The position numbers and the translations under genes were made by a program. Below are positions 1 through 64,000 of a stretch of 64,000 bases of DNA, piece after piece (within the stretch, counting starts at the first letter, position 1; each line of letters starts with the position of its first letter). Under the pieces are notes generated by a model that saw nothing but the letters and a program-made list of their open reading frames with translations, was not told the DNA's origin and searched no databases. Source of the DNA: Alistipes sp. (lineage in GTDB: Bacteria; Bacteroidota; Bacteroidia; Bacteroidales; Rikenellaceae); the NCBI GenBank assembly GCA_017555905.1, contig JAFZFP010000029.1, positions 32,360-96,359 of the forward strand, in the 5' to 3' direction.

Positions 1-401
1 GTGCGCTCAAGCGTCTCGACCTCATCCGCAAACACCCTGAGTATCAGCAGAAGTTGTGGGAGATCACACGCGCCTTGCAGAAGGGTCTTACGGATAACGG
101 TTTCGACATCGGCGTAACCCAGTCGCCCGTAACGCCTATCTATATGAAGGGTGGTAACGAGGAGGGTACAAACCTCATCGTGGATCTTCGCGAGAACTAC
201 GGCCTCTTCTGCTCGATTGTCATCTACCCCGTAATCCCAAAGGGCGAGATCATCCTTCGAGTGATACCTACCGCAGCACATACGATGGAGGATGTGGAGT
301 ACACCATCAACACCTTCAAGGCTGTGCGTGCTAAGTTCGAGGCTGGCGAGTACATCAAGCCTATCCCACAGATGGCCGACCCCGACTTCAAGATGCGATA
401 G
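1..401 (+). CDS. Alpha-oxoamine synthase (serine palmitoyltransferase-like), C-terminal part
   Basis: This is the C-terminal ~133 residues of a fold-type I PLP enzyme whose 5' part lies outside the window; the open frame runs from the window edge (first full codon at base 3). The segment with VVDLRENYG-like and YPVIPKGEIILR-like stretches, followed by a helix-rich tail, matches the small C-terminal domain of the alpha-oxoamine synthases (serine palmitoyltransferase, KBL, BioF). Within Bacteroidales the closest remembered match is serine palmitoyltransferase, which condenses serine and an acyl-CoA as the first step of sphingolipid synthesis. The PLP lysine and substrate-binding domain are not visible, so KBL or BioF cannot be excluded. 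A terminator hairpin follows the stop codon. Confidence 0.65.
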   Translation, partial: ALKRLDLIRKHPEYQQKLWEITRALQKGLTDNGFDIGVTQSPVTPIYMKGGNEEGTNLIVDLRENYGLFCSIVIYPVIPKGEIILRVIPTAAHTMEDVEYTINTFKAVRAKFEAGEYIKPIPQMADPDFKMR

Positions 402-437
402 TTTACGTAGTAATTCGACATAAAAACACCGTTTATC

Positions 438-479
438 GACCTGCCTGACACCCCGTGGTTAGGCAGGTTGCTCTTATTT
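438..479 (+). terminator. Terminator after the oxoamine synthase gene
   Basis: A stem pairs GACCTGCCT (438-446) with AGGCAGGTT (461-469) around a 14-base loop, followed by a T-rich stretch. It lies about 35 bases past the stop codon and before the transketolase promoter. Confidence 0.6.
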
Positions 480-534
480 GCACCATTAGGACAATTATTT
501 CGCCTAAAAATGCTATTATTAATTAAGTTCTTCT

Positions 535-542
535 TATCTTTG
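535..542 (+). promoter_or_regulatory. Bacteroidetes -7 box upstream of tkt
   Basis: TATCTTTG fits the TAnnTTTG consensus and lies 83 bases before the transketolase ATG, in AT-rich DNA. I see no good TTTG at the -33 position. Confidence 0.5.
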
Positions 543-625
543 TCTGTTAATTTTGAAGAACGACTAACCACCGTCTTTACAGAAGAGCAATAAATTACTA
601 CAAACAAAATAAAAAAAACCTAACT

Positions 626-2650
626 ATGGAAAACAACAAACTACAGCGAGCAGCCGATAACATCCGTATCTTGGCTGCTTCGATGGTTGAGAAGGCTAAG
701 TCTGGTCACCCTGGCGGTGCTATGGGCGGTGCTGACTTCATCAACGTACTCTACACAGAGTTCTTGCGCTACGACCCAGAGAATATGGCGTATCCACACC
801 GCGACCGCCTTTTCCTCGACCCAGGTCATATGTCTCCAATGCTCTACGCAGTTTTGTCATTGGCTGGTAACTACACTACCGAGGATTTGCAGTCGTTGCG
901 TCAGTGGGAGAGTGTAACCCCTGGTCACCCTGAAGTAGATGTTTTGCGTGGTGTTGAGAACACCTCTGGTCCCCTTGGTCAGGGTCACGCTATGGCTCTC
1001 GGTGCTGCTATCGCTGAGCGCTTTATGGTAGCGCGCTTTGGCGAGTGGATGGCACACAAGACATACGCCTTCATCTCTGACGGTGCTGTACAGGAGGAGA
1101 TCTCGCAGGGTGTTGGTCGCGTTGCTGGCCACCTCGGTCTTTCTAACTTCATTATGTACTACGACTCGAACAATGTTCAGCTCTCTACTAAGTGCGACGA
1201 GGTAGATACTGAGGATATCGAGATGAAATATAAGGCTTGGAATTGGAACGTAATCACAGTAAATGGCCAGTCTATCGACGAGATTCGCGCTGCGTTGAAG
1301 GCTGCTAACGCTGAGACCGAGCGTCCTACCCTCATCATCGGTAAGACCATTATGGGTTATGGCGCACGTAAGGCCGATGGTACAAGTTTCGAGAACCAGG
1401 TATCTACACACGGTCAGCCACTTACTGCTGCTGGCGCAGATATCGCTGCTACAATCAAGAACCTCGGCGGTAACCCAGAGGAGCCATTCGCAGTATTCGA
1501 GGAGTCTAAGGAGGTCTACGCTGAGCGTCGCAAGGAACTCGTAGAGTGGGCTAAGCAGATGAAGGCTACCGAGGCTGAGTGGCGTAAGGCTAACCCAGAG
1601 TTGGCTGAGAAGATGGACAACTTCTACTCAGGCAAGCTCCCAGAGATCGACTACTCGGCTATCGAACTCAAGCCAGACCAGGCAACACGTGCTGCTTCAG
1701 CAACTATGCTTGGCTACTTCGCAGAGCACGTAGAGAATATGGTGGTATCTTCTGCCGACCTCTCTAACTCAGATAAGACCGACGGCTTCCTCAAGAAGAC
1801 CAAGGCATTCACCAAGGGCGACTTCTCTGGTAACTTCTTCCAGGCAGGTGTTGCCGAGCTTACTATGGCTTGCGTGATGAACGGTATGGCACTCCACGGC
1901 GGTATCATCCCTGCTTGCGGTACCTTCTTCGTATTCTCAGACTATATGAAGCCAGCAGTACGTCTTTCAGCCCTTATGCGCAAGCACGTCATCTATATCT
2001 GGACACACGACTCATTCCGCGTAGGTGAGGACGGTCCTACCCACGAGCCTGTTGAGCACGAGGCACAGATTCGCCTTATGGAGCATCTCCACAACCACTC
2101 TGGCGAGCGCTCTATGCTCGTTCTTCGTCCTGCAGATAGCGAGGAGACCGTTGCTGCTTGGAAGATGGCTTTGGAGGAGGAGCGCCCAGTTGCCCTTATC
2201 CTTTCACGCCAGAACATCAAGTCGTTGCCAGCATTGGGTGGCGAGTCACGTCGTGCTGAGGCTATGAAGGCTGAGCGTGGTGGTTACGTAGTCTTGGATA
2301 ATAAGGATGCCAAGGTTACTATGATTGCTACTGGTTCTGAGGTATCTACCTTGGTTGAGGGTGCTGAGTTGTTGGCTGAGGAGGGTATCGCTACACGTGT
2401 GGTATCTATCCCAAGTGAGGGCTTGTTCCGCGACCAGCCTAAGGAGTACCAGGCAGAGGTTTTGGGCACATTGCCACGCTACGGTATGACCTCTGGTCTC
2501 TCTATCAACCTTATCGGTTTGGTAGGTGAGGAGGGCTTCATCCACGGCTTCGACCACTTCGGCTACTCTGCTCCATTCAAGGTATTGGACGAGAAGTTCG
2601 GCTACAACGGCAAGACTGTTGCCGAGGAGGTAAAGGCTATGCTCAAGTAA
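626..2650 (+). CDS. tkt: Transketolase
   Basis: Full-length (674 aa) transketolase, the ThDP-dependent enzyme that transfers two-carbon ketol units in the non-oxidative pentose phosphate pathway. The N-terminal PP domain carries GHPGG (about residues 28-32) and GPLGQG (about 116-121). The ThDP/metal motif is SDG...NN rather than the commoner GDG. The pyrimidine domain contains the catalytic Glu region, then HGG and GEDGPTHEPVE, and a C-terminal domain follows. It is a single polypeptide, not the split two-subunit form. It stands alone between its own -7 box and a strong terminator. Codons are biased towards GGT, GCT and GTT-type choices, as in other probably highly expressed genes of this window. 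Confidence 0.97.
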   Translation: MENNKLQRAADNIRILAASMVEKAKSGHPGGAMGGADFINVLYTEFLRYDPENMAYPHRDRLFLDPGHMSPMLYAVLSLAGNYTTEDLQSLRQWESVTPGHPEVDVLRGVENTSGPLGQGHAMALGAAIAERFMVARFGEWMAHKTYAFISDGAVQEEISQGVGRVAGHLGLSNFIMYYDSNNVQLSTKCDEVDTEDIEMKYKAWNWNVITVNGQSIDEIRAALKAANAETERPTLIIGKTIMGYGARKADGTSFENQVSTHGQPLTAAGADIAATIKNLGGNPEEPFAVFEESKEVYAERRKELVEWAKQMKATEAEWRKANPELAEKMDNFYSGKLPEIDYSAIELKPDQATRAASATMLGYFAEHVENMVVSSADLSNSDKTDGFLKKTKAFTKGDFSGNFFQAGVAELTMACVMNGMALHGGIIPACGTFFVFSDYMKPAVRLSALMRKHVIYIWTHDSFRVGEDGPTHEPVEHEAQIRLMEHLHNHSGERSMLVLRPADSEETVAAWKMALEEERPVALILSRQNIKSLPALGGESRRAEAMKAERGGYVVLDNKDAKVTMIATGSEVSTLVEGAELLAEEGIATRVVSIPSEGLFRDQPKEYQAEVLGTLPRYGMTSGLSINLIGLVGEEGFIHGFDHFGYSAPFKVLDEKFGYNGKTVAEEVKAMLK

Positions 2651-2670
2651 TTGACCTATACCTAAATAGA

Positions 2671-2706
2671 AAGAGATGACTCCGCTTGGAGTCATCTCTT
2701 TTTTTG
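2671..2706 (+). terminator. Intrinsic terminator of tkt
   Basis: A perfect 12-bp stem, AGAGATGACTCC (2672-2683) with its complement (2688-2699), closes a GCTT loop and runs into seven T residues. Confidence 0.9.
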
Positions 2707-2724
2707 TTACTATTGGAGCGATGG

Positions 2725-3669
2725 TTACTCCTTTAGCCACTCGATTTCGAGGATGTAGGAGATATCATAATGCTCGACGCCCTCGTGGTCCTCGTAACTA
2801 TCTCCATTCCTAAACACTAACTTGTTGCCAGGGGTGAGGGTTTCGGTCCTATCACCTAACTTGATGGTCATCGCATCGTCGGTTATTTCAGTTATACAAC
2901 CCTGGAAACTCTCGTAGGAGATAACACCCGTACGAGCATTAACAATTTCGGAGGTATGCTCATTATAATCTTGACCAATGCTCCAACCCGTCTTCTTCCA
3001 ATCAATCTTTAGGCGGTGATTGGTTGGTTCACCAAGGGCTACATTCCAGATAAATCGTTTGCTACACCCTTCGGCATCGACGATAAGTATATAGCCATTA
3101 TCCTTGCCTAACTCATTGTGCAACAACTCTTCAACCTCTGCCCAATGCTCCTCAGGTTTTTCGTAGCAGAGCGAGGCATAAGCCCTCTCTAACACTCTGG
3201 TTAGAGGTTCGAAGTCACGCTCCTTGTTGTATGGAGTAGATGCGATTAGGACTACACTCCTATTACTACTAAATCTGGCATTGATAATATTACTTGCCAC
3301 ACTAACCACCTCAAGCCTATCAAACTTCATATTAGCAGCAATTCCCACCATCTCCGCCTTATCATCGGGTTTCTTGCCTAAGTTTTTGTGGAAGCAGTCC
3401 ATCCATTTATACTGTTCCGCCTCCTCGCGCGTATTGCGACAAAACATTATCACTGGAGAGTTGGTCTCCAAAGAGTCGAACAGATCACTAAGACCCGACC
3501 AATTGGCACTTAGATCAATGGTAGGGGCTTGTTCACGGAACTTGGCAATAATAGCGTCGGCATCGTCACCCTTAACGATTAAGCCCACGGCATATCTGTC
3601 ATCTATATTTTCACAAGCGGCTCTTGCATTGCCACCCTCAGGATTAAAGGCTTGTCTGATAATCTCCAT
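2725..3669 (-). CDS. Unrecognised cytosolic protein (314 aa)
   Basis: I do not recognise a family. The frame is open for 38 further codons upstream, but a good -7 box (TACCTTTG, minus strand) lies inside that extension, so I start at the ATG at 3669 (MEIIRQAF...). There is no signal peptide or membrane segment. The protein is hydrophilic, alternates predicted alpha/beta stretches, and has a Trp- and charge-rich C-terminal half with a possible small beta-barrel in the last ~90 residues. Cysteines are scattered with no CxxC pattern. It stands alone, convergent with tkt, and the window gives no functional clue. Confidence 0.8.
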   Translation of the reverse strand: MEIIRQAFNPEGGNARAACENIDDRYAVGLIVKGDDADAIIAKFREQAPTIDLSANWSGLSDLFDSLETNSPVIMFCRNTREEAEQYKWMDCFHKNLGKKPDDKAEMVGIAANMKFDRLEVVSVASNIINARFSSNRSVVLIASTPYNKERDFEPLTRVLERAYASLCYEKPEEHWAEVEELLHNELGKDNGYILIVDAEGCSKRFIWNVALGEPTNHRLKIDWKKTGWSIGQDYNEHTSEIVNARTGVISYESFQGCITEITDDAMTIKLGDRTETLTPGNKLVFRNGDSYEDHEGVEHYDISYILEIEWLKE

Positions 3670-3713
3670 AGTCGTATTGTTTTGAGATTTATTATCACAA
3701 AATGAGACCTTTA

Positions 3714-3721
3714 CAAAGGTA
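3714..3721 (-). promoter_or_regulatory. -7 box for the unrecognised 314-aa gene
   Basis: Read on the minus strand this is TACCTTTG, 44 bases before the chosen ATG at 3669. It supports that start over the longer frame. Confidence 0.55.
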
Positions 3722-3820
3722 GAAAAATTATTTGAATTTTCCGAGAGTAGTGGTATATTTTTGTTGCGGGAGGGCTTGCGCAACGCGTAAAGTTATCGCA
3801 CTGACCTGCCGGCCTAAGCA

Positions 3821-3874
3821 CTCCCTACATTCGCTATATTCCCTAATCTACTTAAACTCCCTAATCTACCCCTT
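3821..3874. repeat. Degenerate 9-bp tandem repeat, consensus CTCCYTAAT
   Basis: Six consecutive 9-mers in phase: CTCCCTACA, TTCGCTATA, TTCCCTAAT, CTACTTAAA, CTCCCTAAT, CTACCCCTT. A sister array occurs at 63377-63403. It lies in a 340-bp intergenic region between two minus-strand genes. Confidence 0.5.
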
Positions 3875-3921
3875 TTCCACACCCCACGACCGAATTTCTT
3901 TTCAGAAGGGTGCCGATCTGT

Positions 3922-3976
3922 AAAAATGCCTCGGATGGGTAGTACTGAACGTACGTCCCATTCGAGGCATTCTTTG
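3922..3976 (-). terminator. Terminator after the GH5 mannanase gene
   Basis: A long stem pairs AATGCCTCGGATGGG (3925-3939) with CCCATTCGAGGCATT (3957-3971), with one G-T wobble. It runs into a T-tract in the minus direction, about 40 bases past the mannanase stop codon. Confidence 0.8.
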
Positions 3977-4009
3977 TTAGGGGAAGCAATCACCCCTTAT
4001 CACAAGAAA

Positions 4010-5332
4010 CTACAAATTGCCGAGTCGCTCATTCGCCTCACGAATAATATTAAGCGTAGAGCTGTCCTCAACAAAGATTGAGTTGAGACCCTGCTGCTCC
4101 TGTGCTGGATCACCGGTATAGTCGTCACCTTTAGCCCAGTACTCGTGGTCCTCGACATTAGTCTTAGCAAAGCCTCCCCAACTCCAGAAATTGCAACCTG
4201 CGAAGGGTCCATTGTTCTCTTTGTCGTTGAGAATGAGGTCGAAAACGAAGGTATAGTACTTATCGCGGCACACAACAGGGCTACCCTTGTGGAAGTCCAT
4301 ATTGTCGCGTGGCATACCGAACTCCTCAACCACCACAGGCTTGTTAATAGAGTGGCCGAGACCTATGTGCATATCGATATACTCCTTGGTATTTTGACAA
4401 GAGCGATCGAGATCTGCAACCATATTGTCGCCACGCATCCACTTCCAATTGTAGGGCCATACGTGGCAGTTGATATATGATATCTCGTCGAGGGCGTGGA
4501 TGCGCTCGCAGAGAGCCATATCCCACTCGCAACCGTAGAAGCCCTCAGAGCCTGTAGAGATCATATGGTTAGGGTCGAGCGAACGGATGAGTTTCGCTGA
4601 GGCCTCAATCCACTCAGCAAAGGCCTCCTTGTTGTCCTGCTCCTTGCTGCTGAAGGCACGAGGCTCGTTGCAAATCTGCCAAGAGAAGATCGCTGGGTCC
4701 TCGATGTATTTAATACCAGTATAGCGGTTGGTACGTGTGATGATATAACGCAAATGATTAAAGAACAACTCCTTAGCGCGTTCATTACGCACAAACTCTC
4801 CAGCGAAAGCGTTGTACGAGAACCAGCCATCGACACGTGGCACCAACACCGGAGTATTATTTGCCCAAGCCACATATTGTGTGTAACCACCACTCCACTC
4901 CCAAGCATTGTTGAAGTAGAGTACGGCAGTCATATTACGCTTGCCCAACTCCATCATAAGGAAGTCGAGACCAGCCAATACGTCGTCGTTATAGAGACCT
5001 GGCTCAGGCTGTAGGTTAGGCTCAATCTTACCCAAAAGACCATTCTCTCCCTCACCACCAACAAGCACACGGAGGTTGTCGATACCGTGGGACTTCATAA
5101 AATCGAGCTCCCTAACGAGACGCTCACGGTTGCCACCCTCGCCCTCAGAGCCGAGGATTGCTCCATACCAGAAGTTTGTACCCACGAAATAGTATGGCTC
5201 ACCATTGCGAATAAACTGTCCGTCCTTAACCGTAATAATGTTATCTACAGGGGATTTGCCAAACTCTGAGCATCCCACCAAAGCGACCATTGCCACGACT
5301 AAAAGGAGAAATAATCTTTTAAAATTCTTCAT
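4010..5332 (-). CDS. GH5 family mannan endo-1,4-beta-mannosidase, lipoprotein
   Basis: A 440-aa secreted glycoside hydrolase of clan GH-A. The N-terminus is a lipoprotein signal with the lipobox Cys at residue 21 (LVGC). The catalytic TIM barrel begins at once with a GTNFWYG motif. The acid/base is E223 in the CNEP motif and the nucleophile is E337 in VEEFGM. Aromatic residues lining the cleft (NAWEWSGG, HVWPYNW, FWSWGG) fit the GH5_7 endo-beta-mannanases, which cleave internal beta-1,4-mannosyl bonds of plant mannans or glucomannans. No SusC/SusD, transporter or other glycosidase is nearby, so it is an orphan enzyme here and its exact substrate is inferred. It is transcribed divergently from murG. 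Confidence 0.9.
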   Translation of the reverse strand: MKNFKRLFLLLVVAMVALVGCSEFGKSPVDNIITVKDGQFIRNGEPYYFVGTNFWYGAILGSEGEGGNRERLVRELDFMKSHGIDNLRVLVGGEGENGLLGKIEPNLQPEPGLYNDDVLAGLDFLMMELGKRNMTAVLYFNNAWEWSGGYTQYVAWANNTPVLVPRVDGWFSYNAFAGEFVRNERAKELFFNHLRYIITRTNRYTGIKYIEDPAIFSWQICNEPRAFSSKEQDNKEAFAEWIEASAKLIRSLDPNHMISTGSEGFYGCEWDMALCERIHALDEISYINCHVWPYNWKWMRGDNMVADLDRSCQNTKEYIDMHIGLGHSINKPVVVEEFGMPRDNMDFHKGSPVVCRDKYYTFVFDLILNDKENNGPFAGCNFWSWGGFAKTNVEDHEYWAKGDDYTGDPAQEQQGLNSIFVEDSSTLNIIREANERLGNL

Positions 5333-5364
5333 CTCTTTAATATTTTGTGTTTACTAATTTTTCA

Positions 5365-5372
5365 CAAAATTA
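5365..5372 (-). promoter_or_regulatory. -7 box for the GH5 mannanase gene
   Basis: On the minus strand the sequence reads TAATTTTG, 32 bases before the ATG. No convincing -33 box is seen. Confidence 0.45.
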
Positions 5373-5671
5373 CACATTTTTCCCGATTACAACACCATCC
5401 CCACAAAAAGTGATAATTATTTAGCCTCAAACCACCCACTTTTTCGACCATAGCGAGGGTGCTTCGCCACACGATTTTTCCGACTACAAAGGTGTAAATA
5501 TTTTTTAAAAATGGTGGCTCTTAGATTTGTATTTTTTCGTGGGAATATATAATTTTGTAGGGTGAAATTGCAGACATATCCCCAAATGACAAATTGGAAT
5601 CAACTAATTGTCTGAGTATCACATATTTACAATATTGCACAAACACTATTTTTTGCACTATAACGCAACGT
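5373..5671. other. Divergent intergenic region between the mannanase gene and murG
   Basis: AT-rich DNA holding the mannanase promoter at its left end and the murG promoter in its right half, with a ~110-base murG leader. I see no further gene, repeat or clear hairpin. Confidence 0.6.
5526..5557 (+). promoter_or_regulatory. Promoter of the murG-ftsZ block
   Basis: A full Bacteroidetes promoter: TTTG (5526-5529), a 20-base spacer and TAATTTTG (5550-5557). It implies a murG leader of about 105-110 bases and shows that this half of the division cluster has its own promoter. Confidence 0.75.
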
Positions 5672-6778
5672 ATGAAACGAATAATTTTGTCGGGCGGAGG
5701 TACCGGCGGACATATATACCCTGCTATCGCTGTGGCAGAGGCCCTAAAGCGCAAATATAACGAGGATGTAGAGATACTTTTTGTGGGTGCTGAAGGAAAG
5801 ATGGAGATGGAGAAAGTTCCAGCCTTGGGCTACCGCATCGAGAGCCTCCCCGTGGTGGGTCTCCAGCGCCGTTTTGAACTCGCCAACTTGACCATTCCAT
5901 TTAGGCTCGTGGCAAGTATCCGTCGTGCCAAGCGCATAATCCGCGAGTTTGGTGCAGACATCGTTGTCGGCTTTGGTGGCTACGCCTCAGCCCCTATCCT
6001 TTGGGCGGCCCAGCGTCTCGGCATCCCCACAATTATTCAGGAGCAGAACTCATACGCAGGTCTCACCAATAAGTTGCTCTCGAAGCGTGCCAAGCGCATC
6101 TGTGTTGCTTACGACAAGATGGAGCGTTTCTTCCCCAAGGAGCGTATCGTAATGACAGGAAATCCTTTGCGAGGCCGATTCTCGACAAACAACGACCGCA
6201 AGGATGCACTCGCACACTATGGTTTCAATGAGGAGTTGCCCGTAGTATTGGTTGTGGGTGGCTCACTTGGCACTCGTACCCTCAACGAGATGATGAAGGC
6301 CTGGATACTCACTCTCAATGGCACAGCCCCAGTGCAGGTAATCTGGCAGACAGGTAAGTTCTACGAGAGCGAGATGAAGGAGTTCCTCGCCCAGCATCCC
6401 ACAGCGAACATCTGGCAGGGTGCATTCATCGAGCGTATGGACTACGCCTACGGTGCTGCCGACGTGGTGCTTTCACGCAGTGGTGCTTGCACCGTATCGG
6501 AGTTGTGCTTGGTGGCTAAGCCTACCATCTTCGTTCCATCGCCCAATGTGGCTGAGGACCACCAGACAAAGAATGCTATGGCCTTGGTGGAGAAGGGTGC
6601 AGCAGAGATTGTGCGCGACAGCGAGGCTGTGGAGCGAGGTATGCGTGAGGCTGTGGCCCTCGCCCTCGACGCAGAGCGCCGTGAGCAGCTATCAGCAAAT
6701 ATCGCCTCGTTGGCTATCAGCGACTCAGCAGAGCGTGTAGTAATGGAGATTGAGGCGCTACTAACCGCCACAAAATAG
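5672..6778 (+). CDS. murG: UDP-N-acetylglucosamine--N-acetylmuramyl-(pentapeptide) pyrophosphoryl-undecaprenol transferase MurG
   Basis: A 368-aa GT-B glycosyltransferase that adds GlcNAc to lipid I to make lipid II on the inner membrane face. The N-terminal lobe starts with the GGGTGGH loop (about residues 8-14) and holds the EQNSYAGLTNK segment. The C-terminal lobe has GGSLG and the UDP-GlcNAc-binding SRSGA and EDHQTKNA-type regions. The frame is open 26 codons further upstream, but the family start is MKRIILSGGGTGGH, so I use the ATG at 5672. It is the first gene of the plus-strand division block, with murC 8 bases downstream. ftsW, usual immediately upstream, is replaced by a divergent mannanase gene. 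Confidence 0.97.
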   Translation: MKRIILSGGGTGGHIYPAIAVAEALKRKYNEDVEILFVGAEGKMEMEKVPALGYRIESLPVVGLQRRFELANLTIPFRLVASIRRAKRIIREFGADIVVGFGGYASAPILWAAQRLGIPTIIQEQNSYAGLTNKLLSKRAKRICVAYDKMERFFPKERIVMTGNPLRGRFSTNNDRKDALAHYGFNEELPVVLVVGGSLGTRTLNEMMKAWILTLNGTAPVQVIWQTGKFYESEMKEFLAQHPTANIWQGAFIERMDYAYGAADVVLSRSGACTVSELCLVAKPTIFVPSPNVAEDHQTKNAMALVEKGAAEIVRDSEAVERGMREAVALALDAERREQLSANIASLAISDSAERVVMEIEALLTATK

Positions 6779-6786
6779 GTTTTAGA

Positions 6787-8178
6787 ATGGAAAAGCAGTT
6801 TTCGAATATATACTTCTTGGGCATCGGAGGTATCGGTATGAGTGCCATTGCCCGCTACTTCCTCCACGAGGGGTATGCTGTGGCAGGTTACGACCTCACG
6901 GCAACACCTCTGACTCGTGCCTTGGAGGCCGAGGGTGCATCGGTACACTACGACGACAACCCCGACCTCATCCCCGAGACTATGCGCAATCCCGAGAACA
7001 CATTGGTAGTACTCACCCCTGCCATTCCTCACGACCACAAGGAGTGGGCGTGGCTCAGAGAGCAGGGCTTCACCATCGAGAAGCGCTCGCAGATGCTCGG
7101 ACACCTGAGCGTCGGTAAGCTCGTGATGGCCGTTGCTGGCACTCACGGCAAGACCACCACTTCGACGATGGCCTCGTGGCTAAACCACTGCACAGGCGAG
7201 GGCAGCGCCTTCCTTGGAGGTATCTCGCGCAACTTCGCCTCTAACCTCGTCTTGGGCCAGGGACGACGCCTCGTTGTGGAGGCCGACGAGTACGACCGCT
7301 CATTCCTACGCCTACACCCCGACGTGGCGGTAATTACTGCAACGGATGCCGACCACCTCGACATCTACGGCACTCCAGAGGCTATGGTTAAGGCCTTCGA
7401 GGAGTTCGCCTCACAGATAAAAGAGGGCGGCACGCTAATCGTTAAGCAGGGGGTAGTGATAGATTTCGATAACACAGCGCGTCAAATATATAGATACTCT
7501 TGCGACAAGGGGGGCGACTTCCACGCCGAGAACATAGAACTCATCGAGGGCGGACACTACCGCTACGACATAGTTCTTCCCGATGGACGCATCGAGGGCT
7601 GCCGTCTCGGCATCTTGGGCAAGATACATATCGAGAACTCCATTGCTGCAGTAGCAATGCTATGGGCAGCAGCACGTATCGAGGGCAAGGAGTTTGATAA
7701 GGAGGCTGTACGTCGAGGCCTCGACAGTTTCGAGGGTGTCAAGCGCCGTATGGAGGTCTACCTCAACACCCCCGAGCAGGTATATATCGACGACTACGCC
7801 CACCACCCCGAGGAGTTGAGGGCTACGATGACATCGTTACGAGGCATATTCCCTAATCGCAAGATTACGGCGGTATTCCAGCCCCACCTCTACACTCGCA
7901 CACGCGACTTCGCTACGGAGTTCTCCGAGGTATTGTCGATGGCCGACAGGGTGCTTATGGTGCCTATCTACCCTGCTCGCGAGTTACCAATCGAGGGTGT
8001 GACATCCGAACTCATCGGACGCAACCTCACCACCGAGTGGCAGATGGTCGAGCGCGACGACATAGCCTCAACACTCAAGAGTCTCGACACCGACGTTGTA
8101 GTGACCTTTGGTGCGGGCAATATCGACGTGGTGTGTAGCGCTGTAGCCGAGACTCTCAAGGACAAGTGTAACAGATAG
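6787..8178 (+). CDS. murC: UDP-N-acetylmuramate--L-alanine ligase MurC
   Basis: A 463-aa Mur ligase that attaches L-Ala to UDP-MurNAc, the first step of stem-peptide synthesis. The order is an N-terminal Rossmann domain with GIGGIGMS (residues 13-20), a central ATPase domain with the P-loop GTHGKTTT (about 118-125) and the EADEYDRSF motif, then a C-terminal domain with DDYAHHPEE. All signature residues are present and the length is normal. It lies 8 bases after murG and 14 before ftsQ, so it is almost certainly co-transcribed. Confidence 0.97.
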   Translation: MEKQFSNIYFLGIGGIGMSAIARYFLHEGYAVAGYDLTATPLTRALEAEGASVHYDDNPDLIPETMRNPENTLVVLTPAIPHDHKEWAWLREQGFTIEKRSQMLGHLSVGKLVMAVAGTHGKTTTSTMASWLNHCTGEGSAFLGGISRNFASNLVLGQGRRLVVEADEYDRSFLRLHPDVAVITATDADHLDIYGTPEAMVKAFEEFASQIKEGGTLIVKQGVVIDFDNTARQIYRYSCDKGGDFHAENIELIEGGHYRYDIVLPDGRIEGCRLGILGKIHIENSIAAVAMLWAAARIEGKEFDKEAVRRGLDSFEGVKRRMEVYLNTPEQVYIDDYAHHPEELRATMTSLRGIFPNRKITAVFQPHLYTRTRDFATEFSEVLSMADRVLMVPIYPARELPIEGVTSELIGRNLTTEWQMVERDDIASTLKSLDTDVVVTFGAGNIDVVCSAVAETLKDKCNR

Positions 8179-8192
8179 TAGTTTAGGGCGTT

Positions 8193-9284
8193 ATGTGGCA
8201 GAAGGTTGGCAAAGGCATAGGTTTCGTACTTCTCTGGGTGCTTATCATCGTGGTTGTGATAAGTGCTGAGCGACTTGCGACCAAGCACAACAAGAGTGTG
8301 CCCGTCACCACCATCGAGATAGACATCGAGGGAGGTGGCGACAACCCTCTCATCGACCAGACATCGCTCTTAGAGTGGTTTGGCCAGCACGGCATCACAC
8401 CCATAGGTAGTGTGATTGACAACGTGGACATCGCCACCATAGAGCAGACCATCACCAACCACAATGCCGTGGCCGAAGCCAACGTCTTTGTCACCTACGA
8501 TGGCGAGATGGAGGTGGAGATAACACAGCGAGAGCCAATCGCACGCTTGCGCATCTCGGGATATGATATGTACCTCACACGTGAGGGCTATCTCCTGCCT
8601 GCCAAGGATGTCTATGCCGTGCACGTTCCCGTGATTACGGGTTCGTTCAAACCGCTGTTCAAGAGCGACTTCATAGGCTATGCCAAGGATGTGGCACTCG
8701 ACTCTATCGCTATGCTCGACAAACATATCGCGACCCTTGAGGATGATAAGTTGCCCCACTACCGCGACCTCATCGCCAACAACAAGCAGTTGCGCAGTGT
8801 GAAGCGTGCGGCCCCAAAGAAGAGTATCTTCGACTCGAAGGCCGAGTTCGACATATTGTACTCAGCCTATAAGGAGGGGCTCAGCAAGGCCACCGAGGAT
8901 TATAGCAACAACAAGCGTCGCATCAATAGTGCTATAGCGGCTCTGGGCCAGGCACAGGAGGATGCTCGCAAGAAGCAACATACCATCCGCAACCACTCGA
9001 CAGACTTCGAGGCTTTGGTGGAGTTGCTTACATTTATTGGCGAGGACGAGTTCTGGAATGCAGAGATAGTTCAAATTATCGCCTCGGGAGGTGGTAGTGA
9101 GCCTCTCCAACTCGCCATTATCCCTCGTTCGGGTCGCTTCACCGTAGACCTCGGCACGATGGAAAACCTCGTAGAGAAACTCAACAAACTGCGTCGTTTC
9201 TACGAGAATGGTCTCAACAACGTCGGCTGGGACAAGTATCGCAACATTAGTCTGCGCTACAGAGGTCAGGTGGTATGTAGATAA
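8193..9284 (+). CDS. ftsQ: Cell division protein FtsQ, with an enlarged beta domain
   Basis: A 363-aa bitopic division protein linking early and late divisome factors. A very short cytoplasmic tail precedes one membrane helix (about residues 9-25), a POTRA domain (about 38-115, ending ITQREP) and the beta domain. The family C-terminus is intact: LLTFIGEDEFW, EIVQI, IPRSGR, then GWDKY...LRYRGQVVC. Between about residues 165 and 270 there is a hydrophilic, Lys/Glu/Asp-rich, probably helical insertion that typical ~240-260-residue Bacteroidetes FtsQ proteins lack. Position between murC and ftsA supports the call. A 136-base spacer without a clear promoter precedes ftsA. Confidence 0.92.
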   Translation: MWQKVGKGIGFVLLWVLIIVVVISAERLATKHNKSVPVTTIEIDIEGGGDNPLIDQTSLLEWFGQHGITPIGSVIDNVDIATIEQTITNHNAVAEANVFVTYDGEMEVEITQREPIARLRISGYDMYLTREGYLLPAKDVYAVHVPVITGSFKPLFKSDFIGYAKDVALDSIAMLDKHIATLEDDKLPHYRDLIANNKQLRSVKRAAPKKSIFDSKAEFDILYSAYKEGLSKATEDYSNNKRRINSAIAALGQAQEDARKKQHTIRNHSTDFEALVELLTFIGEDEFWNAEIVQIIASGGGSEPLQLAIIPRSGRFTVDLGTMENLVEKLNKLRRFYENGLNNVGWDKYRNISLRYRGQVVCR

Positions 9285-9420
9285 CACCCCGACTATAGGA
9301 CATCGCAGGTCGATGGACAGAGAGTGTGTATGGAAGTGACGAGTGACCAACCGAAAGAGAGTTACTCTCTCGCGCACACCGAATTAGGATAGGAAAGATA
9401 AATAAAAAACGGATAGAACA

Positions 9421-11022
9421 ATGAAAGGTAAACAGATTGTAGCAATTGATATCGGCTCTACGAATGTAGTTATGGCCGTAGGCTCCGTAGAGGAGGGAGA
9501 CCAGATTGAGATATTGGGTGTCGCATCCGAGCCTGTGACCGGTGTTAATGCAGGTCGCATAGAGAATAGTGAGACCGTGGGTCGTGCCGTACGTGCCGTG
9601 AAGGAGCGTCTCGAGAACAGCCTCGGCATCAAGATTACAGAGGCCTACGCAGGTCTCTCAGGAGAGTATATCCGCTGTGTTCCCGTCACCGACCACGTAT
9701 ATGTTCAGGATGAGCAGGGCAACGGCTGCAACCAGATTACCGAGCGAGACCTTGAGAGTCTCGACCGCCGTATGCAGAGCGTGAAACTCCCCGACAACAA
9801 GGAGGAGATTATCACCAAGGAGCCTCTCTGCTTCAAGGTCGATGATAAGGAGGTACGCGAGCCTGTGGGTGCCTATGGCCGTGTGCTTGCAGGAACCTAC
9901 AACTTCATCCTCTGCGACCACGAGATGCGTGAGCGCCTTATGCACTGCTTGCTCAAGCAGGATATTACCGTGAAGCGCTTCGTACCTAACGCCCTTGTGT
10001 CACACCTCGGTATCACCAACACCGAGGATATGGAGGAGGGTGCTATCGTCATCAACCTCGGTGGTGGCATCACCGACGTTACGGTGCTTAACAACGGCAA
10101 GGTGCGCTACATCGCATCTATTCCTATCGGTATGGATATCATCAACGACGACATCCGCGCCTACGGCATCACTGGCTCATACATCGAGAGCCTCAAGGTG
10201 CAGTATGGTTGTGCCATAGCGGAGAATGCTGTGGACGACAAGATCTCTTTCAACCAGGCTCGCAAGGGTACTACCAAGAGCATCCGTCGTCGTAACCTCG
10301 CACGCATCATCGAGGAGCGCTTGAAGGAGATTTGCGAGTGGGTAAAGCGCGAGATTAAGGAGGCTAACTGCCGTCCTCGCTTCGCCCCTGTGGTATTCCT
10401 CACTGGTGGTGGTGCAGAACTCCCATTTATAGAGGCACTCTTCGCCCGCGAACTCGGCTACGACGAGGTGCGCTCAGTATATCCTGAGTATGGCTTCACC
10501 GAGAATAGCCTCGGCGAGAAGGTAGATAACCGCGCCTTTGCGACAATCCTTTCGCTCTTGCTCTACGGCTCTAATATCGGCTGTTGCAGTGTTGCGGAGC
10601 GCCCTGTGGTATATACTACCCCAGAGCCAAAGCCTACGCCTCGCACCCCTAACAACCCTTACGGTCAGGGCAACGAGGAGCGTGAGACACGCATACCAAA
10701 GCCAACCCCACGCCCAATCCCAACCCCAACTCCTACCCCTAAGCCTACACCAACCAACAATGGCGAGGAGAAGGAGCATAACGACGAGGTAAAGGAGGAG
10801 GTGCCAACAAGACCTCTAAACCCAATCATCCCTACTCCAACGCCAAAGCCTGAGACAAAGGAGGAGAGCAAGGAGGATAAGAAGGGTGACCAGAAGGAGG
10901 ATACTAAAGACGAGGAGTTCGATATCGAGACTCAACCTAAATCTAAGGGCTTCAAGGGCTGGTTTACTAAAGCCATCAGTTCGTTGGGCGACACATTCGC
11001 TGGCAAGGACGAGGAGTATTAA
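9421..11022 (+). CDS. ftsA: Cell division protein FtsA, with a long Pro/Thr-rich C-terminal linker
   Basis: A 533-aa actin-like protein that tethers FtsZ to the membrane and recruits the divisome. The ATPase core opens with AIDIGSTNVVMAVG (phosphate-1) and contains INLGGGITDVTV (phosphate-2) and FLTGGGAELP (adenosine motif). From about residue 395 to 505 a low-complexity linker rich in PTP, KPTP, Lys and Glu follows. The last ~28 residues form a Lys-, Phe- and Trp-containing amphipathic helix (GFKGWFTKAISSLG), the membrane-targeting sequence. The ~110-residue linker makes the protein longer than the usual ~420-450. ftsZ follows after 47 bases. Confidence 0.96.
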   Translation: MKGKQIVAIDIGSTNVVMAVGSVEEGDQIEILGVASEPVTGVNAGRIENSETVGRAVRAVKERLENSLGIKITEAYAGLSGEYIRCVPVTDHVYVQDEQGNGCNQITERDLESLDRRMQSVKLPDNKEEIITKEPLCFKVDDKEVREPVGAYGRVLAGTYNFILCDHEMRERLMHCLLKQDITVKRFVPNALVSHLGITNTEDMEEGAIVINLGGGITDVTVLNNGKVRYIASIPIGMDIINDDIRAYGITGSYIESLKVQYGCAIAENAVDDKISFNQARKGTTKSIRRRNLARIIEERLKEICEWVKREIKEANCRPRFAPVVFLTGGGAELPFIEALFARELGYDEVRSVYPEYGFTENSLGEKVDNRAFATILSLLLYGSNIGCCSVAERPVVYTTPEPKPTPRTPNNPYGQGNEERETRIPKPTPRPIPTPTPTPKPTPTNNGEEKEHNDEVKEEVPTRPLNPIIPTPTPKPETKEESKEDKKGDQKEDTKDEEFDIETQPKSKGFKGWFTKAISSLGDTFAGKDEEY

Positions 11023-11069
11023 TCTTTACTTAACACATTACTTATCATATAGTTAAAACAAGTACGACT

Positions 11070-12452
11070 ATGAGCGACTATACATATAACAACACCCCAA
11101 ATAGCGAAATTGACGACCTCGCCTTGGCCGTCAGCGGTGGCAAACTCTCGGATCTCAAACTCGACAGCAGTTCGATGATTATGGTCATCGGTGTCGGTGG
11201 TGCTGGTGGCAACGCCGTAAACCACATGCAGGATTTGGAGATATCGGGCGTGAACTTCGTGGTGTGTAACACCGATAAGCAGGCATTGGAGAACTGCCGC
11301 GTAGGCAACAAGATTCAGATTGGCCCAGGTCTCGGTGCTGGTAACGACCCAGAGAAGGGTCGTAAACTCGCCCTCGAGAGTGAGGAGCAGTTGCGCGACT
11401 TGCTCGACACCTCAGGCGTGCGTATGCTCTTCATCGCAGCAGGTATGGGTGGTGGTACTGGTACTGGTGCTTCGCCCGTCATTGCAAAGATTGCTCACGA
11501 GTTGAATATCCTCACCGTAGCCGTAGTGACTATGCCACTGGTGATGGAGGGTAATGGCCGTTTCAATAACGCGGTGAAGGGTCTCAACGAGTTGAACAAA
11601 TATGTGGACTCGCTCCTTATCATCGAGAACGAGCGCGTACGTGAGCAGTATGGTAATCTTCCACTTAAGGAGGCATTCGGTCGTGCCGACGACGTGCTTG
11701 GTATGGCGACTAAGGGTATCGCAGAACTTATCACCGTAGATTGGGCTTTGGTACGTGTGGACTTCGCCGATGTCGAGAAGGTTATGCGTGGTAGTGGTCG
11801 CGCCCACATGTCGGTAGTGAAGAAGAGTGGCGAGAATCGCGCCTTGGAGGCTGCTAAGGAGGCCCTCGAATCATCACTCATCGACGACAACCACATCTCT
11901 GGTGCTAAGAGCATCTTGCTCAGTTACTCCGTGAAGGATATCGACACCCTCACCCACGACGATATCACAGTGGCGATGAAGTATATCCAGGAGTGCGCAC
12001 GTTACAAGGATGAGAATGGCGACCTCCACATGGCAGATATCATCTGGGGTGCAAGCCAGAAGCACACCTTGGAGGATGACGAGTTGGAGATTGTAGTTGT
12101 TGCTACGGGCTTCGCCGATGGCAACGAACTCAAGATTAAGACCGAGTACGTAAACCCTGACTTCGACACTCCATTCGAGCAACCTAAGGAGGAGGTTACG
12201 GCGCAGACTCCCGTGGTGGAGCAGGCCCCAATCAAGGAGCCTACCATCATCCATCAGGAACCTGTGGTAATAACAGCCCCTAAGGACAGATACAAGAACA
12301 TAGCAACCCAGAAGCGTGAGCCAGCCTACGTGCGCAACAACGCCACCTTCTTGGACGAGAGCGAGAATACCGCTACGACAACCTTCCAGCCTGCACGTCG
12401 CAACGAGCAGGAGGAGAGTTCAGACCTCGGTGGCTCACTCTTCCAGAACTAA
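11070..12452 (+). CDS. ftsZ: Cell division protein FtsZ
   Basis: A 460-aa tubulin-like GTPase that polymerises into the Z ring. The GTP-binding core has GVGGAGGNAV (about 41-50), the tubulin signature GGGTGTG (127-133) and the NNAVKGLNEL region. The core ends near residue 320 and is followed by a flexible Glu/Pro/Thr linker. The conserved FtsA-binding peptide is probably EPAYVRNN (417-424), which is not at the extreme end: about 36 more residues rich in Glu, Ser and Asn follow. It is the last division gene of the block, with the gldE-like gene starting 25 bases later. Confidence 0.97.
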   Translation: MSDYTYNNTPNSEIDDLALAVSGGKLSDLKLDSSSMIMVIGVGGAGGNAVNHMQDLEISGVNFVVCNTDKQALENCRVGNKIQIGPGLGAGNDPEKGRKLALESEEQLRDLLDTSGVRMLFIAAGMGGGTGTGASPVIAKIAHELNILTVAVVTMPLVMEGNGRFNNAVKGLNELNKYVDSLLIIENERVREQYGNLPLKEAFGRADDVLGMATKGIAELITVDWALVRVDFADVEKVMRGSGRAHMSVVKKSGENRALEAAKEALESSLIDDNHISGAKSILLSYSVKDIDTLTHDDITVAMKYIQECARYKDENGDLHMADIIWGASQKHTLEDDELEIVVVATGFADGNELKIKTEYVNPDFDTPFEQPKEEVTAQTPVVEQAPIKEPTIIHQEPVVITAPKDRYKNIATQKREPAYVRNNATFLDESENTATTTFQPARRNEQEESSDLGGSLFQN

Positions 12453-12477
12453 ACTAAGAACGACAGAGCATTAACGA

Positions 12478-13761
12478 ATGGATGCTATAACGCTAAGAGA
12501 GAGCCTCGACATTGCACATATCGCAATCCTCGGTGGCTTGACACTACTCCTTCTGCTATTCTCGGCAATGGCGTCGGCCTCAGAAGTTGCCTTCTTCTCG
12601 CTCACGCACAACGACATAGCAGACCTTGAGGCACGCAACACTGCCTCATCACGCCGTGTGCTTGCCCTGCTGGACAATGGCGACAGGCTGCTTGCGACGA
12701 TACTCGTGACAAACAATATGGTGAACATCTGCTTGGTTATCGTGGCGACACAACTGGCAGATGCCCTATTCATATTCTCGAGCGTCTGGGAGTTTGTCTT
12801 CAACACCATCGTCATCACCTTCCTACTCTTGCTCTTTGGCGAGATTATGCCTAAGGTGTTGTCGCAGACCAACCCTATAAAGATGGCGACGTTGGTCTCT
12901 GGCCCTCTCAAGATATTGCAGTGGTTAGTCTACCCTTTGGCCTTCATCCTCATACGCACTTCGAGTCGTGTGAGTCGCCTTGCCAGCCGCAATGCCGAGA
13001 TATCTATCGAGGAGCTGGCGGATGCCGTAGACCTCGCGGAGACGGGATCGGAGGAGGAGCAGAAGATGCTCTCAGGAATCGTTGCATTCGGCCAAACGGA
13101 GGTTGTAGAGATTATGCACTCACGAGTAGATATCACGGGCTTGGAGTATGAGGCTACTTACGACCAGGTGCGCAAGATAATCGTCGAGACGGGTTACTCA
13201 CGAATCCCAGTCTATGGCGACGACCTCGATGATGTGCGAGGCATCCTTTACGTCAAGGACCTTATGCCACATATCAACCAGGGTGACGACTTCGAGTGGC
13301 AGAGGCTACTGCGCAAGCCCTACTTCGTACACGAGAAGATGATGATTGACGACCTGCTGAAGCGATTCCAGAAGGACAAGGTACATATCGCCATCGTCGT
13401 AGATGAGTATGGTGCTACTCAGGGACTTATATCGTTAGAGGATATCCTTGAGGAGGTTGTGGGCGAGATCACCGACGAGAGCGACGAAGAGGAGGATAAA
13501 CTCTACGAGAAGATTGGTGAGCGCACCTACATCTTCGATGCTAAGATACATATAGGCGAATTCGTGCGTGCCATAGGCTACGACGAAGAGGCCTTCAACG
13601 ATGTCATCGGCCACGCCGAGACCCTCGCAGGTCTGATGATGGAGCTTAAGCGCGACCTCCCACGTCGAGGTGATGAGTTGGAGTCGCACGGCGTGAAGTT
13701 CTTCATCGCCACGATGGATGGTCGAAGAGTTGATAAGATTAAGGTAGAGGTCAATGGTTAA
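12478..13761 (+). CDS. gldE: GldE-type CNNM/CorC transporter-associated protein
   Basis: A 427-aa membrane protein of the CorC/HlyC family. Three to four hydrophobic segments (within residues 15-155) form the CNNM (DUF21) domain, followed by a CBS-domain pair (about 200-325, with the GYSRIPVYG-type CBS signature and an IVVDEYGATQGL motif) and a C-terminal CorC_HlyC domain. Family members are linked to Mg2+ or Co2+ efflux. Within Bacteroidetes this arrangement next to a phosphopantetheinyl transferase is the GldE type, named from gliding bacteria but also found in non-gliders. I see no other gliding genes. Its last 8 bases overlap the PPTase gene, which suggests translational coupling. Confidence 0.85.
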   Translation: MDAITLRESLDIAHIAILGGLTLLLLLFSAMASASEVAFFSLTHNDIADLEARNTASSRRVLALLDNGDRLLATILVTNNMVNICLVIVATQLADALFIFSSVWEFVFNTIVITFLLLLFGEIMPKVLSQTNPIKMATLVSGPLKILQWLVYPLAFILIRTSSRVSRLASRNAEISIEELADAVDLAETGSEEEQKMLSGIVAFGQTEVVEIMHSRVDITGLEYEATYDQVRKIIVETGYSRIPVYGDDLDDVRGILYVKDLMPHINQGDDFEWQRLLRKPYFVHEKMMIDDLLKRFQKDKVHIAIVVDEYGATQGLISLEDILEEVVGEITDESDEEEDKLYEKIGERTYIFDAKIHIGEFVRAIGYDEEAFNDVIGHAETLAGLMMELKRDLPRRGDELESHGVKFFIATMDGRRVDKIKVEVNG

Positions 13762-14332
13762 GATTATAGTTGAGCCTGTACCAGAGATTTACGCCTGCTG
13801 CGAAAGTCTAATTACGGCCGAGGATATAGCCTCGGCTGTGCGCTTTCAGAACGAGCGTCGTCGCCGCGAACACCTCGCCTGGAGACGTGTGGTAAGAGGA
13901 GAACTCGGCATCCACACCTCCATCTCATACAACGAGGTGGATGCGCCGATAGTGGATAGGCCCAACTGTTTCATCAGCGTAGCGCACGGCGCGGGTATGG
14001 TGGCTGTGGCTATTGCTGAAGAGCGTGTGGGCATCGACATAGAGTGCCAAGAGCGCGACTTCGAGCGTGCCAAGTCCCGCTTTATGAGTTGTGAGGAGTT
14101 GGCTCTCTGCGATAAGAGTGAATTTGCGGGCTACGTGTGGTGTGCCAAGGAGGCTATGTATAAACTATATGGCAGACGTGGCATAGACCTCAGCAACGAC
14201 CTGCGAATCAAGAGTTTCGATCCCACAAGCGAGACCATGCGAGGAGAATTAATGGGCGAACCAGAGGCCCAAATAGAGATACGTCACTACGACAACAATA
14301 TCGTTGCCGTAGCGACATTTACCAAAGAGTAG
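13754..14332 (+). CDS. 4'-phosphopantetheinyl transferase superfamily protein
   Basis: A 192-aa Sfp/AcpS-like enzyme that transfers the phosphopantetheine arm of CoA to carrier proteins. Core motifs are VGIDIE (Mg2+ binding, about residues 95-100) and WCAKEAMYKLYG (about 135-146), with an N-terminal SVAHGAG segment supplying the expected His. It overlaps gldE by 8 bases and sits 16 bases before the MATE gene. The carrier protein target is not evident from the window; acyl carrier protein is the default assumption. Confidence 0.9.
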   Translation: MVKIIVEPVPEIYACCESLITAEDIASAVRFQNERRRREHLAWRRVVRGELGIHTSISYNEVDAPIVDRPNCFISVAHGAGMVAVAIAEERVGIDIECQERDFERAKSRFMSCEELALCDKSEFAGYVWCAKEAMYKLYGRRGIDLSNDLRIKSFDPTSETMRGELMGEPEAQIEIRHYDNNIVAVATFTKE

Positions 14333-14348
14333 AAACGAACAAAAATAG

Positions 14349-15797
14349 ATGTCAGCACATAACAACACCGTATCGTTAGGTACGGACTCCTTAGGCAAAC
14401 TACTTGCACGATATGCCATTCCAGCAATTATTGCGATGGCATCATCATCGCTTTACCACATCATCGACAGTATCTTCATCGGCCACGGCATCGGTGGTGC
14501 CGCGATATCGGGTATGGCAGTGACACTCCCCATTATGAATATCGCTGCGGCCTTTGGCGCTATGGTCGGCGTGGGTGCTGCGGCACGTATCTCTATCCGC
14601 TTGGGCGAGGGTAACAAGCGTGCTGCCGAGGATATCTTGGGTAATGCCGTGTTGCTCAACATCACGCTCGGCATCTCCATAATGCTCATCTTCGTACTCT
14701 TCCTCGACCCCATCCTACTCTTCTTCTCGGGTGGCGAGGCGAGTGCCGAGACTCTGGACTATGCACGTCGCTTTATGCGAATAATTATGTTCGGTAACAT
14801 CATCACCCACCTCTACTTGGGTCTCAACGAGCAGTTGCGTGCCTCGGGCTACCCTCGTAAGGCGATGTTCATTATGTTGCTCTCGATGGCCATCTGCACC
14901 ATCCTCAACCCCCTCTTCATCTTCGGCTTTGGCTGGAGCATCGAGGGTTCGGCCTTGGCTACGGTGATTGCGCAGACCATATCGCTCGGAATACAGATTC
15001 AGCACTACACCTCCGAGAAGAACTTCTTGCGCTTCCGCCGTCGCAGTTTCCGCTTCAAGCGACATATCGTAACGGCTATTATATCTATAGGTATGGCACC
15101 CTTCCTGCTCAACCTATGCGCCTCGTTCGTGACACGCTTTATGAACACCACACTACTGCACTATGGCGGTACGGGCATATATGATGTTGTTTCGGCAGAG
15201 TCGTTCGCAGGAAATGTGGGCGATGTATATGTGGGAGCCTATGGTATTATGAACCGTGTGATTCTGCTCTTCATTATGGTTGCCAACGGATTCAATCAGG
15301 GTATGCAACCTATCGTGGGATATAACTACGGCGCAAAGCAGTATGGCCGTGTTATCAAGGTGCTGAAATATACGATTATATGTGCTACGTGTGTGACCAC
15401 CTTCGCCTTCTTGGTCGGACAACTATTCCCCTACCAGGTGGCTTCGGCCTTCGTGGATAGTTCGACAGGAGAGGCCGACAAGGCTATGGTAGAGGTTGTA
15501 GCACAGGGCCTTGGCCTTGCAATGATGGTATTTCCATTGGTGGGATTCCAGATTGTTGCGGGAGGTTTCTTCCAGTATATCGGTCGTGCGCCCTTGGCGA
15601 TGTTCCTCTCTACAACACGCCAGTTGCTCTTCCTTCTTCCATTGCTCCTCACCCTTGCGCCACGCTACGGCGCCTTCGGTGCTTGGATCTCGATGCCTTT
15701 GGCCGATACACTATCGGTGATTATCGCGACGATACTCCTCACGCTCCAGATACGCAAACTCAGACGTATGGAGCGCGACATACACTTCTCTCGCTAA
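14349..15797 (+). CDS. MATE family efflux transporter
   Basis: A 482-aa multidrug and toxic-compound extrusion transporter with about 12 membrane helices in two six-helix repeats. The N-terminal repeat starts with the LLARYAIPAIIAM helix and has the HIIDSIFIGHGIGGAAISG motif; the second repeat holds the RVILLFIMVANGFNQGMQPIVGYNYGAKQYGR signature, split here only by ordinary family variation. Substrates cannot be predicted. It closes the plus-strand run that began at murG; a hairpin without a good T-tract overlaps its stop codon. Confidence 0.93.
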   Translation: MSAHNNTVSLGTDSLGKLLARYAIPAIIAMASSSLYHIIDSIFIGHGIGGAAISGMAVTLPIMNIAAAFGAMVGVGAAARISIRLGEGNKRAAEDILGNAVLLNITLGISIMLIFVLFLDPILLFFSGGEASAETLDYARRFMRIIMFGNIITHLYLGLNEQLRASGYPRKAMFIMLLSMAICTILNPLFIFGFGWSIEGSALATVIAQTISLGIQIQHYTSEKNFLRFRRRSFRFKRHIVTAIISIGMAPFLLNLCASFVTRFMNTTLLHYGGTGIYDVVSAESFAGNVGDVYVGAYGIMNRVILLFIMVANGFNQGMQPIVGYNYGAKQYGRVIKVLKYTIICATCVTTFAFLVGQLFPYQVASAFVDSSTGEADKAMVEVVAQGLGLAMMVFPLVGFQIVAGGFFQYIGRAPLAMFLSTTRQLLFLLPLLLTLAPRYGAFGAWISMPLADTLSVIIATILLTLQIRKLRRMERDIHFSR

Positions 15798-15810
15798 ACT
15801 AAGCGAGAGA
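15787..15810 (+). terminator. Possible weak terminator hairpin at the end of the MATE gene
   Basis: TCTCTCGCT (15787-15795) pairs perfectly with AGCGAGAGA (15802-15810) and overlaps the stop codon. The following sequence is not T-rich, so termination is uncertain. Confidence 0.3.
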
Positions 15811-15873
15811 CTCTCAACATAAGGGTCTAATCCTGATTGTACTCCTACTTTAGTGGGAAACAGGGGGGATACA

Positions 15874-16212
15874 CTAAATGCGGTGAGCATTCTTGCCATA
15901 CCATTCGTCAGAAGCATCGTCAGCACGACGCTTATCCTCATCCGAAAGGGAGTTGAGCCACTCCATCATCTCAGCACGTGTAGCCTCAGCCGAGGCCTTC
16001 TCGCCTGTAGAGGTCTCGTGCGAATAGCGTAGGAGATAGTACTCCACACGCTCCTCGACACTAAGCGTATCAATATCCTTAGTTGGGGCTACGTTGGCCT
16101 CGATAACCTCGGCTGGCTGAACATCGTCGGTTGTACCGTTACCTTTTTGCGATAACATACCACACGCCATCGCCATAACTGAAAGGAGTATAATTGTAAC
16201 AAATTTCTTCAT
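15874..16212 (-). CDS. Small hypothetical lipoprotein (112 aa)
   Basis: A short exported protein of unknown function. I choose the ATG at 16212, 12 codons into the open frame, because it starts a clear lipoprotein signal (MKKFVTIILLSVMAMAC, lipobox Cys at 17) and lies about 78 bases after a -7 box. The mature part is acidic and hydrophilic with a helical C-terminal half (SVEERVEYYLLRY..., RAEMMEWLNSLSDEDKRR). No domain is recognised. It is transcribed divergently from the TSUP permease gene. Confidence 0.75.
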   Translation of the reverse strand: MKKFVTIILLSVMAMACGMLSQKGNGTTDDVQPAEVIEANVAPTKDIDTLSVEERVEYYLLRYSHETSTGEKASAEATRAEMMEWLNSLSDEDKRRADDASDEWYGKNAHRI

Positions 16213-16289
16213 ATCAAACTTTGTGTTAAGTTGTGCTATTTTCCTCAAAACGAGCCAGAGAGGCCACTAATGGAGGCAACATATATAGA

Positions 16290-16297
16290 CAAAGTTA
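16290..16297 (-). promoter_or_regulatory. -7 box for the small lipoprotein gene
   Basis: On the minus strand TAACTTTG, with GTTG (plus-strand 16318-16321) exactly 20 bases upstream as a near -33 box. Confidence 0.5.
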
Positions 16298-16382
16298 TAA
16301 CAATTTTATCATTTCTGCAACGATACACCACTTTTTATCTATTATTTCGATAAATATTGGAAACGGTTCACGATATAAATCG

Positions 16383-16390
16383 TACCTTTG
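16383..16390 (+). promoter_or_regulatory. -7 box for the TSUP permease gene
   Basis: TACCTTTG lies only 15 bases before the ATG at 16406, so the transcript would have a leader of about 10 bases or less. It argues against the earlier TTG at 16388 as start codon. Confidence 0.5.
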
Positions 16391-16405
16391 CACAAATTTC
16401 ACAAA

Positions 16406-17161
16406 ATGGTAGATTATTTAATTGTCTGCCCTCTCGTCTTCTTGGGAGGGTTTGTCGATGCTGTTGCTGGTGGTGGAGGTTTGATATCTCTTCCAGCATA
16501 CTTGATGGCGGGACTAAGCCCCATCGAGGCGATTGGTACGAATAAGTTTAGTGCGAGTTGTGGTACTACGGTGGCTACGATACGCTACTCACGTTGTGGC
16601 TATATCCATTGGAGGGAACTCTTCCCTGCGATTGGCACGGCGCTGGTTGGCTCGTGGATAGGCGCACGTCTGGCCCTACTAATCGACAACGACATATTCA
16701 AAATCATAATGCTCGTCATCCTGCCAATCACGGGAGTCTTGGTGCTAAACAAACGAATGCTTAGCAAATATAGATGCCCCTACACCACACGCAAGACCAC
16801 AATCATTATCACACTTTTGGCACTGATGATGGGTCTCTACGACGGCTTCTACGGCCCTGGCACAGGAACATTCCTTATGCTTATGCTCATCGGCATTGCC
16901 CACGTAAGCCTTGAGGAGGCTGTGGGTACGACGAAGGTGATAAACCTCTCGACAAACGTAGCCTCGCTGAGCGTATTTCTCGTTCACGGCAAGGTGCTAT
17001 TCCCTCTTGCTATCGTCGCTGCGCTATTCGGCATTGCTGGCAACTTCATTGGGGCAAGATACTTCACCAAAAAGGGTGCTGCCTTCGTAAAGCCAATCAT
17101 CGTAGTTGTCTTAGTTATATTCTTCATAAAACTCTGCTGGGAGTTGTTCATTGCCAAGTAG
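16406..17161 (+). CDS. TSUP (TauE/SafE) family sulfite exporter-like permease
   Basis: A 251-aa integral membrane protein with about eight helices in two repeats. The N-terminal repeat has the family FLGGFVDAVAGGGGLISLPAYL-type helix (broken here at the usual positions) and a GTNKFSA motif; the second repeat repeats it as GFYGPGTGTFLML...GTTKVINL. TSUP proteins move sulfur-containing or organic anions; the substrate is unknown here. The gene stands alone, divergent from the lipoprotein gene and convergent with the C1 peptidase gene, sharing a terminator hairpin with the latter. Confidence 0.88.
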   Translation: MVDYLIVCPLVFLGGFVDAVAGGGGLISLPAYLMAGLSPIEAIGTNKFSASCGTTVATIRYSRCGYIHWRELFPAIGTALVGSWIGARLALLIDNDIFKIIMLVILPITGVLVLNKRMLSKYRCPYTTRKTTIIITLLALMMGLYDGFYGPGTGTFLMLMLIGIAHVSLEEAVGTTKVINLSTNVASLSVFLVHGKVLFPLAIVAALFGIAGNFIGARYFTKKGAAFVKPIIVVVLVIFFIKLCWELFIAK

Positions 17162-17181
17162 AGCCATACCTCACAGATAGA

Positions 17182-17217
17182 AGAGGGTGTCCGACAGAAT
17201 CTGTCAGACACCCTCTA
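17182..17217. terminator. Shared hairpin between TSUP and C1 peptidase genes (GAGGGTGTC family)
   Basis: AGAGGGTGTC (17182-17191) pairs with GACACCCTCT (17207-17216), extended inward by GACAG/CTGTC. It sits between convergent genes and resembles hairpins at 41680, 55752 and 61177. Confidence 0.7.
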
Positions 17218-17258
17218 TCTCTATCAAGAAGGCCTCAACCTCCTCGCTAACGGCTTAA

Positions 17259-18443
17259 TTACAAGCCCAACTTCTTACGGATATCCTTAGGAAGTGCGTT
17301 CTTATTAACAATGATGTTCATTGTCTTGTAGCGAACGAATGCCTTTGAAGCATACCAGTGACCCTTGTAGGTACCAGCCTCACCCCAAGAGTTCTTAACC
17401 ATATAGTACTCAGTACCGTTCTGATCCTTAGCGATACCGTAGATAAGCATACCGTGGTCATCGGTAGTCTCCCAGTTGTCGTAAGCGATCTGGCGCTCCT
17501 CCTGAGTACACCACTTCTGAGTTGTAGGCTTTGGAGTGTTCTTCTTCTCCTCCTCGGTCAAGTTGAGCCACTTAGCCATATCCGAACCCTGAAGGTCGTT
17601 ACCTGCAGCCTCCTCAGGAAGTACAGCAGTACCCATACGAGTAAAGCCGGCCTCGCTAACGTCGCTACCCCACGCTACAGTATAACCATTCATAATAGCG
17701 TTGTCGAATACCTCCATCAACTCGTCGATTGGGAGGTTATATGACTGAGCCCAACGCCAGTTATCAGGAATCTCGATAGCGAAAGAGGTGTAGAATGGGT
17801 GGTGAGTGTAAGAGGTCAATGATACATAGTCGTCAGCATTCAAACCCAAAGAGTCGTAGAATGACTGTGGAGTGTACTCAACACCATTGTAAGTGAACTT
17901 CTCAGGACGCTCGCCAAGGTAGATATCGTGGATAGCGGTGATAGCCTTCTTCCACAAGAGTTCACCATCAGGGCTTACCTGAAGGCTACGGTGCTTACCC
18001 TTAGCAATAGCAGCAACTACAGCGTCGCTAACTGCTGAAAGTTCGTTGTGAACGCTAAGCTCCTTGCCATACATAACACCTGGACGCATCTCTGCCTCTG
18101 GAACAAGACCAAATGCCTCCATACCATAGATTACATCGTAGAACGAACCACCCTGTGCAAACGATACGTCACCGTGTGTGCGAACAGCCTTCTCAGCACG
18201 ATCGAGATAGGTATTGTGAACGATGAACATCTCAGAGAAGTCGTACTCACCCTTGCCCATACGCAAAAGCTCTGACTCGATGAATGCCAATGATGAGTAG
18301 CACCAGCAAGTACCAGCCTGGTTCTGGTTCTTGATGCTTGTGATAGGATTCTCCTTCACTACAGAGAACTCAAGCTCAGCATCCTGTGCCATAGCACCAG
18401 TAGCGAACAACATACCGAGTGCCAAAACGAAGATTTTCTTCAT
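17259..18443 (-). CDS. Secreted C1 family (papain-like) cysteine peptidase
   Basis: A 394-aa peptidase of the aminopeptidase C/bleomycin hydrolase type. The N-terminus is a cleavable signal peptide (about residues 1-20, ending AMAQ). The oxyanion Gln and catalytic Cys lie in NQAGTCWCYSS (Q42, C46), the catalytic His in DDHGML (H330) and the Asn in VKNSWG (N351), so the triad is complete. Cytosolic PepC proteins lack the signal, so this form probably works in the periplasm or outside. It lies 43 bases downstream of topA on the same strand and may share its transcript. Confidence 0.9.
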   Translation of the reverse strand: MKKIFVLALGMLFATGAMAQDAELEFSVVKENPITSIKNQNQAGTCWCYSSLAFIESELLRMGKGEYDFSEMFIVHNTYLDRAEKAVRTHGDVSFAQGGSFYDVIYGMEAFGLVPEAEMRPGVMYGKELSVHNELSAVSDAVVAAIAKGKHRSLQVSPDGELLWKKAITAIHDIYLGERPEKFTYNGVEYTPQSFYDSLGLNADDYVSLTSYTHHPFYTSFAIEIPDNWRWAQSYNLPIDELMEVFDNAIMNGYTVAWGSDVSEAGFTRMGTAVLPEEAAGNDLQGSDMAKWLNLTEEEKKNTPKPTTQKWCTQEERQIAYDNWETTDDHGMLIYGIAKDQNGTEYYMVKNSWGEAGTYKGHWYASKAFVRYKTMNIIVNKNALPKDIRKKLGL

Positions 18444-18486
18444 AGTTTAATAGTTTTAGATTGATGATTAGTATAAATTATTTATG

Positions 18487-20793
18487 TTATTTCTTGCTTC
18501 GTGCTACGATACGCTGGCAGTCGGTGTAGGTAAGGTTCTCGACCTTAGTACCCTTAGGCAAGCGATAATTCTTTCCGTTGTAGGCGATATATGGGCCATA
18601 CTGTCCGTTCTTGACCACCATAGCGCTATCCTCGGCAAAGGTACGCAATGGCTCCGATGCGGCACGCTGCTTCTCGATAGTCTCCTTGAGCAACTCCTCG
18701 GCACGCTCGCGACTTACCGTATATGGGTCGTCGCCCTTCTGCAATGAGGCGAAGGTCTTGCCGTGGCGAACGTATGGGCCGAACTTGCCGACACCAACCA
18801 TCAAAGGCTCGCCATCCAAGTCACCCAAGTTGCGGGGCAAGGCAAAGAGTTCCAAGGCCTCCTCCAAGGTGATAGATTCGATAAGTTGGCCCTTCTTAAG
18901 CGAGGCAAACTGACCCTTCTCACCATCCTCGCTAACAAGCTCTACCATAGGGCCATAGCGGCCAATACGAGCCTTGACCGTAAGACCTGTCTTAGGATCT
19001 ACGCCCAACACGCGAGCCGACTGCACACTGCGGTCGCTCTGTGTGCCTACAGCACCATCCACGAGTTTATGGAATGGGTCATAGAAGTCACGAATCATAT
19101 CGGTCCACGTAATCTCTCCCTCTGCAACACGGTCAAACTCCTTCTCTACATTTGCAGTGAAGTGGTAGTCCATAATCGATGCGAACTGTGTCTCGAGGTA
19201 GTCGTTCACAACCATACCTATATCGGTTGGAGCGAGACGATTCTTCTCCTTACCATAACTCTCGGTAACCATCTTCTCACTAATCTTGTCGCCCGAGAGG
19301 GTTAGGTGAAGCACCTGACGCTTCTGACCATCGCGGTTCTGCTTAACGACGTATCCGCGGTTGATGATGGTGGTGATGGTTGGAGCGTATGTTGAAGGAC
19401 GGCCGATGCCGAGTTCCTCAAGACGCTTAACCAACGCTGCCTCATTATATCGTGTAGGCGCTACGCTATAACGCTCCATAGCGGTAATGGTGGTTGAGAT
19501 AACGGTATCGCCAACCTCCATCTTTGGGAGGATGCCACCCTCACTCTCGTTCTGTGCATCCTCATCCACAGACTCCGAGTAGAGGCGCATAAAACCATCG
19601 AAACGTACCACCTCGCCCTGAGCAACAAACTGCTCCGAACGCTTAGACATATCTACGACGATGGTCGTGCGATCCAACTCCGCTGGTACCATCTGCGAAG
19701 CCACGGTACGCTTCCAGATAAGTTCGTAGAGGCGCTTCTCGGCTGCTGTACCCTCAATCTCCTGACGCTCGATATATGATGGGCGGATAGCCTCGTGAGC
19801 CTCCTGTGCGCCCTTAGTCTTAGTCTTGAAGTTGTGTGGGTAGGAGTATTTAGCACCAAAGAGGCGGGTAATCTCATTCTTACACTGCGTAATAGCCATC
19901 TGCGAAAGGTTCACAGAGTCGGTACGCATATATGTAATAAGACCCTGCTCGTAGAGTTTCTGTGCTACGGACATAATCTGCGAAACACTCATACCGAGTT
20001 TACGACCAGCCTCCTGCTGAAGTGTAGAGGTGGTGAATGGTGGCGCTGCGAAACGCTGTACGGGTTTCTCCTCGGCCTTAGAGATGGTGAAATGCTCACC
20101 TACGCAACTCTGCAAGAATGCCTCTGCCTCCTGGCGTGTAGCGAAGGCCTGCGAGAGGGTCGCCTTGAAGAGAGTTTTTGACGCATCCTCCGACGAGTAG
20201 AACTGACCGACAACACGATACTGTGCCGAGGTGTTGAAGTTGATGATGTCGCGCTCACGCTCTACAATAAGGCGCACGGCAACACTCTGAACACGACCTG
20301 CCGAGAGTGCTGGACGCACCTTCTTCCACAACACGGGCGAGAGTTCGAAACCTACAAGGCGGTCCAAGACACGACGTGCCTGCTGGGCATTTACCAAATT
20401 AAGATCGATAGAGCGTGGATTCTCGATAGCCGTAAGGATAGCACGCTGCGTAATCTCGTGAAAGACGATACGCTTAGTGCGGTCGATAGGCAGATTCAAC
20501 ACCTTGGCCAAGTGCCAAGCAATAGCCTCTCCCTCGCGGTCCTCATCGGATGCCAACCACACGGTCTTCACCTCGCGTGACAAGCGTGACAACTCATCGA
20601 CAACCTTGCGCTTATCCTCAGGAATCTCGTAGACAGGTTCAAACTCATTCTCTATATCAATGCCGAGTCCCTTCTTCGCCAAGTCGCGGATATGTCCGAA
20701 ACTCGACTTAACCATATAATCCTTACCAAGGAACTTCTCGATGGTCTTAGCCTTAGCCGGAGACTCTACTATAACCAAATTTTCCTGCATCAC
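18487..20793 (-). CDS. topA: DNA topoisomerase I
   Basis: A 768-aa type IA topoisomerase that relaxes negative supercoils. The Toprim domain starts at IVESPAKAKTIEKFLG and holds the acidic SDEDREGE motif (about 82-89). The active-site Tyr is Y288 in GLITYMRTDS. The C-terminal third has no CxxC zinc ribbons; it carries topoisomerase C-terminal repeats instead (IGRYGP, VGKFGPYVRHG, VVKNGQYGPYIAYNGKNYRL). Two adjacent Met codons begin the frame and either may be used. It is transcribed leftwards, after the DUF4270 gene and its terminator, and ahead of the C1 peptidase gene. Confidence 0.96.
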   Translation of the reverse strand: MMQENLVIVESPAKAKTIEKFLGKDYMVKSSFGHIRDLAKKGLGIDIENEFEPVYEIPEDKRKVVDELSRLSREVKTVWLASDEDREGEAIAWHLAKVLNLPIDRTKRIVFHEITQRAILTAIENPRSIDLNLVNAQQARRVLDRLVGFELSPVLWKKVRPALSAGRVQSVAVRLIVERERDIINFNTSAQYRVVGQFYSSEDASKTLFKATLSQAFATRQEAEAFLQSCVGEHFTISKAEEKPVQRFAAPPFTTSTLQQEAGRKLGMSVSQIMSVAQKLYEQGLITYMRTDSVNLSQMAITQCKNEITRLFGAKYSYPHNFKTKTKGAQEAHEAIRPSYIERQEIEGTAAEKRLYELIWKRTVASQMVPAELDRTTIVVDMSKRSEQFVAQGEVVRFDGFMRLYSESVDEDAQNESEGGILPKMEVGDTVISTTITAMERYSVAPTRYNEAALVKRLEELGIGRPSTYAPTITTIINRGYVVKQNRDGQKRQVLHLTLSGDKISEKMVTESYGKEKNRLAPTDIGMVVNDYLETQFASIMDYHFTANVEKEFDRVAEGEITWTDMIRDFYDPFHKLVDGAVGTQSDRSVQSARVLGVDPKTGLTVKARIGRYGPMVELVSEDGEKGQFASLKKGQLIESITLEEALELFALPRNLGDLDGEPLMVGVGKFGPYVRHGKTFASLQKGDDPYTVSRERAEELLKETIEKQRAASEPLRTFAEDSAMVVKNGQYGPYIAYNGKNYRLPKGTKVENLTYTDCQRIVARSKK

Positions 20794-20811
20794 AATATCT
20801 TTTCTTTATAC

Positions 20812-20839
20812 ACAGCAAAACCTAAGTGGTAAACTTAGG
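20812..20839 (-). terminator. Terminator after the DUF4270 gene
   Basis: CCTAAGT (20821-20827) pairs with ACTTAGG (20833-20839). Read on the minus strand the stem is followed by TTTTG, 36 bases past the DUF4270 stop codon. Confidence 0.6.
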
Positions 20840-20874
20840 CTCGCTGATATATCATACTATTTTCTTCTAACCAT

Positions 20875-22497
20875 TTAATTTACAACCGTATAGGTCAATT
20901 CCAACTTTATCGGAGCAACCGTCTCGTCACCCGAGTACATTCCATACACTGCCTGACGCTTAAAACTATAGAGCGAATAGGCCTCTGGAGCGATATAGAA
21001 CCTACGTGAGGTCACCAATGACTCCTCCTCGGGCTGGTAGTCAGCCGAGAACTTCTCCAAGTTCACCTTGCCCGACTCATCCACATTTTTCAACGCCAAG
21101 TTTATCAACGACTGGATGTAGTTCGATATATTGACCTTATAACAAGCCAACGAGCGACTCAAGTAGCCATCGTAGTCGAGTGGCGCGTTGCTCGACTCTA
21201 AACTATAAGCATAGTCACTAATCGTAACCAACTTATTATAGTCGGTATACAGACCGATACGACCAAGTGCGCCATCGAGAATCGTAGCCATTCCAAGAGG
21301 GTCGCTGAAATTATAGTCATAATTCGAGCCCTCAAGGTAGATAGACATCATCGCCTGATTCACCGATACCACAGCGTCACCCTCAGCCTCAAGTGCTATA
21401 TCGGCCAACGACTGGATAAACTCGTCGGTAAACATCACCTCTGTAACCGCTCCACCAAGACCCTCTACGTATGTCGTAGAGAGTTGCTCCTCGGTAGAGG
21501 CTGAACCTACGGTAGAGGCAGTTGTGTCGTACTTCACGCTATTAACCGATACGTTACCCGCCTTAATGTCGTAAGAGGATGGGCTAAGGTATAGGTTATA
21601 AATCATATAAGTAGTATCACGGATAATCGTTGGATCCTCCTCATAACGGCCTCGCGAGTAGAGCAAAAGTGCCGTCTTCTCAAGATCCGTTACGAACATC
21701 GCACCATCCATATCGTCGGCAGGCTTGATACACAAACCACGTACCCTATCCAAGAACTCGCGCTCGTGACCACTAACATATATGCTATCCTTATCCAAGG
21801 CGTAGCCACCATTAGCATCTACATCGCCCAAGAACATAAGACGAGAGATATACTCCATTGTCTGGTCGGTCTCCTCAAGCAACACCTCTCTATTCGTTGG
21901 CTTCTCCATATCACCGATATAGACACCCTTCTCCTGGTTAGGATAGGTGAACGTGAAGATAGGCTTCTCGGAGATATATGGGGTAGGGTCGAAGTTGATA
22001 TAGAAGGTGGTATCCTCCACTGCTGTAAGGTAGTCGTTAGAGGTAATCTCATAGACCTCGAAGCGGTGCTTCTTTGTAGTATCCACAGCCTGATAATCCG
22101 AGACACACAACGACAACACCATACTATCGAAGATAGGACGGTAACCCCAGCCACGCTCCTTAGGGAGTGAGAGGCTAAATAGCATCTGCGACATAAAGCA
22201 GGCCGTACGCTCACCATAGACAGCACTAACCTCACGACCGAAGAAGCCCTTCTGGAGGTTTGCCGACTGGAGCGAGTCGCTACGATAGAGGCGAGTGGTG
22301 ACCAACGGACAATCGACCTCCTTGTCACCCTCAGTGCTCTTACCCAAGGCGTAGACACGACGCCTAAGTTCCATATTTTGGTTGGTGGGAACAAACTCCT
22401 CACCCATATTGTAGTCCACCTCCGTAGTACACCCTACACCCACAAAGGCCATAAGGAGCGCCACCATAGAGAGGAGTAACAATCTACAATTCGTCAT
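20875..22497 (-). CDS. DUF4270-type outer-envelope lipoprotein
   Basis: A 540-aa predicted lipoprotein. The frame is open 35 codons upstream, but those codons lie inside the preceding gene; the ATG at 22497 begins a signal (MTNCRLLLLSMVALL...VGVGC) with the lipobox Cys at about residue 22. The mature part is beta-rich with repeated YxI and D-T-T patterns and ends in ...LELTYTVVN, as in DUF4270 proteins of Bacteroidetes, whose function is unknown. Its first 14 bases overlap the short glycogen-synthase-like gene, so the two are probably translationally coupled, an arrangement I recall from other Bacteroidales. Confidence 0.8.
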   Translation of the reverse strand: MTNCRLLLLSMVALLMAFVGVGCTTEVDYNMGEEFVPTNQNMELRRRVYALGKSTEGDKEVDCPLVTTRLYRSDSLQSANLQKGFFGREVSAVYGERTACFMSQMLFSLSLPKERGWGYRPIFDSMVLSLCVSDYQAVDTTKKHRFEVYEITSNDYLTAVEDTTFYINFDPTPYISEKPIFTFTYPNQEKGVYIGDMEKPTNREVLLEETDQTMEYISRLMFLGDVDANGGYALDKDSIYVSGHEREFLDRVRGLCIKPADDMDGAMFVTDLEKTALLLYSRGRYEEDPTIIRDTTYMIYNLYLSPSSYDIKAGNVSVNSVKYDTTASTVGSASTEEQLSTTYVEGLGGAVTEVMFTDEFIQSLADIALEAEGDAVVSVNQAMMSIYLEGSNYDYNFSDPLGMATILDGALGRIGLYTDYNKLVTISDYAYSLESSNAPLDYDGYLSRSLACYKVNISNYIQSLINLALKNVDESGKVNLEKFSADYQPEEESLVTSRRFYIAPEAYSLYSFKRQAVYGMYSGDETVAPIKLELTYTVVN

Positions 22498-23290
22498 AGA
22501 ATCTCTTGTAATTATCGTAGACCTCTGTTTCGTCACCCTCGACATAGTCGAGTACCTTCTTGCCACACTGCTTAGCATACTCAACAATCTCGGCATCTGC
22601 ATTTGGCGAGGTCACAACAACACCATCTGCATAGTCTATAACGAAACGGTAGAGATTTTGGTATGAAGGCTCCTCCAAAATCTTCATATTGCTATCCAAG
22701 ATACCCTCGCCCTCGAGTTTCTGCTTGAACTCGCCATTGAGCAAGGTGTCGAACTTATCGTCAGAGAGCGACAACACAATCTTCACATCCTTGAATAGTG
22801 GGTCATCGTAGAAGACCTTCTTAAGGTACATAGGCACAATAGCCGAGAACCAGCCGTGGCAGTGTACGATGGTTGGTGACCAACGCAACTTCTTGACAGT
22901 CTCCAACATACCACGTGCAAAGAAGATCGCTCTATCATCGTTATCCTCAAACATCTCGCCAGCCTCGTTCTGCAAAACCGCACGACGTGAGAAGTAGTCG
23001 TCGTTGTCGATGAAATAGACCTGAAGGCGAGCCGCAGGGATTGAGGCTACCTTGATGATAAGTTGGTGGTCGTTATCGTTGATGATGAGGTTCATACCCG
23101 AAAGGCGGATAACCTCGTGCAACTGGTTTCTACGCTCATTGATACAACCATAGCGAGGCATAAAGGTACGCACCTCACAACCTCTCTCCTGCATCTGACG
23201 TGCCATCTCGAGTGAGAGTTTCGAGAACTCCGTCTCTGGAAGATAGGGAGATATCTCCTGACAAACGTACAAAATCTTGTTTGTTGCCAT
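22484..23290 (-). CDS. Short glycogen/starch synthase-like protein (N-terminal GT5 half only)
   Basis: A 268-aa protein similar to the N-terminal Rossmann domain of GT5 glycogen synthases: ILYVCQEISPYLPETEFS..., then RTFMPRYGCINERRNQLHEV, FIDNDDYFSRR, FFARGMLETV and HCHGWFSAIVPMYLK. The C-terminal nucleotide-sugar half (normally another ~220 residues) is absent. The ADP-glucose-binding KTGGL motif, expected right after the E-x-x-P motif, is replaced by PETEFS. Catalysis as a glycogen synthase is therefore doubtful. It has its own -7 box and is coupled to the DUF4270 lipoprotein gene. The branching enzyme at 57443 is far away. Confidence 0.8.
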   Translation of the reverse strand: MATNKILYVCQEISPYLPETEFSKLSLEMARQMQERGCEVRTFMPRYGCINERRNQLHEVIRLSGMNLIINDNDHQLIIKVASIPAARLQVYFIDNDDYFSRRAVLQNEAGEMFEDNDDRAIFFARGMLETVKKLRWSPTIVHCHGWFSAIVPMYLKKVFYDDPLFKDVKIVLSLSDDKFDTLLNGEFKQKLEGEGILDSNMKILEEPSYQNLYRFVIDYADGVVVTSPNADAEIVEYAKQCGKKVLDYVEGDETEVYDNYKRFYDEL

Positions 23291-23311
23291 AATAACAATA
23301 TTTTACCTATA

Positions 23312-23319
23312 CAAAGATA
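23312..23319 (-). promoter_or_regulatory. -7 box for the glycogen-synthase-like/DUF4270 pair
   Basis: On the minus strand TATCTTTG, 22 bases before the ATG and just after the queA stop codon; GTTG in the queA 3' end is a possible -33 box. Confidence 0.55.
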
Positions 23320-23328
23320 GTAAATTTT

Positions 23329-24378
23329 TTACAATATCAACATAGCATCACCATAAGTGCCGAAGCGATAACCCTCCTTAGCAGCAATCTCGTAGGCCTG
23401 CATAACGAGGTCGTAACCACCGTATGCCGCAACCATCATAAGTTGGGTTGAGTATGGCAAGTGGAAGTTAGACACGAAGGCATCAGCAGAGGTGAACTGG
23501 TATGGGTGGAAGATGAACTTGTTAGTCCAACCCTCCATAGGCTTAAGCATACCTCCCACAGAGACCGCAGTCTCCATAGCACGCATAACGGTAGTGCCGA
23601 TAGCTACAATCTTGCGACCATCACGCTTCGCCTTATTGATAGTCTCTGCCGCCTCCTCAGTGACGAAGAACTGCTCAGAGTCCATCTTATGCTTCGACAA
23701 ATCCTCAACATCTACGGTACGGAAGTTACCGAGACCAACGTGGAGGGTGATAAACGCACGATCGATACCCTTAATCTCCATACGCTTCATAAGGTGCTTC
23801 GAGAAGTGAAGACCAGCCGTTGGAGCCGCCACAGCACCCTCCTTCTCGGCATAGATGGTCTGATACCACTCAGCATCCTCTGGCTCGACCTTCTCTCTCA
23901 CCCAGCGTGGGAGTGGGGTCTCACCAAGGTTGTAGAGCGCCTCCTTGAACTCCTCGTAAGAGCCATCATACAAGAAACGCAAGGTACGACCACGAGAGGT
24001 GGTGTTGTCGATAACCTCGGCACCCATAAGTTCGTCATTACCGAAAAATAGTTTATTACCGATACGTATCTTACGTGCAGGATCTACCAATACATCCCAC
24101 AAGCGCAACTCTCGGTTGAGTTCTCGGAGCAAGAAAATCTCGATGTCGGCACCCGTCTTCTCCTTACAGCCCTGGAGGCGTGCAGGAAATACCTTGGTGT
24201 CGTTAAACACAAACATATCCTTCTCGTCGAAGTACTCGATAATATCCTTAAAGGTGCGGTGCTCAATCTCGCCTGTTGAACGGTGAAGGACCATAAGTCG
24301 GGCATCGTCACGGTTTACCGTAGGATACTTAGCAATCATATCCTCGTTAAACTCAAAGCCATACTGCGATAACTTCAT
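23329..24378 (-). CDS. queA: S-adenosylmethionine:tRNA ribosyltransferase-isomerase QueA
   Basis: A 349-aa enzyme that builds the epoxyqueuosine precursor at tRNA position 34 from preQ1 and the ribosyl group of SAM. Family motifs are all present: [15 protein letters not shown] near the N-terminus, [16 protein letters not shown]-like [35 protein letters not shown] and the C-terminal [17 protein letters not shown] segment, quoted here in pieces. The length is normal. It is the last gene of the yfhO-ftsX-DUF3098-uppP-truB-queA group, 50 bases after truB. Confidence 0.97.
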
Positions 24379-24428
24379 ATCTTTTCAAAAAAAAACAATT
24401 AACAATCAATATATATACGTAAAAATCT

Positions 24429-25142
24429 CTATTTTGTTTCACACTCGCGCAACTTTTCCATAAACTCGTCGAGCGTATGGGCCAACTCTACGCTATGCTC
24501 TCCACTGCGTGTGCGACGCAACGAACTGAGGTAGGCACCACTCTGCAACTCCTCTCCAATCTCGAAGGCCAACGAGCGGATATAGGTACCCTTGCTACAC
24601 TCTACACGTATCTTGACACGTGGCATATCGTACTCCAAAATCTCCATTGCATAGATGTTAATCCTTGCTCGCTTGAGTTCCACCTCCTCGCCAGCACGTG
24701 CTATTTCGTAGGCCCTCACACCCTGCACCTTCTTTGCCGAGTAGAGCGGAGGGAGCTGGTCGCGCTCACCACAGAGACGCTCAAGGGCCTCCTCAAGGCT
24801 CTGACGGGTGATATGCTCCGTAGGATAGGTAGCATCTACCTCGTGTTCCATATCGCCCGAAGGGGTTGTAGCACCGAGTTGCAACTCTGCGATATACTCC
24901 TTGCGCTCAGCCTGAAGGGCCTCAACACGCTTAGTCGCCTTGCCGATGCACACCAGCAACACTCCCGTAGCCAGAGGGTCGAGCGTACCTGCGTGACCAA
25001 TCTTTATCTTGGGGTAGCCACACTTACGCAACTGAAACTTTATCTTGCGCACAACATCCGCCGAGGTCCACTCGTAGGGCTTATCGATAACCGCCACATA
25101 GCCCTCAGGGAAATCTACGCCCTGTAATGTAAAATCTTCCAT
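24429..25142 (-). CDS. truB: tRNA pseudouridine(55) synthase TruB
   Basis: A 237-aa pseudouridine synthase that modifies U55 in the T-loop of tRNA. The catalytic Asp is in GHAGTLDPLATGVL (about residues 50-63). The family KPYEWTSADVVRKIK start, the YSAKKVQGVRAYEIAR segment and the CSKGTYIRSLA motif are present. There is no C-terminal PUA domain, as is common in this phylum. It sits 10 bases after uppP and upstream of queA. Confidence 0.96.
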   Translation of the reverse strand: MEDFTLQGVDFPEGYVAVIDKPYEWTSADVVRKIKFQLRKCGYPKIKIGHAGTLDPLATGVLLVCIGKATKRVEALQAERKEYIAELQLGATTPSGDMEHEVDATYPTEHITRQSLEEALERLCGERDQLPPLYSAKKVQGVRAYEIARAGEEVELKRARINIYAMEILEYDMPRVKIRVECSKGTYIRSLAFEIGEELQSGAYLSSLRRTRSGEHSVELAHTLDEFMEKLRECETK

Positions 25143-25152
25143 ATACTATATA

Positions 25153-25947
25153 TTATAAGATATATGTTCCAAGCGCAACACAGCCCACAACGGCACAGTA
25201 GATAGCAAACCATATCAACTTACCGCGCTTGACTACACCTATCATAAATTTACACGCCAAACAGCCCACCACAAAGGCCGACAAGAAACCCGCAACCAAC
25301 GACGCTGTGCTAACTCCCGTGAGCGAGAAGCCTCCACCGACAATATCCAAGAGTGCCTGACCCATAATGGGGGCTAAAACCATAAGGAATGAGAAGGTAG
25401 CAACCTTAGCCTTGTCGTTGCCGAGCAACAATCCCGTAGCAATCGTAGTACCCGAACGCGAGAGTCCTGGCATAGAGGCCACAGCCTGACCCACACCGAT
25501 AATGAAGGCATCACGGTAGGAGATCGTCTGCTTCTGTCGGGGGCGAGCATAGTAGGCAAAGGCCAACAAGGCCGAGGTGAGCAACAACATAGCGCCCACG
25601 ATGAGGATGATATACTGCGAGCCGAGCATAGCATCTATCTGGTCGCGAAGTAGGAATCCCACGATACCGATAGGTATCATAGAGATTATCAGTTTTAGTA
25701 TAAAACTCTTCTCCTCGTTCATTCCCTTGGTAAAGAGACCTCGCAACAGAGCCCACACCTCGTGCCACAGCACTACAATAGTGCTGAGCACCGTGGCGGC
25801 GTGGAGCATAACATCAAAGGTGAGGTTATCCTCGAGTTCCACACCGAGCAACTCCTTGGCCAACTGCAAATGGCCACTGCTCGACACAGGCAAGAACTCC
25901 GTGAGGCCCTGCACTGCACCCAATATCACCGATTCAAGAATTGTCAT
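25153..25947 (-). CDS. uppP: Undecaprenyl-diphosphatase UppP (BacA)
   Basis: A 264-aa membrane enzyme that dephosphorylates undecaprenyl diphosphate to recycle the cell-wall lipid carrier. Active-site motifs are [14 protein letters not shown] (about residues 12-25) and [14 protein letters not shown] (about 158-171), with about eight helices. Two starts are possible: GTG at 25953, overlapping the DUF3098 stop by one base, or ATG at 25947, two codons in. I prefer ATG. truB follows after 10 bases. Confidence 0.95.
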
Positions 25948-25952
25948 ACCCA

Positions 25953-26213
25953 CTACTCCTTATCCGTAATATCAAATCGCTTCATTATCGCCACGCCCAC
26001 AACAACAAAGCCCACGATAACAACTATCGGAGCGAGGGTTATGCGACGGAACGAAAAGATAGAGTCGTCGAAGTAGTCGGCAGTATGGTTACCACTACCC
26101 GACATAAGGATAAAGCCCACGACTATAACCAACACGCCGACAAGCATCATAACGTAGTTCTTCGTGGTAAAGGGCATACGATTCTGGCCCTGATTATTTC
26201 CCTTAGTAGACAT
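25953..26213 (-). CDS. DUF3098 family small membrane protein
   Basis: An 86-aa protein with two membrane helices (about residues 18-38 and 60-78) separated by a short hydrophilic loop, and an N-terminal hydrophilic, Asn/Gln-rich tail. The helix pair and the conserved FxxRRITLAP segment before helix 2 match DUF3098, whose function is unknown. Position between ftsX and uppP is typical for Bacteroidetes and suggests a role tied to division or the lipid-carrier cycle, which is inference. Confidence 0.85.
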
Positions 26214-26231
26214 AATATTTTCGTTATTCTC

Positions 26232-27119
26232 TTAGTAGAGATGTATTTTATTTGACTTCATATTTACAAACTTATTCACCGCAAAGAGGCTGAACAACAG
26301 CGTAATGACGAGACCCATAACTACGATAGTGGCGATGATGATGCCCACCTCACGATAGTCGAGCAACGACAACCCCTCGACGCTAACAACCTCTGCGCCA
26401 TAGACGATGCCACAGACCATCAACGCCGCCAGGATACCAGCCAAGAGACCCTGCTTGAGTGCCGTCGCCATAAATGGCTTCATAATATACCACTTCGTAG
26501 CACCCACGAGTTTCATCGTATTTATGAGGTAGCGCTTAGAGTAGATAGCCAAGCGGATAGTGTTGTTGAGCAGGAGCAACGAGATGAGCAACAGCACACC
26601 CAAAAAGATTATGAGACCCATTGTCACGTGCGAGATAGTGCTATGCATACTCTCGACAATCTCCACGGGTGGCACAGCCACATACTCCACACACTCGAAC
26701 TCCTCGACCATTGCCACGAACTCCTCGACACGCTCTACCGTAGAACACTCCTTAGCCAAGGTGACCTCATAACTATCACGCAACGGATTCTCGCCAAGCA
26801 ACATCTCTAAATCCACCTCAAACTGCTCACGGAAGGCCTCGTCCTCGAGTTTGGCACCGCCACTGAGGAACTCCACCCTACTACTCATTCCAGAGTTCTC
26901 GATAGCCAAGAACAACTCCTCTCGCGAGGTATCCTCTTCAACCACTGGCGAGAGTTCCACCGACACCACAACACTATCCCTAAGGCGTGCGGCTGCCGAC
27001 ACCGCCGTAAAGGTGACATACGACACCACACCCAACATAAAGAGTACGAGGGTGATACTCATCGTAGAGATTATATACGAACGGCGTACCTTGCGCTCTA
27101 TTCTTCTATCCTTTGACAT
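26232..27119 (-). CDS. ftsX: Cell division protein FtsX
   Basis: A 295-aa integral membrane partner of the ATPase FtsE, acting in division and in control of peptidoglycan hydrolases. The topology is FtsX-like: helix 1 (about 15-37), a periplasmic domain (about 40-165) and three helices (about 168-190, 215-240, 262-283). The NTIRLAIYSKRYLINTMKLVGAT segment before helix 3 is the family signature (shown in part: LAIYSKRYLI). ftsE is not in this window. The start overlaps the yfhO gene by 22 bases. Confidence 0.92.
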   Translation of the reverse strand: MSKDRRIERKVRRSYIISTMSITLVLFMLGVVSYVTFTAVSAAARLRDSVVVSVELSPVVEEDTSREELFLAIENSGMSSRVEFLSGGAKLEDEAFREQFEVDLEMLLGENPLRDSYEVTLAKECSTVERVEEFVAMVEEFECVEYVAVPPVEIVESMHSTISHVTMGLIIFLGVLLLISLLLLNNTIRLAIYSKRYLINTMKLVGATKWYIMKPFMATALKQGLLAGILAALMVCGIVYGAEVVSVEGLSLLDYREVGIIIATIVVMGLVITLLFSLFAVNKFVNMKSNKIHLY

Positions 27120-29701
27120 ATATTTTCACTTTTGGATTTCAACATACAAGCACAGATAACGGCAACAAATATTGCGATGCTACAAATTGCCATTATCACC
27201 GAGAGTACTCCCCAGCGAGGGGCCTCGAAGCACCACTCCACACTATGCTCTCCCTCGGGGAGTTCCGCACCACGCAGGATATAGTCAACAACGAAATACT
27301 CCATCTGCTGGCCATCGACATAGAGGCTCCAGCCATCACGGAAGTATATCTCCGAGAAGACCACTAACGAAGGGGTCGCAGAGCGGTAGTCGTAGCGCAA
27401 CCTATTTGGGGCATACTCCACCAACTCTATCTCGCCCTCAGCATCGTAGTAGGTAGCAAGGCCTTTGGTTGCAGCATCCACAACAGCCACTGTGCGGAGG
27501 TCCACACCATCCAAGGCCTCAAGTTGCGCCTTTGCCCCCTCCTTCGCCTTGACACTCTCTACCAGCCACGCAGCACCGTATGGTTCAACACCCGTAACCC
27601 ACTCGGCAAGCATTGGCTCACCGTCGTAGATAACATAGCGAGTGTTCAACATAGCGAGCACCTCGGCATCGAAGCGTCGCAGATACCTATCGATAACCTC
27701 CTGATAACGGCCCAACTTAGCACCGTGGTAGCCACCCACCGAGCGGTGGAAATAGGACGCACGGGCGCTATTGAAGGGATCTCCCGTAAGGTCGAGGACT
27801 CTGAAGCCAAGGGTTTTATCCTCCAAAATCTCCAAGTCTGCCGCCGTAGCAACGAGTTCCGTAGGGGCCTTATCCTGCCACTTCTCGTCGTAGATATATC
27901 GCTGGGCAACACCCACCAAATCCTTAACCATCACGATAGCCACCACAAGGGTCATCGCCACGGTGAGCCACTTCACAACATTTGCCCTTTGGCGCAACCT
28001 CTCGCGCATCACCACATAAGCAACCAACACCATCGCCACAAGGGCCACATAGAGCGTCGTGCGCAAGGCATCAGCAAGGAGTGCCGAATGGCGACCCTCG
28101 TAGGCTGCCGAACGCAACTGCTCGACCCAAAGTCTATCGCCAAACTGCTCATTAATACCCTCAAGGCCATAGTTCGCCGTGAGCATCATCACCACAACAG
28201 TAACCACCACAATACCAAAGGCTATCGCTATACGTTTGATAAGTTCCTGCTTCGACACCTCACTCTTGATTATCGCCCAGAGTGCCATCACCGCCAACAA
28301 AGGCATAGCCCACTCCACAACAACCAGCGCCATAGAGACCGTACGGAAGTTGCTATAGCCAGGCAAAATGGAATACATAACCTCGTAGAAGCCCATAATA
28401 TTTGCTCCCCAGGCCAAAAGCACCGCAAAGAGCGACACTGCAACAATCCACGCCACACGCCTAAAGGGCAACAGCATCAGGGCCAACAAGGCCAAGAAGA
28501 TGACCACCGCTCCGATATAGGTTGGGCCAGCGGTATAGGGTTGTGCGCCCCAATAGTTCGAGGCGTATGCCCACGCCTCCTCGCTAATGGCGCTGTAGAT
28601 ACGCTCGACATCCTGAACACACCTCTCGTCGCCCGACTCCAAGCGAGCGATGATATCCGAGCGACGCACTCCAGCGATAGCGTCGGCATACTCATCCACG
28701 GCCAAATTAAAGATACCACCTTGAGTCATAGGCTGTTGCAACACAGACACCACCTCGTTATTAATGTCGGTAGAGGATGCACCCATATAGTTTGGCACAA
28801 GCATATTGAGGCTCTCACCAATGCCATAACTCCAAGCCGTATTATACTCTATCTTCTGCTGTCGAGCCACCTCGGCATCCACAGCCTCGCTCACGCCACG
28901 GGTTGTATATTTCTGATGCTCAAGTGTATACCACAATGGCGAAATATTTGAGCCCACGGCCAATAACGCTGCAACAGCGAGCACTGCCGTGCGCTTAAAA
29001 TAGCGAGCCACAGCGCCATCACGCCACGCCTCCACGAGCAACGACAACCACATAGCCACGCAGACCAGGAGGAAGTAGTAGGTTATCTGTGGGTGGTTAG
29101 CACCAATCTCCAACGAGCCGAAGAGGGCAGCCAACGAGGCACCAAGCCATAGGTTACGTTTTAAGGCGTACCACACAGCGCCCACCAATGGTGGTGCGTA
29201 GACCAAAGCCCACATCTTGGTTATATGTCCTGCGTCGATGATAAGGAAGAAGTAGGTAGATAGGCCGTATGCCAATCCCGCAATGATGCCAAGCCAAGGA
29301 TTAACACCCATAAGCACCACCGCAACCATCATAAGCGCCATCGCCCAAAAGGTCATATTCATCGGATCGCCAACACTCTTGATGATAGGCGAAGCCGCAC
29401 GCTTGACATACTGCTGAGGATACTTCACATCGATAAGGTAGGCAGGCATTCCCGAAAACATACCTCCTGTCCACTGAGGATCCTCGCCCGTAGCGGAACG
29501 ATGCTCACGTATATCCTGCGACATACCAGCATACTGCGCAATATCGCCCTGCGAGAGCGACTTATCGTCGAACTGAGGAGCATAGAATATGTAACTCACC
29601 GCCCAAAAGGCAAGCACCGCCACCAGCCAAGGAGCAACCATTTTTGCCACTCGCAAAAGGGACTCCTTCACGCTATGCTCATCCACTTTTACCTTCTCCA
29701 T
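27098..29701 (-). CDS. YfhO family membrane protein
   Basis: An 867-aa integral membrane protein with a glycosyltransferase-C-like layout: about 12-13 helices, a large first loop after helix 1 with the acidic segments of the family (FYAPQFDDKSLSQGD-type), and a ~270-residue C-terminal extracytoplasmic beta-rich region ending before a final helix. YfhO of Bacillus is linked to lipoteichoic acid glycosylation; the Bacteroidetes role is unknown. It is the first gene of its minus-strand run, with a -7 box 26 bases before the ATG, and it overlaps ftsX by 22 bases. Confidence 0.88.
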   Translation of the reverse strand: MEKVKVDEHSVKESLLRVAKMVAPWLVAVLAFWAVSYIFYAPQFDDKSLSQGDIAQYAGMSQDIREHRSATGEDPQWTGGMFSGMPAYLIDVKYPQQYVKRAASPIIKSVGDPMNMTFWAMALMMVAVVLMGVNPWLGIIAGLAYGLSTYFFLIIDAGHITKMWALVYAPPLVGAVWYALKRNLWLGASLAALFGSLEIGANHPQITYYFLLVCVAMWLSLLVEAWRDGAVARYFKRTAVLAVAALLAVGSNISPLWYTLEHQKYTTRGVSEAVDAEVARQQKIEYNTAWSYGIGESLNMLVPNYMGASSTDINNEVVSVLQQPMTQGGIFNLAVDEYADAIAGVRRSDIIARLESGDERCVQDVERIYSAISEEAWAYASNYWGAQPYTAGPTYIGAVVIFLALLALMLLPFRRVAWIVAVSLFAVLLAWGANIMGFYEVMYSILPGYSNFRTVSMALVVVEWAMPLLAVMALWAIIKSEVSKQELIKRIAIAFGIVVVTVVVMMLTANYGLEGINEQFGDRLWVEQLRSAAYEGRHSALLADALRTTLYVALVAMVLVAYVVMRERLRQRANVVKWLTVAMTLVVAIVMVKDLVGVAQRYIYDEKWQDKAPTELVATAADLEILEDKTLGFRVLDLTGDPFNSARASYFHRSVGGYHGAKLGRYQEVIDRYLRRFDAEVLAMLNTRYVIYDGEPMLAEWVTGVEPYGAAWLVESVKAKEGAKAQLEALDGVDLRTVAVVDAATKGLATYYDAEGEIELVEYAPNRLRYDYRSATPSLVVFSEIYFRDGWSLYVDGQQMEYFVVDYILRGAELPEGEHSVEWCFEAPRWGVLSVIMAICSIAIFVAVICACMLKSKSENICQRIEE

Positions 29702-29726
29702 ACCTTATTTAAAAGAATAAATCGCG

Positions 29727-29734
29727 CAAAGGTA
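29727..29734 (-). promoter_or_regulatory. -7 box for the yfhO-ftsX-uppP-truB-queA run
   Basis: On the minus strand TACCTTTG, 26 bases before the yfhO ATG. No clear -33 box. Confidence 0.5.
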
Positions 29735-29860
29735 CAAAAATTTTGCAAAACTAAAAAGAAGATTCACCACATTTTTAACTCCCTACACGCTGATTACGAC
29801 ACGGTTGCCACCAGTCCACCCATCGGCCAAGAAAAAAGTTTAAAATTATTCATTAAAATA

Positions 29861-29892
29861 CTTGACTTACGGATTCAATTATTGTATATTTG
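29861..29892 (+). promoter_or_regulatory. Promoter of the small coiled-coil protein gene
   Basis: CTTG (29861-29864), a 20-base spacer and TATATTTG (29885-29892), 33 bases before the ATG. Confidence 0.55.
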
Positions 29893-29925
29893 CAACGAAA
29901 ATCCTAACTAAATAATCTTAAAATT

Positions 29926-30519
29926 ATGAGACGAATTGTACTCCTTTTCGTCGCTATGGGTGTCGCCATTTCACTCGTAGCGACAGTGCTCAACTTATGG
30001 CAGGATAACTGCCGTTTGCGCAACAACCAACACGCTCTACAACAGGGCATTACACTCTATCGCACCAAGGCTAACAACTACGCAGCATCGGTCGAGGCAC
30101 TCTCGCTCGAATTGGATGAATTTCGCCTTTTGCACGCCTCCGACACAAAGACCATTCGTGAGTTAAAAATCAGACTCCGCAATGTGGAGAGCGTCGCCCA
30201 AAGCGTGACCTCCACAACCCTGCGATATACCCTAATTCTGCGAGACACCATCATCCTCGAACAACCCCTCCTCCACGCCTCAGCCACGGATCCTCACAAC
30301 GCCATTTCGGCAACCCTAAGTAGCGACACATTAACCCTCTCGGTACGTAGCATCGATACCCTCCACCAAATCATCCACCGAGTGCCACGACGCTTCTGGT
30401 TCTTCCGCTACGGCACAAAGGCAATACGCCAAGAGGTGTGGTCCTCTAACCCAAACACCCAACTAATCTATACCGAATACATCGAACTACCACGGAGAAA
30501 AAGGGGACAATTCCGCTAA
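29926..30519 (+). CDS. Small membrane-anchored coiled-coil protein (DUF6549/Rz-like)
   Basis: A 197-aa protein with one N-terminal membrane helix (about residues 4-23) followed by a predicted coiled coil (about 25-95, heptad-like with many Leu, Gln and Arg) and a beta-rich C-terminal part ending in basic residues (PRRKRGQFR). This layout recalls DUF6549 proteins and phage inner-membrane spanins (Rz), seen in Bacteroidales phages and mobile elements. The family call is tentative. No phage genes lie nearby; it has its own promoter between yfhO and the prenyl synthase gene. Confidence 0.7.
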   Translation: MRRIVLLFVAMGVAISLVATVLNLWQDNCRLRNNQHALQQGITLYRTKANNYAASVEALSLELDEFRLLHASDTKTIRELKIRLRNVESVAQSVTSTTLRYTLILRDTIILEQPLLHASATDPHNAISATLSSDTLTLSVRSIDTLHQIIHRVPRRFWFFRYGTKAIRQEVWSSNPNTQLIYTEYIELPRRKRGQFR

Positions 30520-30590
30520 CCAATGGAGGGCAAAGGAACAATTTTAGCAAATATTGAGGTGATAAGTGGCCTTTGTTTACAAAAAATTCG

Positions 30591-30598
30591 TATATTTG
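30591..30598 (+). promoter_or_regulatory. -7 box for the polyprenyl synthase gene
   Basis: TATATTTG ends 20 bases before the ATG at 30619 and supports that start over the earlier TTG at 30604. A TTTG lies upstream, but the spacing (15 bases) is short. Confidence 0.45.
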
Positions 30599-30618
30599 CC
30601 TAATTGAAACCTAATGAG

Positions 30619-31629
30619 ATGATTTCTATTAACGACATTCGCAAACCCATCTTAGGGGATTTGGAGGCCTTCGACGCCTTTATTGCAGATAACTTTTCGG
30701 CTGAGGGAGAACTCCTTCAGGAGATGCTAACATACGCCCTATCTTCACGTGGCAAGGGCATACGCCCCATTGTAACACTCCTTTCGGCATCGCTCCACAG
30801 CCCACTCTCAAGCGCAGAGCATAACGACAACGAACGCCACTGCACAAAGCGAACATACCTCGCGGCAATGCTTGTGGAGATGATACACACCGCCTCGCTC
30901 ATACACGACGACGTTCTCGACTCGGCCGACGAGCGACGAGGCCACCCCTCGGTGAATGCCAAGTGGCAGAGCAATATGGCTGTAATCCTCGGAGACTACA
31001 TCCTTGCACGAACTATGGCCCTCGGTATGGCATCGGCACAATACGACCTCATCTCCTATATCGGTACAGCGATGGCAACCCTCTGCGAGGGAGAGGTATT
31101 GCAGAGCCAGCACGCCGAGCGCTTCGACACCACACGCGACGACTACTTCGATATTATATATCGAAAGACGGCAAGCCTTATTGGTGTGAGCGCTGCCCTC
31201 GGTGCCTTATCCGTAGGTGCTTCACGCGAAGATGTAGACCGTATGCGTAAGTTTGGTGAGGCCATCGGCATCGCCTTCCAGATTCAGGACGACATCCTCG
31301 ACTACCAGCGCGACAATAACACTGGAAAGCCCGTAAACAACGACCTCAAGGAGCATAAGATCACCCTACCTCTCATCGGCATCTTGGAGAAAGCAACCGA
31401 AGAGGAGGCAAAGGAGATTAAGCGACTCCTCAAGGAGTGCAACGAAAGCGACGAGGCCCTCGATACGCTCCACAAAAAGGTTATCAATGGCGGTGGCATA
31501 GAGTTCGCATCGGAGATATTGACCTCCTATCTCAAACGTGCTATGCACCTATTGCACAAATACCCCGACTCCCCCTATCACAAATCATTGCTCGACCTCT
31601 GCTTGTTCATTGCCGAGCGCGATAGATAG
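30619..31629 (+). CDS. Long-chain trans-polyprenyl diphosphate synthase
   Basis: A 336-aa all-trans prenyltransferase that extends allylic diphosphates with IPP, most likely making the menaquinone side chain. The first Asp-rich motif is DDVLD in LIHDDVLDSADERRG (about residues 95-109), with the GKGIRP lysine/arginine motif before it; the second is DDILD in FQIQDDILDY. The residues just before the first motif are HTASLI, without bulky aromatics close by, which fits a long-chain (C30-C40) product. I start at ATG 30619, not TTG 30604. The MFS gene follows after 41 bases. Confidence 0.92.
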   Translation: MISINDIRKPILGDLEAFDAFIADNFSAEGELLQEMLTYALSSRGKGIRPIVTLLSASLHSPLSSAEHNDNERHCTKRTYLAAMLVEMIHTASLIHDDVLDSADERRGHPSVNAKWQSNMAVILGDYILARTMALGMASAQYDLISYIGTAMATLCEGEVLQSQHAERFDTTRDDYFDIIYRKTASLIGVSAALGALSVGASREDVDRMRKFGEAIGIAFQIQDDILDYQRDNNTGKPVNNDLKEHKITLPLIGILEKATEEEAKEIKRLLKECNESDEALDTLHKKVINGGGIEFASEILTSYLKRAMHLLHKYPDSPYHKSLLDLCLFIAERDR

Positions 31630-31670
31630 TCCTCAATTTTAGCATTTAATAAACTAAAAAACAATTGAAT

Positions 31671-32960
31671 ATGAGTACAGAAAAAAGAAGTAATTTGCTG
31701 GCCATTATCGTAATGATTCTGCTCTTCGGAATGATTTCGTTCGTGACTAACCTCGCCTCTCCTATGGGCGACGTTCTCAAAAATCAGTTTGGCGTTGCCA
31801 ACTGGATGGGAACACTTGGCGTATTTGCCAACTTTATCGCCTATGCCGTGATGGGTATCCCTGCGGGTAACCTCTTGCAGAAGTATGGCTACAAATTCAC
31901 CGCTTTGGCTGCCGTAGCCGTAGGTTTCACTGGCATTGGCGCTCAGACCATCGCAGGTCTCCTCAATGGTGACGTAGCATTTGGTGTCTACCTCCTCGGT
32001 GCATTCATCGCAGGTTTCTCAATGTGTATGCTCAACATCGTGGTAAACCCTATGCTTAACAAACTCGCTGGTGGTGGTAACCGCGGCAACCAGTTGTTGC
32101 AGGTAGGTGGCTCATTCAACTCGTTGATGGGTACTGCCGTTATCTTCCTCACTGGTGTTTTCGTGCCAAGCATCGCTAATGCCGAGATTAAGCAGGTATT
32201 CCCATTGATGTTCATCGCCTTGGCTATCTTCGCTTTGGCCTTTGTCGTAATCATCTTCACCAACATCCCTGAGAGCAAGCCAGAGGTTACCACCAATCAG
32301 AAAAAGGAGCAGTACGGCCCTATGTCGTTCCGCCACTTTGTGTTGGGCGCTGTTGCAATCTTCATCTACGTTGGTGTCGAGGTAGGTATTCCTAACGTAT
32401 TGCAGAAGTGGTTGCAGAATGGTGGTTTGAGCGTTGAGACTGGCGCTGAGGGTATCGCTGCTACGGTGGCTGCAACCTATTGGTTGTTGATGCTCGTGGG
32501 TCGTCTCACTGGTGCTGCTTTGGGTGCAAAGGTTTCGGCTAAGAGTATGCTCACCGCAGTATCTGTTATCGGCCTTGGCTTGGTATTGGGTGCAATGCTC
32601 CTCGACCCAGCAATCAGCGTAAACCTCCCAGTATTCAAGGGTACTGAGGGCTTCGGTATGGAGAATGTACCTATCAACGCTGCCCTCTTGGTACTCTGCG
32701 GTCTCTGCACATCGGTAATGTGGGGTGGTATCTTCAACCTCGCTGTCGAGGGTTTGGGTCGCTACACCGAGAAGGCTTCAGGTATCTTTATGGCATTGGT
32801 TTGCGGTGGTGGCATCTTGCCATTGCTCCAGAACTATGTCGTAGACCTTTCAGGCAACTACTTGGTAAGTTACTGGGTAATCGCTGCTGGCTTGGCTTAC
32901 CTCCTCTTCTACGCCCTCGTTGGTTCGAAGAACGTAAACAAGGATATTCCTACGGAATAG
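31671..32960 (+). CDS. MFS sugar permease (FucP/GluP-like)
   Basis: A 429-aa, 12-helix major facilitator transporter of the fucose/glucose:H+ symporter type. The start region FGMISFVTNLASPMGDVLK and the AYAVMGIPAGNLLQKYGYK loop between helices 2 and 3 are characteristic, as is the CMLNIVVNPMLNKLAGG segment in helix 5. A charged central loop (about 205-225) divides the halves. The likely substrate is a hexose or deoxyhexose, but it cannot be fixed from sequence. I use the ATG at 31671 rather than the TTG at 31665. A strong terminator follows. Codon use resembles tkt and the POT genes. Confidence 0.9.
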   Translation: MSTEKRSNLLAIIVMILLFGMISFVTNLASPMGDVLKNQFGVANWMGTLGVFANFIAYAVMGIPAGNLLQKYGYKFTALAAVAVGFTGIGAQTIAGLLNGDVAFGVYLLGAFIAGFSMCMLNIVVNPMLNKLAGGGNRGNQLLQVGGSFNSLMGTAVIFLTGVFVPSIANAEIKQVFPLMFIALAIFALAFVVIIFTNIPESKPEVTTNQKKEQYGPMSFRHFVLGAVAIFIYVGVEVGIPNVLQKWLQNGGLSVETGAEGIAATVAATYWLLMLVGRLTGAALGAKVSAKSMLTAVSVIGLGLVLGAMLLDPAISVNLPVFKGTEGFGMENVPINAALLVLCGLCTSVMWGGIFNLAVEGLGRYTEKASGIFMALVCGGGILPLLQNYVVDLSGNYLVSYWVIAAGLAYLLFYALVGSKNVNKDIPTE

Positions 32961-32979
32961 CGATTTTTTTCAACAGATA

Positions 32980-33018
32980 AGGGGCGTGTCCAAAAACCTA
33001 AGGGCACGCCCCTATTTT
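32980..33018 (+). terminator. Terminator after the MFS permease gene
   Basis: AGGGGCGTG (32980-32988) pairs with CACGCCCCT (33005-33013), extended inward by TCC/GGG, followed by ATTTTG. Confidence 0.8.
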
Positions 33019-33069
33019 GCTCTATATGGTACCAACAATAGGTCTCTTTTCACTTTTTTATACGAAAAA

Positions 33070-33100
33070 TTTGTTGTTATTGAATTTTTTTGTACTTTTG
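33070..33100 (+). promoter_or_regulatory. Promoter of lipA-lipB-recJ
   Basis: TTTG (33070-33073), a 19-base spacer and TACTTTTG (33093-33100), 28 bases before the lipA ATG. The box excludes the longer frame start at 33090. Confidence 0.75.
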
Positions 33101-33128
33101 CATCAATTGGAAAAAAGTGAACTTAAAA

Positions 33129-34022
33129 ATGTCGAAGGTACCAAAACGCGAAGAGTATCTGAGGAAGCCCGAATGGCTAAAAATTAGCCTACGTAGTACG
33201 GCCGACACCGCCGACGTCGAACAGATCGTCGAGGGTAGGTGTCTGCATACGATCTGCACCAGTGGAATGTGCCCCAACAAGGCAGAGTGCTGGAGCCGTC
33301 GTACCGCTACGTTTATGATTCTGGGCGACATCTGTACTCGCAACTGTCGCTTTTGCGCAACCACCACAGGTCGCCCCTTGCCACCCGATGTCGAGGAGCC
33401 AAAGAAGGTTGCCGAGAGCGTTCGCCTTATGGGCCTGAAACACGTCGTTGTAACGTCGGTGACACGTGACGACCTCCCTGATCACGGCGCTCAGATTTGG
33501 GCAGAGACCGTGGAGGCCATTCGTCGTGAAAACCCCGACTCAACTATAGAGCTCCTTATTTCTGATATGGATGCTCGTGCCGAGTTGTTAGACACGGTAT
33601 TAGCATCGCGTCCCGACATCGTGGGACACAACATCGAAACCGTCGAGAGACTGACTCCCGAGGTGCGTTCACGCGCCAAATATCGCACATCGCTTCAGAC
33701 ATTGAAGCATATTGCCGATAGCGGAGCAGTGGCCAAGAGCGGACTTATGCTCGGCCTGGGCGAGAGCGAAGAGGAGGTACTCCAGACCCTCAAAGACCTT
33801 AGAGAGGTGGGAGTATCTATCGTAACCCTCGGCCAATATCTACGACCAACCAAGGAGCACTACCCCGTAAAGGCGTACATCACTCCAGAAAAGTTCGAAG
33901 AGTACCGACTCAAGGCTCTCGAGATGGGTTTCGCTTATTGTGCGAGCGCACCACTTGTGCGTTCCTCATATTTGGCGGATGCCGCACTTGAAGCAGTGAG
34001 AGAGGTATGCAGAACGAAGTAA
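33129..34022 (+). CDS. lipA: Lipoyl synthase LipA
   Basis: A 297-aa radical SAM enzyme that inserts two sulfurs into protein-bound octanoyl groups. The auxiliary cluster Cys residues are in CLHTICTSGMCPNKAECW and the radical SAM cluster is CTRNCRFC. The C-terminal Ser of the RSSY motif that ligates the auxiliary cluster is present (LVRSSYLADA). I start at ATG 33129 (MSKVPKREEYL), since an upstream frame extension contains the promoter. lipB overlaps the last 16 bases, so the octanoyl transfer and sulfur insertion steps are encoded together. Confidence 0.97.
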   Translation: MSKVPKREEYLRKPEWLKISLRSTADTADVEQIVEGRCLHTICTSGMCPNKAECWSRRTATFMILGDICTRNCRFCATTTGRPLPPDVEEPKKVAESVRLMGLKHVVVTSVTRDDLPDHGAQIWAETVEAIRRENPDSTIELLISDMDARAELLDTVLASRPDIVGHNIETVERLTPEVRSRAKYRTSLQTLKHIADSGAVAKSGLMLGLGESEEEVLQTLKDLREVGVSIVTLGQYLRPTKEHYPVKAYITPEKFEEYRLKALEMGFAYCASAPLVRSSYLADAALEAVREVCRTK

Positions 34023-34702
34023 TCGTAGAAATCAGAGATTTAGGGCAGATGCCCTATGGCGAGTGCTGGGATCTCCAGCGCACGCTTTTCGACGCATTGT
34101 GCCAAAAGAAGTTGGAGAAGCGAATCACCCCAGGTGAGGCGCACGGCACCATTCTCATTGTCGAGCATCCCGCAGTATATACCTTAGGCAAGAGTGGCCA
34201 CCAGGAGAATATGCTCGTTACCGAGGAGTATTTGAAGAGCCTCGGAGCAGAGTTCTTCCACATTGATCGCGGTGGCGACATCACCTTCCACGGCCCAGGG
34301 CAACTTGTTTGCTACCCTATCATCGACCTTGATGCAATAGGTTTGGGTATTCGTCGTTATATAGAGGCACTGGAGCAGTCGGTTATCGACCTTGCTTCGG
34401 AGTATGGCATCGAGGCACACCGTAGCGAGGGTGCTTCGGGTGTCTGGGTAACACAGGGTAACCGCTTGGTTAAGTTGTGCGCCATCGGTGTACGTGCCTC
34501 ACACGGCGTGACTATGCACGGTCTGGCGATGAATGTCGCTACGGACCTCCGTTGGTTCGAACTCATCAACCCCTGTGGTTTTACCGACAGAGGTGTTTGT
34601 TCACTTAAGACCCTCACCCAGCGCGAGGTGACAATGGAGGAGGTTATGCCTAAGTTTATCAATCACTTAACGAAAAATTTAAATGTTAAATATAAAAAAT
34701 AA
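34007..34702 (+). CDS. lipB: Octanoyltransferase LipB
   Basis: A 231-aa enzyme that moves octanoate from acyl carrier protein to lipoyl domains. Motifs: EHPAVYTLGKSG, then RGGDITFHGPGQLVCYPI (HGPGQ loop), the catalytic Lys in KLCAIGVRAS, and the catalytic Cys in INPCGFTDRGVCSL. It overlaps lipA by 16 bases and is followed by recJ after 5 bases, so all three are likely on one transcript. Confidence 0.96.
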   Translation: MQNEVIVEIRDLGQMPYGECWDLQRTLFDALCQKKLEKRITPGEAHGTILIVEHPAVYTLGKSGHQENMLVTEEYLKSLGAEFFHIDRGGDITFHGPGQLVCYPIIDLDAIGLGIRRYIEALEQSVIDLASEYGIEAHRSEGASGVWVTQGNRLVKLCAIGVRASHGVTMHGLAMNVATDLRWFELINPCGFTDRGVCSLKTLTQREVTMEEVMPKFINHLTKNLNVKYKK

Positions 34703-34707
34703 TTGTT

Positions 34708-36468
34708 ATGCCCATAGAAAAAAGATGGGTAGTCAAGCCACAAGGCGACCGCGCCACAGTGGAGGCTTTGTCTTCACAGCTCGGAATGTCTTCTGTATTG
34801 ACCAACCTATTAGTTCAGAGGGGCATAGACACTGTAGAGAAGGCCAAGAAATTCTTCTCACCCGCACTACGCGACTTGCACGATCCCTTCCTAATGAAGG
34901 ATATGGACAAGGCCGTGGCGCGTATCGAGAAGGCTGTGAAGGCTGGCGAAAAGGTAATGATTTATGGCGACTACGATGTCGACGGAACCACTGCCGTGGC
35001 GCTGGTTTACAAGTTCTTAAGCCAGATAGGACACAAGAACCTATCGTTCTACATTCCTGACCGATATGTTGATGGATACGGCATATCAATCCGAAGCATC
35101 GACCACGCCGTCCGCAAGGGCGTAACCTTGGTCATTGCCTTGGACTGCGGCATCAAAGCCGTTGAAAAGGTCGTCTATGCCAAAGAGCGTGGCGTAGATT
35201 TCATCATCTGCGACCACCACCTACCTGCCGAGGAGATTCCTCAGGCAGTGGCTGTATTGGACCCCAAACGCACCGACTGCAACTATCCTTTCGATGAGTT
35301 GTCGGGTTGTGGCGTTGGTTTTAAACTCGTCGAGGCCTACGCACGACGCAACAAGATTCCTTTTGCCGAGATCGAGCATTTGTTGGACTTGTTGGTAGTG
35401 AGCATCGCCTCGGACATTGTGCCACTTGTGGGCGAGAACCGCATTTTGGCATACTACGGTTTGCGCAAGCTAAACTCTTCACCCTCAAAGGGTTTGTTGT
35501 CGATTATCAAGATTTGTGGCCTTGAGAACCACAATATCACCGTCGATGACATAGTCTTCAAGATTGGTCCACGCATCAACGCCGCAGGCCGTATGCGTAT
35601 GGATGAGGATGATGAGAATGCGGCACCTTCAGGCGGTCACGCCGCTGTGAGCCTTCTTATCGAGGGCGACGCACAGGAGGCAGCAAAGTTTGGCGAGGTT
35701 ATCGACTCGTTCAACCAGGACCGCAAGAGCATCGACCGCAATGTCACTCAGGAGGCACACGACTACGTGGAGTCGCACCCTGAACTTAAGGCACTTAAGA
35801 GTACGGTTATCTACAATCCTAAGTGGATGAAGGGTATCGTCGGTATCGTAGCCTCTCGCCTCATCGAGACCTACTACCGCCCTACCGTGGTACTTACTAA
35901 GTCGAATGGTTTTGTGACGGGCTCGGCACGCTCGGTTGCAGGTTTCGACCTCTACCAGGCTATCGAATCTTGCTCCGACCTCTTGGAGAACTTCGGTGGA
36001 CATATGTACGCTGCGGGTCTCACGATGAGGGAGGAGAATGTTGAGGCCTTCACCAAGCGCTTCAACGACTATGTTGAGAGTAACATAGACCCAAATATTC
36101 TTGTGCCACAGGTAGATATCGACTGTGAGTTGCTCTTCTCGGAGATCACCGACGACTTCTACCGTCAGCTCAACAACTTCCAGCCTTTTGGCCCAGGAAA
36201 TAGTGCGCCGGTGTTTATGACACGTAGCGTGAGCAACCGTGGCGATGCAAAACTTGTGGGCGTGGAGTGCGACCACCTCCGTATGGATCTTATGCAGAGG
36301 GAGAAGCCACACACCACTATTCCTGCTATCGCCTTCCAGCAGCCTACTCATTATGAGTGGGTACGTGCGGGCAAGCCCGTGTCGGTATGCTACCAGATTG
36401 TTGAGAACCACTACCGTGGTACGGTGAGCAAGCAGTTGCGCATCAAGGATATCAAGCCCGAGCGATAG
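34708..36468 (+). CDS. recJ: Single-stranded-DNA-specific exonuclease RecJ
   Basis: A 586-aa DHH-superfamily 5'-3' exonuclease for recombination and repair. Motif I is YGDYDVDGTTAVAL (about residues 91-104), motif II ALDCGI, motif III CDHHLP, and the DHHA1 domain carries the GGHAAVSL/GGHMYAAGLTM glycine-rich motif. The C-terminal OB-like domain (about 455-580) is complete. It starts 5 bases after lipB and ends at a strong terminator. Confidence 0.96.
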   Translation: MPIEKRWVVKPQGDRATVEALSSQLGMSSVLTNLLVQRGIDTVEKAKKFFSPALRDLHDPFLMKDMDKAVARIEKAVKAGEKVMIYGDYDVDGTTAVALVYKFLSQIGHKNLSFYIPDRYVDGYGISIRSIDHAVRKGVTLVIALDCGIKAVEKVVYAKERGVDFIICDHHLPAEEIPQAVAVLDPKRTDCNYPFDELSGCGVGFKLVEAYARRNKIPFAEIEHLLDLLVVSIASDIVPLVGENRILAYYGLRKLNSSPSKGLLSIIKICGLENHNITVDDIVFKIGPRINAAGRMRMDEDDENAAPSGGHAAVSLLIEGDAQEAAKFGEVIDSFNQDRKSIDRNVTQEAHDYVESHPELKALKSTVIYNPKWMKGIVGIVASRLIETYYRPTVVLTKSNGFVTGSARSVAGFDLYQAIESCSDLLENFGGHMYAAGLTMREENVEAFTKRFNDYVESNIDPNILVPQVDIDCELLFSEITDDFYRQLNNFQPFGPGNSAPVFMTRSVSNRGDAKLVGVECDHLRMDLMQREKPHTTIPAIAFQQPTHYEWVRAGKPVSVCYQIVENHYRGTVSKQLRIKDIKPER

Positions 36469-36501
36469 AGCCTTCGTCGCACGGCAGATATATAGTTAAG
36501 G

Positions 36502-36547
36502 AAGCGAGGTTGTCACCCCTTGGGGTTTGGCAACCTCGCTTTTTTAT
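36502..36547 (+). terminator. Terminator of the lipA-lipB-recJ operon
   Basis: AAGCGAGGTTG (36502-36512) pairs with CAACCTCGCTT (36531-36541), followed by a T-tract. Confidence 0.88.
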
Positions 36548-36610
36548 CATTACGCACCTGATGTCCCCACCTGTTGATAATTAGAAATCCAACGGATAGC
36601 ACTCAAAGAT

Positions 36611-36723
36611 GTCGTATAGCAAGCGCTAATTTTAGGCGCACGAAGTTCGAAAAAGCGGAGTTTACTAAGCGTAAATGAGAATTTTGAGAACGAGTGCAAC
36701 GCCAAAGGAGCCTTGTTAGACGA
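36611..36723. repeat. 113-bp imperfect palindrome, MITE-like or structured RNA
   Basis: The ends mirror each other: GTCGTATAGCAAGCGC on the left, and GTCGTCTAACAAGGCTC when the right end is reverse-complemented. Inside, the arms keep pairing imperfectly (TTTTAGGCGCACGAA against TTTGGCGTTGCACTCG) down to a central GTTTAC...GTAAAT hairpin. No coding frame runs through it. The surrounding stretch 36548-36972 holds nothing else I can name except a weak -7-like box (TATCTTGC at 36842) before the thioredoxin gene. Confidence 0.55.
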
Positions 36724-36972
36724 CTTCGTTAGCGGCAGTAGATGCGCTATTATAACTACAAAAATTAGTCAGTTCACCGCCCATTTATGCCCATTCACAC
36801 TTTTTTCTACGAAAAGTTATGGCGGTTTAATGAAAAATCACTATCTTGCGCACAAATAAAGTAAATAAGGAATAAGAGGAAGGCTATTAATGCGTTAGTA
36901 TTATAGAGGTCTCGGAGGACTTATTAAGGGAAAAGGATAGATAAATATTAACTTAAAACTTCTAATAGGATT

Positions 36973-37455
36973 ATGAAAAAGTTATTGTTTTTGATGGTTG
37001 CGCTCTTCGTAGGTGTTAGCGCATCAGCACAGATGGTTCCAGATGTTAAACTTGAGAACCAGGAGGGTAAGGTTATCTCTACTCGCAACTTGGTGGATGG
37101 TGTTCCAGCAATTATCTCGTTCTGGTCTACCACTTGCAAGCCTTGTATTATGGAGCTCAACGCCATCAACGACAACCTCTACGATTGGTTGGAAGAGGCA
37201 GAGTTCAAGGTGATTGCCGTATCTGTTGATGATGCTCGTACTTTGAGCCGCGCACGTGCTATGACTCAGGGTCAGGGTTGGGACGACTACGTATGCGTTT
37301 ACGACAAGAACCAGGATTTCAAGCGTGCTATGAACGTGAGCCTCACCCCACACACATTCATTATGGATGGTAAGGGTAACATCGTCTACTCACACTCTGG
37401 CTACACTCCAGGTAGCGAGCAGGAGTTGTTCGAGAAGATTAAGGCACTCAAATAA
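36973..37455 (+). CDS. TlpA-like periplasmic thioredoxin-fold protein
   Basis: A 160-aa secreted thioredoxin-fold oxidoreductase. A cleavable signal peptide (residues 1-20, ending SASAQ) precedes a compact TlpA/AhpC-type domain with the active site WSTTCKPC (C55, C58) and the cis-Pro loop LTPHTF (P126). The central insertion between beta2 and alpha2 is short. It should reduce or isomerise disulfides in the periplasm. It opens a four-gene set with a beta-barrel protein and two Omp28-type lipoproteins that also carry CxxC, which suggests dedicated partners (inference). An intercistronic hairpin separates it from the next gene. Confidence 0.9.
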   Translation: MKKLLFLMVALFVGVSASAQMVPDVKLENQEGKVISTRNLVDGVPAIISFWSTTCKPCIMELNAINDNLYDWLEEAEFKVIAVSVDDARTLSRARAMTQGQGWDDYVCVYDKNQDFKRAMNVSLTPHTFIMDGKGNIVYSHSGYTPGSEQELFEKIKALK

Positions 37456-37478
37456 TAAGTTAAACCGATTATATCACA

Positions 37479-37508
37479 GGGAGTTACATTGCAGTAACTC
37501 CCCTTTGT
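37479..37508 (+). terminator. Intercistronic hairpin between the thioredoxin and beta-barrel genes
   Basis: GGGAGTTAC (37479-37487) pairs perfectly with GTAACTCCC (37494-37502), followed by CTTTG only. It could be a partial terminator, or an mRNA 3'-end stabiliser that sets the ratio of the two products. Confidence 0.6.
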
Positions 37509-37530
37509 GTAAAGTAATAAACTTTGTAGG

Positions 37531-39330
37531 ATGAAGAAATTTATACTCTTTTTAGGCGTCGCTCTCTGTGCGACACTTTGTGTTAATGAGGCTTCAGCGC
37601 AGATTAAGGTTGGCGAGGAGGGTCGTCTCTCTATCGCCTTCGAGAGCAGCACAAGTTACTACGCTAAGGATAAACTTTTGGAGGATATTGGTAAGTACAC
37701 CAACTACAATCCTGATCCAGATTATGAGTTTAGTTTTGTCGATGGTCCAGATCGTAGCAACATCGGTTCTAACGACTACCTCAAACTCGACTACTCTTGG
37801 AAGGGTCTTTCGGTAGGTCTTCAGGTTGATGCTTACCTCCCACCACTCTACGGTTACGACCTCTACAAGTACTCACAGCGCGACTCTAAGCTTTCGGGCT
37901 TCCTCTCTAAGTACATCCAGTGGGAGGATAAGAACTGGGGTGTTCGCGTTGGTGATATTTACGACCAGTTTGGTAATGGTCTTATCTTCCGTACCTATGA
38001 GGACCGCAACCTTGCGTTCAACAACTCGTTGGCAGGCGCTCGTGCCTACTACAACTTCAACAACTACGTGAATGTGAAGGTTTTGGCAGGTATGCCACGT
38101 CTCTACGATATCCGCACCAACAACTGGGTATATGGTGGTGACCTTTCACTCTCAATCTCTGATATGGCAGGTTGGAACGACGGTATTGTATCGTTGGAGG
38201 GTAGTTACGTAGGCCGTTACGATAGCGATATTTCGGAGTTCAACGTAATTGACTGGCAGACACAACAGGAGATCAACACCCTTGGTCGTCAGCACATTAA
38301 TATGGTTTCTGGTCGTCTCAACTTCGAGTATATGGGTATCACTCTTCGTGGTGAGTACGCTGCGAAACTCAACAACGACCTCTTCAACAATGCTGCAAAC
38401 GTAGGCAAGGGTAACGCTATCTACGTAGACTTGGGTTACAACTACAAGCGCTTCTCTGCTACTGCAACATTCCGTCGTTTGGAGGGTATGACAACAATGA
38501 TTGACCCACGTAAGGACAACATCTTTGGTGGTAACCTCTTGAACTACATCCCAGTTCTTACTCGTCAGCACACCTACTCGTTGGCAGGTCTCAACCCATT
38601 TATGGGCGCTCCATCGGGTAACGAGATTGGCGGTCAGATCGACTTGTACTACTCGTTGCGCAACAAGAAGGCTCGTGGCAAGTATTGGAACTTCCACGCT
38701 AACTTCTCTATGTTCAATACCTACGACCACGTTGCCTTGAACTCTGATTCAGACATCCGCGAGGGTCGTAACATCTGGCTTGATTTCAACTTCGATGTTG
38801 AGCGTCAGTGGAATAAGTCTGTTAAGACAACCTTCTTCTACTCGTTCCAGCGTCGTGATAGCGACCAGTACGATATGCCTGAGGCACACTACTGCCCATC
38901 ACATATCTTCGTTGCTGACGTAACCTACAAGGTGAACAAGAAGCACTCATTGCGTTTCGAGGCTCAGTATCTCGCTGCAAACAACTACGAGGGTGACTGG
39001 GTAGCAGCAACCATCGAGTACAACTTCGCTCCAATGTTCAGTTTCTACGTGAGCGATATGTGGAACTGCGAGCCTATGCAGGATGGTAGTTATGGTAACT
39101 ACTTCTACCACTACAGTATGGCCAACTCTAACGACCCTGCGTTGTACGAGAACCCATACAAGCACGAACTTTTGCACTACTACCAGGTGGGTGCAAGTTT
39201 CACATACAACAGCCTCCGCGTACAGCTCTCTTACGGCCGTAACCGCGAGGGTATCGTTTGCTCGGGTGGTGTATGCCGCAAGCAGCCAGCCTTCACCGGT
39301 GCAAACCTTGCTTTGACACTCTCATTCTAA
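37531..39330 (+). CDS. DUF6029-type outer-membrane beta-barrel protein
   Basis: A 599-aa predicted outer-membrane protein. A signal peptide (residues 1-24, ending ASAQ) is followed by alternating amphipathic strands rich in Tyr, Phe, Trp and Asn, and the protein ends in Phe, as barrels recognised by BAM do. Repeated strand signatures such as LSVGLQVDAYLPP, NWGVRVGDIYDQFGNGL and YFNFNNYVNVK-like stretches point to ~18 or more strands. It fits DUF6029 as I remember that family. Four cysteines are present; two lie close together near the end (C577 and C582, CSGGVC). It sits between the TlpA-like and Omp28-type genes. Confidence 0.8.
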   Translation: MKKFILFLGVALCATLCVNEASAQIKVGEEGRLSIAFESSTSYYAKDKLLEDIGKYTNYNPDPDYEFSFVDGPDRSNIGSNDYLKLDYSWKGLSVGLQVDAYLPPLYGYDLYKYSQRDSKLSGFLSKYIQWEDKNWGVRVGDIYDQFGNGLIFRTYEDRNLAFNNSLAGARAYYNFNNYVNVKVLAGMPRLYDIRTNNWVYGGDLSLSISDMAGWNDGIVSLEGSYVGRYDSDISEFNVIDWQTQQEINTLGRQHINMVSGRLNFEYMGITLRGEYAAKLNNDLFNNAANVGKGNAIYVDLGYNYKRFSATATFRRLEGMTTMIDPRKDNIFGGNLLNYIPVLTRQHTYSLAGLNPFMGAPSGNEIGGQIDLYYSLRNKKARGKYWNFHANFSMFNTYDHVALNSDSDIREGRNIWLDFNFDVERQWNKSVKTTFFYSFQRRDSDQYDMPEAHYCPSHIFVADVTYKVNKKHSLRFEAQYLAANNYEGDWVAATIEYNFAPMFSFYVSDMWNCEPMQDGSYGNYFYHYSMANSNDPALYENPYKHELLHYYQVGASFTYNSLRVQLSYGRNREGIVCSGGVCRKQPAFTGANLALTLSF

Positions 39331-39348
39331 TCACTTTAGAAAACGAAT

Positions 39349-40452
39349 ATGAAACTTAAGAATCTTTTTGGACTTATCTGTGGCGTAGCTACCCTTATGG
39401 TGGCTTGCGAGGATCCTGAGCAAGGATCAAATCAGAATGGTCCCTCTGGAACGGGTGATGTAACCCTCTCGGTAGTAAACTACTCGGTAGAGATTAATAC
39501 CCCTATCAACTTTATCGTCAAGGATGCTGCAAACGTGGATGTAACTGCGAATGCAACGATCTTCGACAAGACTCACAACTACATGGAGGTCTCAAACCCA
39601 TTCACCCCTACAGAGGATGGTCAGTATGAGTTCTACGCTGTGGCTGGCACATCTATCTCTAACACCATTAAGATTGATGTTGTTCCAACCATCCCTGCTC
39701 TTCCAGAGGATCCACAGCCAACAAACACATCGTTCAACCACCGTCTCCTCTTGGTGGACCACACTGGTACTAACTGTGGTTTCTGCCCTGAGATGATGAA
39801 GGCGTTGAAGGAGGTTGAGGCTATGGAGGGTATGCACGACAAGTACTATGAGACTATGGCACACTCTTACAACACCTCTGACCCTGCATTCTCTGCAGCA
39901 GCAGGCTCTATCTCAACATTCTATGGCGTAAAGGACTACCCACGTCTTACCTACAACTTTGTTTACGACATTCAGTCGGATCGTAACGCGAGCCATATCG
40001 CTCAGCAGATCAACACCATCTGGAAGGAGTATGCTGACGCTGGTATCGCTGCTTCAGCAAGCCTTGCTACAACATCTGTTGTTGTAAACGCAGAGGTTAA
40101 GGCTGCCGTTGCTAACGAGTATCGCGTTACCGCTTGGTTGTTGGAGGATGGCATCGAGGGTACTCAGAAGAATGCTACCGAGGATTGGATGAACATCCAC
40201 AACAATGCTATCCGTCAGGCTGCAACCCTCAACCCTATTTCGGGCTTCGACCTCGGAACTATCGAGGCTGGTAAGTGTGCAACTCAGGCAATGAACCTTG
40301 CCATCACAGGTGCAGGTAGCAACAAGTGGAACCGCGACAACCTCAAGGTTATGGTTATTGCATCGGCTAAGAATGGTGCAGGCAAGTTCGAGGTAGTAAA
40401 CGTCGTTATTTGCCCAGTAAATAGCAGTGTGACATACGATTACAAGAAATAA
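39349..40452 (+). CDS. Omp28-related lipoprotein with thioredoxin-like domain (copy 1)
   Basis: A 367-aa lipoprotein: signal peptide with lipobox Cys at residue 20 (LMVAC), followed by an acidic CEDPEQ start that may favour surface export. Residues ~36-112 form an Ig-like beta domain; residues ~128-260 form a thioredoxin-like domain with NCGFC (C143, C146) and a YP loop (P198) as a candidate cis-Pro; residues ~265-360 form a beta-sandwich. Omp28 of Porphyromonas gingivalis is described as a surface protein with proposed adhesin roles; a redox role is inferred from CxxC and the neighbours. It lies 18 bases after the barrel gene and 38 before its paralogue. Confidence 0.88.
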   Translation: MKLKNLFGLICGVATLMVACEDPEQGSNQNGPSGTGDVTLSVVNYSVEINTPINFIVKDAANVDVTANATIFDKTHNYMEVSNPFTPTEDGQYEFYAVAGTSISNTIKIDVVPTIPALPEDPQPTNTSFNHRLLLVDHTGTNCGFCPEMMKALKEVEAMEGMHDKYYETMAHSYNTSDPAFSAAAGSISTFYGVKDYPRLTYNFVYDIQSDRNASHIAQQINTIWKEYADAGIAASASLATTSVVVNAEVKAAVANEYRVTAWLLEDGIEGTQKNATEDWMNIHNNAIRQAATLNPISGFDLGTIEAGKCATQAMNLAITGAGSNKWNRDNLKVMVIASAKNGAGKFEVVNVVICPVNSSVTYDYKK

Positions 40453-40490
40453 GTTAAACAATATTATCTAACTAAAAACAACACAAAACT

Positions 40491-41639
40491 ATGAAAATCA
40501 CAAAATTCTTTGCGCTTCTTGGCGCTGTAGCATTTGCTTTTGCTGCTTGTGAGCAAGTCAACAATGGTGGTGACAACAATGGCCCTCAGCAGGGTGGTAC
40601 CGATGGTCCAGATCGTCCTGAGCCAACAGGTAGCATCACTCTTTCTGCTGACAAGCTCTCTGTTGCAGTTGGTGAGGTTGTAACATTCACTGTTACTGAT
40701 GCTGAGAACCAGGACGTAACATCACAGGCTAACATCTACGATGCTGAGTTGAACGTAGTAAAGTCTGGCCAGTGGACTGCAGCAACTACTGGTGTTTACG
40801 AGTTCTTCGCTACTGTAGGCAGCGAGAATTCTAACTATGTTAAGGTTTCAGTTATGGCTGAGGTTCCTGAGATCCCAGAGAATCCAGAGCCAGAGAACCT
40901 CGCATTCAACCACCGTGCTATCCTCGTTGATTTCACAGGTGTAAACTGCGGTTTCTGCCCTGATATGATTGACGAGTTGATTAAGTTGGAGAAGACAAGT
41001 TGGGGGCCTCACTTCAACGAGGTAACTTGCCACGCTGGTACTTATGCTGGTGGTGACCCTGCAAACAGCGCTGCTGCTAACTCTTTGAACCAGTACTATG
41101 GTGGTCGTATCTCAGGTTACCCAACCCTTATTATGAACTTCAACGGCACAGGTATCAGCCGTGACTACAACGCTATGGCATCAACTCTTCAGGGTTACAT
41201 CCAGTTGGATGGTGCTGACGTAGGTATCTCTATGGCAGTATGTGGCGACAGCGAGAACGTTTACTTCGCATCTGAGATTAAGGCTGCTAAGACTAACGAG
41301 TACCGCGCTACTGCTTGGTTGCTCGAGAGCGACATCTATAGCCCAAACCAGTCTGGTGCTACAAAGCCTGAGCACTACATCTACGACTTCGCTATCCGTA
41401 ACGGTCTTAACATCACTCGTTCAGATATCTCTGGTGAGGATCTTGGCACTATCGAGGCAGGTAAGTCAGTAGAGTACTCACGCACACTCGGTATAACAAG
41501 CAAGACTTGGGTTGCTGATAACTTGGGCGTTATCGTAATCGTTAGCGCTAAGGATAAGAATAATCGCTGGGAGGTTGTAAACTCATTGTACTGCCCAGTA
41601 AACGAGAGCAAGGCATTCGAGTTCGTAACTGCTGAGTAA
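40491..41639 (+). CDS. Omp28-related lipoprotein with thioredoxin-like domain (copy 2)
   Basis: A 382-aa paralogue of the preceding gene in the same order: lipobox Cys at residue 20 (FAFAAC), a Gly/Asn/Pro-rich spacer (about 21-46), an Ig-like domain (about 47-123), and a thioredoxin-like domain with VNCGFC (C153, C156) and a classic YPT cis-Pro loop (P211). Matching segments flank the CxxC in both copies (FNHRxxLVDxTGxNCGFCPxM), so this is a tandem duplication that has since diverged. It closes the cluster; a GAGGGTGTC-type terminator follows 40 bases later. Confidence 0.88.
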   Translation: MKITKFFALLGAVAFAFAACEQVNNGGDNNGPQQGGTDGPDRPEPTGSITLSADKLSVAVGEVVTFTVTDAENQDVTSQANIYDAELNVVKSGQWTAATTGVYEFFATVGSENSNYVKVSVMAEVPEIPENPEPENLAFNHRAILVDFTGVNCGFCPDMIDELIKLEKTSWGPHFNEVTCHAGTYAGGDPANSAAANSLNQYYGGRISGYPTLIMNFNGTGISRDYNAMASTLQGYIQLDGADVGISMAVCGDSENVYFASEIKAAKTNEYRATAWLLESDIYSPNQSGATKPEHYIYDFAIRNGLNITRSDISGEDLGTIEAGKSVEYSRTLGITSKTWVADNLGVIVIVSAKDKNNRWEVVNSLYCPVNESKAFEFVTAE

Positions 41640-41679
41640 CACATACTTTGACAAACGAAATCGGCTTTGGCCAAATAAA

Positions 41680-41722
41680 GGAGAGGGTGTCCACAGAAGA
41701 TGTGGGACACCCTCTCCTCTTA
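41680..41722 (+). terminator. Terminator of the thioredoxin/Omp28 cluster (GAGGGTGTC family)
   Basis: GGAGAGGGTGTCC (41680-41692) pairs with GGACACCCTCTCC (41705-41717), extended inward by ACA/TGT, and runs into a TCTTATTTAT tail. Confidence 0.85.
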
Positions 41723-41782
41723 TTTATATATAGGTAAAGCAAGAAAAAGGGATAAAGATTTTTTTCTTACCTCAGCATTTCG

Positions 41783-41790
41783 TATCTTTG
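41783..41790 (+). promoter_or_regulatory. -7 box for the cyclophilin/DAHP synthase pair
   Basis: TATCTTTG, 24 bases before the ATG, downstream of a T-rich stretch. Confidence 0.55.
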
Positions 41791-41814
41791 TGAAGATATA
41801 AACACTCGTAAATT

Positions 41815-42252
41815 ATGAAATACGCAATTATCTCGACAGAAAAGGGCGATATGAAGGCGGAGTTGTACGCCGAGGAGACCCCTATCACCGTAAATAACTT
41901 TATCAAACTCGCTGAGAGCCACTTCTACGACGCCCTCACCTTCCACCGCGTAATCCCAGACTTCGTGATTCAGGGTGGTTGCCCTATCGGCAATGGTGCT
42001 GGTGGTCCAGGCTACACAATCCCTTGTGAGACCCGTGCCGAGCGTCAGTACCACGACCGTGGCGTACTCTCTATGGCACACCGTGGCCCTAACACCGGAG
42101 GCTCACAGTTCTTCATCTGCCACAACCGTATGAACACCCAGCACCTCGACGGCGTTCACACCTGCTTTGGCAAGGTAGTTGAGGGTGTGGATGTTATCGA
42201 CGACATCCGCCCAGGTGACCTCATCCTCTCAATAACCATCGTCGAGGAGTAA
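41815..42252 (+). CDS. Cyclophilin-type peptidylprolyl isomerase
   Basis: A 145-aa single-domain cyclophilin without a signal peptide, so probably cytosolic. Active-site elements: [13 protein letters not shown] (Arg in FHR and Gln), then [14 protein letters not shown] and a [12 protein letters not shown] segment in which Cys replaces the Val usually found as HTVFG. It catalyses cis-trans isomerisation of X-Pro bonds. It is followed after 5 bases by the DAHP synthase/chorismate mutase gene. Confidence 0.94.
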
Positions 42253-42257
42253 CCACT

Positions 42258-43325
42258 ATGACAGACCTCACTCCCCTATTCCTTGGACAGAGTTCCGAGC
42301 CCCTCTACATTGCGGGCCCGTGCAGTGCCGAGAGCCGTGAACAACTGCTCGCCTCAGCACGTGGCATAAAGCGTGCAGGGGTGGAGATTCTGCGTGCCGG
42401 TATCTGGAAACCTCGCACCAAGCCAGGCTCCTTCGAGGGCATTGGCGACAGGGCGCTGGAGTGGCTCGCAGAGGCTAAGAGGGAGTATGGCCTACGCATA
42501 ATAACCGAAATTGCCACACCCCAACACCTCGACCTTGCCCTAAAGGCAGGTGTTGATGGAGTGTGGATAGGTGCTCGAACAACGACAAACCCCTTTGCTA
42601 CACAGCAGATTGCTGATGCCTTGCGTGGCGTAGATACTGCCGTGATAGTGAAGAACCCCGTAATTCCCGATGTGGACCTCTGGGTGGGTGCCATAGAGCG
42701 CATCTACAACAGTGGCGTTCGCCGCCTCGCTGCCGTACACCGTGGCTTCGGCACACACCAGACCACACCATACCGCAATGCGCCACACTGGTCGGTACCC
42801 ATCGAGTTACACCGCCGACTACCCAACCTACCTATACTCTCCGACCCCAGCCATATAGGCGGACGACGAGACCTCGTAGCACAACTCGCGCAGCAGGCCC
42901 TCGACTTAGGATTCTCGGGCCTTATGATAGAGTGTCACCCCAACCCCGAGGAGGCACTCAGCGATGCACAACAGCAGATTACTCCCGAGAACCTCAAGGA
43001 ACTCATAGCGCAACTACACCTGCGCAGAAGTACCAGCGAGGGTGACCTCCTGAGTGACTACCGCCTACACATCGACTCCATCGACAGCCGTATAATAGAG
43101 TTGTTGGCCGAGCGTATGGACATCGCTCGCGAGATAGGCTACTTCAAGCGTAAGCACGGAATGGCCGTAGTGCAGCACGACAGATATAACAAACTCCTCG
43201 TAGCTGCCGAGGCAAAGGCCGAGTCGATGAGCATACGCAAGGAGTTCATCCACCAAATATTTAGTGCCATCCACGAGGAGTCGGTGCGTCAGCAACTCGA
43301 CCTCAAGGAGGGAACAACGGAATAA
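42258..43325 (+). CDS. Bifunctional DAHP synthase / chorismate mutase
   Basis: A 355-aa fusion. Residues ~1-255 are a type I (KDO8P synthase-like) DAHP synthase with IAGPCSAES, the GIWKPRTKPGSFEG loop (K-P-R-T), VKNPV, HRGF and DPSHIGGRRD metal/substrate motifs. It condenses PEP and erythrose 4-phosphate. Residues ~265-350 are an AroQ-class chorismate mutase (LLSDYRLHIDSIDSRIIELLAERMDIAREIGYFKRKHGM, key residues R, K, E). The mutase is C-terminal, unlike in Bacillus where it is N-terminal. The fusion suggests feedback control through the mutase domain (inference). It is co-transcribed with the cyclophilin gene. Confidence 0.94.
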   Translation: MTDLTPLFLGQSSEPLYIAGPCSAESREQLLASARGIKRAGVEILRAGIWKPRTKPGSFEGIGDRALEWLAEAKREYGLRIITEIATPQHLDLALKAGVDGVWIGARTTTNPFATQQIADALRGVDTAVIVKNPVIPDVDLWVGAIERIYNSGVRRLAAVHRGFGTHQTTPYRNAPHWSVPIELHRRLPNLPILSDPSHIGGRRDLVAQLAQQALDLGFSGLMIECHPNPEEALSDAQQQITPENLKELIAQLHLRRSTSEGDLLSDYRLHIDSIDSRIIELLAERMDIAREIGYFKRKHGMAVVQHDRYNKLLVAAEAKAESMSIRKEFIHQIFSAIHEESVRQQLDLKEGTTE

Positions 43326-43425
43326 GAGGTCCGAAATAGACAAAAATAAGTGGTATAAATACCTATTCTGCATCGCTGGCAGGCTATTATGGCCCGTCAG
43401 CGATATCTCTTTGGTTTTTATTGAG

Positions 43426-43433
43426 TATATTTG
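43426..43433 (+). promoter_or_regulatory. -7 box for the acyltransferase/SDR pair
   Basis: TATATTTG, 23 bases before the acyltransferase ATG. A TTTG lies upstream at 43410, but only 12 bases away. Confidence 0.45.
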
Positions 43434-43456
43434 CATAAATTTGAATAGAAACTACT

Positions 43457-44818
43457 ATGCCACGTATTAGAAAACCAAGAGAACACTCTCTACTACTCAA
43501 GACATTTAGAACATATTTGCAATACGTAAACTCGTGGTTGTACTTCCGCAAGGAGCATATCGTGGGTCTGGAGAATGTACCCGTAGATGGCACTCCCGTA
43601 GTCGTGGTATCTAACCACCAGAACTGCTTGAACGACCCCTTGTGTGTCTGCCTAAAACTGACAGACCGAAGGATGAACTTCATCGCTCGTGCCAACGTAT
43701 TCAAGAATCCGATATTCAATAAGGCGCTCCGCGCTATGGGCCTCCTACCTGCCTACCGTATGAGCCACGAGGGCTTCGGCGCAATCAACAAGAACCGTGA
43801 GACGATGGACGACGCTGGTCAGGCTCTGACCGATGGCGAGACCCTAATGCTCTACCCCGAGGCCGACCACCAGGACAAACGCTGGTTGGGTAAATTCAAG
43901 TTGGGCTACCTCCGCATCGCCTTCGAGGCTGCCGAGAAGATGAACTTCGAGCAAGACGTTATGATTCTGCCCTCGTGCAACCACTACTCCAACTACTTCC
44001 ACGCCCGTACAGATATGCTCATCAAGTTTGCAGAGCCTATCTCGCTCAAGCCCTACTACGAGCGATATAAGGAGTCACCTCGCGAGACTATGATGGAGAT
44101 TAATACGTTGGTGCGCGACACAATCCAGCAGATGATGCTCCACGTCGATGACCTCGAACACTACGACGAGATCGACTTTATCCGCGAGTCGGGCTACGGC
44201 AGAAAGTACGCCAAGGAACACGGCTACAAATTCAACTACCTCCCCTCGCGCCTACTCTCCGACCAGAAACTTGTGGCCGAACTCCAGAGAGCATACACCG
44301 AGAATAACGAAGAGATGGAGGGCGTATATGCCGATACACGTCGCTTCTCGGAGGGACTAAAGGAACTCAACATCCGCGACTGGCTCTTCATCCACAACCC
44401 TGGCATCGAGGCGCCTATACTCCGTGGATTGGGACTTCTTTTACTCCTTCCACTATTTATCGTCTCGATAATACCTACGGCACTTCTGTTCATCATCCCA
44501 AAGATATTCCTCAATATCCTCATCAAGGACCAGATGTTCATTAGTTCGTTCAATGTGGGTGTTAGCGCCTTCGTGTCTGTGCCTATCTGTCTGATTATCC
44601 CATCCATACTATTGTGGATATTCGCGGGCTTCTGGTGGGCATTGGGCTATTTCGTAGCCTTTCCGTTTATGTTTGTCTTGGCGTGGAACTTTATGCGAAT
44701 GTTCCAAAAGTTTATGGGTTCGTGCCGTTTCGTAGCACGTAAGAACAGAGCAAAGGTTACGGAACTCAAGGAGTTGCGCAAGAGCATATTCTCGCGCCTC
44801 GACAAGTTGATTAACTAA
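43457..44818 (+). CDS. PlsC-like lysophospholipid acyltransferase family protein
   Basis: A 453-aa membrane-associated acyltransferase. The catalytic motif is VSNHQNCLNDP, an H-x5-D arrangement seen in Bacteroidetes members instead of the usual H-x4-D, followed by FIARANVFKNP and the glycerophosphate-binding LYPEADH. Residues ~300-345 and 355-420 contain three to four hydrophobic helices, so the C-terminus is anchored in the membrane. The likely role is acylation of a lysophospholipid or another glycerol or amino lipid. The SDR gene starts one base after its stop codon. Confidence 0.87.
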   Translation: MPRIRKPREHSLLLKTFRTYLQYVNSWLYFRKEHIVGLENVPVDGTPVVVVSNHQNCLNDPLCVCLKLTDRRMNFIARANVFKNPIFNKALRAMGLLPAYRMSHEGFGAINKNRETMDDAGQALTDGETLMLYPEADHQDKRWLGKFKLGYLRIAFEAAEKMNFEQDVMILPSCNHYSNYFHARTDMLIKFAEPISLKPYYERYKESPRETMMEINTLVRDTIQQMMLHVDDLEHYDEIDFIRESGYGRKYAKEHGYKFNYLPSRLLSDQKLVAELQRAYTENNEEMEGVYADTRRFSEGLKELNIRDWLFIHNPGIEAPILRGLGLLLLLPLFIVSIIPTALLFIIPKIFLNILIKDQMFISSFNVGVSAFVSVPICLIIPSILLWIFAGFWWALGYFVAFPFMFVLAWNFMRMFQKFMGSCRFVARKNRAKVTELKELRKSIFSRLDKLIN

Positions 44819-44819
44819 T

Positions 44820-45572
44820 ATGAAACGTGCGATAATCATAGGTGCCACCTCGGGCTTAGGACGTGAAGTGGCTCGTACACTCGCTAAGCAAGGTGTCATT
44901 GTAGGCATCGCAGGTCGTCGTGTCGAGCGCCTCAAGGAGCTACAACAGGAGTTCGGCCAGGAGAGGGTACATATTGCCGAGATGGATGTAACCACGCAAG
45001 AGGCTACCGACCAACTCGACTCGCTCATTGCGAAGGTGGGCAACCCCGACCTTCTGCTCTACGCTTCGGGCATAGGCAAGCAAAATCCCGAACTAAACCC
45101 CGAGATAGAACTAAACACCGTAGCAACAAACTCTATGGGTATGGTGCGCCTCGTTGCACACTTTCTGCGCTACGTGAAGCAGTCGGCGTCGTACGATGCC
45201 AAGCACAAGGCTCATATCGCCGTAATCACCTCCGTAGCAGGCACCAAGGGTATGGGTTCGGCCCCTGCATACTCGGCAACAAAGTCGATGCAGAGTACCT
45301 ATCTCTCGGCCCTTGCGCAGTATGTGCGTATGTACGATATCCCAGCGCTATTCAGCGACATCCGCCCAGGATTCGTAGCAACCGAGATTCTAAACCCCGA
45401 GAAGCACTACCCTATGCTTATGACCCCAGCCGAGGCCACACGCCACATCCTTAAGGGGCTTAAGCGTAAGAAGCGTGTGATAATCTTCGACTGGAAATTT
45501 AAGTTGCTGGTACTCTTCTGGCGACTAATTCCCCGTTGTATCTGGGAGAGGATGACATTCATAAAGAATTGA
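44820..45572 (+). CDS. Short-chain dehydrogenase/reductase
   Basis: A 250-aa classical SDR. The N-terminal NAD(P)-binding motif is GATSGLG (about residues 8-14) with GRR at the end of beta2, which favours NADP(H). The catalytic set is Ser in TSVAG, Tyr and Lys in PAYSATK. A hydrophobic, basic C-terminal stretch (KFKLLVLFWRLIPRCIW) suggests membrane association. It begins one base after the acyltransferase stop codon, so a role in lipid metabolism is plausible but unproven. A bidirectional terminator follows. Confidence 0.9.
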   Translation: MKRAIIIGATSGLGREVARTLAKQGVIVGIAGRRVERLKELQQEFGQERVHIAEMDVTTQEATDQLDSLIAKVGNPDLLLYASGIGKQNPELNPEIELNTVATNSMGMVRLVAHFLRYVKQSASYDAKHKAHIAVITSVAGTKGMGSAPAYSATKSMQSTYLSALAQYVRMYDIPALFSDIRPGFVATEILNPEKHYPMLMTPAEATRHILKGLKRKKRVIIFDWKFKLLVLFWRLIPRCIWERMTFIKN

Positions 45573-45585
45573 TACTTAATATATA

Positions 45586-45630
45586 AAAGGAGTGAGCCTA
45601 CCGAAAAATTCGGTAGGCTCACTCCTTTAT
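45586..45630. terminator. Bidirectional terminator between the SDR and AraC genes
   Basis: A perfect 17-bp stem, GGAGTGAGCCTACCGAA (45589-45605) with its complement (45609-45625), has A-rich and T-rich flanks on either side and lies between convergent genes. Confidence 0.92.
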
Positions 45631-45633
45631 TCA

Positions 45634-46143
45634 CTAATCGCGGGCTTGCTCTTGTTGCAGACTCTTCTTAAGTCGGCCAGGCGAAATGCCATAGTAACCT
45701 TTAAAGACGGTGATAAAGTAGGAGGTGTTGTTATAGCAACAGAGGCGTGCCAACTCCGTGGTGGAGATATCGGCCTTGAGCAGGATGTCATGGGCAAGTT
45801 TCATACGGTGCTGCACAAACCATAGATGGGGAGATAACCCCATACGCTCCCTAAAGCGACGCTTGAAGGTAGAGGGTGAAAGACAACACATATCTGCCAA
45901 CTCATTTATCTGAGCATTATGACGAATACCGTAGTTCAGCGCCTGATGAAATCGCTCCTCCTCGCGCTGATCATAGACCTTGAATTTACCATTCATATCA
46001 ATACTAAACCTGATGACCATCTCACCCGATAGCCCCTCGCTACTAAGATCGACACTTACGCTCTTCTCGACACTGCGTGGCATCTCCTCCATACACTCTT
46101 CGTCTACCCTACACAGGGTCTCTACACTTGTACAACTATTCAT
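45634..46143 (-). CDS. Short AraC family transcriptional regulator
   Basis: A 169-aa protein whose C-terminal ~95 residues are an AraC-type DNA-binding domain with two helix-turn-helix units: INELADMCCLSPSTFKRRF (first) and STTELARLCCYNNTSYFITVFK (second, shown in two family-typical parts: STTELARLCC, NNTSYFITVFK). The N-terminal ~75 residues are acidic and match no sensor domain I know; Cys residues are frequent (about nine in all). It is alone on its strand, with a -7 box about 52 bases before the ATG. Targets are unknown. Confidence 0.88.
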   Translation of the reverse strand: MNSCTSVETLCRVDEECMEEMPRSVEKSVSVDLSSEGLSGEMVIRFSIDMNGKFKVYDQREEERFHQALNYGIRHNAQINELADMCCLSPSTFKRRFRERMGLSPHLWFVQHRMKLAHDILLKADISTTELARLCCYNNTSYFITVFKGYYGISPGRLKKSLQQEQARD

Positions 46144-46194
46144 CTAACTCTTTCTTTTATCAGGTATTATTACCCTATCTATAACTGTTTTGCA

Positions 46195-46202
46195 CAAATT
46201 TA
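46195..46202 (-). promoter_or_regulatory. -7 box for the AraC-type regulator gene
   Basis: On the minus strand TAAATTTG. The region around it (46180-46330) is very AT-rich and holds no other feature I can support. Confidence 0.45.
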
Positions 46203-46337
46203 GAGAAAAATATTTATACTAAAAATCGTTTTTTGGTCAAAATAGCGATATGACCTTTATACAATATAAAATATATGTTTATATTGTATTTTTAGATCTA
46301 AATCTCCTCAAAATCTCAATTTTTCTGGAGTAACCTC

Positions 46338-46381
46338 ATAAAGAAATCGCCATAGCGACCCATTAGTCACTATGGCAATTT
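46338..46381 (-). terminator. Terminator of the dnaN-rex-ribF run
   Basis: AAATCGCCATAGCGAC (46344-46359) pairs with GTCACTATGGCAATTT (46366-46381), with two wobble positions. On the minus strand it is followed by CTTTATG, 30 bases past the ribF stop codon. Confidence 0.75.
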
Positions 46382-46410
46382 ATCACTTTTTTTATGCGTC
46401 TGTGAAAAAA

Positions 46411-47169
46411 CTACAGCGTTATCACGACCTCTCCGTCGGCAATATCCTTAATATGAATCCTGCGGTTTTGGATATCCACATCTATAGATTGAGTATGGCC
46501 CGACTGCTCGATTGTGGCAACGTACCTTCCATCAGGCGGAAGAATCTTATGAGTATTCGCCACATCGACCACGCCACCTTGAGAATCACCCACGACAACG
46601 TAGCGATGGCCCAACAACTCGGCAACACGCTCCATATCTCCCTTGGCGATAACTTCGCGCACCACCGTAGAACTCACCTTTGCCCCATCAAGGCGGTGCT
46701 GTGGCACGCACTCAAGTTCGAAGTTATGTGATTCTGCAATAGGCACAAGTCGTTCGTAGTTGCCCTCGCTACCACGGCCCAAGCGGTGGTTATACCCCAC
46801 AATCATACCTCGCATACCGAGCCTCGCAACAAGGCTATTAGTCACGAAGTCGCTATAGGGCTGCATACGAAACTCCTCGTCGAAGTGCGCAACGACAAGG
46901 TGGTCGATACCCTCCGCCTCAAGAAGCAAGGCTCGCTCCTCAACGGTAGTAAGCAGACCCATACCCTCATCCCTACCCATAGCGATACGTGGGTGGGGGT
47001 CGAAGGTGACAACAACACTCTCGGCATCGAGCCTACGGGCCATAGCCTTGAGGTGGTCCAAAAGGATGCGATGACCCTCGTGGACACCATCGAACGAGCC
47101 TATGGTGACCACACGCTTCCTATCGGGGCTGAGCGCCTCGAAACCATATCTAATGATAGAACTCTTCAC
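46411..47169 (-). CDS. ribF: RibF-like FAD synthetase with a reduced C-terminal domain
   Basis: A 252-aa protein. Residues ~1-185 are the nucleotidyltransferase (FMN adenylyltransferase) domain: TIGSFDGVHEGH with the (H/G)xGH nucleotide motif, TFDPHPR, VVGYNHRLGRGSEGN and VSSTVVREVI. Normal bifunctional RibF has ~310 residues with a ~125-residue riboflavin kinase domain. Here only ~65 residues remain, and I cannot find the kinase PTxN metal/ATP motif or its catalytic Glu region. FAD synthesis from FMN is plausible, but flavokinase activity is doubtful. It is the last gene after rex, 22 bases apart. Confidence 0.85.
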   Translation of the reverse strand: MKSSIIRYGFEALSPDRKRVVTIGSFDGVHEGHRILLDHLKAMARRLDAESVVVTFDPHPRIAMGRDEGMGLLTTVEERALLLEAEGIDHLVVAHFDEEFRMQPYSDFVTNSLVARLGMRGMIVGYNHRLGRGSEGNYERLVPIAESHNFELECVPQHRLDGAKVSSTVVREVIAKGDMERVAELLGHRYVVVGDSQGGVVDVANTHKILPPDGRYVATIEQSGHTQSIDVDIQNRRIHIKDIADGEVVITL

Positions 47170-47191
47170 CCTTTGTCAATACCTATATATA

Positions 47192-47836
47192 TTATGCGTT
47201 CTCCTCGGCAACCTTAACGAAGTAGGCTACCTTCTCCAAGAGGGTGGTGATATCGTAATTCTCCACGACGATACCCTGAGGGAAGTTCAGGGGCGCAGAG
47301 GTGAAGTTAAGCACGCCCTTAATACCTGCGTTGATGATTGGCAGAACGAGGGTCGAGGCCACGGAGGTTGGCGACGAGACGATGACAATGCTGATGTCGA
47401 GTTCTTCGACACGCTCTTCGAACTCGTCAATATGGTAGCAAGGGATATTGTCGATGGTCTTGCCCACCTTATTCTCATCAACATCGAAGGCCGCGGTGAT
47501 ACGCAACTTAAGACCCTTGCCATTGAAGTACTTTGTCACAGCCTGGCCGAGGTGACCCATACCGATAATGGCCATATTCATCGTATTCTGGCTATAGAGG
47601 ATACCATCGATGAAGTCAATAAGAACCTTCACGTCGTAGCCCTTCTTGGTATCCGACGAGAAACCAATAAGCATAAGATCGCGACGCACCTGTACCGCAG
47701 TGATGCCGTGCATACCTGCCAAGACGTGCGAAAAGATGTGGGTAATGCCCTGAGCGTGGCACTTTATAAGTGTTCGGCGGTACTCGCTGAGTCGCTCAAT
47801 GGTCTTCTCGGGTATAGATGATGATATATTAGCCAT
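47192..47836 (-). CDS. rex: Redox-sensing transcriptional repressor Rex
   Basis: A 214-aa Rex homologue. Residues ~1-80 form the winged helix (IPEKTIERLSEYRR, then ITAVQVRRDLMLIG for the recognition helix region). Residues ~85-205 form the NAD(H)-binding Rossmann domain with GMGHLGQA (about 92-99). Rex represses fermentation and respiration genes when NADH is low. The domain-swap C-terminal helix is present. It lies between ribF and the LysM/periplasmic-binding gene on the same strand. I looked for a Rex operator (TTGTGAANNNNTTCACAA type) near it and did not find one. Confidence 0.93.
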   Translation of the reverse strand: MANISSSIPEKTIERLSEYRRTLIKCHAQGITHIFSHVLAGMHGITAVQVRRDLMLIGFSSDTKKGYDVKVLIDFIDGILYSQNTMNMAIIGMGHLGQAVTKYFNGKGLKLRITAAFDVDENKVGKTIDNIPCYHIDEFEERVEELDISIVIVSSPTSVASTLVLPIINAGIKGVLNFTSAPLNFPQGIVVENYDITTLLEKVAYFVKVAEENA

Positions 47837-47871
47837 TACTTTTTTTCTTTGGTTATTTACCTATCTACCAA

Positions 47872-49920
47872 CTATTTAGCCGTGATGGTAAAGTTAGAGT
47901 TATACTGCTCGCCCGTCCAGTGGCAATTCTGGTAGATGCCATCCTTGAACTCGAAACGATAGGTCGTAGAGAGTGGTGTGAAATACTCCTCGAGGATGGT
48001 GCCGTCGATACCCGTAAACATCTTACGACAGAAGATCATCGCTGCGTCGTAACCACGATATGAGTACATCGAAGGCAGAGCATTATAGGCCTTCACGTAG
48101 CGACCATCAAAGAGGCGCACCTCCTCGTTGCCACGACTCGCAAAGTAGGGCGAGAAGAAGATTATGTTGTTGCGGAAGAAGGACTGCTTATCAATATTGT
48201 TACTCTGCTTCCACTTACGGTTACCCACAACGACATAGTCGCCGAAGTTGATACTACGTGCTACGATAGCCAGACGTGTCGAAGCCAGCGTGGTGAGGAT
48301 TCTATCTACGTCGGTCTCATTTGCCGAGGCAATGATAAAGGTCTTGGGCGTTGGCGTACGCATAAACTCCGTAATATCTACCTCTTCGCCATTCGAGCCA
48401 TCTGCCCTACGGTTATAGAAGAAGGCTCCACGGTCGAAGACAAAGTTGAGGTTAGTGCGCGTAGGTGATTCCACAAGTTGCTCTATCTCAGCCACAAAGT
48501 CCTTATCCGAAGCATTAGCATAGATAGTCACAATCTCCTTCGACGCATCGAAAAGCGAGGTAAACCTATCATACTTGCACTCTGGCTCGGCCTGCATCTG
48601 GAACAGCACAGGGCTCTTTATCGACTCATTATCTGCCAATGGCGAGACCACAGGTATCTCATTCTGCTCGGCCATACCAACCACGTGGCGCAACTCATCC
48701 TCATAGACGGGGCCTATGATTAGTTGAGCATCAAGGACACCCTCTTCGTAACTAACAAGGTCGATTATGCGGTCGATACTACTATACGTATCGAAAACCG
48801 AGAGTTCTATGTCGTAGCCCTCACTCTTCAAATCCTCCATTGCCAAGAGCATACCGTTGTAGAAATCAACGAAATAGGGATTCACCTTATTGTTGATATG
48901 GAACGGAAGCATCAGCGCCACCTTGAGCGTATGGTACATACTTAGCGGCGAAAACTCCACCTCGATAGGTGTTATGTTGCTCTGCTCATCACCCTCAAGA
49001 ATATCTACGGGGTGGAGGCTGTCGGCACTCATCTCAACATCAATGAGTTCCTCGGCACTCTCATCCTTAACCTCGCTCTCCTGTCGGCCACGCTCACGCT
49101 CCTTGCGACGCGACTCCTGGGGAGTCTCCTCCTCAGCGACTGCATCAACAACGGCCTCAACAGGCTCAACAGCCTTAGGCTCCTGAAGTGGCTTAATGCG
49201 GATGGTCATACCCGCCTTGAGGTCCGCTGTGGTTTGCAGGTTATTCAACTTCATCAACTCCTCCTCGCTAACACCGTATGCACGCGAGAGTGAGTAGAGG
49301 GTTTCACCGATGGCCACGGTATGCTCCTGCCACTCTGTTGCAACACTCTGGTTTACAACCTCTTCGACCACTGCATTGATCTTAATATTGCGTTCCTTGA
49401 GTTCCTGCTCTATCTCTGCGGTAGTGGCATAGCCCCTATCCGTACGGCGCACCTTTATCTGGTCGCCAATGGCCAACTTGTCGAGTTCTATCTCGGGGTT
49501 ATCCTCCTCAAGAATCTGTAACGATATCTTGTACTTGCGAGCGATGGAGTAGAGCGTATCGCCCGACTTAACCTCGTGGATGAGAAACTTCTTCGACAAC
49601 TTACTCTCACCCTCCTGCTTATCTGCATCGAGGCTCACCTTGCGCTCACTACCATACGTCTTGCTCTTGGTGCGAGGGATAAGGATATAGTCATCGGCAC
49701 GCAACGAGGTCGCCGTAAGGCCCACATTGCTGTCGATAATCTGTTGCTCCGTGACACCGTAGGCCTTAGCAAGGGCATAGAGCGTCTGGCCACTCTCCAC
49801 CCTATGTTTGTAGTACTCCTTGCCATTAAGGTTTACCACAATATTCGAGGGCTCGATAGCCGAGGCCACTACAGCGATGGCCACAAAGAGCAGTGTAAGA
49901 AGTGTTCTTAGGTTTCTCAT
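47872..49920 (-). CDS. Three-LysM protein fused to a periplasmic-binding (type 1) domain
   Basis: A 682-aa exported protein. Signal peptide (about residues 1-21, VVASA), then three LysM modules: 36-83 (VESGQTLYALAKAYGV), 113-158 (VKSGDTLYSIARKYKI) and 199-243 (VAIGETLYSLSRAYGV). A charged linker rich in Glu, Arg and Lys follows (245-330). Residues ~331-682 resemble a type 1 periplasmic-binding fold of the LivK/LpoA kind, starting KVALMLPFHINNKVN and with IIGPVYEDEL. It probably binds peptidoglycan in the periplasm and may sense a ligand or activate a synthase (inference). It is encoded 13 bases after the exonuclease gene and before rex. Confidence 0.88.
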   Translation of the reverse strand: MRNLRTLLTLLFVAIAVVASAIEPSNIVVNLNGKEYYKHRVESGQTLYALAKAYGVTEQQIIDSNVGLTATSLRADDYILIPRTKSKTYGSERKVSLDADKQEGESKLSKKFLIHEVKSGDTLYSIARKYKISLQILEEDNPEIELDKLAIGDQIKVRRTDRGYATTAEIEQELKERNIKINAVVEEVVNQSVATEWQEHTVAIGETLYSLSRAYGVSEEELMKLNNLQTTADLKAGMTIRIKPLQEPKAVEPVEAVVDAVAEEETPQESRRKERERGRQESEVKDESAEELIDVEMSADSLHPVDILEGDEQSNITPIEVEFSPLSMYHTLKVALMLPFHINNKVNPYFVDFYNGMLLAMEDLKSEGYDIELSVFDTYSSIDRIIDLVSYEEGVLDAQLIIGPVYEDELRHVVGMAEQNEIPVVSPLADNESIKSPVLFQMQAEPECKYDRFTSLFDASKEIVTIYANASDKDFVAEIEQLVESPTRTNLNFVFDRGAFFYNRRADGSNGEEVDITEFMRTPTPKTFIIASANETDVDRILTTLASTRLAIVARSINFGDYVVVGNRKWKQSNNIDKQSFFRNNIIFFSPYFASRGNEEVRLFDGRYVKAYNALPSMYSYRGYDAAMIFCRKMFTGIDGTILEEYFTPLSTTYRFEFKDGIYQNCHWTGEQYNSNFTITAK

Positions 49921-49933
49921 TCAGCGTCTATAA

Positions 49934-50695
49934 CTATTTTATTCTGAGGCGAATCTCGGTAATTACCTTCTTGGTGTACTGAGGGAAGTTACCATCCATC
50001 ATCCACGAATAGTAACTTGGCTCCTTGCGGAAGACCTCCTCCACACTACAACCCCTATACTTACCGAAGGTGAAGACCTCCTCGCCCTTGTCGTTTAGAG
50101 CAATACGGCCCGCAAAATCGACATTCGCACCATTCGATGAAAACTCAGCGAGTTCCTCCACAGTAGAGCCGATGTCGGGATAGCGAGCAATCTGTGCCTC
50201 AAGCACCTCGTAGGTGGCCATAGTGTCGGCCTCGGCAGAGTGTGCATTCTCCAAATCCTTGTCGCAGTAGAACTTATAGGCTGCAACCAAGGTGCGTTGC
50301 TCCTTGCGGTGGAAGATTGTCTGCACATCTACAAACTTACGCTTGCGGAAGTCCACATCGACACCCGCACGCATAAACTCCTCAACAAGCAGAGGCAAGT
50401 CGAAGCGGTTGGAGTTAAAGCCACCGAAATCGCAACCCTCGATAAACTGGGCCAACGACTTAGCAATCTGCTTAAATGTAGGCTCTCCTGCTACATCCTC
50501 ATCTGTGATGCCGTGTACTTCCGTAGCCTCCTCGGGGATATGGCACTCGGGGTTGATACGACGTGTCTTAACTGTCTTCTTGCCATCGACCTCAATCTTT
50601 ATCATCGATATCTCGACGATGCGGTCCGAAGCCGAATCGACACCCGTAGTCTCCAAGTCAAAGAAGACAATGGGGCGATTAAGTTTTAGGTTCAT
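49934..50695 (-). CDS. DEDDh 3'-5' exonuclease (DnaQ-like)
   Basis: A 253-aa exonuclease of the DnaQ family. ExoI motif FFDLETTGVDS (Asp, Glu), ExoII region FGGFNSNRFDLPLL (Asn, Asp), ExoIII HSAEADTMATYEVL (His, Asp). A C-terminal ~70-residue extension contains FTFGKYRGCSVEEV and SYYSWMMDGNFP, a small domain found after this exonuclease in Bacteroidetes. It follows dnaN on the same strand (78-base gap) and may act as a proofreading or repair exonuclease beside the clamp. Confidence 0.93.
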   Translation of the reverse strand: MNLKLNRPIVFFDLETTGVDSASDRIVEISMIKIEVDGKKTVKTRRINPECHIPEEATEVHGITDEDVAGEPTFKQIAKSLAQFIEGCDFGGFNSNRFDLPLLVEEFMRAGVDVDFRKRKFVDVQTIFHRKEQRTLVAAYKFYCDKDLENAHSAEADTMATYEVLEAQIARYPDIGSTVEELAEFSSNGANVDFAGRIALNDKGEEVFTFGKYRGCSVEEVFRKEPSYYSWMMDGNFPQYTKKVITEIRLRIK

Positions 50696-50718
50696 ACGTT
50701 CTGAGCCATTTACAGAGC

Positions 50719-50745
50719 GTGGGGGCCCTCCTGTGAGAACCCCAC
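50719..50745 (-). terminator. Weak hairpin between dnaN and the exonuclease gene
   Basis: GTGGGG (50719-50724) pairs with CCCCAC (50740-50745) with a 15-base loop and no T-tract; at most a partial attenuator. Confidence 0.25.
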
Positions 50746-50773
50746 CCTCAATCTATCTCTGTCTTTTACAATA

Positions 50774-51901
50774 TTATGCGTTGATCATCATAGGCATCAA
50801 CAACATCAACACCTCGCCAGCGTGCTTGTTGTCGTAAACAGGCTTGAAGACACCGGCGCGTGTAGAGTCTGCCAACTCAATCATCACGGTTGGGGTGTCG
50901 ATATTCGACAAGATCTCCACGAGGAAGGTAGACTTGAAGCCGATAGTCACTGGCTGACCGTCGTAACTGCAAGAGATTGTCTCGTTAGCCGATACCGAGA
51001 AGTCGAGATCCTGAGCAGCGAGGCTGATTCGGTTGTTTGCGATATCCATACGGATAAGGTTTGTGGTAGGGTTCGAGCAGACTGCCACACGCTTGATACC
51101 ATTCACGAGTTCTACGCGATCTACAAGCACCTTGTTAGGGTTAGCCGTAGGGATTACCGCGTTGTAGTTAGGGTAGTTACCCTCGATAAGACGGCACACG
51201 AACTTATGGTTCTTGAGTTCGAAGGTCACGTTCTTTGCATCGAAGGTGATGCGAATAGGCTCCTCCTCCTTAAGCAACACGTTCTTGAGCAAGTTCGCAG
51301 GCTTCTTAGGAAGGATGAACGATGCGTTGAAGTCTACGTCGGCACACTCCGATACCGAGCGCACGAGTTTGTGAGCATCTGTAGCCACGAAGGTCACCTT
51401 GCCCTCCTCGAAGTTGAAGTAGACACCATTCATCACTGGGCGCAACTCATCGTCAGCGGTAGCAAAGATGGTCTTGTTGATACCAGCGATAAGCACATCT
51501 ACATCCATAAGGATCTCCTTATGCTCAGCACCGATAGTCTGCATAGCAGGGTAACTTACTGGACTTGCACCAGGGATTGAGAGCGAACCGCTCGCCCAAC
51601 GCACCTTAATCTCCCAAGTTGAGTCGTTCACGTCGAACTCAAGAGGCATCTCAGGGAACTCCTTGAGTGAATCGAGCATAAGTTTGCCTGGAGCAGCAAC
51701 AACACCCTCGCGCTCAACACCCTCAACGGTGAGGTGACCGACCAAAGTGGTCTCAAGGTCAGAGGTGGTCACGGTGAGTTCGTTACCTTTGAGTTCGAGG
51801 AGGAAGTAGTCGAGGATAGGAAGGGTATTCTTGTTGCTGATAACCTTGCCTGTAGTTGCCAAGAGTGAGAGCAATGCAGAACTTGATACTGTAAATTTCA
51901 T
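50774..51901 (-). CDS. dnaN: DNA polymerase III beta subunit (sliding clamp)
   Basis: A 375-aa ring-forming clamp with three repeated domains of about 120 residues. The N-terminus MKFTVSSSALLSLLATTGKVI, the LPILDYFLLE segment and the C-terminal M-P-M end match DnaN. It tethers replicative polymerase to DNA. It is not next to dnaA or oriC-like sequence here: it lies 39 bases after a nucleoside phosphorylase gene and before a DEDDh exonuclease gene. I found no DnaA-box cluster around it. Confidence 0.97.
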   Translation of the reverse strand: MKFTVSSSALLSLLATTGKVISNKNTLPILDYFLLELKGNELTVTTSDLETTLVGHLTVEGVEREGVVAAPGKLMLDSLKEFPEMPLEFDVNDSTWEIKVRWASGSLSIPGASPVSYPAMQTIGAEHKEILMDVDVLIAGINKTIFATADDELRPVMNGVYFNFEEGKVTFVATDAHKLVRSVSECADVDFNASFILPKKPANLLKNVLLKEEEPIRITFDAKNVTFELKNHKFVCRLIEGNYPNYNAVIPTANPNKVLVDRVELVNGIKRVAVCSNPTTNLIRMDIANNRISLAAQDLDFSVSANETISCSYDGQPVTIGFKSTFLVEILSNIDTPTVMIELADSTRAGVFKPVYDNKHAGEVLMLLMPMMINA

Positions 51902-51940
51902 AGTTTTAATCGTTTTATTTTGTTTATATTTTATTCTGTA

Positions 51941-52816
51941 CTAAAGTGTTGCGAGTTTATCGAGTGCCATCTCAATCATACGGCGCACGAAGGGTTTGTA
52001 GTCGGTGCAAGCATCCTTGGCTACGCGCTGTGCGATGATAGTGCAGATGGTTGCTGCGCTATGACCCATAAGCGAGGCAAGACCCGCCAAGGCCGAACCC
52101 TCCATCTCGAAGTTGGTAATGCGACGACCATCGAACTTGAACGACTCAATCTTCTTGTTGAGGTCGAGGTCGTGTGGCTGGAGACGCACCCAGCGACCCT
52201 GTGGGGCGTAGAAGCCCGGTGCAGCGATGGTGATACCCTCACGTGTAGAATCCTTGAAGAGGTCGTAAAGAGCCTTGTCGGCATCCACAAAATATGGTGC
52301 AGGGAGTTTTTCGTACCATCCCGTATGCTCCATAAAGGCACGCTCAAGTTCGAGGTCGCAGACATTATCACGTCCAGCGTAGTACGACACGAGGCCGTCG
52401 AAGCCAAGCGATGTGCGCGAGAAGATTATCTCACCCACCTCGATATCCTCCTGAATAGCACCCGACGTACCGAGACGCACGAGGGTCAATTTCTTAAATT
52501 CGGGCTTCACCTGACGGGTAGCAAAGTCGATATTTGCCAAGGCATCAAGTTCCGTAACACAGATGTCGATATTGCCGATACCGATACCCGTAGACATCAC
52601 CGTCATACGCTTGCCCTTATATGTACCTGTGACGGTAAGGAACTCTCGGTTTGCCACCTCACACTCCTTAGTCTCGAAATACTCCGAGATAAGGGCAACA
52701 CGGCCTGGGTCACCCACGAGGATAACCACGTCGGCAAGTTGTTCGGGCTTTAGATGGAGATGGAAAATTGAGCCATCACCATTGATAATCAACTCTGAAG
52801 ATGGTATAGTTCTCAT
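51941..52816 (-). CDS. Nucleoside phosphorylase (uridine phosphorylase-like)
   Basis: A 291-aa PNP/UDP-family phosphorylase. Phosphate-binding GDPGRV (about residues 36-41), GIGIGN, RLGTSGAI, and the nucleoside-ribose motif FEMEGSALAG are present. The longer C-terminus and the ALASLMGH region suggest uridine phosphorylase or a close relative, splitting (deoxy)uridine to uracil and ribose 1-phosphate, but the base specificity is not certain. It is first in the run ending at ribF and diverges from glmM. Confidence 0.9.
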   Translation of the reverse strand: MRTIPSSELIINGDGSIFHLHLKPEQLADVVILVGDPGRVALISEYFETKECEVANREFLTVTGTYKGKRMTVMSTGIGIGNIDICVTELDALANIDFATRQVKPEFKKLTLVRLGTSGAIQEDIEVGEIIFSRTSLGFDGLVSYYAGRDNVCDLELERAFMEHTGWYEKLPAPYFVDADKALYDLFKDSTREGITIAAPGFYAPQGRWVRLQPHDLDLNKKIESFKFDGRRITNFEMEGSALAGLASLMGHSAATICTIIAQRVAKDACTDYKPFVRRMIEMALDKLATL

Positions 52817-52866
52817 AATCGCCGATAATTTATTCTAAAATATTTTTAATATTCGCGTAAAATTAA

Positions 52867-52883
52867 TAATTTTGTCAAAGATA
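52867..52883. promoter_or_regulatory. Two opposed -7 boxes between the phosphorylase and glmM genes
   Basis: TAATTTTG (52867-52874) faces right towards glmM, and CAAAGATA (52876-52883; TATCTTTG on the minus strand) faces left towards the phosphorylase gene. They are one base apart and would produce overlapping, convergent initiation in a 113-bp gap. Confidence 0.45.
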
Positions 52884-52935
52884 GCAAAACTTTTGCCCCG
52901 TTTTTTTAAATAACGATAGTAAATTACCATTGCGT

Positions 52936-54327
52936 ATGACACTCATAAAATCTATATCAGGTATTCGAGGCACCATAGGTGGCGCCCTTTCGGAGAACCT
53001 AACCCCTATTGATGTCGTAAAATTCACCACTGCCTACGCACGCTTCATCAAGGCCAAGAACCCCAATAAGCGTACTACAATCGTGGTTGGCCGTGACGCT
53101 CGTATCTCGGGCTCTATGGTCGATTCGTTGGTCGAGGGAACACTCCTCGGCACAGGCTGCGACGTCATCAACGTAGGTCTCTGCACCACCCCAGGTACTG
53201 AGATGGCCGTAATCACACACAAGGCCGATGGTGGCATCATCATCACCGCTTCGCACAACCCACGCCAGTGGAACGCCCTAAAACTCCTCAACGAGCGCGG
53301 CGAGTTCCTCAACGACAGCGAGGGTAGAGAGGTATTGGCTATGGCCGAGGATAGCACCTACGAATACCCCACCATTGACCATATCGGCAAGGTGGTTTTG
53401 CGCGAGGACTTCAACCCCAAACATATCGAGCAGGTATTGGCACTCAACCTCGTTGATGTCGAGGCTGTGCGCAAGCGCAAGTTCAAGGTTGTGGTAGACG
53501 CCGTAAACTCTGTCGGAGGCATCGTCATCCCTGCGCTACTCAAGGAGTTGGGTTGCGAGGTCGTGGAACTCAACTGCGACCCTTCGGGTAACTTCGCACA
53601 CAACCCAGAGCCACTCCCCGAAAACCTCACCGAGATATCGGAGGTCATCCGTCGTGAGGGTGCCGACCTCGGTATCGTCGTAGACCCCGACGTGGATCGC
53701 TTGGCCTTCGTTATGGAGAATGGCGAGATGTTTGTTGAGGAATACACCTTGGTAGCCGTTGCCGACTACGTGCTTCGCCACACCAAGGGTAATACCGTGT
53801 CGAACCTATCATCGTCACGCGCCCTGAGCGATGTTACGGCTCGCTACGAGGGATGTCGCTACTCAGCGGCTGCTGTGGGCGAGGTGAATGTCGTAGCGAA
53901 GATGAAGGAGACTGGCGCAGTTATCGGTGGCGAGGGTAATGGCGGAATCATCTACCCTGAGTTGCACTATGGCCGCGATGCCTTGGTGGGCACTGCTCTC
54001 TTTTTGACCTATTTTGCAGGCCTTAATACCACAATGTCGGAACTTAGAAAGAGTTACCCTGCGTACTTCGCCTCAAAGAACAAGATTGAGCTTACACCAG
54101 AGATTGATGTAGACAAGATTTTGGTAGAGATAAAGCAAAGATACTCAGCCGAAAGGGTCAATGACATTGACGGCGTAAAGATCGATTTCGAGGAGTGCTG
54201 GGTACACCTCCGCAAGTCGAATACCGAGCCTATCATCCGTGTCTACACCGAGGCAAAAAGTATGTCTGAGGCCGATGCTTTGGCACAGCGTTTCATTTCC
54301 GAAATAGAACAAATTTGCAAAGCCTAA
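52936..54327 (+). CDS. glmM: Phosphoglucosamine mutase GlmM
   Basis: A 463-aa alpha-D-phosphohexomutase that converts glucosamine 6-phosphate to glucosamine 1-phosphate for UDP-GlcNAc. The start SISGIRGTIGG, the phosphoserine motif TASHNPRQWNALK, the Mg2+ loop DPDVDRLAF, the sugar motif GEGNGGIIYPE and the C-terminal phosphate loop RKSNTEPIIRVYTEA are present. I start at ATG 52936 rather than TTG 52930. PgmB-type specificity cannot be excluded, but GlmM is favoured by GIRGTIGG. The M20 gene follows after 33 bases. Confidence 0.92.
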   Translation: MTLIKSISGIRGTIGGALSENLTPIDVVKFTTAYARFIKAKNPNKRTTIVVGRDARISGSMVDSLVEGTLLGTGCDVINVGLCTTPGTEMAVITHKADGGIIITASHNPRQWNALKLLNERGEFLNDSEGREVLAMAEDSTYEYPTIDHIGKVVLREDFNPKHIEQVLALNLVDVEAVRKRKFKVVVDAVNSVGGIVIPALLKELGCEVVELNCDPSGNFAHNPEPLPENLTEISEVIRREGADLGIVVDPDVDRLAFVMENGEMFVEEYTLVAVADYVLRHTKGNTVSNLSSSRALSDVTARYEGCRYSAAAVGEVNVVAKMKETGAVIGGEGNGGIIYPELHYGRDALVGTALFLTYFAGLNTTMSELRKSYPAYFASKNKIELTPEIDVDKILVEIKQRYSAERVNDIDGVKIDFEECWVHLRKSNTEPIIRVYTEAKSMSEADALAQRFISEIEQICKA

Positions 54328-54360
54328 TAACAGATAATATAAACCTTAAAATTATAGACT

Positions 54361-55731
54361 ATGAAACTTGCAACCGAGTACATCGACAAGAACAAAGAGC
54401 GTTTCTTAGAGGAACTTTTCGACCTTCTTCGCATCCCTTCAATCAGCGCACAGCCATCGCTCCACAAGCAGGATATGGTACGTTGTGCCGAGTGGTTGGC
54501 AGCCTCATTGGTTAAGGCTGGTGCCGACCGTGCCGACGTGATGCCTACCGAGGGCAATCCTGTGGTATATGCCGAGAAGATTATCGACCCTAAGGCAAAG
54601 ACCGTGCTTGTCTATGGCCACTATGACGTGATGCCAGAGGACCCTATCGACGAGTGGAAGACAAATCCTTTCGAGCCAGAGATTAAGGATGGCCGCATCT
54701 GGTGTCGTGGTGCTGACGACGACAAGGGACAGTTATATATGCACGCTAAGGCATTCGAGGCAATGGTAGCAACCGACACCCTCCCTTGCAACGTGAAGTT
54801 TATGCTTGAGGGTGAGGAGGAGATTGGCTCTCCAAGCCTCTATAAGTTCTGCGCCGACAACAAGAAACTCCTCAAGGCCGACATCATCCTCGTATCTGAT
54901 ACATCGATGATTGGCCTCGACACCCCAACCATCACCGCTGGTTTGCGTGGTCTTACCTATATGCAGGTAGAGGTTACTGGTCCAGATAAGGATCTTCACT
55001 CAGGCCTCTTCGGTGGTGCTGTTGCTAACCCAGCCAACGTATTGGCTAAGTTGGTGTCGTCACTCACAGACGAGTTCGGCCGTGTCACCATCCCTGGTTT
55101 CTATGACGACGTGCGCATCCTCAGCGACGCTGAGCGCAAGGCCTTGAACAAAGCACCATTCTCTTTGGAGGAGTATAAGAGGGCTCTCGACTTGGGCGAC
55201 GTCGCTGGCGAGGTGGACTATACCACTATGGAGCGTACAGGTATCCGCCCATCGTTGGATGTAAACGGCATCTGGAGCGGTTACACTGGCGAGGGAACAA
55301 AGACCGTAATTCCATCTAAGGCATACGCTAAGATCTCTATGCGTTTGGTTCCTAACCAGGACTTCAAGAAGATCGCTAAACTCTTCGAGAAGCACTTCCG
55401 TCGCATCGCTCCTAAGAGCGTGAAGGTTAAGGTAGAGTTCTTGCACGGTGGCGCACCATACGTATCGCCTACCGACCTTCCAGCATATAAGGCTGCAGAG
55501 AAGGCCGTGGAGACAACCTTCGGTGTTACACCACTCCCATTCTACTCTGGTGGTTCAATTCCAATCATCTCGGGCTTCGAGAACATCCTCGGCATCAAGT
55601 CTATCTTGTTGGGCTTCGGTCTCTCGAAGGATGCTATCCACTCTCCTAACGAGAGTTATGGTCTCGACCAGTTCTACAAGGGCCTTGAGACCTTGCCATA
55701 CTTCTATAAGTATTTCGCTGAGATGAAGTAA
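54361..55731 (+). CDS. M20 family metallopeptidase (dipeptidase)
   Basis: A 456-aa cytosolic zinc peptidase of the CNDP/PepV-like M20 family. Zinc ligands: His in YGHYDVMPED (about residue 82), Asp in GADDDKGQ, the EGEEEIGSP pair, Asp in SDTSM, and the C-terminal His in AIHSPNES. A dimerisation (lid) domain lies between about 190 and 320. It hydrolyses dipeptides or small peptides. It shares the strand with glmM; a GAGGGTGTC-family terminator follows 20 bases after its stop codon. Codon use resembles the other highly expressed genes. Confidence 0.92.
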   Translation: MKLATEYIDKNKERFLEELFDLLRIPSISAQPSLHKQDMVRCAEWLAASLVKAGADRADVMPTEGNPVVYAEKIIDPKAKTVLVYGHYDVMPEDPIDEWKTNPFEPEIKDGRIWCRGADDDKGQLYMHAKAFEAMVATDTLPCNVKFMLEGEEEIGSPSLYKFCADNKKLLKADIILVSDTSMIGLDTPTITAGLRGLTYMQVEVTGPDKDLHSGLFGGAVANPANVLAKLVSSLTDEFGRVTIPGFYDDVRILSDAERKALNKAPFSLEEYKRALDLGDVAGEVDYTTMERTGIRPSLDVNGIWSGYTGEGTKTVIPSKAYAKISMRLVPNQDFKKIAKLFEKHFRRIAPKSVKVKVEFLHGGAPYVSPTDLPAYKAAEKAVETTFGVTPLPFYSGGSIPIISGFENILGIKSILLGFGLSKDAIHSPNESYGLDQFYKGLETLPYFYKYFAEMK

Positions 55732-55751
55732 TCGCAAAACGGCCATATAAC

Positions 55752-55789
55752 GAGGAGGGTGTTCAGTAATACGAACACCCTCTCTTTGT
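55752..55789 (+). terminator. Terminator after the M20 gene (GAGGGTGTC family)
   Basis: GGAGGGTGTTC (55754-55764) pairs with GAACACCCTC (55773-55782), with a short loop and a CTTTGTTTA tail. Confidence 0.8.
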
Positions 55790-55865
55790 TTATACGTTGT
55801 ATCGCATAGTCCCATTTCTTTGGCACTATATGTGTGTTATGCCTCCTCACAAAACATCGAATTTT

Positions 55866-56381
55866 ATGAGAAGTACAACACTTATTCTATTGGCTATAGT
55901 TATGGCAACTTTGGGATGCAAGGCACAGCGCCACGACATTGACCGCACGACGGTAACATCGCTTAACGTGGATAGATATATGGGGCGGTGGTATGAACTC
56001 GCCCGCTTCGACCACAGTTTCGAGCGCAACTTAGAGCAGTGCAAAGCGCACTATACGAAGATGCCCAATGGGGATATCGTAGTGGAGAATAGCGGCTTCA
56101 ACAGTCGCACAGGCAGAGAGAAAAGCTCCTTTGGCAAGGCTAAACGGGGTAAGCGAGTCGGCCAGTTGCGAGTATCCTTCTTCCTCTTCTTCTACTCCGA
56201 CTACAACATCTTAGCCCTCGACGACAACTACCAATGGGCCTTGGTCGGTAGCAAGTCGCCTAACTACCTATGGATTCTGTCGCGCACACCATCGCTCCCC
56301 GAAGAGACTCTCAGCCACATCCTCGACATAGCAACCAAGCGAGGTTACGACACAAAAAAACTAATATGGGTCAAGCAGTAA
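55866..56381 (+). CDS. Lipocalin-family lipoprotein (Blc-like)
   Basis: A 171-aa bacterial lipocalin. I start at ATG 55866, which begins a lipoprotein signal (MRSTTLILLAIVMATLGC, lipobox Cys at 18); the longer frame has no such signal. The lipocalin G-x-W motif is in RYMGRWYELARFDHSFER, and the second motif is YNILALDDNYQWALVG. The C-terminal SRTPSLPEETLSHIL helix matches Blc, an outer-membrane lipoprotein that binds lysophospholipids or fatty acids. It stands alone, convergent with the L,D-transpeptidase-like gene, only 18 bases apart. Confidence 0.9.
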   Translation: MRSTTLILLAIVMATLGCKAQRHDIDRTTVTSLNVDRYMGRWYELARFDHSFERNLEQCKAHYTKMPNGDIVVENSGFNSRTGREKSSFGKAKRGKRVGQLRVSFFLFFYSDYNILALDDNYQWALVGSKSPNYLWILSRTPSLPEETLSHILDIATKRGYDTKKLIWVKQ

Positions 56382-56399
56382 TGCCTGACCCATACTCTT

Positions 56400-57437
56400 T
56401 TACTTAACGCGGATGCGCTGTCCGATGCTAATCCTATCAATATTGATATCGGGATTCAGTTCGGCTATCCGCTTGGATGTTGTGCCGTAGCGTTGCGCAA
56501 TGCGTCCCACAAGGTCGCCATCCTGAATGGTGTACCACACCTCGCCCTCATTCTCGATGATTGGCTTAACCTCTACGCTCTTCTGCTCCACAACTGCCCC
56601 CTTGCGAGGTATGCGTATGCGCTGGTTGATGCTTATCCTATCGACATTGATGTCGGGATTGAGTCTCTTAATCTCCGAGAGTGTCGTGCCGAAGCGCTGA
56701 GCCACACGACCCAAGAGGTCGCCATCCTGAATGGTATACCAGTCGTAATCGCCCTCAGACACAGCGGGTTGGCTCTTCCGCACAGTCTCATCAGCCGCAG
56801 GAGTTACCGTCTCCTGCTCCTCCGCAGGAAGCACAGGGTCGTCGGTAATGACTGCCGTAGGCCTACTACTCTGCATATCGACAATGCCATCGGCCTCGTG
56901 ATCCTTAGAGGAGCCCTCGATAGCCACAGAGATACCCACCTTAATCATCGACACCAACTCCTTGATATCCTCATTCGCAAGACGGATGCTACCCTCCGTG
57001 ACACGTCTGCCAAGGCTCGCCTCATCCCCCGTGCCGTGGATGCCTATGCCCGAAAACTCAGGCACATCCAAGCGCAAGAACCAGTCGCCATAGAAACCCT
57101 CGACATAGCCCCTACCATCACCATAGTCGTACAACCACGACGACGAGGGCTGTATCTGCTTGACAACAAACTCTCCCTCGGGGGTCTTCATATCCCCCTT
57201 AAGACGCTTATTACCATAATTCTTACCCAAAGCAACGGGATAACTACGCAGAAGTTCGCTCTCGGCATTATATACCTCGAGGGCCATCCTCTGCTTCGAG
57301 ATGATGATATGGTTGGCCACGGAGTCGGCATCCAAAGGTGACGCACCATAGGCTCTTTGACCAAAGGCCACAGCCATAACAAGGGCTAAGAGGCCCAAAA
57401 GGAATCCGTTGTTAAGATATGTCGCAACTCGTCTCAT
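56400..57437 (-). CDS. L,D-transpeptidase (YkuD) fold protein with two LysM domains; catalytic Cys replaced by Ser
   Basis: A 345-aa envelope protein. An N-terminal hydrophobic segment (about residues 11-30) is a signal or anchor. Residues ~40-172 form the YkuD catalytic fold: MKTPEGEF, GIHGTG (H134) and then RRVTEGSIRL, where the nucleophile of the usual S/EGC(I/V)R motif is Ser150 (codon AGC). Two LysM modules follow (233-277 and 301-345), both with the variant start YTIQDGD. Catalysis may be lost or altered. I use ATG 57437 over GTG 57455; it starts 5 bases after the glgB stop, so the two are probably coupled. Confidence 0.88.
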   Translation of the reverse strand: MRRVATYLNNGFLLGLLALVMAVAFGQRAYGASPLDADSVANHIIISKQRMALEVYNAESELLRSYPVALGKNYGNKRLKGDMKTPEGEFVVKQIQPSSSWLYDYGDGRGYVEGFYGDWFLRLDVPEFSGIGIHGTGDEASLGRRVTEGSIRLANEDIKELVSMIKVGISVAIEGSSKDHEADGIVDMQSSRPTAVITDDPVLPAEEQETVTPAADETVRKSQPAVSEGDYDWYTIQDGDLLGRVAQRFGTTLSEIKRLNPDINVDRISINQRIRIPRKGAVVEQKSVEVKPIIENEGEVWYTIQDGDLVGRIAQRYGTTSKRIAELNPDINIDRISIGQRIRVK

Positions 57438-57442
57438 CCTAC

Positions 57443-59476
57443 TTACTCCTCCCACTTAAAGACTACGCCCGTGCGTGAGGTATTATATATATTAATGGTA
57501 TAGTACTCCGAGCCATCCTCGCGCTGGTGTGTGGTAGTGAAGTGCTCGCTCTCGACCTCAGCACGTTCTAGACCTCCAAAACGGGCCTCATCCGAAGAGA
57601 AGAGCGCGGTATACTTACCTGGCCAAGGCACACACAACTCATAATCGGGGATAGAGGCTGTGGGGTGCCAGTTCAATACAAACAAGAGACCCTTATGCGA
57701 ATAGACCATAGTCTTGTTATGCTCATCCATCATATGGTTGTATGGGTAGCCATCACCCAACACGCCATACTCCTTGACCATAGCCACCATAGCCTTGTCG
57801 AACTCGGCAAGGAAAGAGTAGCGTAAGAAGCCATTCTCGGCCAACGACCACTGGCGACGGGCGTGCTGATAGGACCAGCCATTACCCTCGCGTGGGAAGT
57901 CAATCCACTCTGGGTGACCGAACTCATTACCCATAAAGTTGAGGTATGCCTCACCTCCCGTAGTGATTGTCATAAGGCGAATGAGTTTATGGAGCGCCAT
58001 ACCTCTGTCGATCATCAAGTTCTCCGAGGCACGATCCATCGAGAAGTACATCTCCTTATCCATCAGTCTAAAGGCGATGGTCTTATCGCCCACCAAGGCT
58101 TGGTCGTGAGACTCGGCATAGGCCACAGTGCGTACCGAAGGGAGGCGATTGGTCATCACCGACCACATCTCCCAGATATTCCAATCCTCATCTCTCTGCT
58201 CCTTGAGCAACTTAATCCAGTAGTCCGGAATAGCCATACCAAGGCGATAGTCGAAGCCCATACCACCATCCTCTGGCTTAACGCACGAGCCTGGCATACC
58301 GCTCACATCCTCAGCAATGGTGATAGCATCGGGGCGGAAGTCGTGGATAAGTTTGTTTGCAAGGGTGAGATAGACGATAGCGTCGCGATCCACACCCTCG
58401 TCAAAGAAGCGCTCACGGCAGTCGAAATCGACATAGCCACGGTGATAGTAGAGCATCGAGGTCACACCATCGAAGCGATAACCGTCGAAATGGAACTCCT
58501 CTAACCAATACTTAACATTCGAGAGTAAGAAATGCTCGACCTCGCGCTTGCCATAGTCGAAAATCATAGAGTCCCAATACTGCTGGTAGCCCGCATCGCC
58601 CTCCTTAGAGTAGTGGTGCTTCGAGCCATCAAGTTCGTTGATACCCTCGTCGAAATTCTTGACATAGTGGGCGTGAACAAGGTCCATAATCACCGCAATA
58701 CCCAATTCGTGGGCGCGGTCAATCATCGAGCGCAACTCCTCGGCAGTACCAAAACGTGACGAAGGGGCAAAGAAACTCGACACGTGGTAGCCAAACGAGC
58801 CATAGTAGGGATGCTCGGCGATAGCCATAAGTTGTACGGCATTATATCCAGCCTCCTTGATGCGAGGAAGAATCTCGTCGCGGAACTCTACGTAGGTACC
58901 GACACCCTCACGCTCCTGGGCCATACCCACGTGGGCCTCATAGATAATCAACTCTCCCACCTTTGGGGCGCGGAAGTCGTCGTGCTTCCACTCGTAGGGC
59001 CTATCCAAGACAAACTGTGCGGTATAGTTCTTAGTCTCCTCATCCTGCACAACACGCTTAGCATAGGCAGGAATACGATCACGCCATCCATTATGGCCGT
59101 GGATATGTAGTTTGTACAACGCACCATCCACAAGACGCTCGCCATACAAAGCATCGGGCAAGAAGATAGACCATACGCCATCCTTCGTGCGCTGAAGGCG
59201 CAACTCGGTGCGTTGCCAATTATTGAAATCACCAAAAATATAGACATCCTTGGCCTCGGGCAGCCACTCCCTAAACCACCAGCCATTCATAACATCGTCG
59301 TACTGCCAGCCGAAAAAGCGGTATCCGTTGGCATAATCCACGATAGTACCAGCCACATTCTCGATCTCCTTAAGGCGGCTTTCATACATACTATGTCTGC
59401 GATTAATCTCCTCCTCTACAGGCTGTAGCCACTCATCAGCAGCCACCATTGCGAGCCTTTTATTTTGCTCTTTCAT
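57443..59476 (-). CDS. glgB: 1,4-alpha-glucan branching enzyme (GH13_8 type)
   Basis: A 677-aa GH13 enzyme that makes alpha-1,6 branches in glycogen. A CBM48 domain (about 40-160, with FGDFNNWQR) precedes the catalytic barrel. Catalytic residues are Asp in FDGYRFDGVTSM, Glu in TIAEDVSGMPG and Asp in AESHDQAL. The overall layout is closer to the eukaryotic-like GH13_8 branching enzymes than to E. coli GlgB. It has a -7 box upstream and is followed by the L,D-transpeptidase-like gene with a 5-base gap. No glgA or glgC lies nearby. Confidence 0.95.
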   Translation of the reverse strand: MKEQNKRLAMVAADEWLQPVEEEINRRHSMYESRLKEIENVAGTIVDYANGYRFFGWQYDDVMNGWWFREWLPEAKDVYIFGDFNNWQRTELRLQRTKDGVWSIFLPDALYGERLVDGALYKLHIHGHNGWRDRIPAYAKRVVQDEETKNYTAQFVLDRPYEWKHDDFRAPKVGELIIYEAHVGMAQEREGVGTYVEFRDEILPRIKEAGYNAVQLMAIAEHPYYGSFGYHVSSFFAPSSRFGTAEELRSMIDRAHELGIAVIMDLVHAHYVKNFDEGINELDGSKHHYSKEGDAGYQQYWDSMIFDYGKREVEHFLLSNVKYWLEEFHFDGYRFDGVTSMLYYHRGYVDFDCRERFFDEGVDRDAIVYLTLANKLIHDFRPDAITIAEDVSGMPGSCVKPEDGGMGFDYRLGMAIPDYWIKLLKEQRDEDWNIWEMWSVMTNRLPSVRTVAYAESHDQALVGDKTIAFRLMDKEMYFSMDRASENLMIDRGMALHKLIRLMTITTGGEAYLNFMGNEFGHPEWIDFPREGNGWSYQHARRQWSLAENGFLRYSFLAEFDKAMVAMVKEYGVLGDGYPYNHMMDEHNKTMVYSHKGLLFVLNWHPTASIPDYELCVPWPGKYTALFSSDEARFGGLERAEVESEHFTTTHQREDGSEYYTINIYNTSRTGVVFKWEE

Positions 59477-59498
59477 AGAATTTTCGGTTTAGTTTTAG

Positions 59499-59527
59499 CA
59501 AAGATACAAAGTTTTTTGCTATCTTTG
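59499..59527. promoter_or_regulatory. Back-to-back -7 boxes for glgB and the first POT gene
   Basis: CAAAGATA (59499-59506; TATCTTTG on the minus strand) faces glgB, and TATCTTTG (59520-59527) faces the POT gene. They form an exact 8-bp inverted repeat with 13 bases between, so each promoter's upstream part overlaps the other's core. Confidence 0.6.
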
Positions 59528-59601
59528 TCCAATATGAGGCATAATTTGACCTACAACTTGTAACAATTACAACTCATAATATTAACTAAAACTTATTTAC
59601 T

Positions 59602-61137
59602 ATGTTCAAAGGACATCCTAAAGGTCTTTTAGCAGCGGCTCTTAGCAATATGGGCGAGCGTTTCGGTTACTACATTATGAACGCCGTTCTCGTATTGTTC
59701 CTCTGCTCGAAGTTTGGCTTGGGCGAAGAGACAAGCTCTATTATCTACTCTTGCTTCTATGCAGGTATCTACATCTTGGCCTTGGTAGGTGGTTACATCG
59801 CCGACAAGACTCAGAACTACAAGGGTACCATTATGGCAGGTTTGATGGTGATGGCAATGGGTTACGTATTGCTCTCTATCCCTATCCTCGCTACATCAAC
59901 CAACATCAACTGGTTGCTCCCACTCACCTGCTTTGCACTCTTCATCATCGCATTCGGTAACGGTCTCTTCAAGGGTAACCTCCAGGCTATCGTAGGTCAG
60001 ATGTATGACAACCTCGAGGCTGAGGCTGCTAAGGAGGGCGAGGAGGCTTTGAAGGCTGCTAAGGATAAGCGTGACTCTGGTTTCCAGATCTTCTATGTAT
60101 TTATCAACGTGGGTGGTGTTATCGCTCCTTTCGTTGCTCCATTGCTCCGCGAGTGGTGGTTGAAGGCTCACGATATGCTCTACAATGCACAGCTTCCAGC
60201 TCTCTGCCACCAGTACCAGGAGACTGGCGAGGTGACTGAGAACCTCACTAAACTCGCAGCAGAGTCAAGCCTACAGCCTGTGGGTGACATCGCAACCTTC
60301 TGCGGTGACTACCTCCAGATCTTCAACGAGGGTATCCACTACTCGTTCATCGCATCTGTAGCCGCTATGCTCATCTCTTTGACAATCTTCATCTCTACAC
60401 GCAAGCGTTTCCCAACCCCTGCAAAGAAGGTTGCTAATACAAACGTAGATTATACTCCAGAGGAGCGTATCGCAGCAGCAACAGAGATTAAGCAGCGTAT
60501 GTATGCGTTGTTCGCAGTGTTGGCTATCGCTATCTTCTTCTGGTTCGCATTCCACCAGAACGGTACTTCACTCTCAATGTTCGCACGCGACTTCGTGAAG
60601 TCTGACAGCGTGGCACCAGAGGTATGGCAGGCACTCAACCCATTCTACGTAATCATCCTTACCCCAGTTATTATGTGGGTATTCGGTGCGTTGGGTCGTC
60701 GTGGCAAGTACATCTCTACCCCTCGTAAGATCGCTATCGGTATGGCTATCGCAGGTACTGCATACGTATTCCTCGCAGCATACTCTTACTTTATGGGCTA
60801 CCCATCAGCAACTGAGGCTCGTGCCGAGGGTGTTGTATTGTCAGGTCCTTGGGTATTGTTGGTACTCTACTTCTTCTTGACCGTTGCCGAGTTGTTTATC
60901 TCTCCACTTGGTTTGTCATTCGTATCGAAGGTAGCGCCAAAGCATATGCTCGGTTTGTGCCAGGGCTTGTGGTTGGGTGCTACAGCAGTAGGTAACTTGC
61001 TCTTGTGGATTGGTCCACTTATCTACAACGCTGCTCCAATCTGGATTTGCTGGACAGTATTCCTCGCAGTATGCCTTATCTCTATGGGTATTATGCTTGG
61101 TATGGTTAAGTGGCTTGAGCGCGTAACTAACGCTTAA
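59602..61137 (+). CDS. POT/PTR family peptide transporter (copy 1)
   Basis: A 511-aa proton-coupled oligopeptide transporter with 12-14 helices. N-terminal signature SNMGERFGYY (the first Glu of the usual ExxERF motif is Asn16; E19 and R20 are kept), then GNGLFKGNLQ and the FYVFINVGG PTR2 signature. A ~70-residue hydrophilic loop lies between helices 5 and 6 (about 180-250). The C-terminal FISPLGLSFVSKVAP segment is conserved. It imports di- and tripeptides or related amides. It has a tandem paralogue downstream with a near-identical 5' end. Codons are strongly biased, which suggests high expression. Confidence 0.92.
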   Translation: MFKGHPKGLLAAALSNMGERFGYYIMNAVLVLFLCSKFGLGEETSSIIYSCFYAGIYILALVGGYIADKTQNYKGTIMAGLMVMAMGYVLLSIPILATSTNINWLLPLTCFALFIIAFGNGLFKGNLQAIVGQMYDNLEAEAAKEGEEALKAAKDKRDSGFQIFYVFINVGGVIAPFVAPLLREWWLKAHDMLYNAQLPALCHQYQETGEVTENLTKLAAESSLQPVGDIATFCGDYLQIFNEGIHYSFIASVAAMLISLTIFISTRKRFPTPAKKVANTNVDYTPEERIAAATEIKQRMYALFAVLAIAIFFWFAFHQNGTSLSMFARDFVKSDSVAPEVWQALNPFYVIILTPVIMWVFGALGRRGKYISTPRKIAIGMAIAGTAYVFLAAYSYFMGYPSATEARAEGVVLSGPWVLLVLYFFLTVAELFISPLGLSFVSKVAPKHMLGLCQGLWLGATAVGNLLLWIGPLIYNAAPIWICWTVFLAVCLISMGIMLGMVKWLERVTNA

Positions 61138-61152
61138 TCCATATATACATAG

Positions 61153-61213
61153 GGTCGCTCTGGCGACCATAGAGTTGAGGGTGTCCCGCAAATAGTGTGG
61201 GCGCCCTCTTCTA
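61153..61213 (+). terminator. Double hairpin between the two POT genes (second is GAGGGTGTC family)
   Basis: A small stem GGTCGC/GCGACC (61153-61168) is followed by GAGGG...CCCTC (61177-61208) with an imperfect interior and a TTCTATTTT tail. Confidence 0.65.
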
Positions 61214-61238
61214 TTTTGGGTCTAAGTAGCATTTAAGT

Positions 61239-61269
61239 TTTGTAAATTCTATTTTTGTTCGTATCTTCG
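61239..61269 (+). promoter_or_regulatory. Promoter of the second POT gene
   Basis: TTTG (61239-61242), a 19-base spacer and TATCTTCG (61262-61269), one mismatch from consensus, 65 bases before the ATG. A second -7 candidate, TATTTTTG, is at 61250-61257. Confidence 0.5.
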
Positions 61270-61334
61270 TCGCCGATTTGTGTTATTGCTATAACAATTA
61301 ACAAATTAATTATATTAACTAAAAACTTTTATTT

Positions 61335-63185
61335 ATGTTTAAAGGACATCCTAAAGGTCTTTATGCCTTAGCCCTTGCTAACACTGGTGAGCGTTTCGGC
61401 TACTACACAATGTTGGCAGTGTTTGCCCTATTCCTTCGCGAGAACTTCGGTTTGGCTGCGGGTACCGCAGGTGCGATCTACTCAACTTTCCTTGGCTTGG
61501 TTTACTTTATGCCATTGGTAGGTGGTATTCTCGCTGACAAGTTCGGTTTCGGCCGAATGGTTACTATCGGTATTACCGTAATGTTTGGCGGTTATATGTT
61601 GCTCTCATTCCCATTGGGTGGCGACACTATCGCTATGATTGCTATGATGGCAGCGTTGTTGCTCATCAGCCTTGGTACAGGTTTGTTCAAGGGTAACCTC
61701 CAGGTAATGGTTGGTAACCTCTACGACGACCCACAGTATGCTGATAAGCGCGACTCTGGTTTCTCACTCTTCTATATGGCTATCAACGTAGGTTCGTTGT
61801 TCGCCCCTACAACCGCTGTAGGTATCAAGGAGTGGGCACAGAACAGCCTCGGCTTCTCTTCTAACGACGCTTACCACTTCGCATTTGCTGTTGCTTGTGT
61901 AGCATTGGTACTCTCAATCGTCATCTACTACGTATTCCGCTCTACTTTCCGCCACGTTGAGGGTGGTAAGAAGAAGGGTGAGACTGCACAGATCGTTGAT
62001 GACCTCACTCCAGAGCAGACCAAGCAGCGTATCGTTGCTTTGTGCCTCGTGTTCGCCGTAGTTATCTTCTTCTGGATGGCATTCCACCAGAACGGTTTGA
62101 CTTTGACTTACTTCGCTGACGAGTTCACAAAGACCTCTGCAATGGGTATCGAGACTATGGTATTCAACGTATGGAACCTTGCCTTGATCATCATCGCTGT
62201 TTACGCTTCATTCTCTATTTTCCAGAGCACAACCGCTAAGGGTAAGATTCTCTCAGGTGCTATCGCATCTGCAGTTTTGGCATTCTTGGTATATCGTGCT
62301 TATGGCATCACTCCTGAGACTACTGTAAACGTATCTGCTCCTATCTTCCAGCAGTTCAACCCATTCTACGTTGTTGCTTTGACCCCAGTATCAATGGCTA
62401 TCTTTGGTGCTTTGGCTAAGAGCGGCAAGGAGCCTTCAGCACCACGTAAGATTGCTTACGGTATGATGGTTGCTGCTATCGGTTTCGCTATTATGGCTAT
62501 CGGCTCACGTGGCTTGAACACCCCTAACGACCAGGCTCGCGCTATCGCAGTTGAGAAGGCTGAGGTTTTGGCTGAGAACATCTTCAACGCTCAGGGCGAT
62601 GAGGAGGCTTTGAAGGTTGCTGAGAAGGCTAAGAGCGACTTCGAGGGCAAACTTACTGCCGTGAACAAGGAGATTTTCGACCAGGTATTCGACGCACAGA
62701 CAGTTATCCTTGCTGCAAAGGCTGAGGAGCAGGCTATCCTTCTTGAGGAGGCTACAACAGAGATTATCGTAGAGGAGGCTTCTGAGGAGGCTGAGATCGT
62801 GGCTGTTGAGGAGCCTACAGTTGATCCAGTAGTTGCTGAGGCTGAGGCTACACTCGCTGCTATCAAGGCAGATACCAAGCCTTCAACACGTACCTCTGCA
62901 TACTGGTTGATCCTTACCTACTTGATCCTCACATTTGCTGAGTTGCTCCTTTCACCTATGGGTATCTCATTCGTATCGAAGGTTGCTCCTCCAAAACTCA
63001 AGGGTTTGATGATGGGTGGTTGGTTCGTGGCTACTGCTATCGGTAATATGTTGGTTGCTGTTGGTGGTTTCCTCTGGGCAGGTCTTCCATTGTGGTCAGT
63101 ATGGACAGTATTCATCGTTCTCTGCTTGCTTTCAGCACTCTTTATGTTTGTGATGATGAAGCGCTTGGAGAGCGTTACTAAGTAA
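61335..63185 (+). CDS. POT/PTR family peptide transporter (copy 2) with a large acidic loop insertion
   Basis: A 616-aa paralogue of the preceding transporter. The core motifs are kept (NTGERFGYY with Asn in place of the first Glu of ExxER, GTGLFKGNLQ, FYMAINVGS, SPMGISFVSKVAP). Between the helix ending near residue 390 and the one starting near 518 lies a ~125-residue insertion, predicted helical and very rich in Glu and Ala (AVEKAEVLAENIF, EEATTEIIVEEASEEAEI). By POT topology this is the helix 9-10 loop on the extracytoplasmic side. Copy 1 has only ~15 residues there. It has its own promoter and a strong terminator. Confidence 0.92.
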   Translation: MFKGHPKGLYALALANTGERFGYYTMLAVFALFLRENFGLAAGTAGAIYSTFLGLVYFMPLVGGILADKFGFGRMVTIGITVMFGGYMLLSFPLGGDTIAMIAMMAALLLISLGTGLFKGNLQVMVGNLYDDPQYADKRDSGFSLFYMAINVGSLFAPTTAVGIKEWAQNSLGFSSNDAYHFAFAVACVALVLSIVIYYVFRSTFRHVEGGKKKGETAQIVDDLTPEQTKQRIVALCLVFAVVIFFWMAFHQNGLTLTYFADEFTKTSAMGIETMVFNVWNLALIIIAVYASFSIFQSTTAKGKILSGAIASAVLAFLVYRAYGITPETTVNVSAPIFQQFNPFYVVALTPVSMAIFGALAKSGKEPSAPRKIAYGMMVAAIGFAIMAIGSRGLNTPNDQARAIAVEKAEVLAENIFNAQGDEEALKVAEKAKSDFEGKLTAVNKEIFDQVFDAQTVILAAKAEEQAILLEEATTEIIVEEASEEAEIVAVEEPTVDPVVAEAEATLAAIKADTKPSTRTSAYWLILTYLILTFAELLLSPMGISFVSKVAPPKLKGLMMGGWFVATAIGNMLVAVGGFLWAGLPLWSVWTVFIVLCLLSALFMFVMMKRLESVTK

Positions 63186-63207
63186 TACTCCAACAAATAT
63201 TTGCAAG

Positions 63208-63237
63208 AAAGGCTGTCCGAAAAGACAGCCTTTTTTG
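63208..63237 (+). terminator. Terminator of the second POT gene
   Basis: GGCTGTC (63211-63217) pairs with GACAGCC (63224-63230), followed by six T residues. Confidence 0.88.
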
Positions 63238-63313
63238 TGTGTATAAGTAAGCGATACGGTCGCTGACCCAAAGGTGCTATGCGTTGTATTACCTGCTTTT
63301 GCAGTAGGGGAAT

Positions 63314-63403
63314 TAAAGAGTTTAGGGAGGCCTGCGTACCCCACAAGCATAGTACATTCTCCCAAAACTACATAACCTCCTTAATCTCCTTAGCCTCCTT
63401 AGC
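63314..63403. repeat. Inverted and 9-bp tandem repeats in the POT/tnaA gap
   Basis: TAAAGAGTTTAGGGAGG (63314-63330) is an imperfect inverted copy (14 of 17) of CCTCCTTAATCTCCTTA (63376-63392). The right arm is part of three 9-mers CTCCTTAAT, CTCCTTAGC, CTCCTTAGC (63377-63403). No gene is seen between 63186 and 63544. Confidence 0.5.
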
Positions 63404-63422
63404 CTCCCTCTCCCACCTAAAA

Positions 63423-63459
63423 AAACAAAAGAGCGCATCCCCTTTCGGAGATGCGCTCT
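63423..63459 (-). terminator. Terminator of tnaA
   Basis: AGAGCGCAT (63430-63438) pairs with ATGCGCTCT (63451-63459). On the minus strand it is followed by TTTTGTTTTT, 86 bases past the tnaA stop codon. Confidence 0.8.
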
Positions 63460-63544
63460 GCGCTTTAGGTAGCAGCGCGACTCGGCTTAATCCTCGTCAT
63501 CGCAACAAGGGAGACCCCTCATCACTCACCACCACTTGGGTATA

Positions 63545-64000
63545 TTACAAACGCTCGAGTTTAACTGTGAAGTGACGCATCAACTCAGTCTCCCAAACGA
63601 TCTTCACACCACGTGTGATCTCGTGACGACGGTCATATACGTTCTTCAAAGCAGCAGCGATAACGTCCATATGGTTGTTAGTGTATGAACGACGAGCGAT
63701 GCACAAACGGAGAAGGTCAAGACCACCGAAACGGTTCTCACGAGTTACAGGATCACGGTCAGCAAGGATGTAACCAATCTCGCAACCACGAACACCAGCC
63801 TCGAGGTAGAGCTCGATAGCGAGGGTCTGTGCTGGGAACTCCTCCTTAGGGATGTTAGACAACACCTTGTCAGCATCTACGAACAATGCGTGACCACCTA
63901 CAGGACGCTGGTAAGGAATGCCGTACTCATCGAGCTTAGCAGCGAGGTACTGAACCTGCTTGATACGAGTCTCGATAGTGTCGAGCTCAGTGTTCTCGTC
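63545..64000 (-). CDS. tnaA: Tryptophanase, C-terminal part
   Basis: The C-terminal ~151 residues of a beta-eliminating PLP lyase; the rest lies beyond the window. Segments GGHALFVDADKVL, EFPAQTLAIELYLEAGVRGCEIG, RDPVTRENRFGGLDLLRLCIARRSYT and the ending LMRHFTVKLERL match tryptophanase better than its close relative tyrosine phenol-lyase (which has RRVYTYAHMD and ends differently). TnaA splits tryptophan into indole, pyruvate and ammonia. The start codon is outside, so upstream control cannot be judged. Confidence 0.88.
   Translation of the reverse strand, partial: DENTELDTIETRIKQVQYLAAKLDEYGIPYQRPVGGHALFVDADKVLSNIPKEEFPAQTLAIELYLEAGVRGCEIGYILADRDPVTRENRFGGLDLLRLCIARRSYTNNHMDVIAAALKNVYDRRHEITRGVKIVWETELMRHFTVKLERL

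Follow-up and report, generated by a model that had tools for sequence, protein, structure and literature searches.

The window, by which we mean the whole 64,000-nucleotide stretch of Alistipes sp. DNA that was analysed, contains at positions 36973-41639 four open reading frames on the + strand, which encode a TlpA-like thioredoxin, a DUF6029 barrel and two Omp28 proteins (A and B). The initial annotation had described four co-directional genes with short gaps, and the reading frames lie where it placed them, with intergenic gaps of 75, 18 and 38 bp. The features of the locus are as follows.

36505..36545, + strand: hairpin resembling an intrinsic terminator, 5' of the cluster and 3' of a recJ-like gene (fold -20.7 kcal/mol, z -4.8, then a T run)
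36973..37455, + strand: TlpA/ResA-like thioredoxin, 160 aa, CKPC at C55/C58 (PF00578, AhpC-TSA, E 4.6e-17)
37479..37502, + strand: hairpin in the TlpA-barrel gap, possible attenuator, conserved in related Alistipes-like loci
37531..39330, + strand: DUF6029 outer-membrane beta-barrel, 599 aa, C-terminal Phe (PF19494, E 3.2e-143)
39259..39276, + strand: codons of C577-SGGV-C582, in the loop preceding the last strand of the barrel (barrel alignment)
39349..40452, + strand: Omp28 lipoprotein A, 367 aa, lipobox C20, NCGFC at C143/C146, Tyr-Pro at P198 (PF11551, E 1.7e-20)
40491..41639, + strand: Omp28 lipoprotein B, 382 aa, lipobox, NCGFC, Tyr-Pro (PF11551, E 1.4e-18)
41679..41718, + strand: strong hairpin 3' of the cluster, probable terminator (41676-41735 folds at -32.8 kcal/mol, z -6.3)

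Pfam matches and motifs bear out the proteins named in the initial annotation, namely a CKPC thioredoxin, a DUF6029 barrel with C577/C582 and two NCGFC Omp28 proteins with a YP. The TlpA has a signal peptide and no visible lipobox; signal peptides and lipoboxes (VAC-E, AAC-E) of the window proteins were read by eye. It has both an AhpC-TSA/Redoxin match and a CxxC, and it resembles the TlpA/ResA/DsbE thioredoxins (PDB 2m72, 1st9, 1jfu) in sequence and in this CxxC. In the PDB it matched 2m72 with E 2.7e-40 and the ResA, TlpA and DsbE structures more weakly, and it scored under the NCBIfam cut-offs for ResA (52.7 bits against 170), TlpA (40.1 against 230) and DsbE (38.2 against 123). We take 2m72 to be PG2175 of Porphyromonas gingivalis; in the accessible portions of open-licence PubMed Central texts, PG2173-PG2175 are mentioned only in tables or lists. 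The window genome encodes one DsbD-domain protein (PF02683) outside the cluster, and it gave no match to VKOR or DsbB.

The barrel matches PF19494 along residues 1-599 with 478.7 bits (cut-off 27) and matches no other Pfam family. A cysteine pair equivalent to C577/C582 is present in all 90 aligned barrels, which is more than chance, and the length of the loop that carries it never varies; two of 92 barrels were left out of this alignment, one partial (L068) and one with its frame broken near the end (L083). Among 35 divergent barrels, hand-picked from the 92, C577, G580 and C582 are three of eight invariant columns. Of 91 barrels (L068 left out), 45 have no further cysteine beyond residue 25, and the window barrel has only those at 455, 513, 577 and 582. 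The last strands show an alternating hydrophobic pattern, which together with the C-terminal Phe would place the loop on the outer face; this placement draws on the strand pattern and on general barrel rules. A broader profile (A7, 35 barrels) found no solved relative in the PDB by sequence. Matches of profile A5, drawn from 34 named-set barrels minus L038 and L053, to RecA fusion chains were rejected as artefacts, as no stretch passed alone.

The two Omp28 proteins exceed the PF11551 cut-off of 34.9 bits (74.0 for A and 67.8 for B), and each contains NCGFC followed further on by Tyr-Pro. C143, C146 and P198 are kept in 37 of 37 Omp28 proteins of the module. Alignment A6 left out 19 of the 63 named-set Omp28. 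With 35.2 and 47.8 bits against a curated cut-off of 150, the window pair is related to NCBIfam lipoprot_Omp28 (NF033782) without belonging to it, and Omp28_seleno was not reached (17.3 against 200). The Omp28 profile matches PDB 2r2c (Omp28) in its C-terminal part (E 3.8e-4) and PDB 5y1a (HBP35) over residues 31-252, through CGYC (E 6.3e-6), where a Phe-Pro aligns with the window Tyr-Pro. At the level of sequence, the 5y1a match, the invariant CxxC and the matching proline support the thioredoxin-like domain that had been ascribed to Omp28. The Ig-like N-terminal domain also ascribed to it found no such backing, as Pfam returned nothing there at E 0.1. The label of adhesin was that of the initial annotation; for Omp28 (PF11551, PDB 2r2c), the accessible part of the literature names no redox role or partner. 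We also considered a link to an Omp28-named Paraprevotella surface protein that causes trypsin breakdown (PMC9477747), but it was not counted as evidence because its model consists of WD40 and Ig-like domains and the accessible text contains neither "thioredoxin" nor "disulfide".

That the gene order might recur in Bacteroidetes was part of the initial annotation, and it does. We counted Pfam families around 56 DUF6029 loci in 55 other Bacteroidota genomes, and found AhpC-TSA at position -1 of the barrel in 47 of 56 loci (within two genes in 51) and Omp28 or Redoxin at position +1 in 29 and 17 loci, respectively. At the control position -3, Omp28 occurs in 2/54 loci and AhpC-TSA is not among the 25 families listed, the smallest of which have 2 members. 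In 17 of 20 family codes the barrel has a TlpA no more than two genes away; in five of the 56 loci TlpA is not beside the barrel, and three loci showed no thioredoxin-fold partner up to three genes away. Five loci (L084-L088) have divergent orientation, and the TlpA of L064, L074 and L080 and the Omp28 of L075 are present although the ORF caller missed them. A match to the window TlpA at E < 1e-13 occurs in 54 of 56 DUF6029 genomes versus none of 142 others, a line set after inspecting the E values; the best genome lacking DUF6029 reaches 1.0e-12, and the two DUF6029 genomes that miss the line are G164 (1.5e-12) and G180 (2.1e-11). The best TlpA match lies no more than 4 kb from the barrel in 50 of the 55 other DUF6029 genomes. 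Omp28 is found in 38/56 DUF6029 genomes versus 3/142 others, and VKOR, a possible oxidant supply, shows no clear link (7/56 versus 34/142, p 0.08). Because the many genomes are related, these module counts are not independent. The residue after the second loop cysteine is Tyr in all 17 redoxin-partner loci (L108-L124) and Arg in the other 73 barrels, a split that is only suggestive, as a single event within one clade probably accounts for it.

All 65 partner proteins scanned have a CxxC, and 28 of them have a type IX sorting tail by Pfam scan and should therefore work outside the cell. Neither window Omp28 matches Por_Secre_tail; they carry lipoboxes and would probably lie on the cell surface. 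Dependence of the module on type IX secretion was considered and rejected: SprA_N occurs in 55/56 DUF6029 genomes versus 98/142 others, counts confounded by one family (f17), to which 18 of the 20 listed genomes without SprA belong, yet the window genome (assembly 87% complete) has no SprA match, so type IX secretion cannot be a requirement there.

The nearest studied relative is HBP35 of P. gingivalis (PDB 5y1a), which combines thioredoxin and Omp28-like domains, as the window Omp28 proteins do by profile match. HBP35 is a surface protein whose thioredoxin activity is lost on C48S/C51S substitution and whose surface location depends on its C-terminal domain, according to the accessible part of PMC2907840, which names no barrel partner or electron source for it. 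It has a type IX tail, whereas the window Omp28 proteins have a lipobox instead.

We lean towards the view that the four genes encode a dedicated outer-membrane thiol-disulfide relay, which would run from the periplasmic TlpA through the barrel to surface thioredoxins. The genome's DsbD-type protein would probably recharge the TlpA-type thioredoxin, which would in turn pass reducing power to the DUF6029 barrel or through it. C577/C582 on the outer face would then exchange disulfides with thioredoxin-fold proteins held at the surface, here the two Omp28 lipoproteins and elsewhere often type IX cargo, and these would act as reductants on disulfides, whether in surface or secreted proteins or in the surroundings. 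We know of no way for a protein barrel to pass electrons, which counts against the relay; a moving loop, TlpA docked in the lumen or small thiols passing through the pore are candidate routes. The lack of a SprA match in the window organism likewise weakens the case that its Omp28 lipoproteins face outwards. The initial annotation had proposed a disulfide relay across the outer membrane, and the crossing itself gains from the type IX tails and from the invariant pair in a loop that appears to look outward. The barrel might also anchor or display the lipoproteins, as that annotation conjectured. The direction would probably be reducing, though this is weakly supported. One clade has a CPHC motif, which is the motif of DsbA and would also fit oxidation. 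The accessible part of PMC2907840 reports that HBP35 complements a dsbA mutant, which would fit oxidation too.

Parts of this arrangement have parallels in known systems. Studied TlpA/ResA/DsbE thioredoxins serve cytochrome c or a peroxiredoxin. An example of the latter is ScsB-TlpA-PprX, as described in the accessible part of PMC5403849. The window TlpA differs from those studied in being tied to a barrel. In DsbD, CcdA and ScsB, which are alpha-helical, cysteine pairs carry reducing power across the inner membrane to thioredoxins; the window has a DUF6029 barrel instead, and PF02683 is unmatched in all four proteins. Outer-membrane conduits of the MtrCAB type place a barrel between redox proteins on both sides, as we propose for the module, but they use c-type haems, and the window proteins lack CxxCH at their cysteine sites (CKPCI, CGFCP).

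Dsb proteins serve LptD, and on that model the cysteine pair would be a structural disulfide only, with TlpA and the partners as dedicated assembly or repair factors for the barrel and no transfer across the membrane. With four residues between them in a hairpin, the two cysteines could staple the loop, and strict co-occurrence of TlpA and barrel would be expected. However, folding factors belong in the periplasm, yet type IX tails send 28 of the 65 partners outside, and one to three thioredoxins for a single short disulfide would be costly, so we regard this explanation as unlikely. Somewhat less credible to us is a redox-gated pore, in which the cysteine loop lies in or over the lumen, its state set by thioredoxins on either side, and gates a nutrient, haem or a small thiol. 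A gate would agree with a loop whose length is the same in all 90 aligned barrels, and HBP35 binds haemin, at a site outside its thioredoxin part, and aids growth at low haemin (PMC2907840, accessible part). Yet among the 25 neighbour families listed per position, few loci have one for iron, haem or transport, with FeoA and an iron-dependent repressor in 2/54 and Haem_bd in 1/54 at +2, ABC_tran in 2/54 at -3 and EamA in 1/56 at -1. We give very little credence to DUF6029 as a Wzi-related polysaccharide export porin with incidental redox neighbours (PMC9603273): the accessible part of that study finds many Wzi-type barrels near OPX genes similar to DUF6029 by HHpred, and Wzi-family genes occur at +2 in 6/54 loci and an O-mannosyl-transferase-like family at -3 in 3/54, but thioredoxin-fold proteins are the commonest neighbours, no OPX family and no other glycosyltransferase is among the 25 neighbour families listed per position, and the invariant cysteine pair is left unexplained. 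It is likewise highly improbable that the barrel serves as a Slam-like surface exporter of the Omp28 lipoproteins, with TlpA keeping the cargo reduced; it does adjoin the lipoproteins in the window and its relatives, but the 28 partners with their own type IX signal need no such exporter, and the barrel pair would again be unexplained. Export of lipoproteins to the surface is what Slam proteins do.

Returning to the relay, we tentatively extend it, with confidence falling a little short of even, to a Bacteroidota machine that would deliver thiol reducing power across the outer membrane by means of TlpA, the redox-active cysteine pair of DUF6029 and surface thioredoxins (Omp28 or redoxins) that are either lipoproteins or carried out by type IX secretion. 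Some clades would add a small type IX Ig-like protein with its own cysteine pair, as next carrier or client. To our knowledge, the thiol relays described so far are confined to the inner membrane. A narrow search of open-licence PubMed Central, in the portions accessible, found no described machine for thiol power across the outer membrane, and for DUF6029 only the different idea of Wzi-type export (PMC9603273). The thioredoxin domain of HBP35 was called one of unknown physiological role in 2010 (PMC2907840, accessible part), and the module offers a candidate electron source for it. It also suggests a testable role for DUF6029 and Omp28 and predicts extracellular disulfide reduction by Bacteroidota, in many families of which the set recurs.

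As for the hairpins of the locus, that at 36505..36545 also appears in the terminator scan, in which sites of this kind are no more numerous across the region than expected by chance. The probable terminator at 41679..41718 is absent from the scan list, and its tail is T-rich with no clean T run. Four of the nine pairs of the hairpin at 37479..37502 show compensatory changes among 16 chosen sequences.

The four genes below are separated by 504 bp from a recJ-like gene upstream and by 175 bp from a cyclophilin gene downstream, with terminator-like hairpins on both sides. Quite probably they form a dedicated outer-membrane redox module.

Features of the cluster (window positions)
36973-41639, + strand: four co-directional genes, intergenic gaps 75, 18 and 38 bp
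within the cluster, + strand: TlpA-like protein (PF00578, E 4.6e-17)
37479-37502, + strand: hairpin between the TlpA and barrel genes, in the same gap in most of loci L034-L067
within the cluster, + strand: DUF6029 barrel (PF19494, E 3.2e-143)
within the cluster, + strand: two Omp28 lipoproteins (PF11551, E 1.7e-20 and 1.4e-18)

With the window genome counted, DUF6029 was present in 56 of 198 genomes spanning the phylum; within the window's family it occurred in 8 of 61. We surveyed gene places relative to the barrel gene in a phylum set (56 loci from the 55 other DUF6029 genomes; Pfam scans of every gene at each fixed position) and in a named set (35 loci from named genomes). The initial annotation had suggested that the gene order may recur in Bacteroidetes, and the phylum set bears this out: AhpC-TSA occupies position -1 in 47/56 loci, Omp28 (29/56) or Redoxin (17/56) position +1, and Redoxin also position +2 in 13/54. 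At the control position -3, Omp28 occurred in 2/54 and AhpC-TSA was not among the 25 families listed, hence at most twice. TlpA lies within two genes of the barrel in 51/56 loci, once L074 and L080 (missed by ORF calling) and L089 and L092 (at -2) are added to the 47 at -1; the other five, from families f32 (three), f33 and f36 (one each), come from genomes with a TlpA match elsewhere. A thioredoxin-fold partner sits at most three genes from the barrel in 53/56 loci, counting L075 (from an Omp28 genome search), L106 (+2), and L089 and L091-L094 (upstream), with none seen within three genes at L082, L087 and L090. The arrangement itself varies, as TlpA adjoins the barrel in divergent orientation at L084-L088 and overlaps it by 4 bp in 15 of the 17 loci L108-L124. 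In the named set, 33 of the 34 loci where position -1 holds a gene have TlpA in it, and a six-frame search adds L064; Omp28 is at +1 in 34/35 and at +2 in 31/35. These counts represent few independent cases because most of the loci are closely related; all 35 were found with the window barrel, 31 of them at 55-69% identity, and nearly all of these are titled as Alistipes or Rikenellaceae metagenome genomes.

The window's TlpA was matched at E < 1e-13 in 54/56 DUF6029 genomes versus 0/142 others (Fisher p 1e-46), and Omp28 in 38/56 versus 3/142 (p 2e-23), p values that are descriptive only because the TlpA threshold was picked post hoc and the genomes are non-independent. The best TlpA match lies less than 4 kb from the barrel in 50 of the 55 other DUF6029 genomes and elsewhere in the remaining five (E 2e-45 to 1.5e-12).

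The barrel's Cys pair near its C-terminus, C577 and C582, is kept in 90/90 aligned barrels (L083 and L068 left out); past residue 25, 45 of 91 barrels contain two cysteines and no more. When the window barrel is aligned with 34 others that share 15-72% identity with it, invariance is limited to eight columns (G141, G150, P341, G574, C577, G580, C582 and G590), five of them in the Cys-pair loop. Alternating hydrophobic residues flank this loop (564/566/568 and 591/593/595/599), a polar turn lies near 559-561, and over 549-599 the alignment has a single gap of about 1% at one position. Barrels ending in Phe have a periplasmic C-terminus, so the loop preceding their last strand faces out; together with the strand pattern, this suggests that the Cys loop lies on the outer side of the membrane. 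Outer loops usually vary more than any other region of a barrel, and the constancy of this one therefore argues for function. Among the partners, C143, C146 and P198 of the first Omp28 are kept in 37/37 module Omp28 proteins, the window's two counted, and CxxC in 30/30 redoxins; the two cysteines are the only invariant columns in one alignment of 65 partners. By first match, module TlpA carries CKPC in 33/49 phylum-set proteins and another CxxC in the remainder.

A type IX sorting tail was detected in 28 of the 65 phylum-set partners (35 Omp28 and 30 Redoxin; Pfam, E 1e-3), among them those of L098 and L123 and the second one of L108. Of the 17 loci L108-L124, 11 have two redoxins in succession: the first, at +1, has a lipobox in 10/11, and the second shows a tail-like C-terminus as judged by a rough pattern. 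Since type IX cargo ends outside the cell, at least the tailed thioredoxins should, judging from their sequences, act beyond the outer membrane. The aligned lipobox cysteine occurs in 24/37 Omp28 proteins and 16/30 redoxins, and we infer that these lipoproteins act there likewise; the window genome, whose partners are two lipoproteins, gave no SprA match. The Omp28 profile also matches HBP35 (5y1a), a surface thioredoxin of Porphyromonas gingivalis, through the active site. According to portions of one study (PMC2907840), HBP35 exceeds E. coli thioredoxin in insulin-reducing activity, which C48S/C51S abolishes, depends on its C-terminal domain for surface location, and reportedly complements a dsbA mutant. 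In those portions the authors describe the thioredoxin domain's role as unknown, propose that it maintains the redox state of the cell surface, and give no positive result on protection from oxidative stress.

Part of another study (PMC9603273) proposes polysaccharide export for DUF6029 from its similarity to Wzi, a role that finds little support in the gene neighbourhoods surveyed. For a redox module, the likeliest way of working would be thiol exchange through the barrel, at roughly even chances. A reducing supply to the periplasm of the window organism is likely, given an open frame of 651 residues that carries a DsbD domain. The window genome gave no match to the known oxidase families VKOR and DsbB, a weak negative because the assembly (1.77 Mb) is 87% complete.

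A further part of the module is likely an Ig-like protein whose domain has a cysteine pair spaced C-x3/4-C (x11 in L071) and, in many cases, a type IX tail after it. It was found in 18/56 phylum loci, a partly circular count because eleven of the 18 were seeds picked by position, and near TlpA in three f32 genomes whose TlpA has moved. The loci are L070, L071, L074-L078, L080-L082, L085, L086, L089-L094 and L125-L127, the non-seeds being L074, L077, L080, L082, L085, L086, L089 and L125-L127. The domain mostly adjoins TlpA, and in L085 and L086 lies about 6 kb from the barrel. Five proteins scanned had no Pfam family covering it, and all five matched the type IX tail at least weakly. At 1e-5 over the 198 genomes, and without regard to the Cys pair, the Ig-like domain occurs in 24 DUF6029 genomes and five others, not always near the module; the window genome gave no match at this threshold.

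The hairpin between TlpA and barrel could be an attenuator or processing site setting their ratio. All 29 such gaps of at least 20 bp in Alistipes-like genomes fold at -19 kcal/mol or below, and 16 of them, hand-picked for stem similarity, share nine pairs, four of which show compensatory changes; two pairs have broken cells, 2 at one and 1 at the other.

A Bacteroidetes-type promoter pattern had five window matches against 0.63 expected, including 33070-33100 and 43410-43443, with none in the gap upstream of the cluster. A third Omp28-domain lipoprotein, of 557 aa, lies at G000:C5:6476-6973 (loci L003 and L130, 4980-6653), followed by another lipoprotein gene, with no DUF6029 within the surrounding 10.5 kb. 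In its assembly, the L083 barrel match (G023:C49:13213-14930) is broken into two pieces close to the C-terminus. Wzi-family matches account for 6/54 genes at +2 in the phylum-set Pfam scans, and f24 loci such as L074, L076, L078, L080 and L081 have at that position, after Omp28, an opposite-strand gene that encodes about 550 residues.
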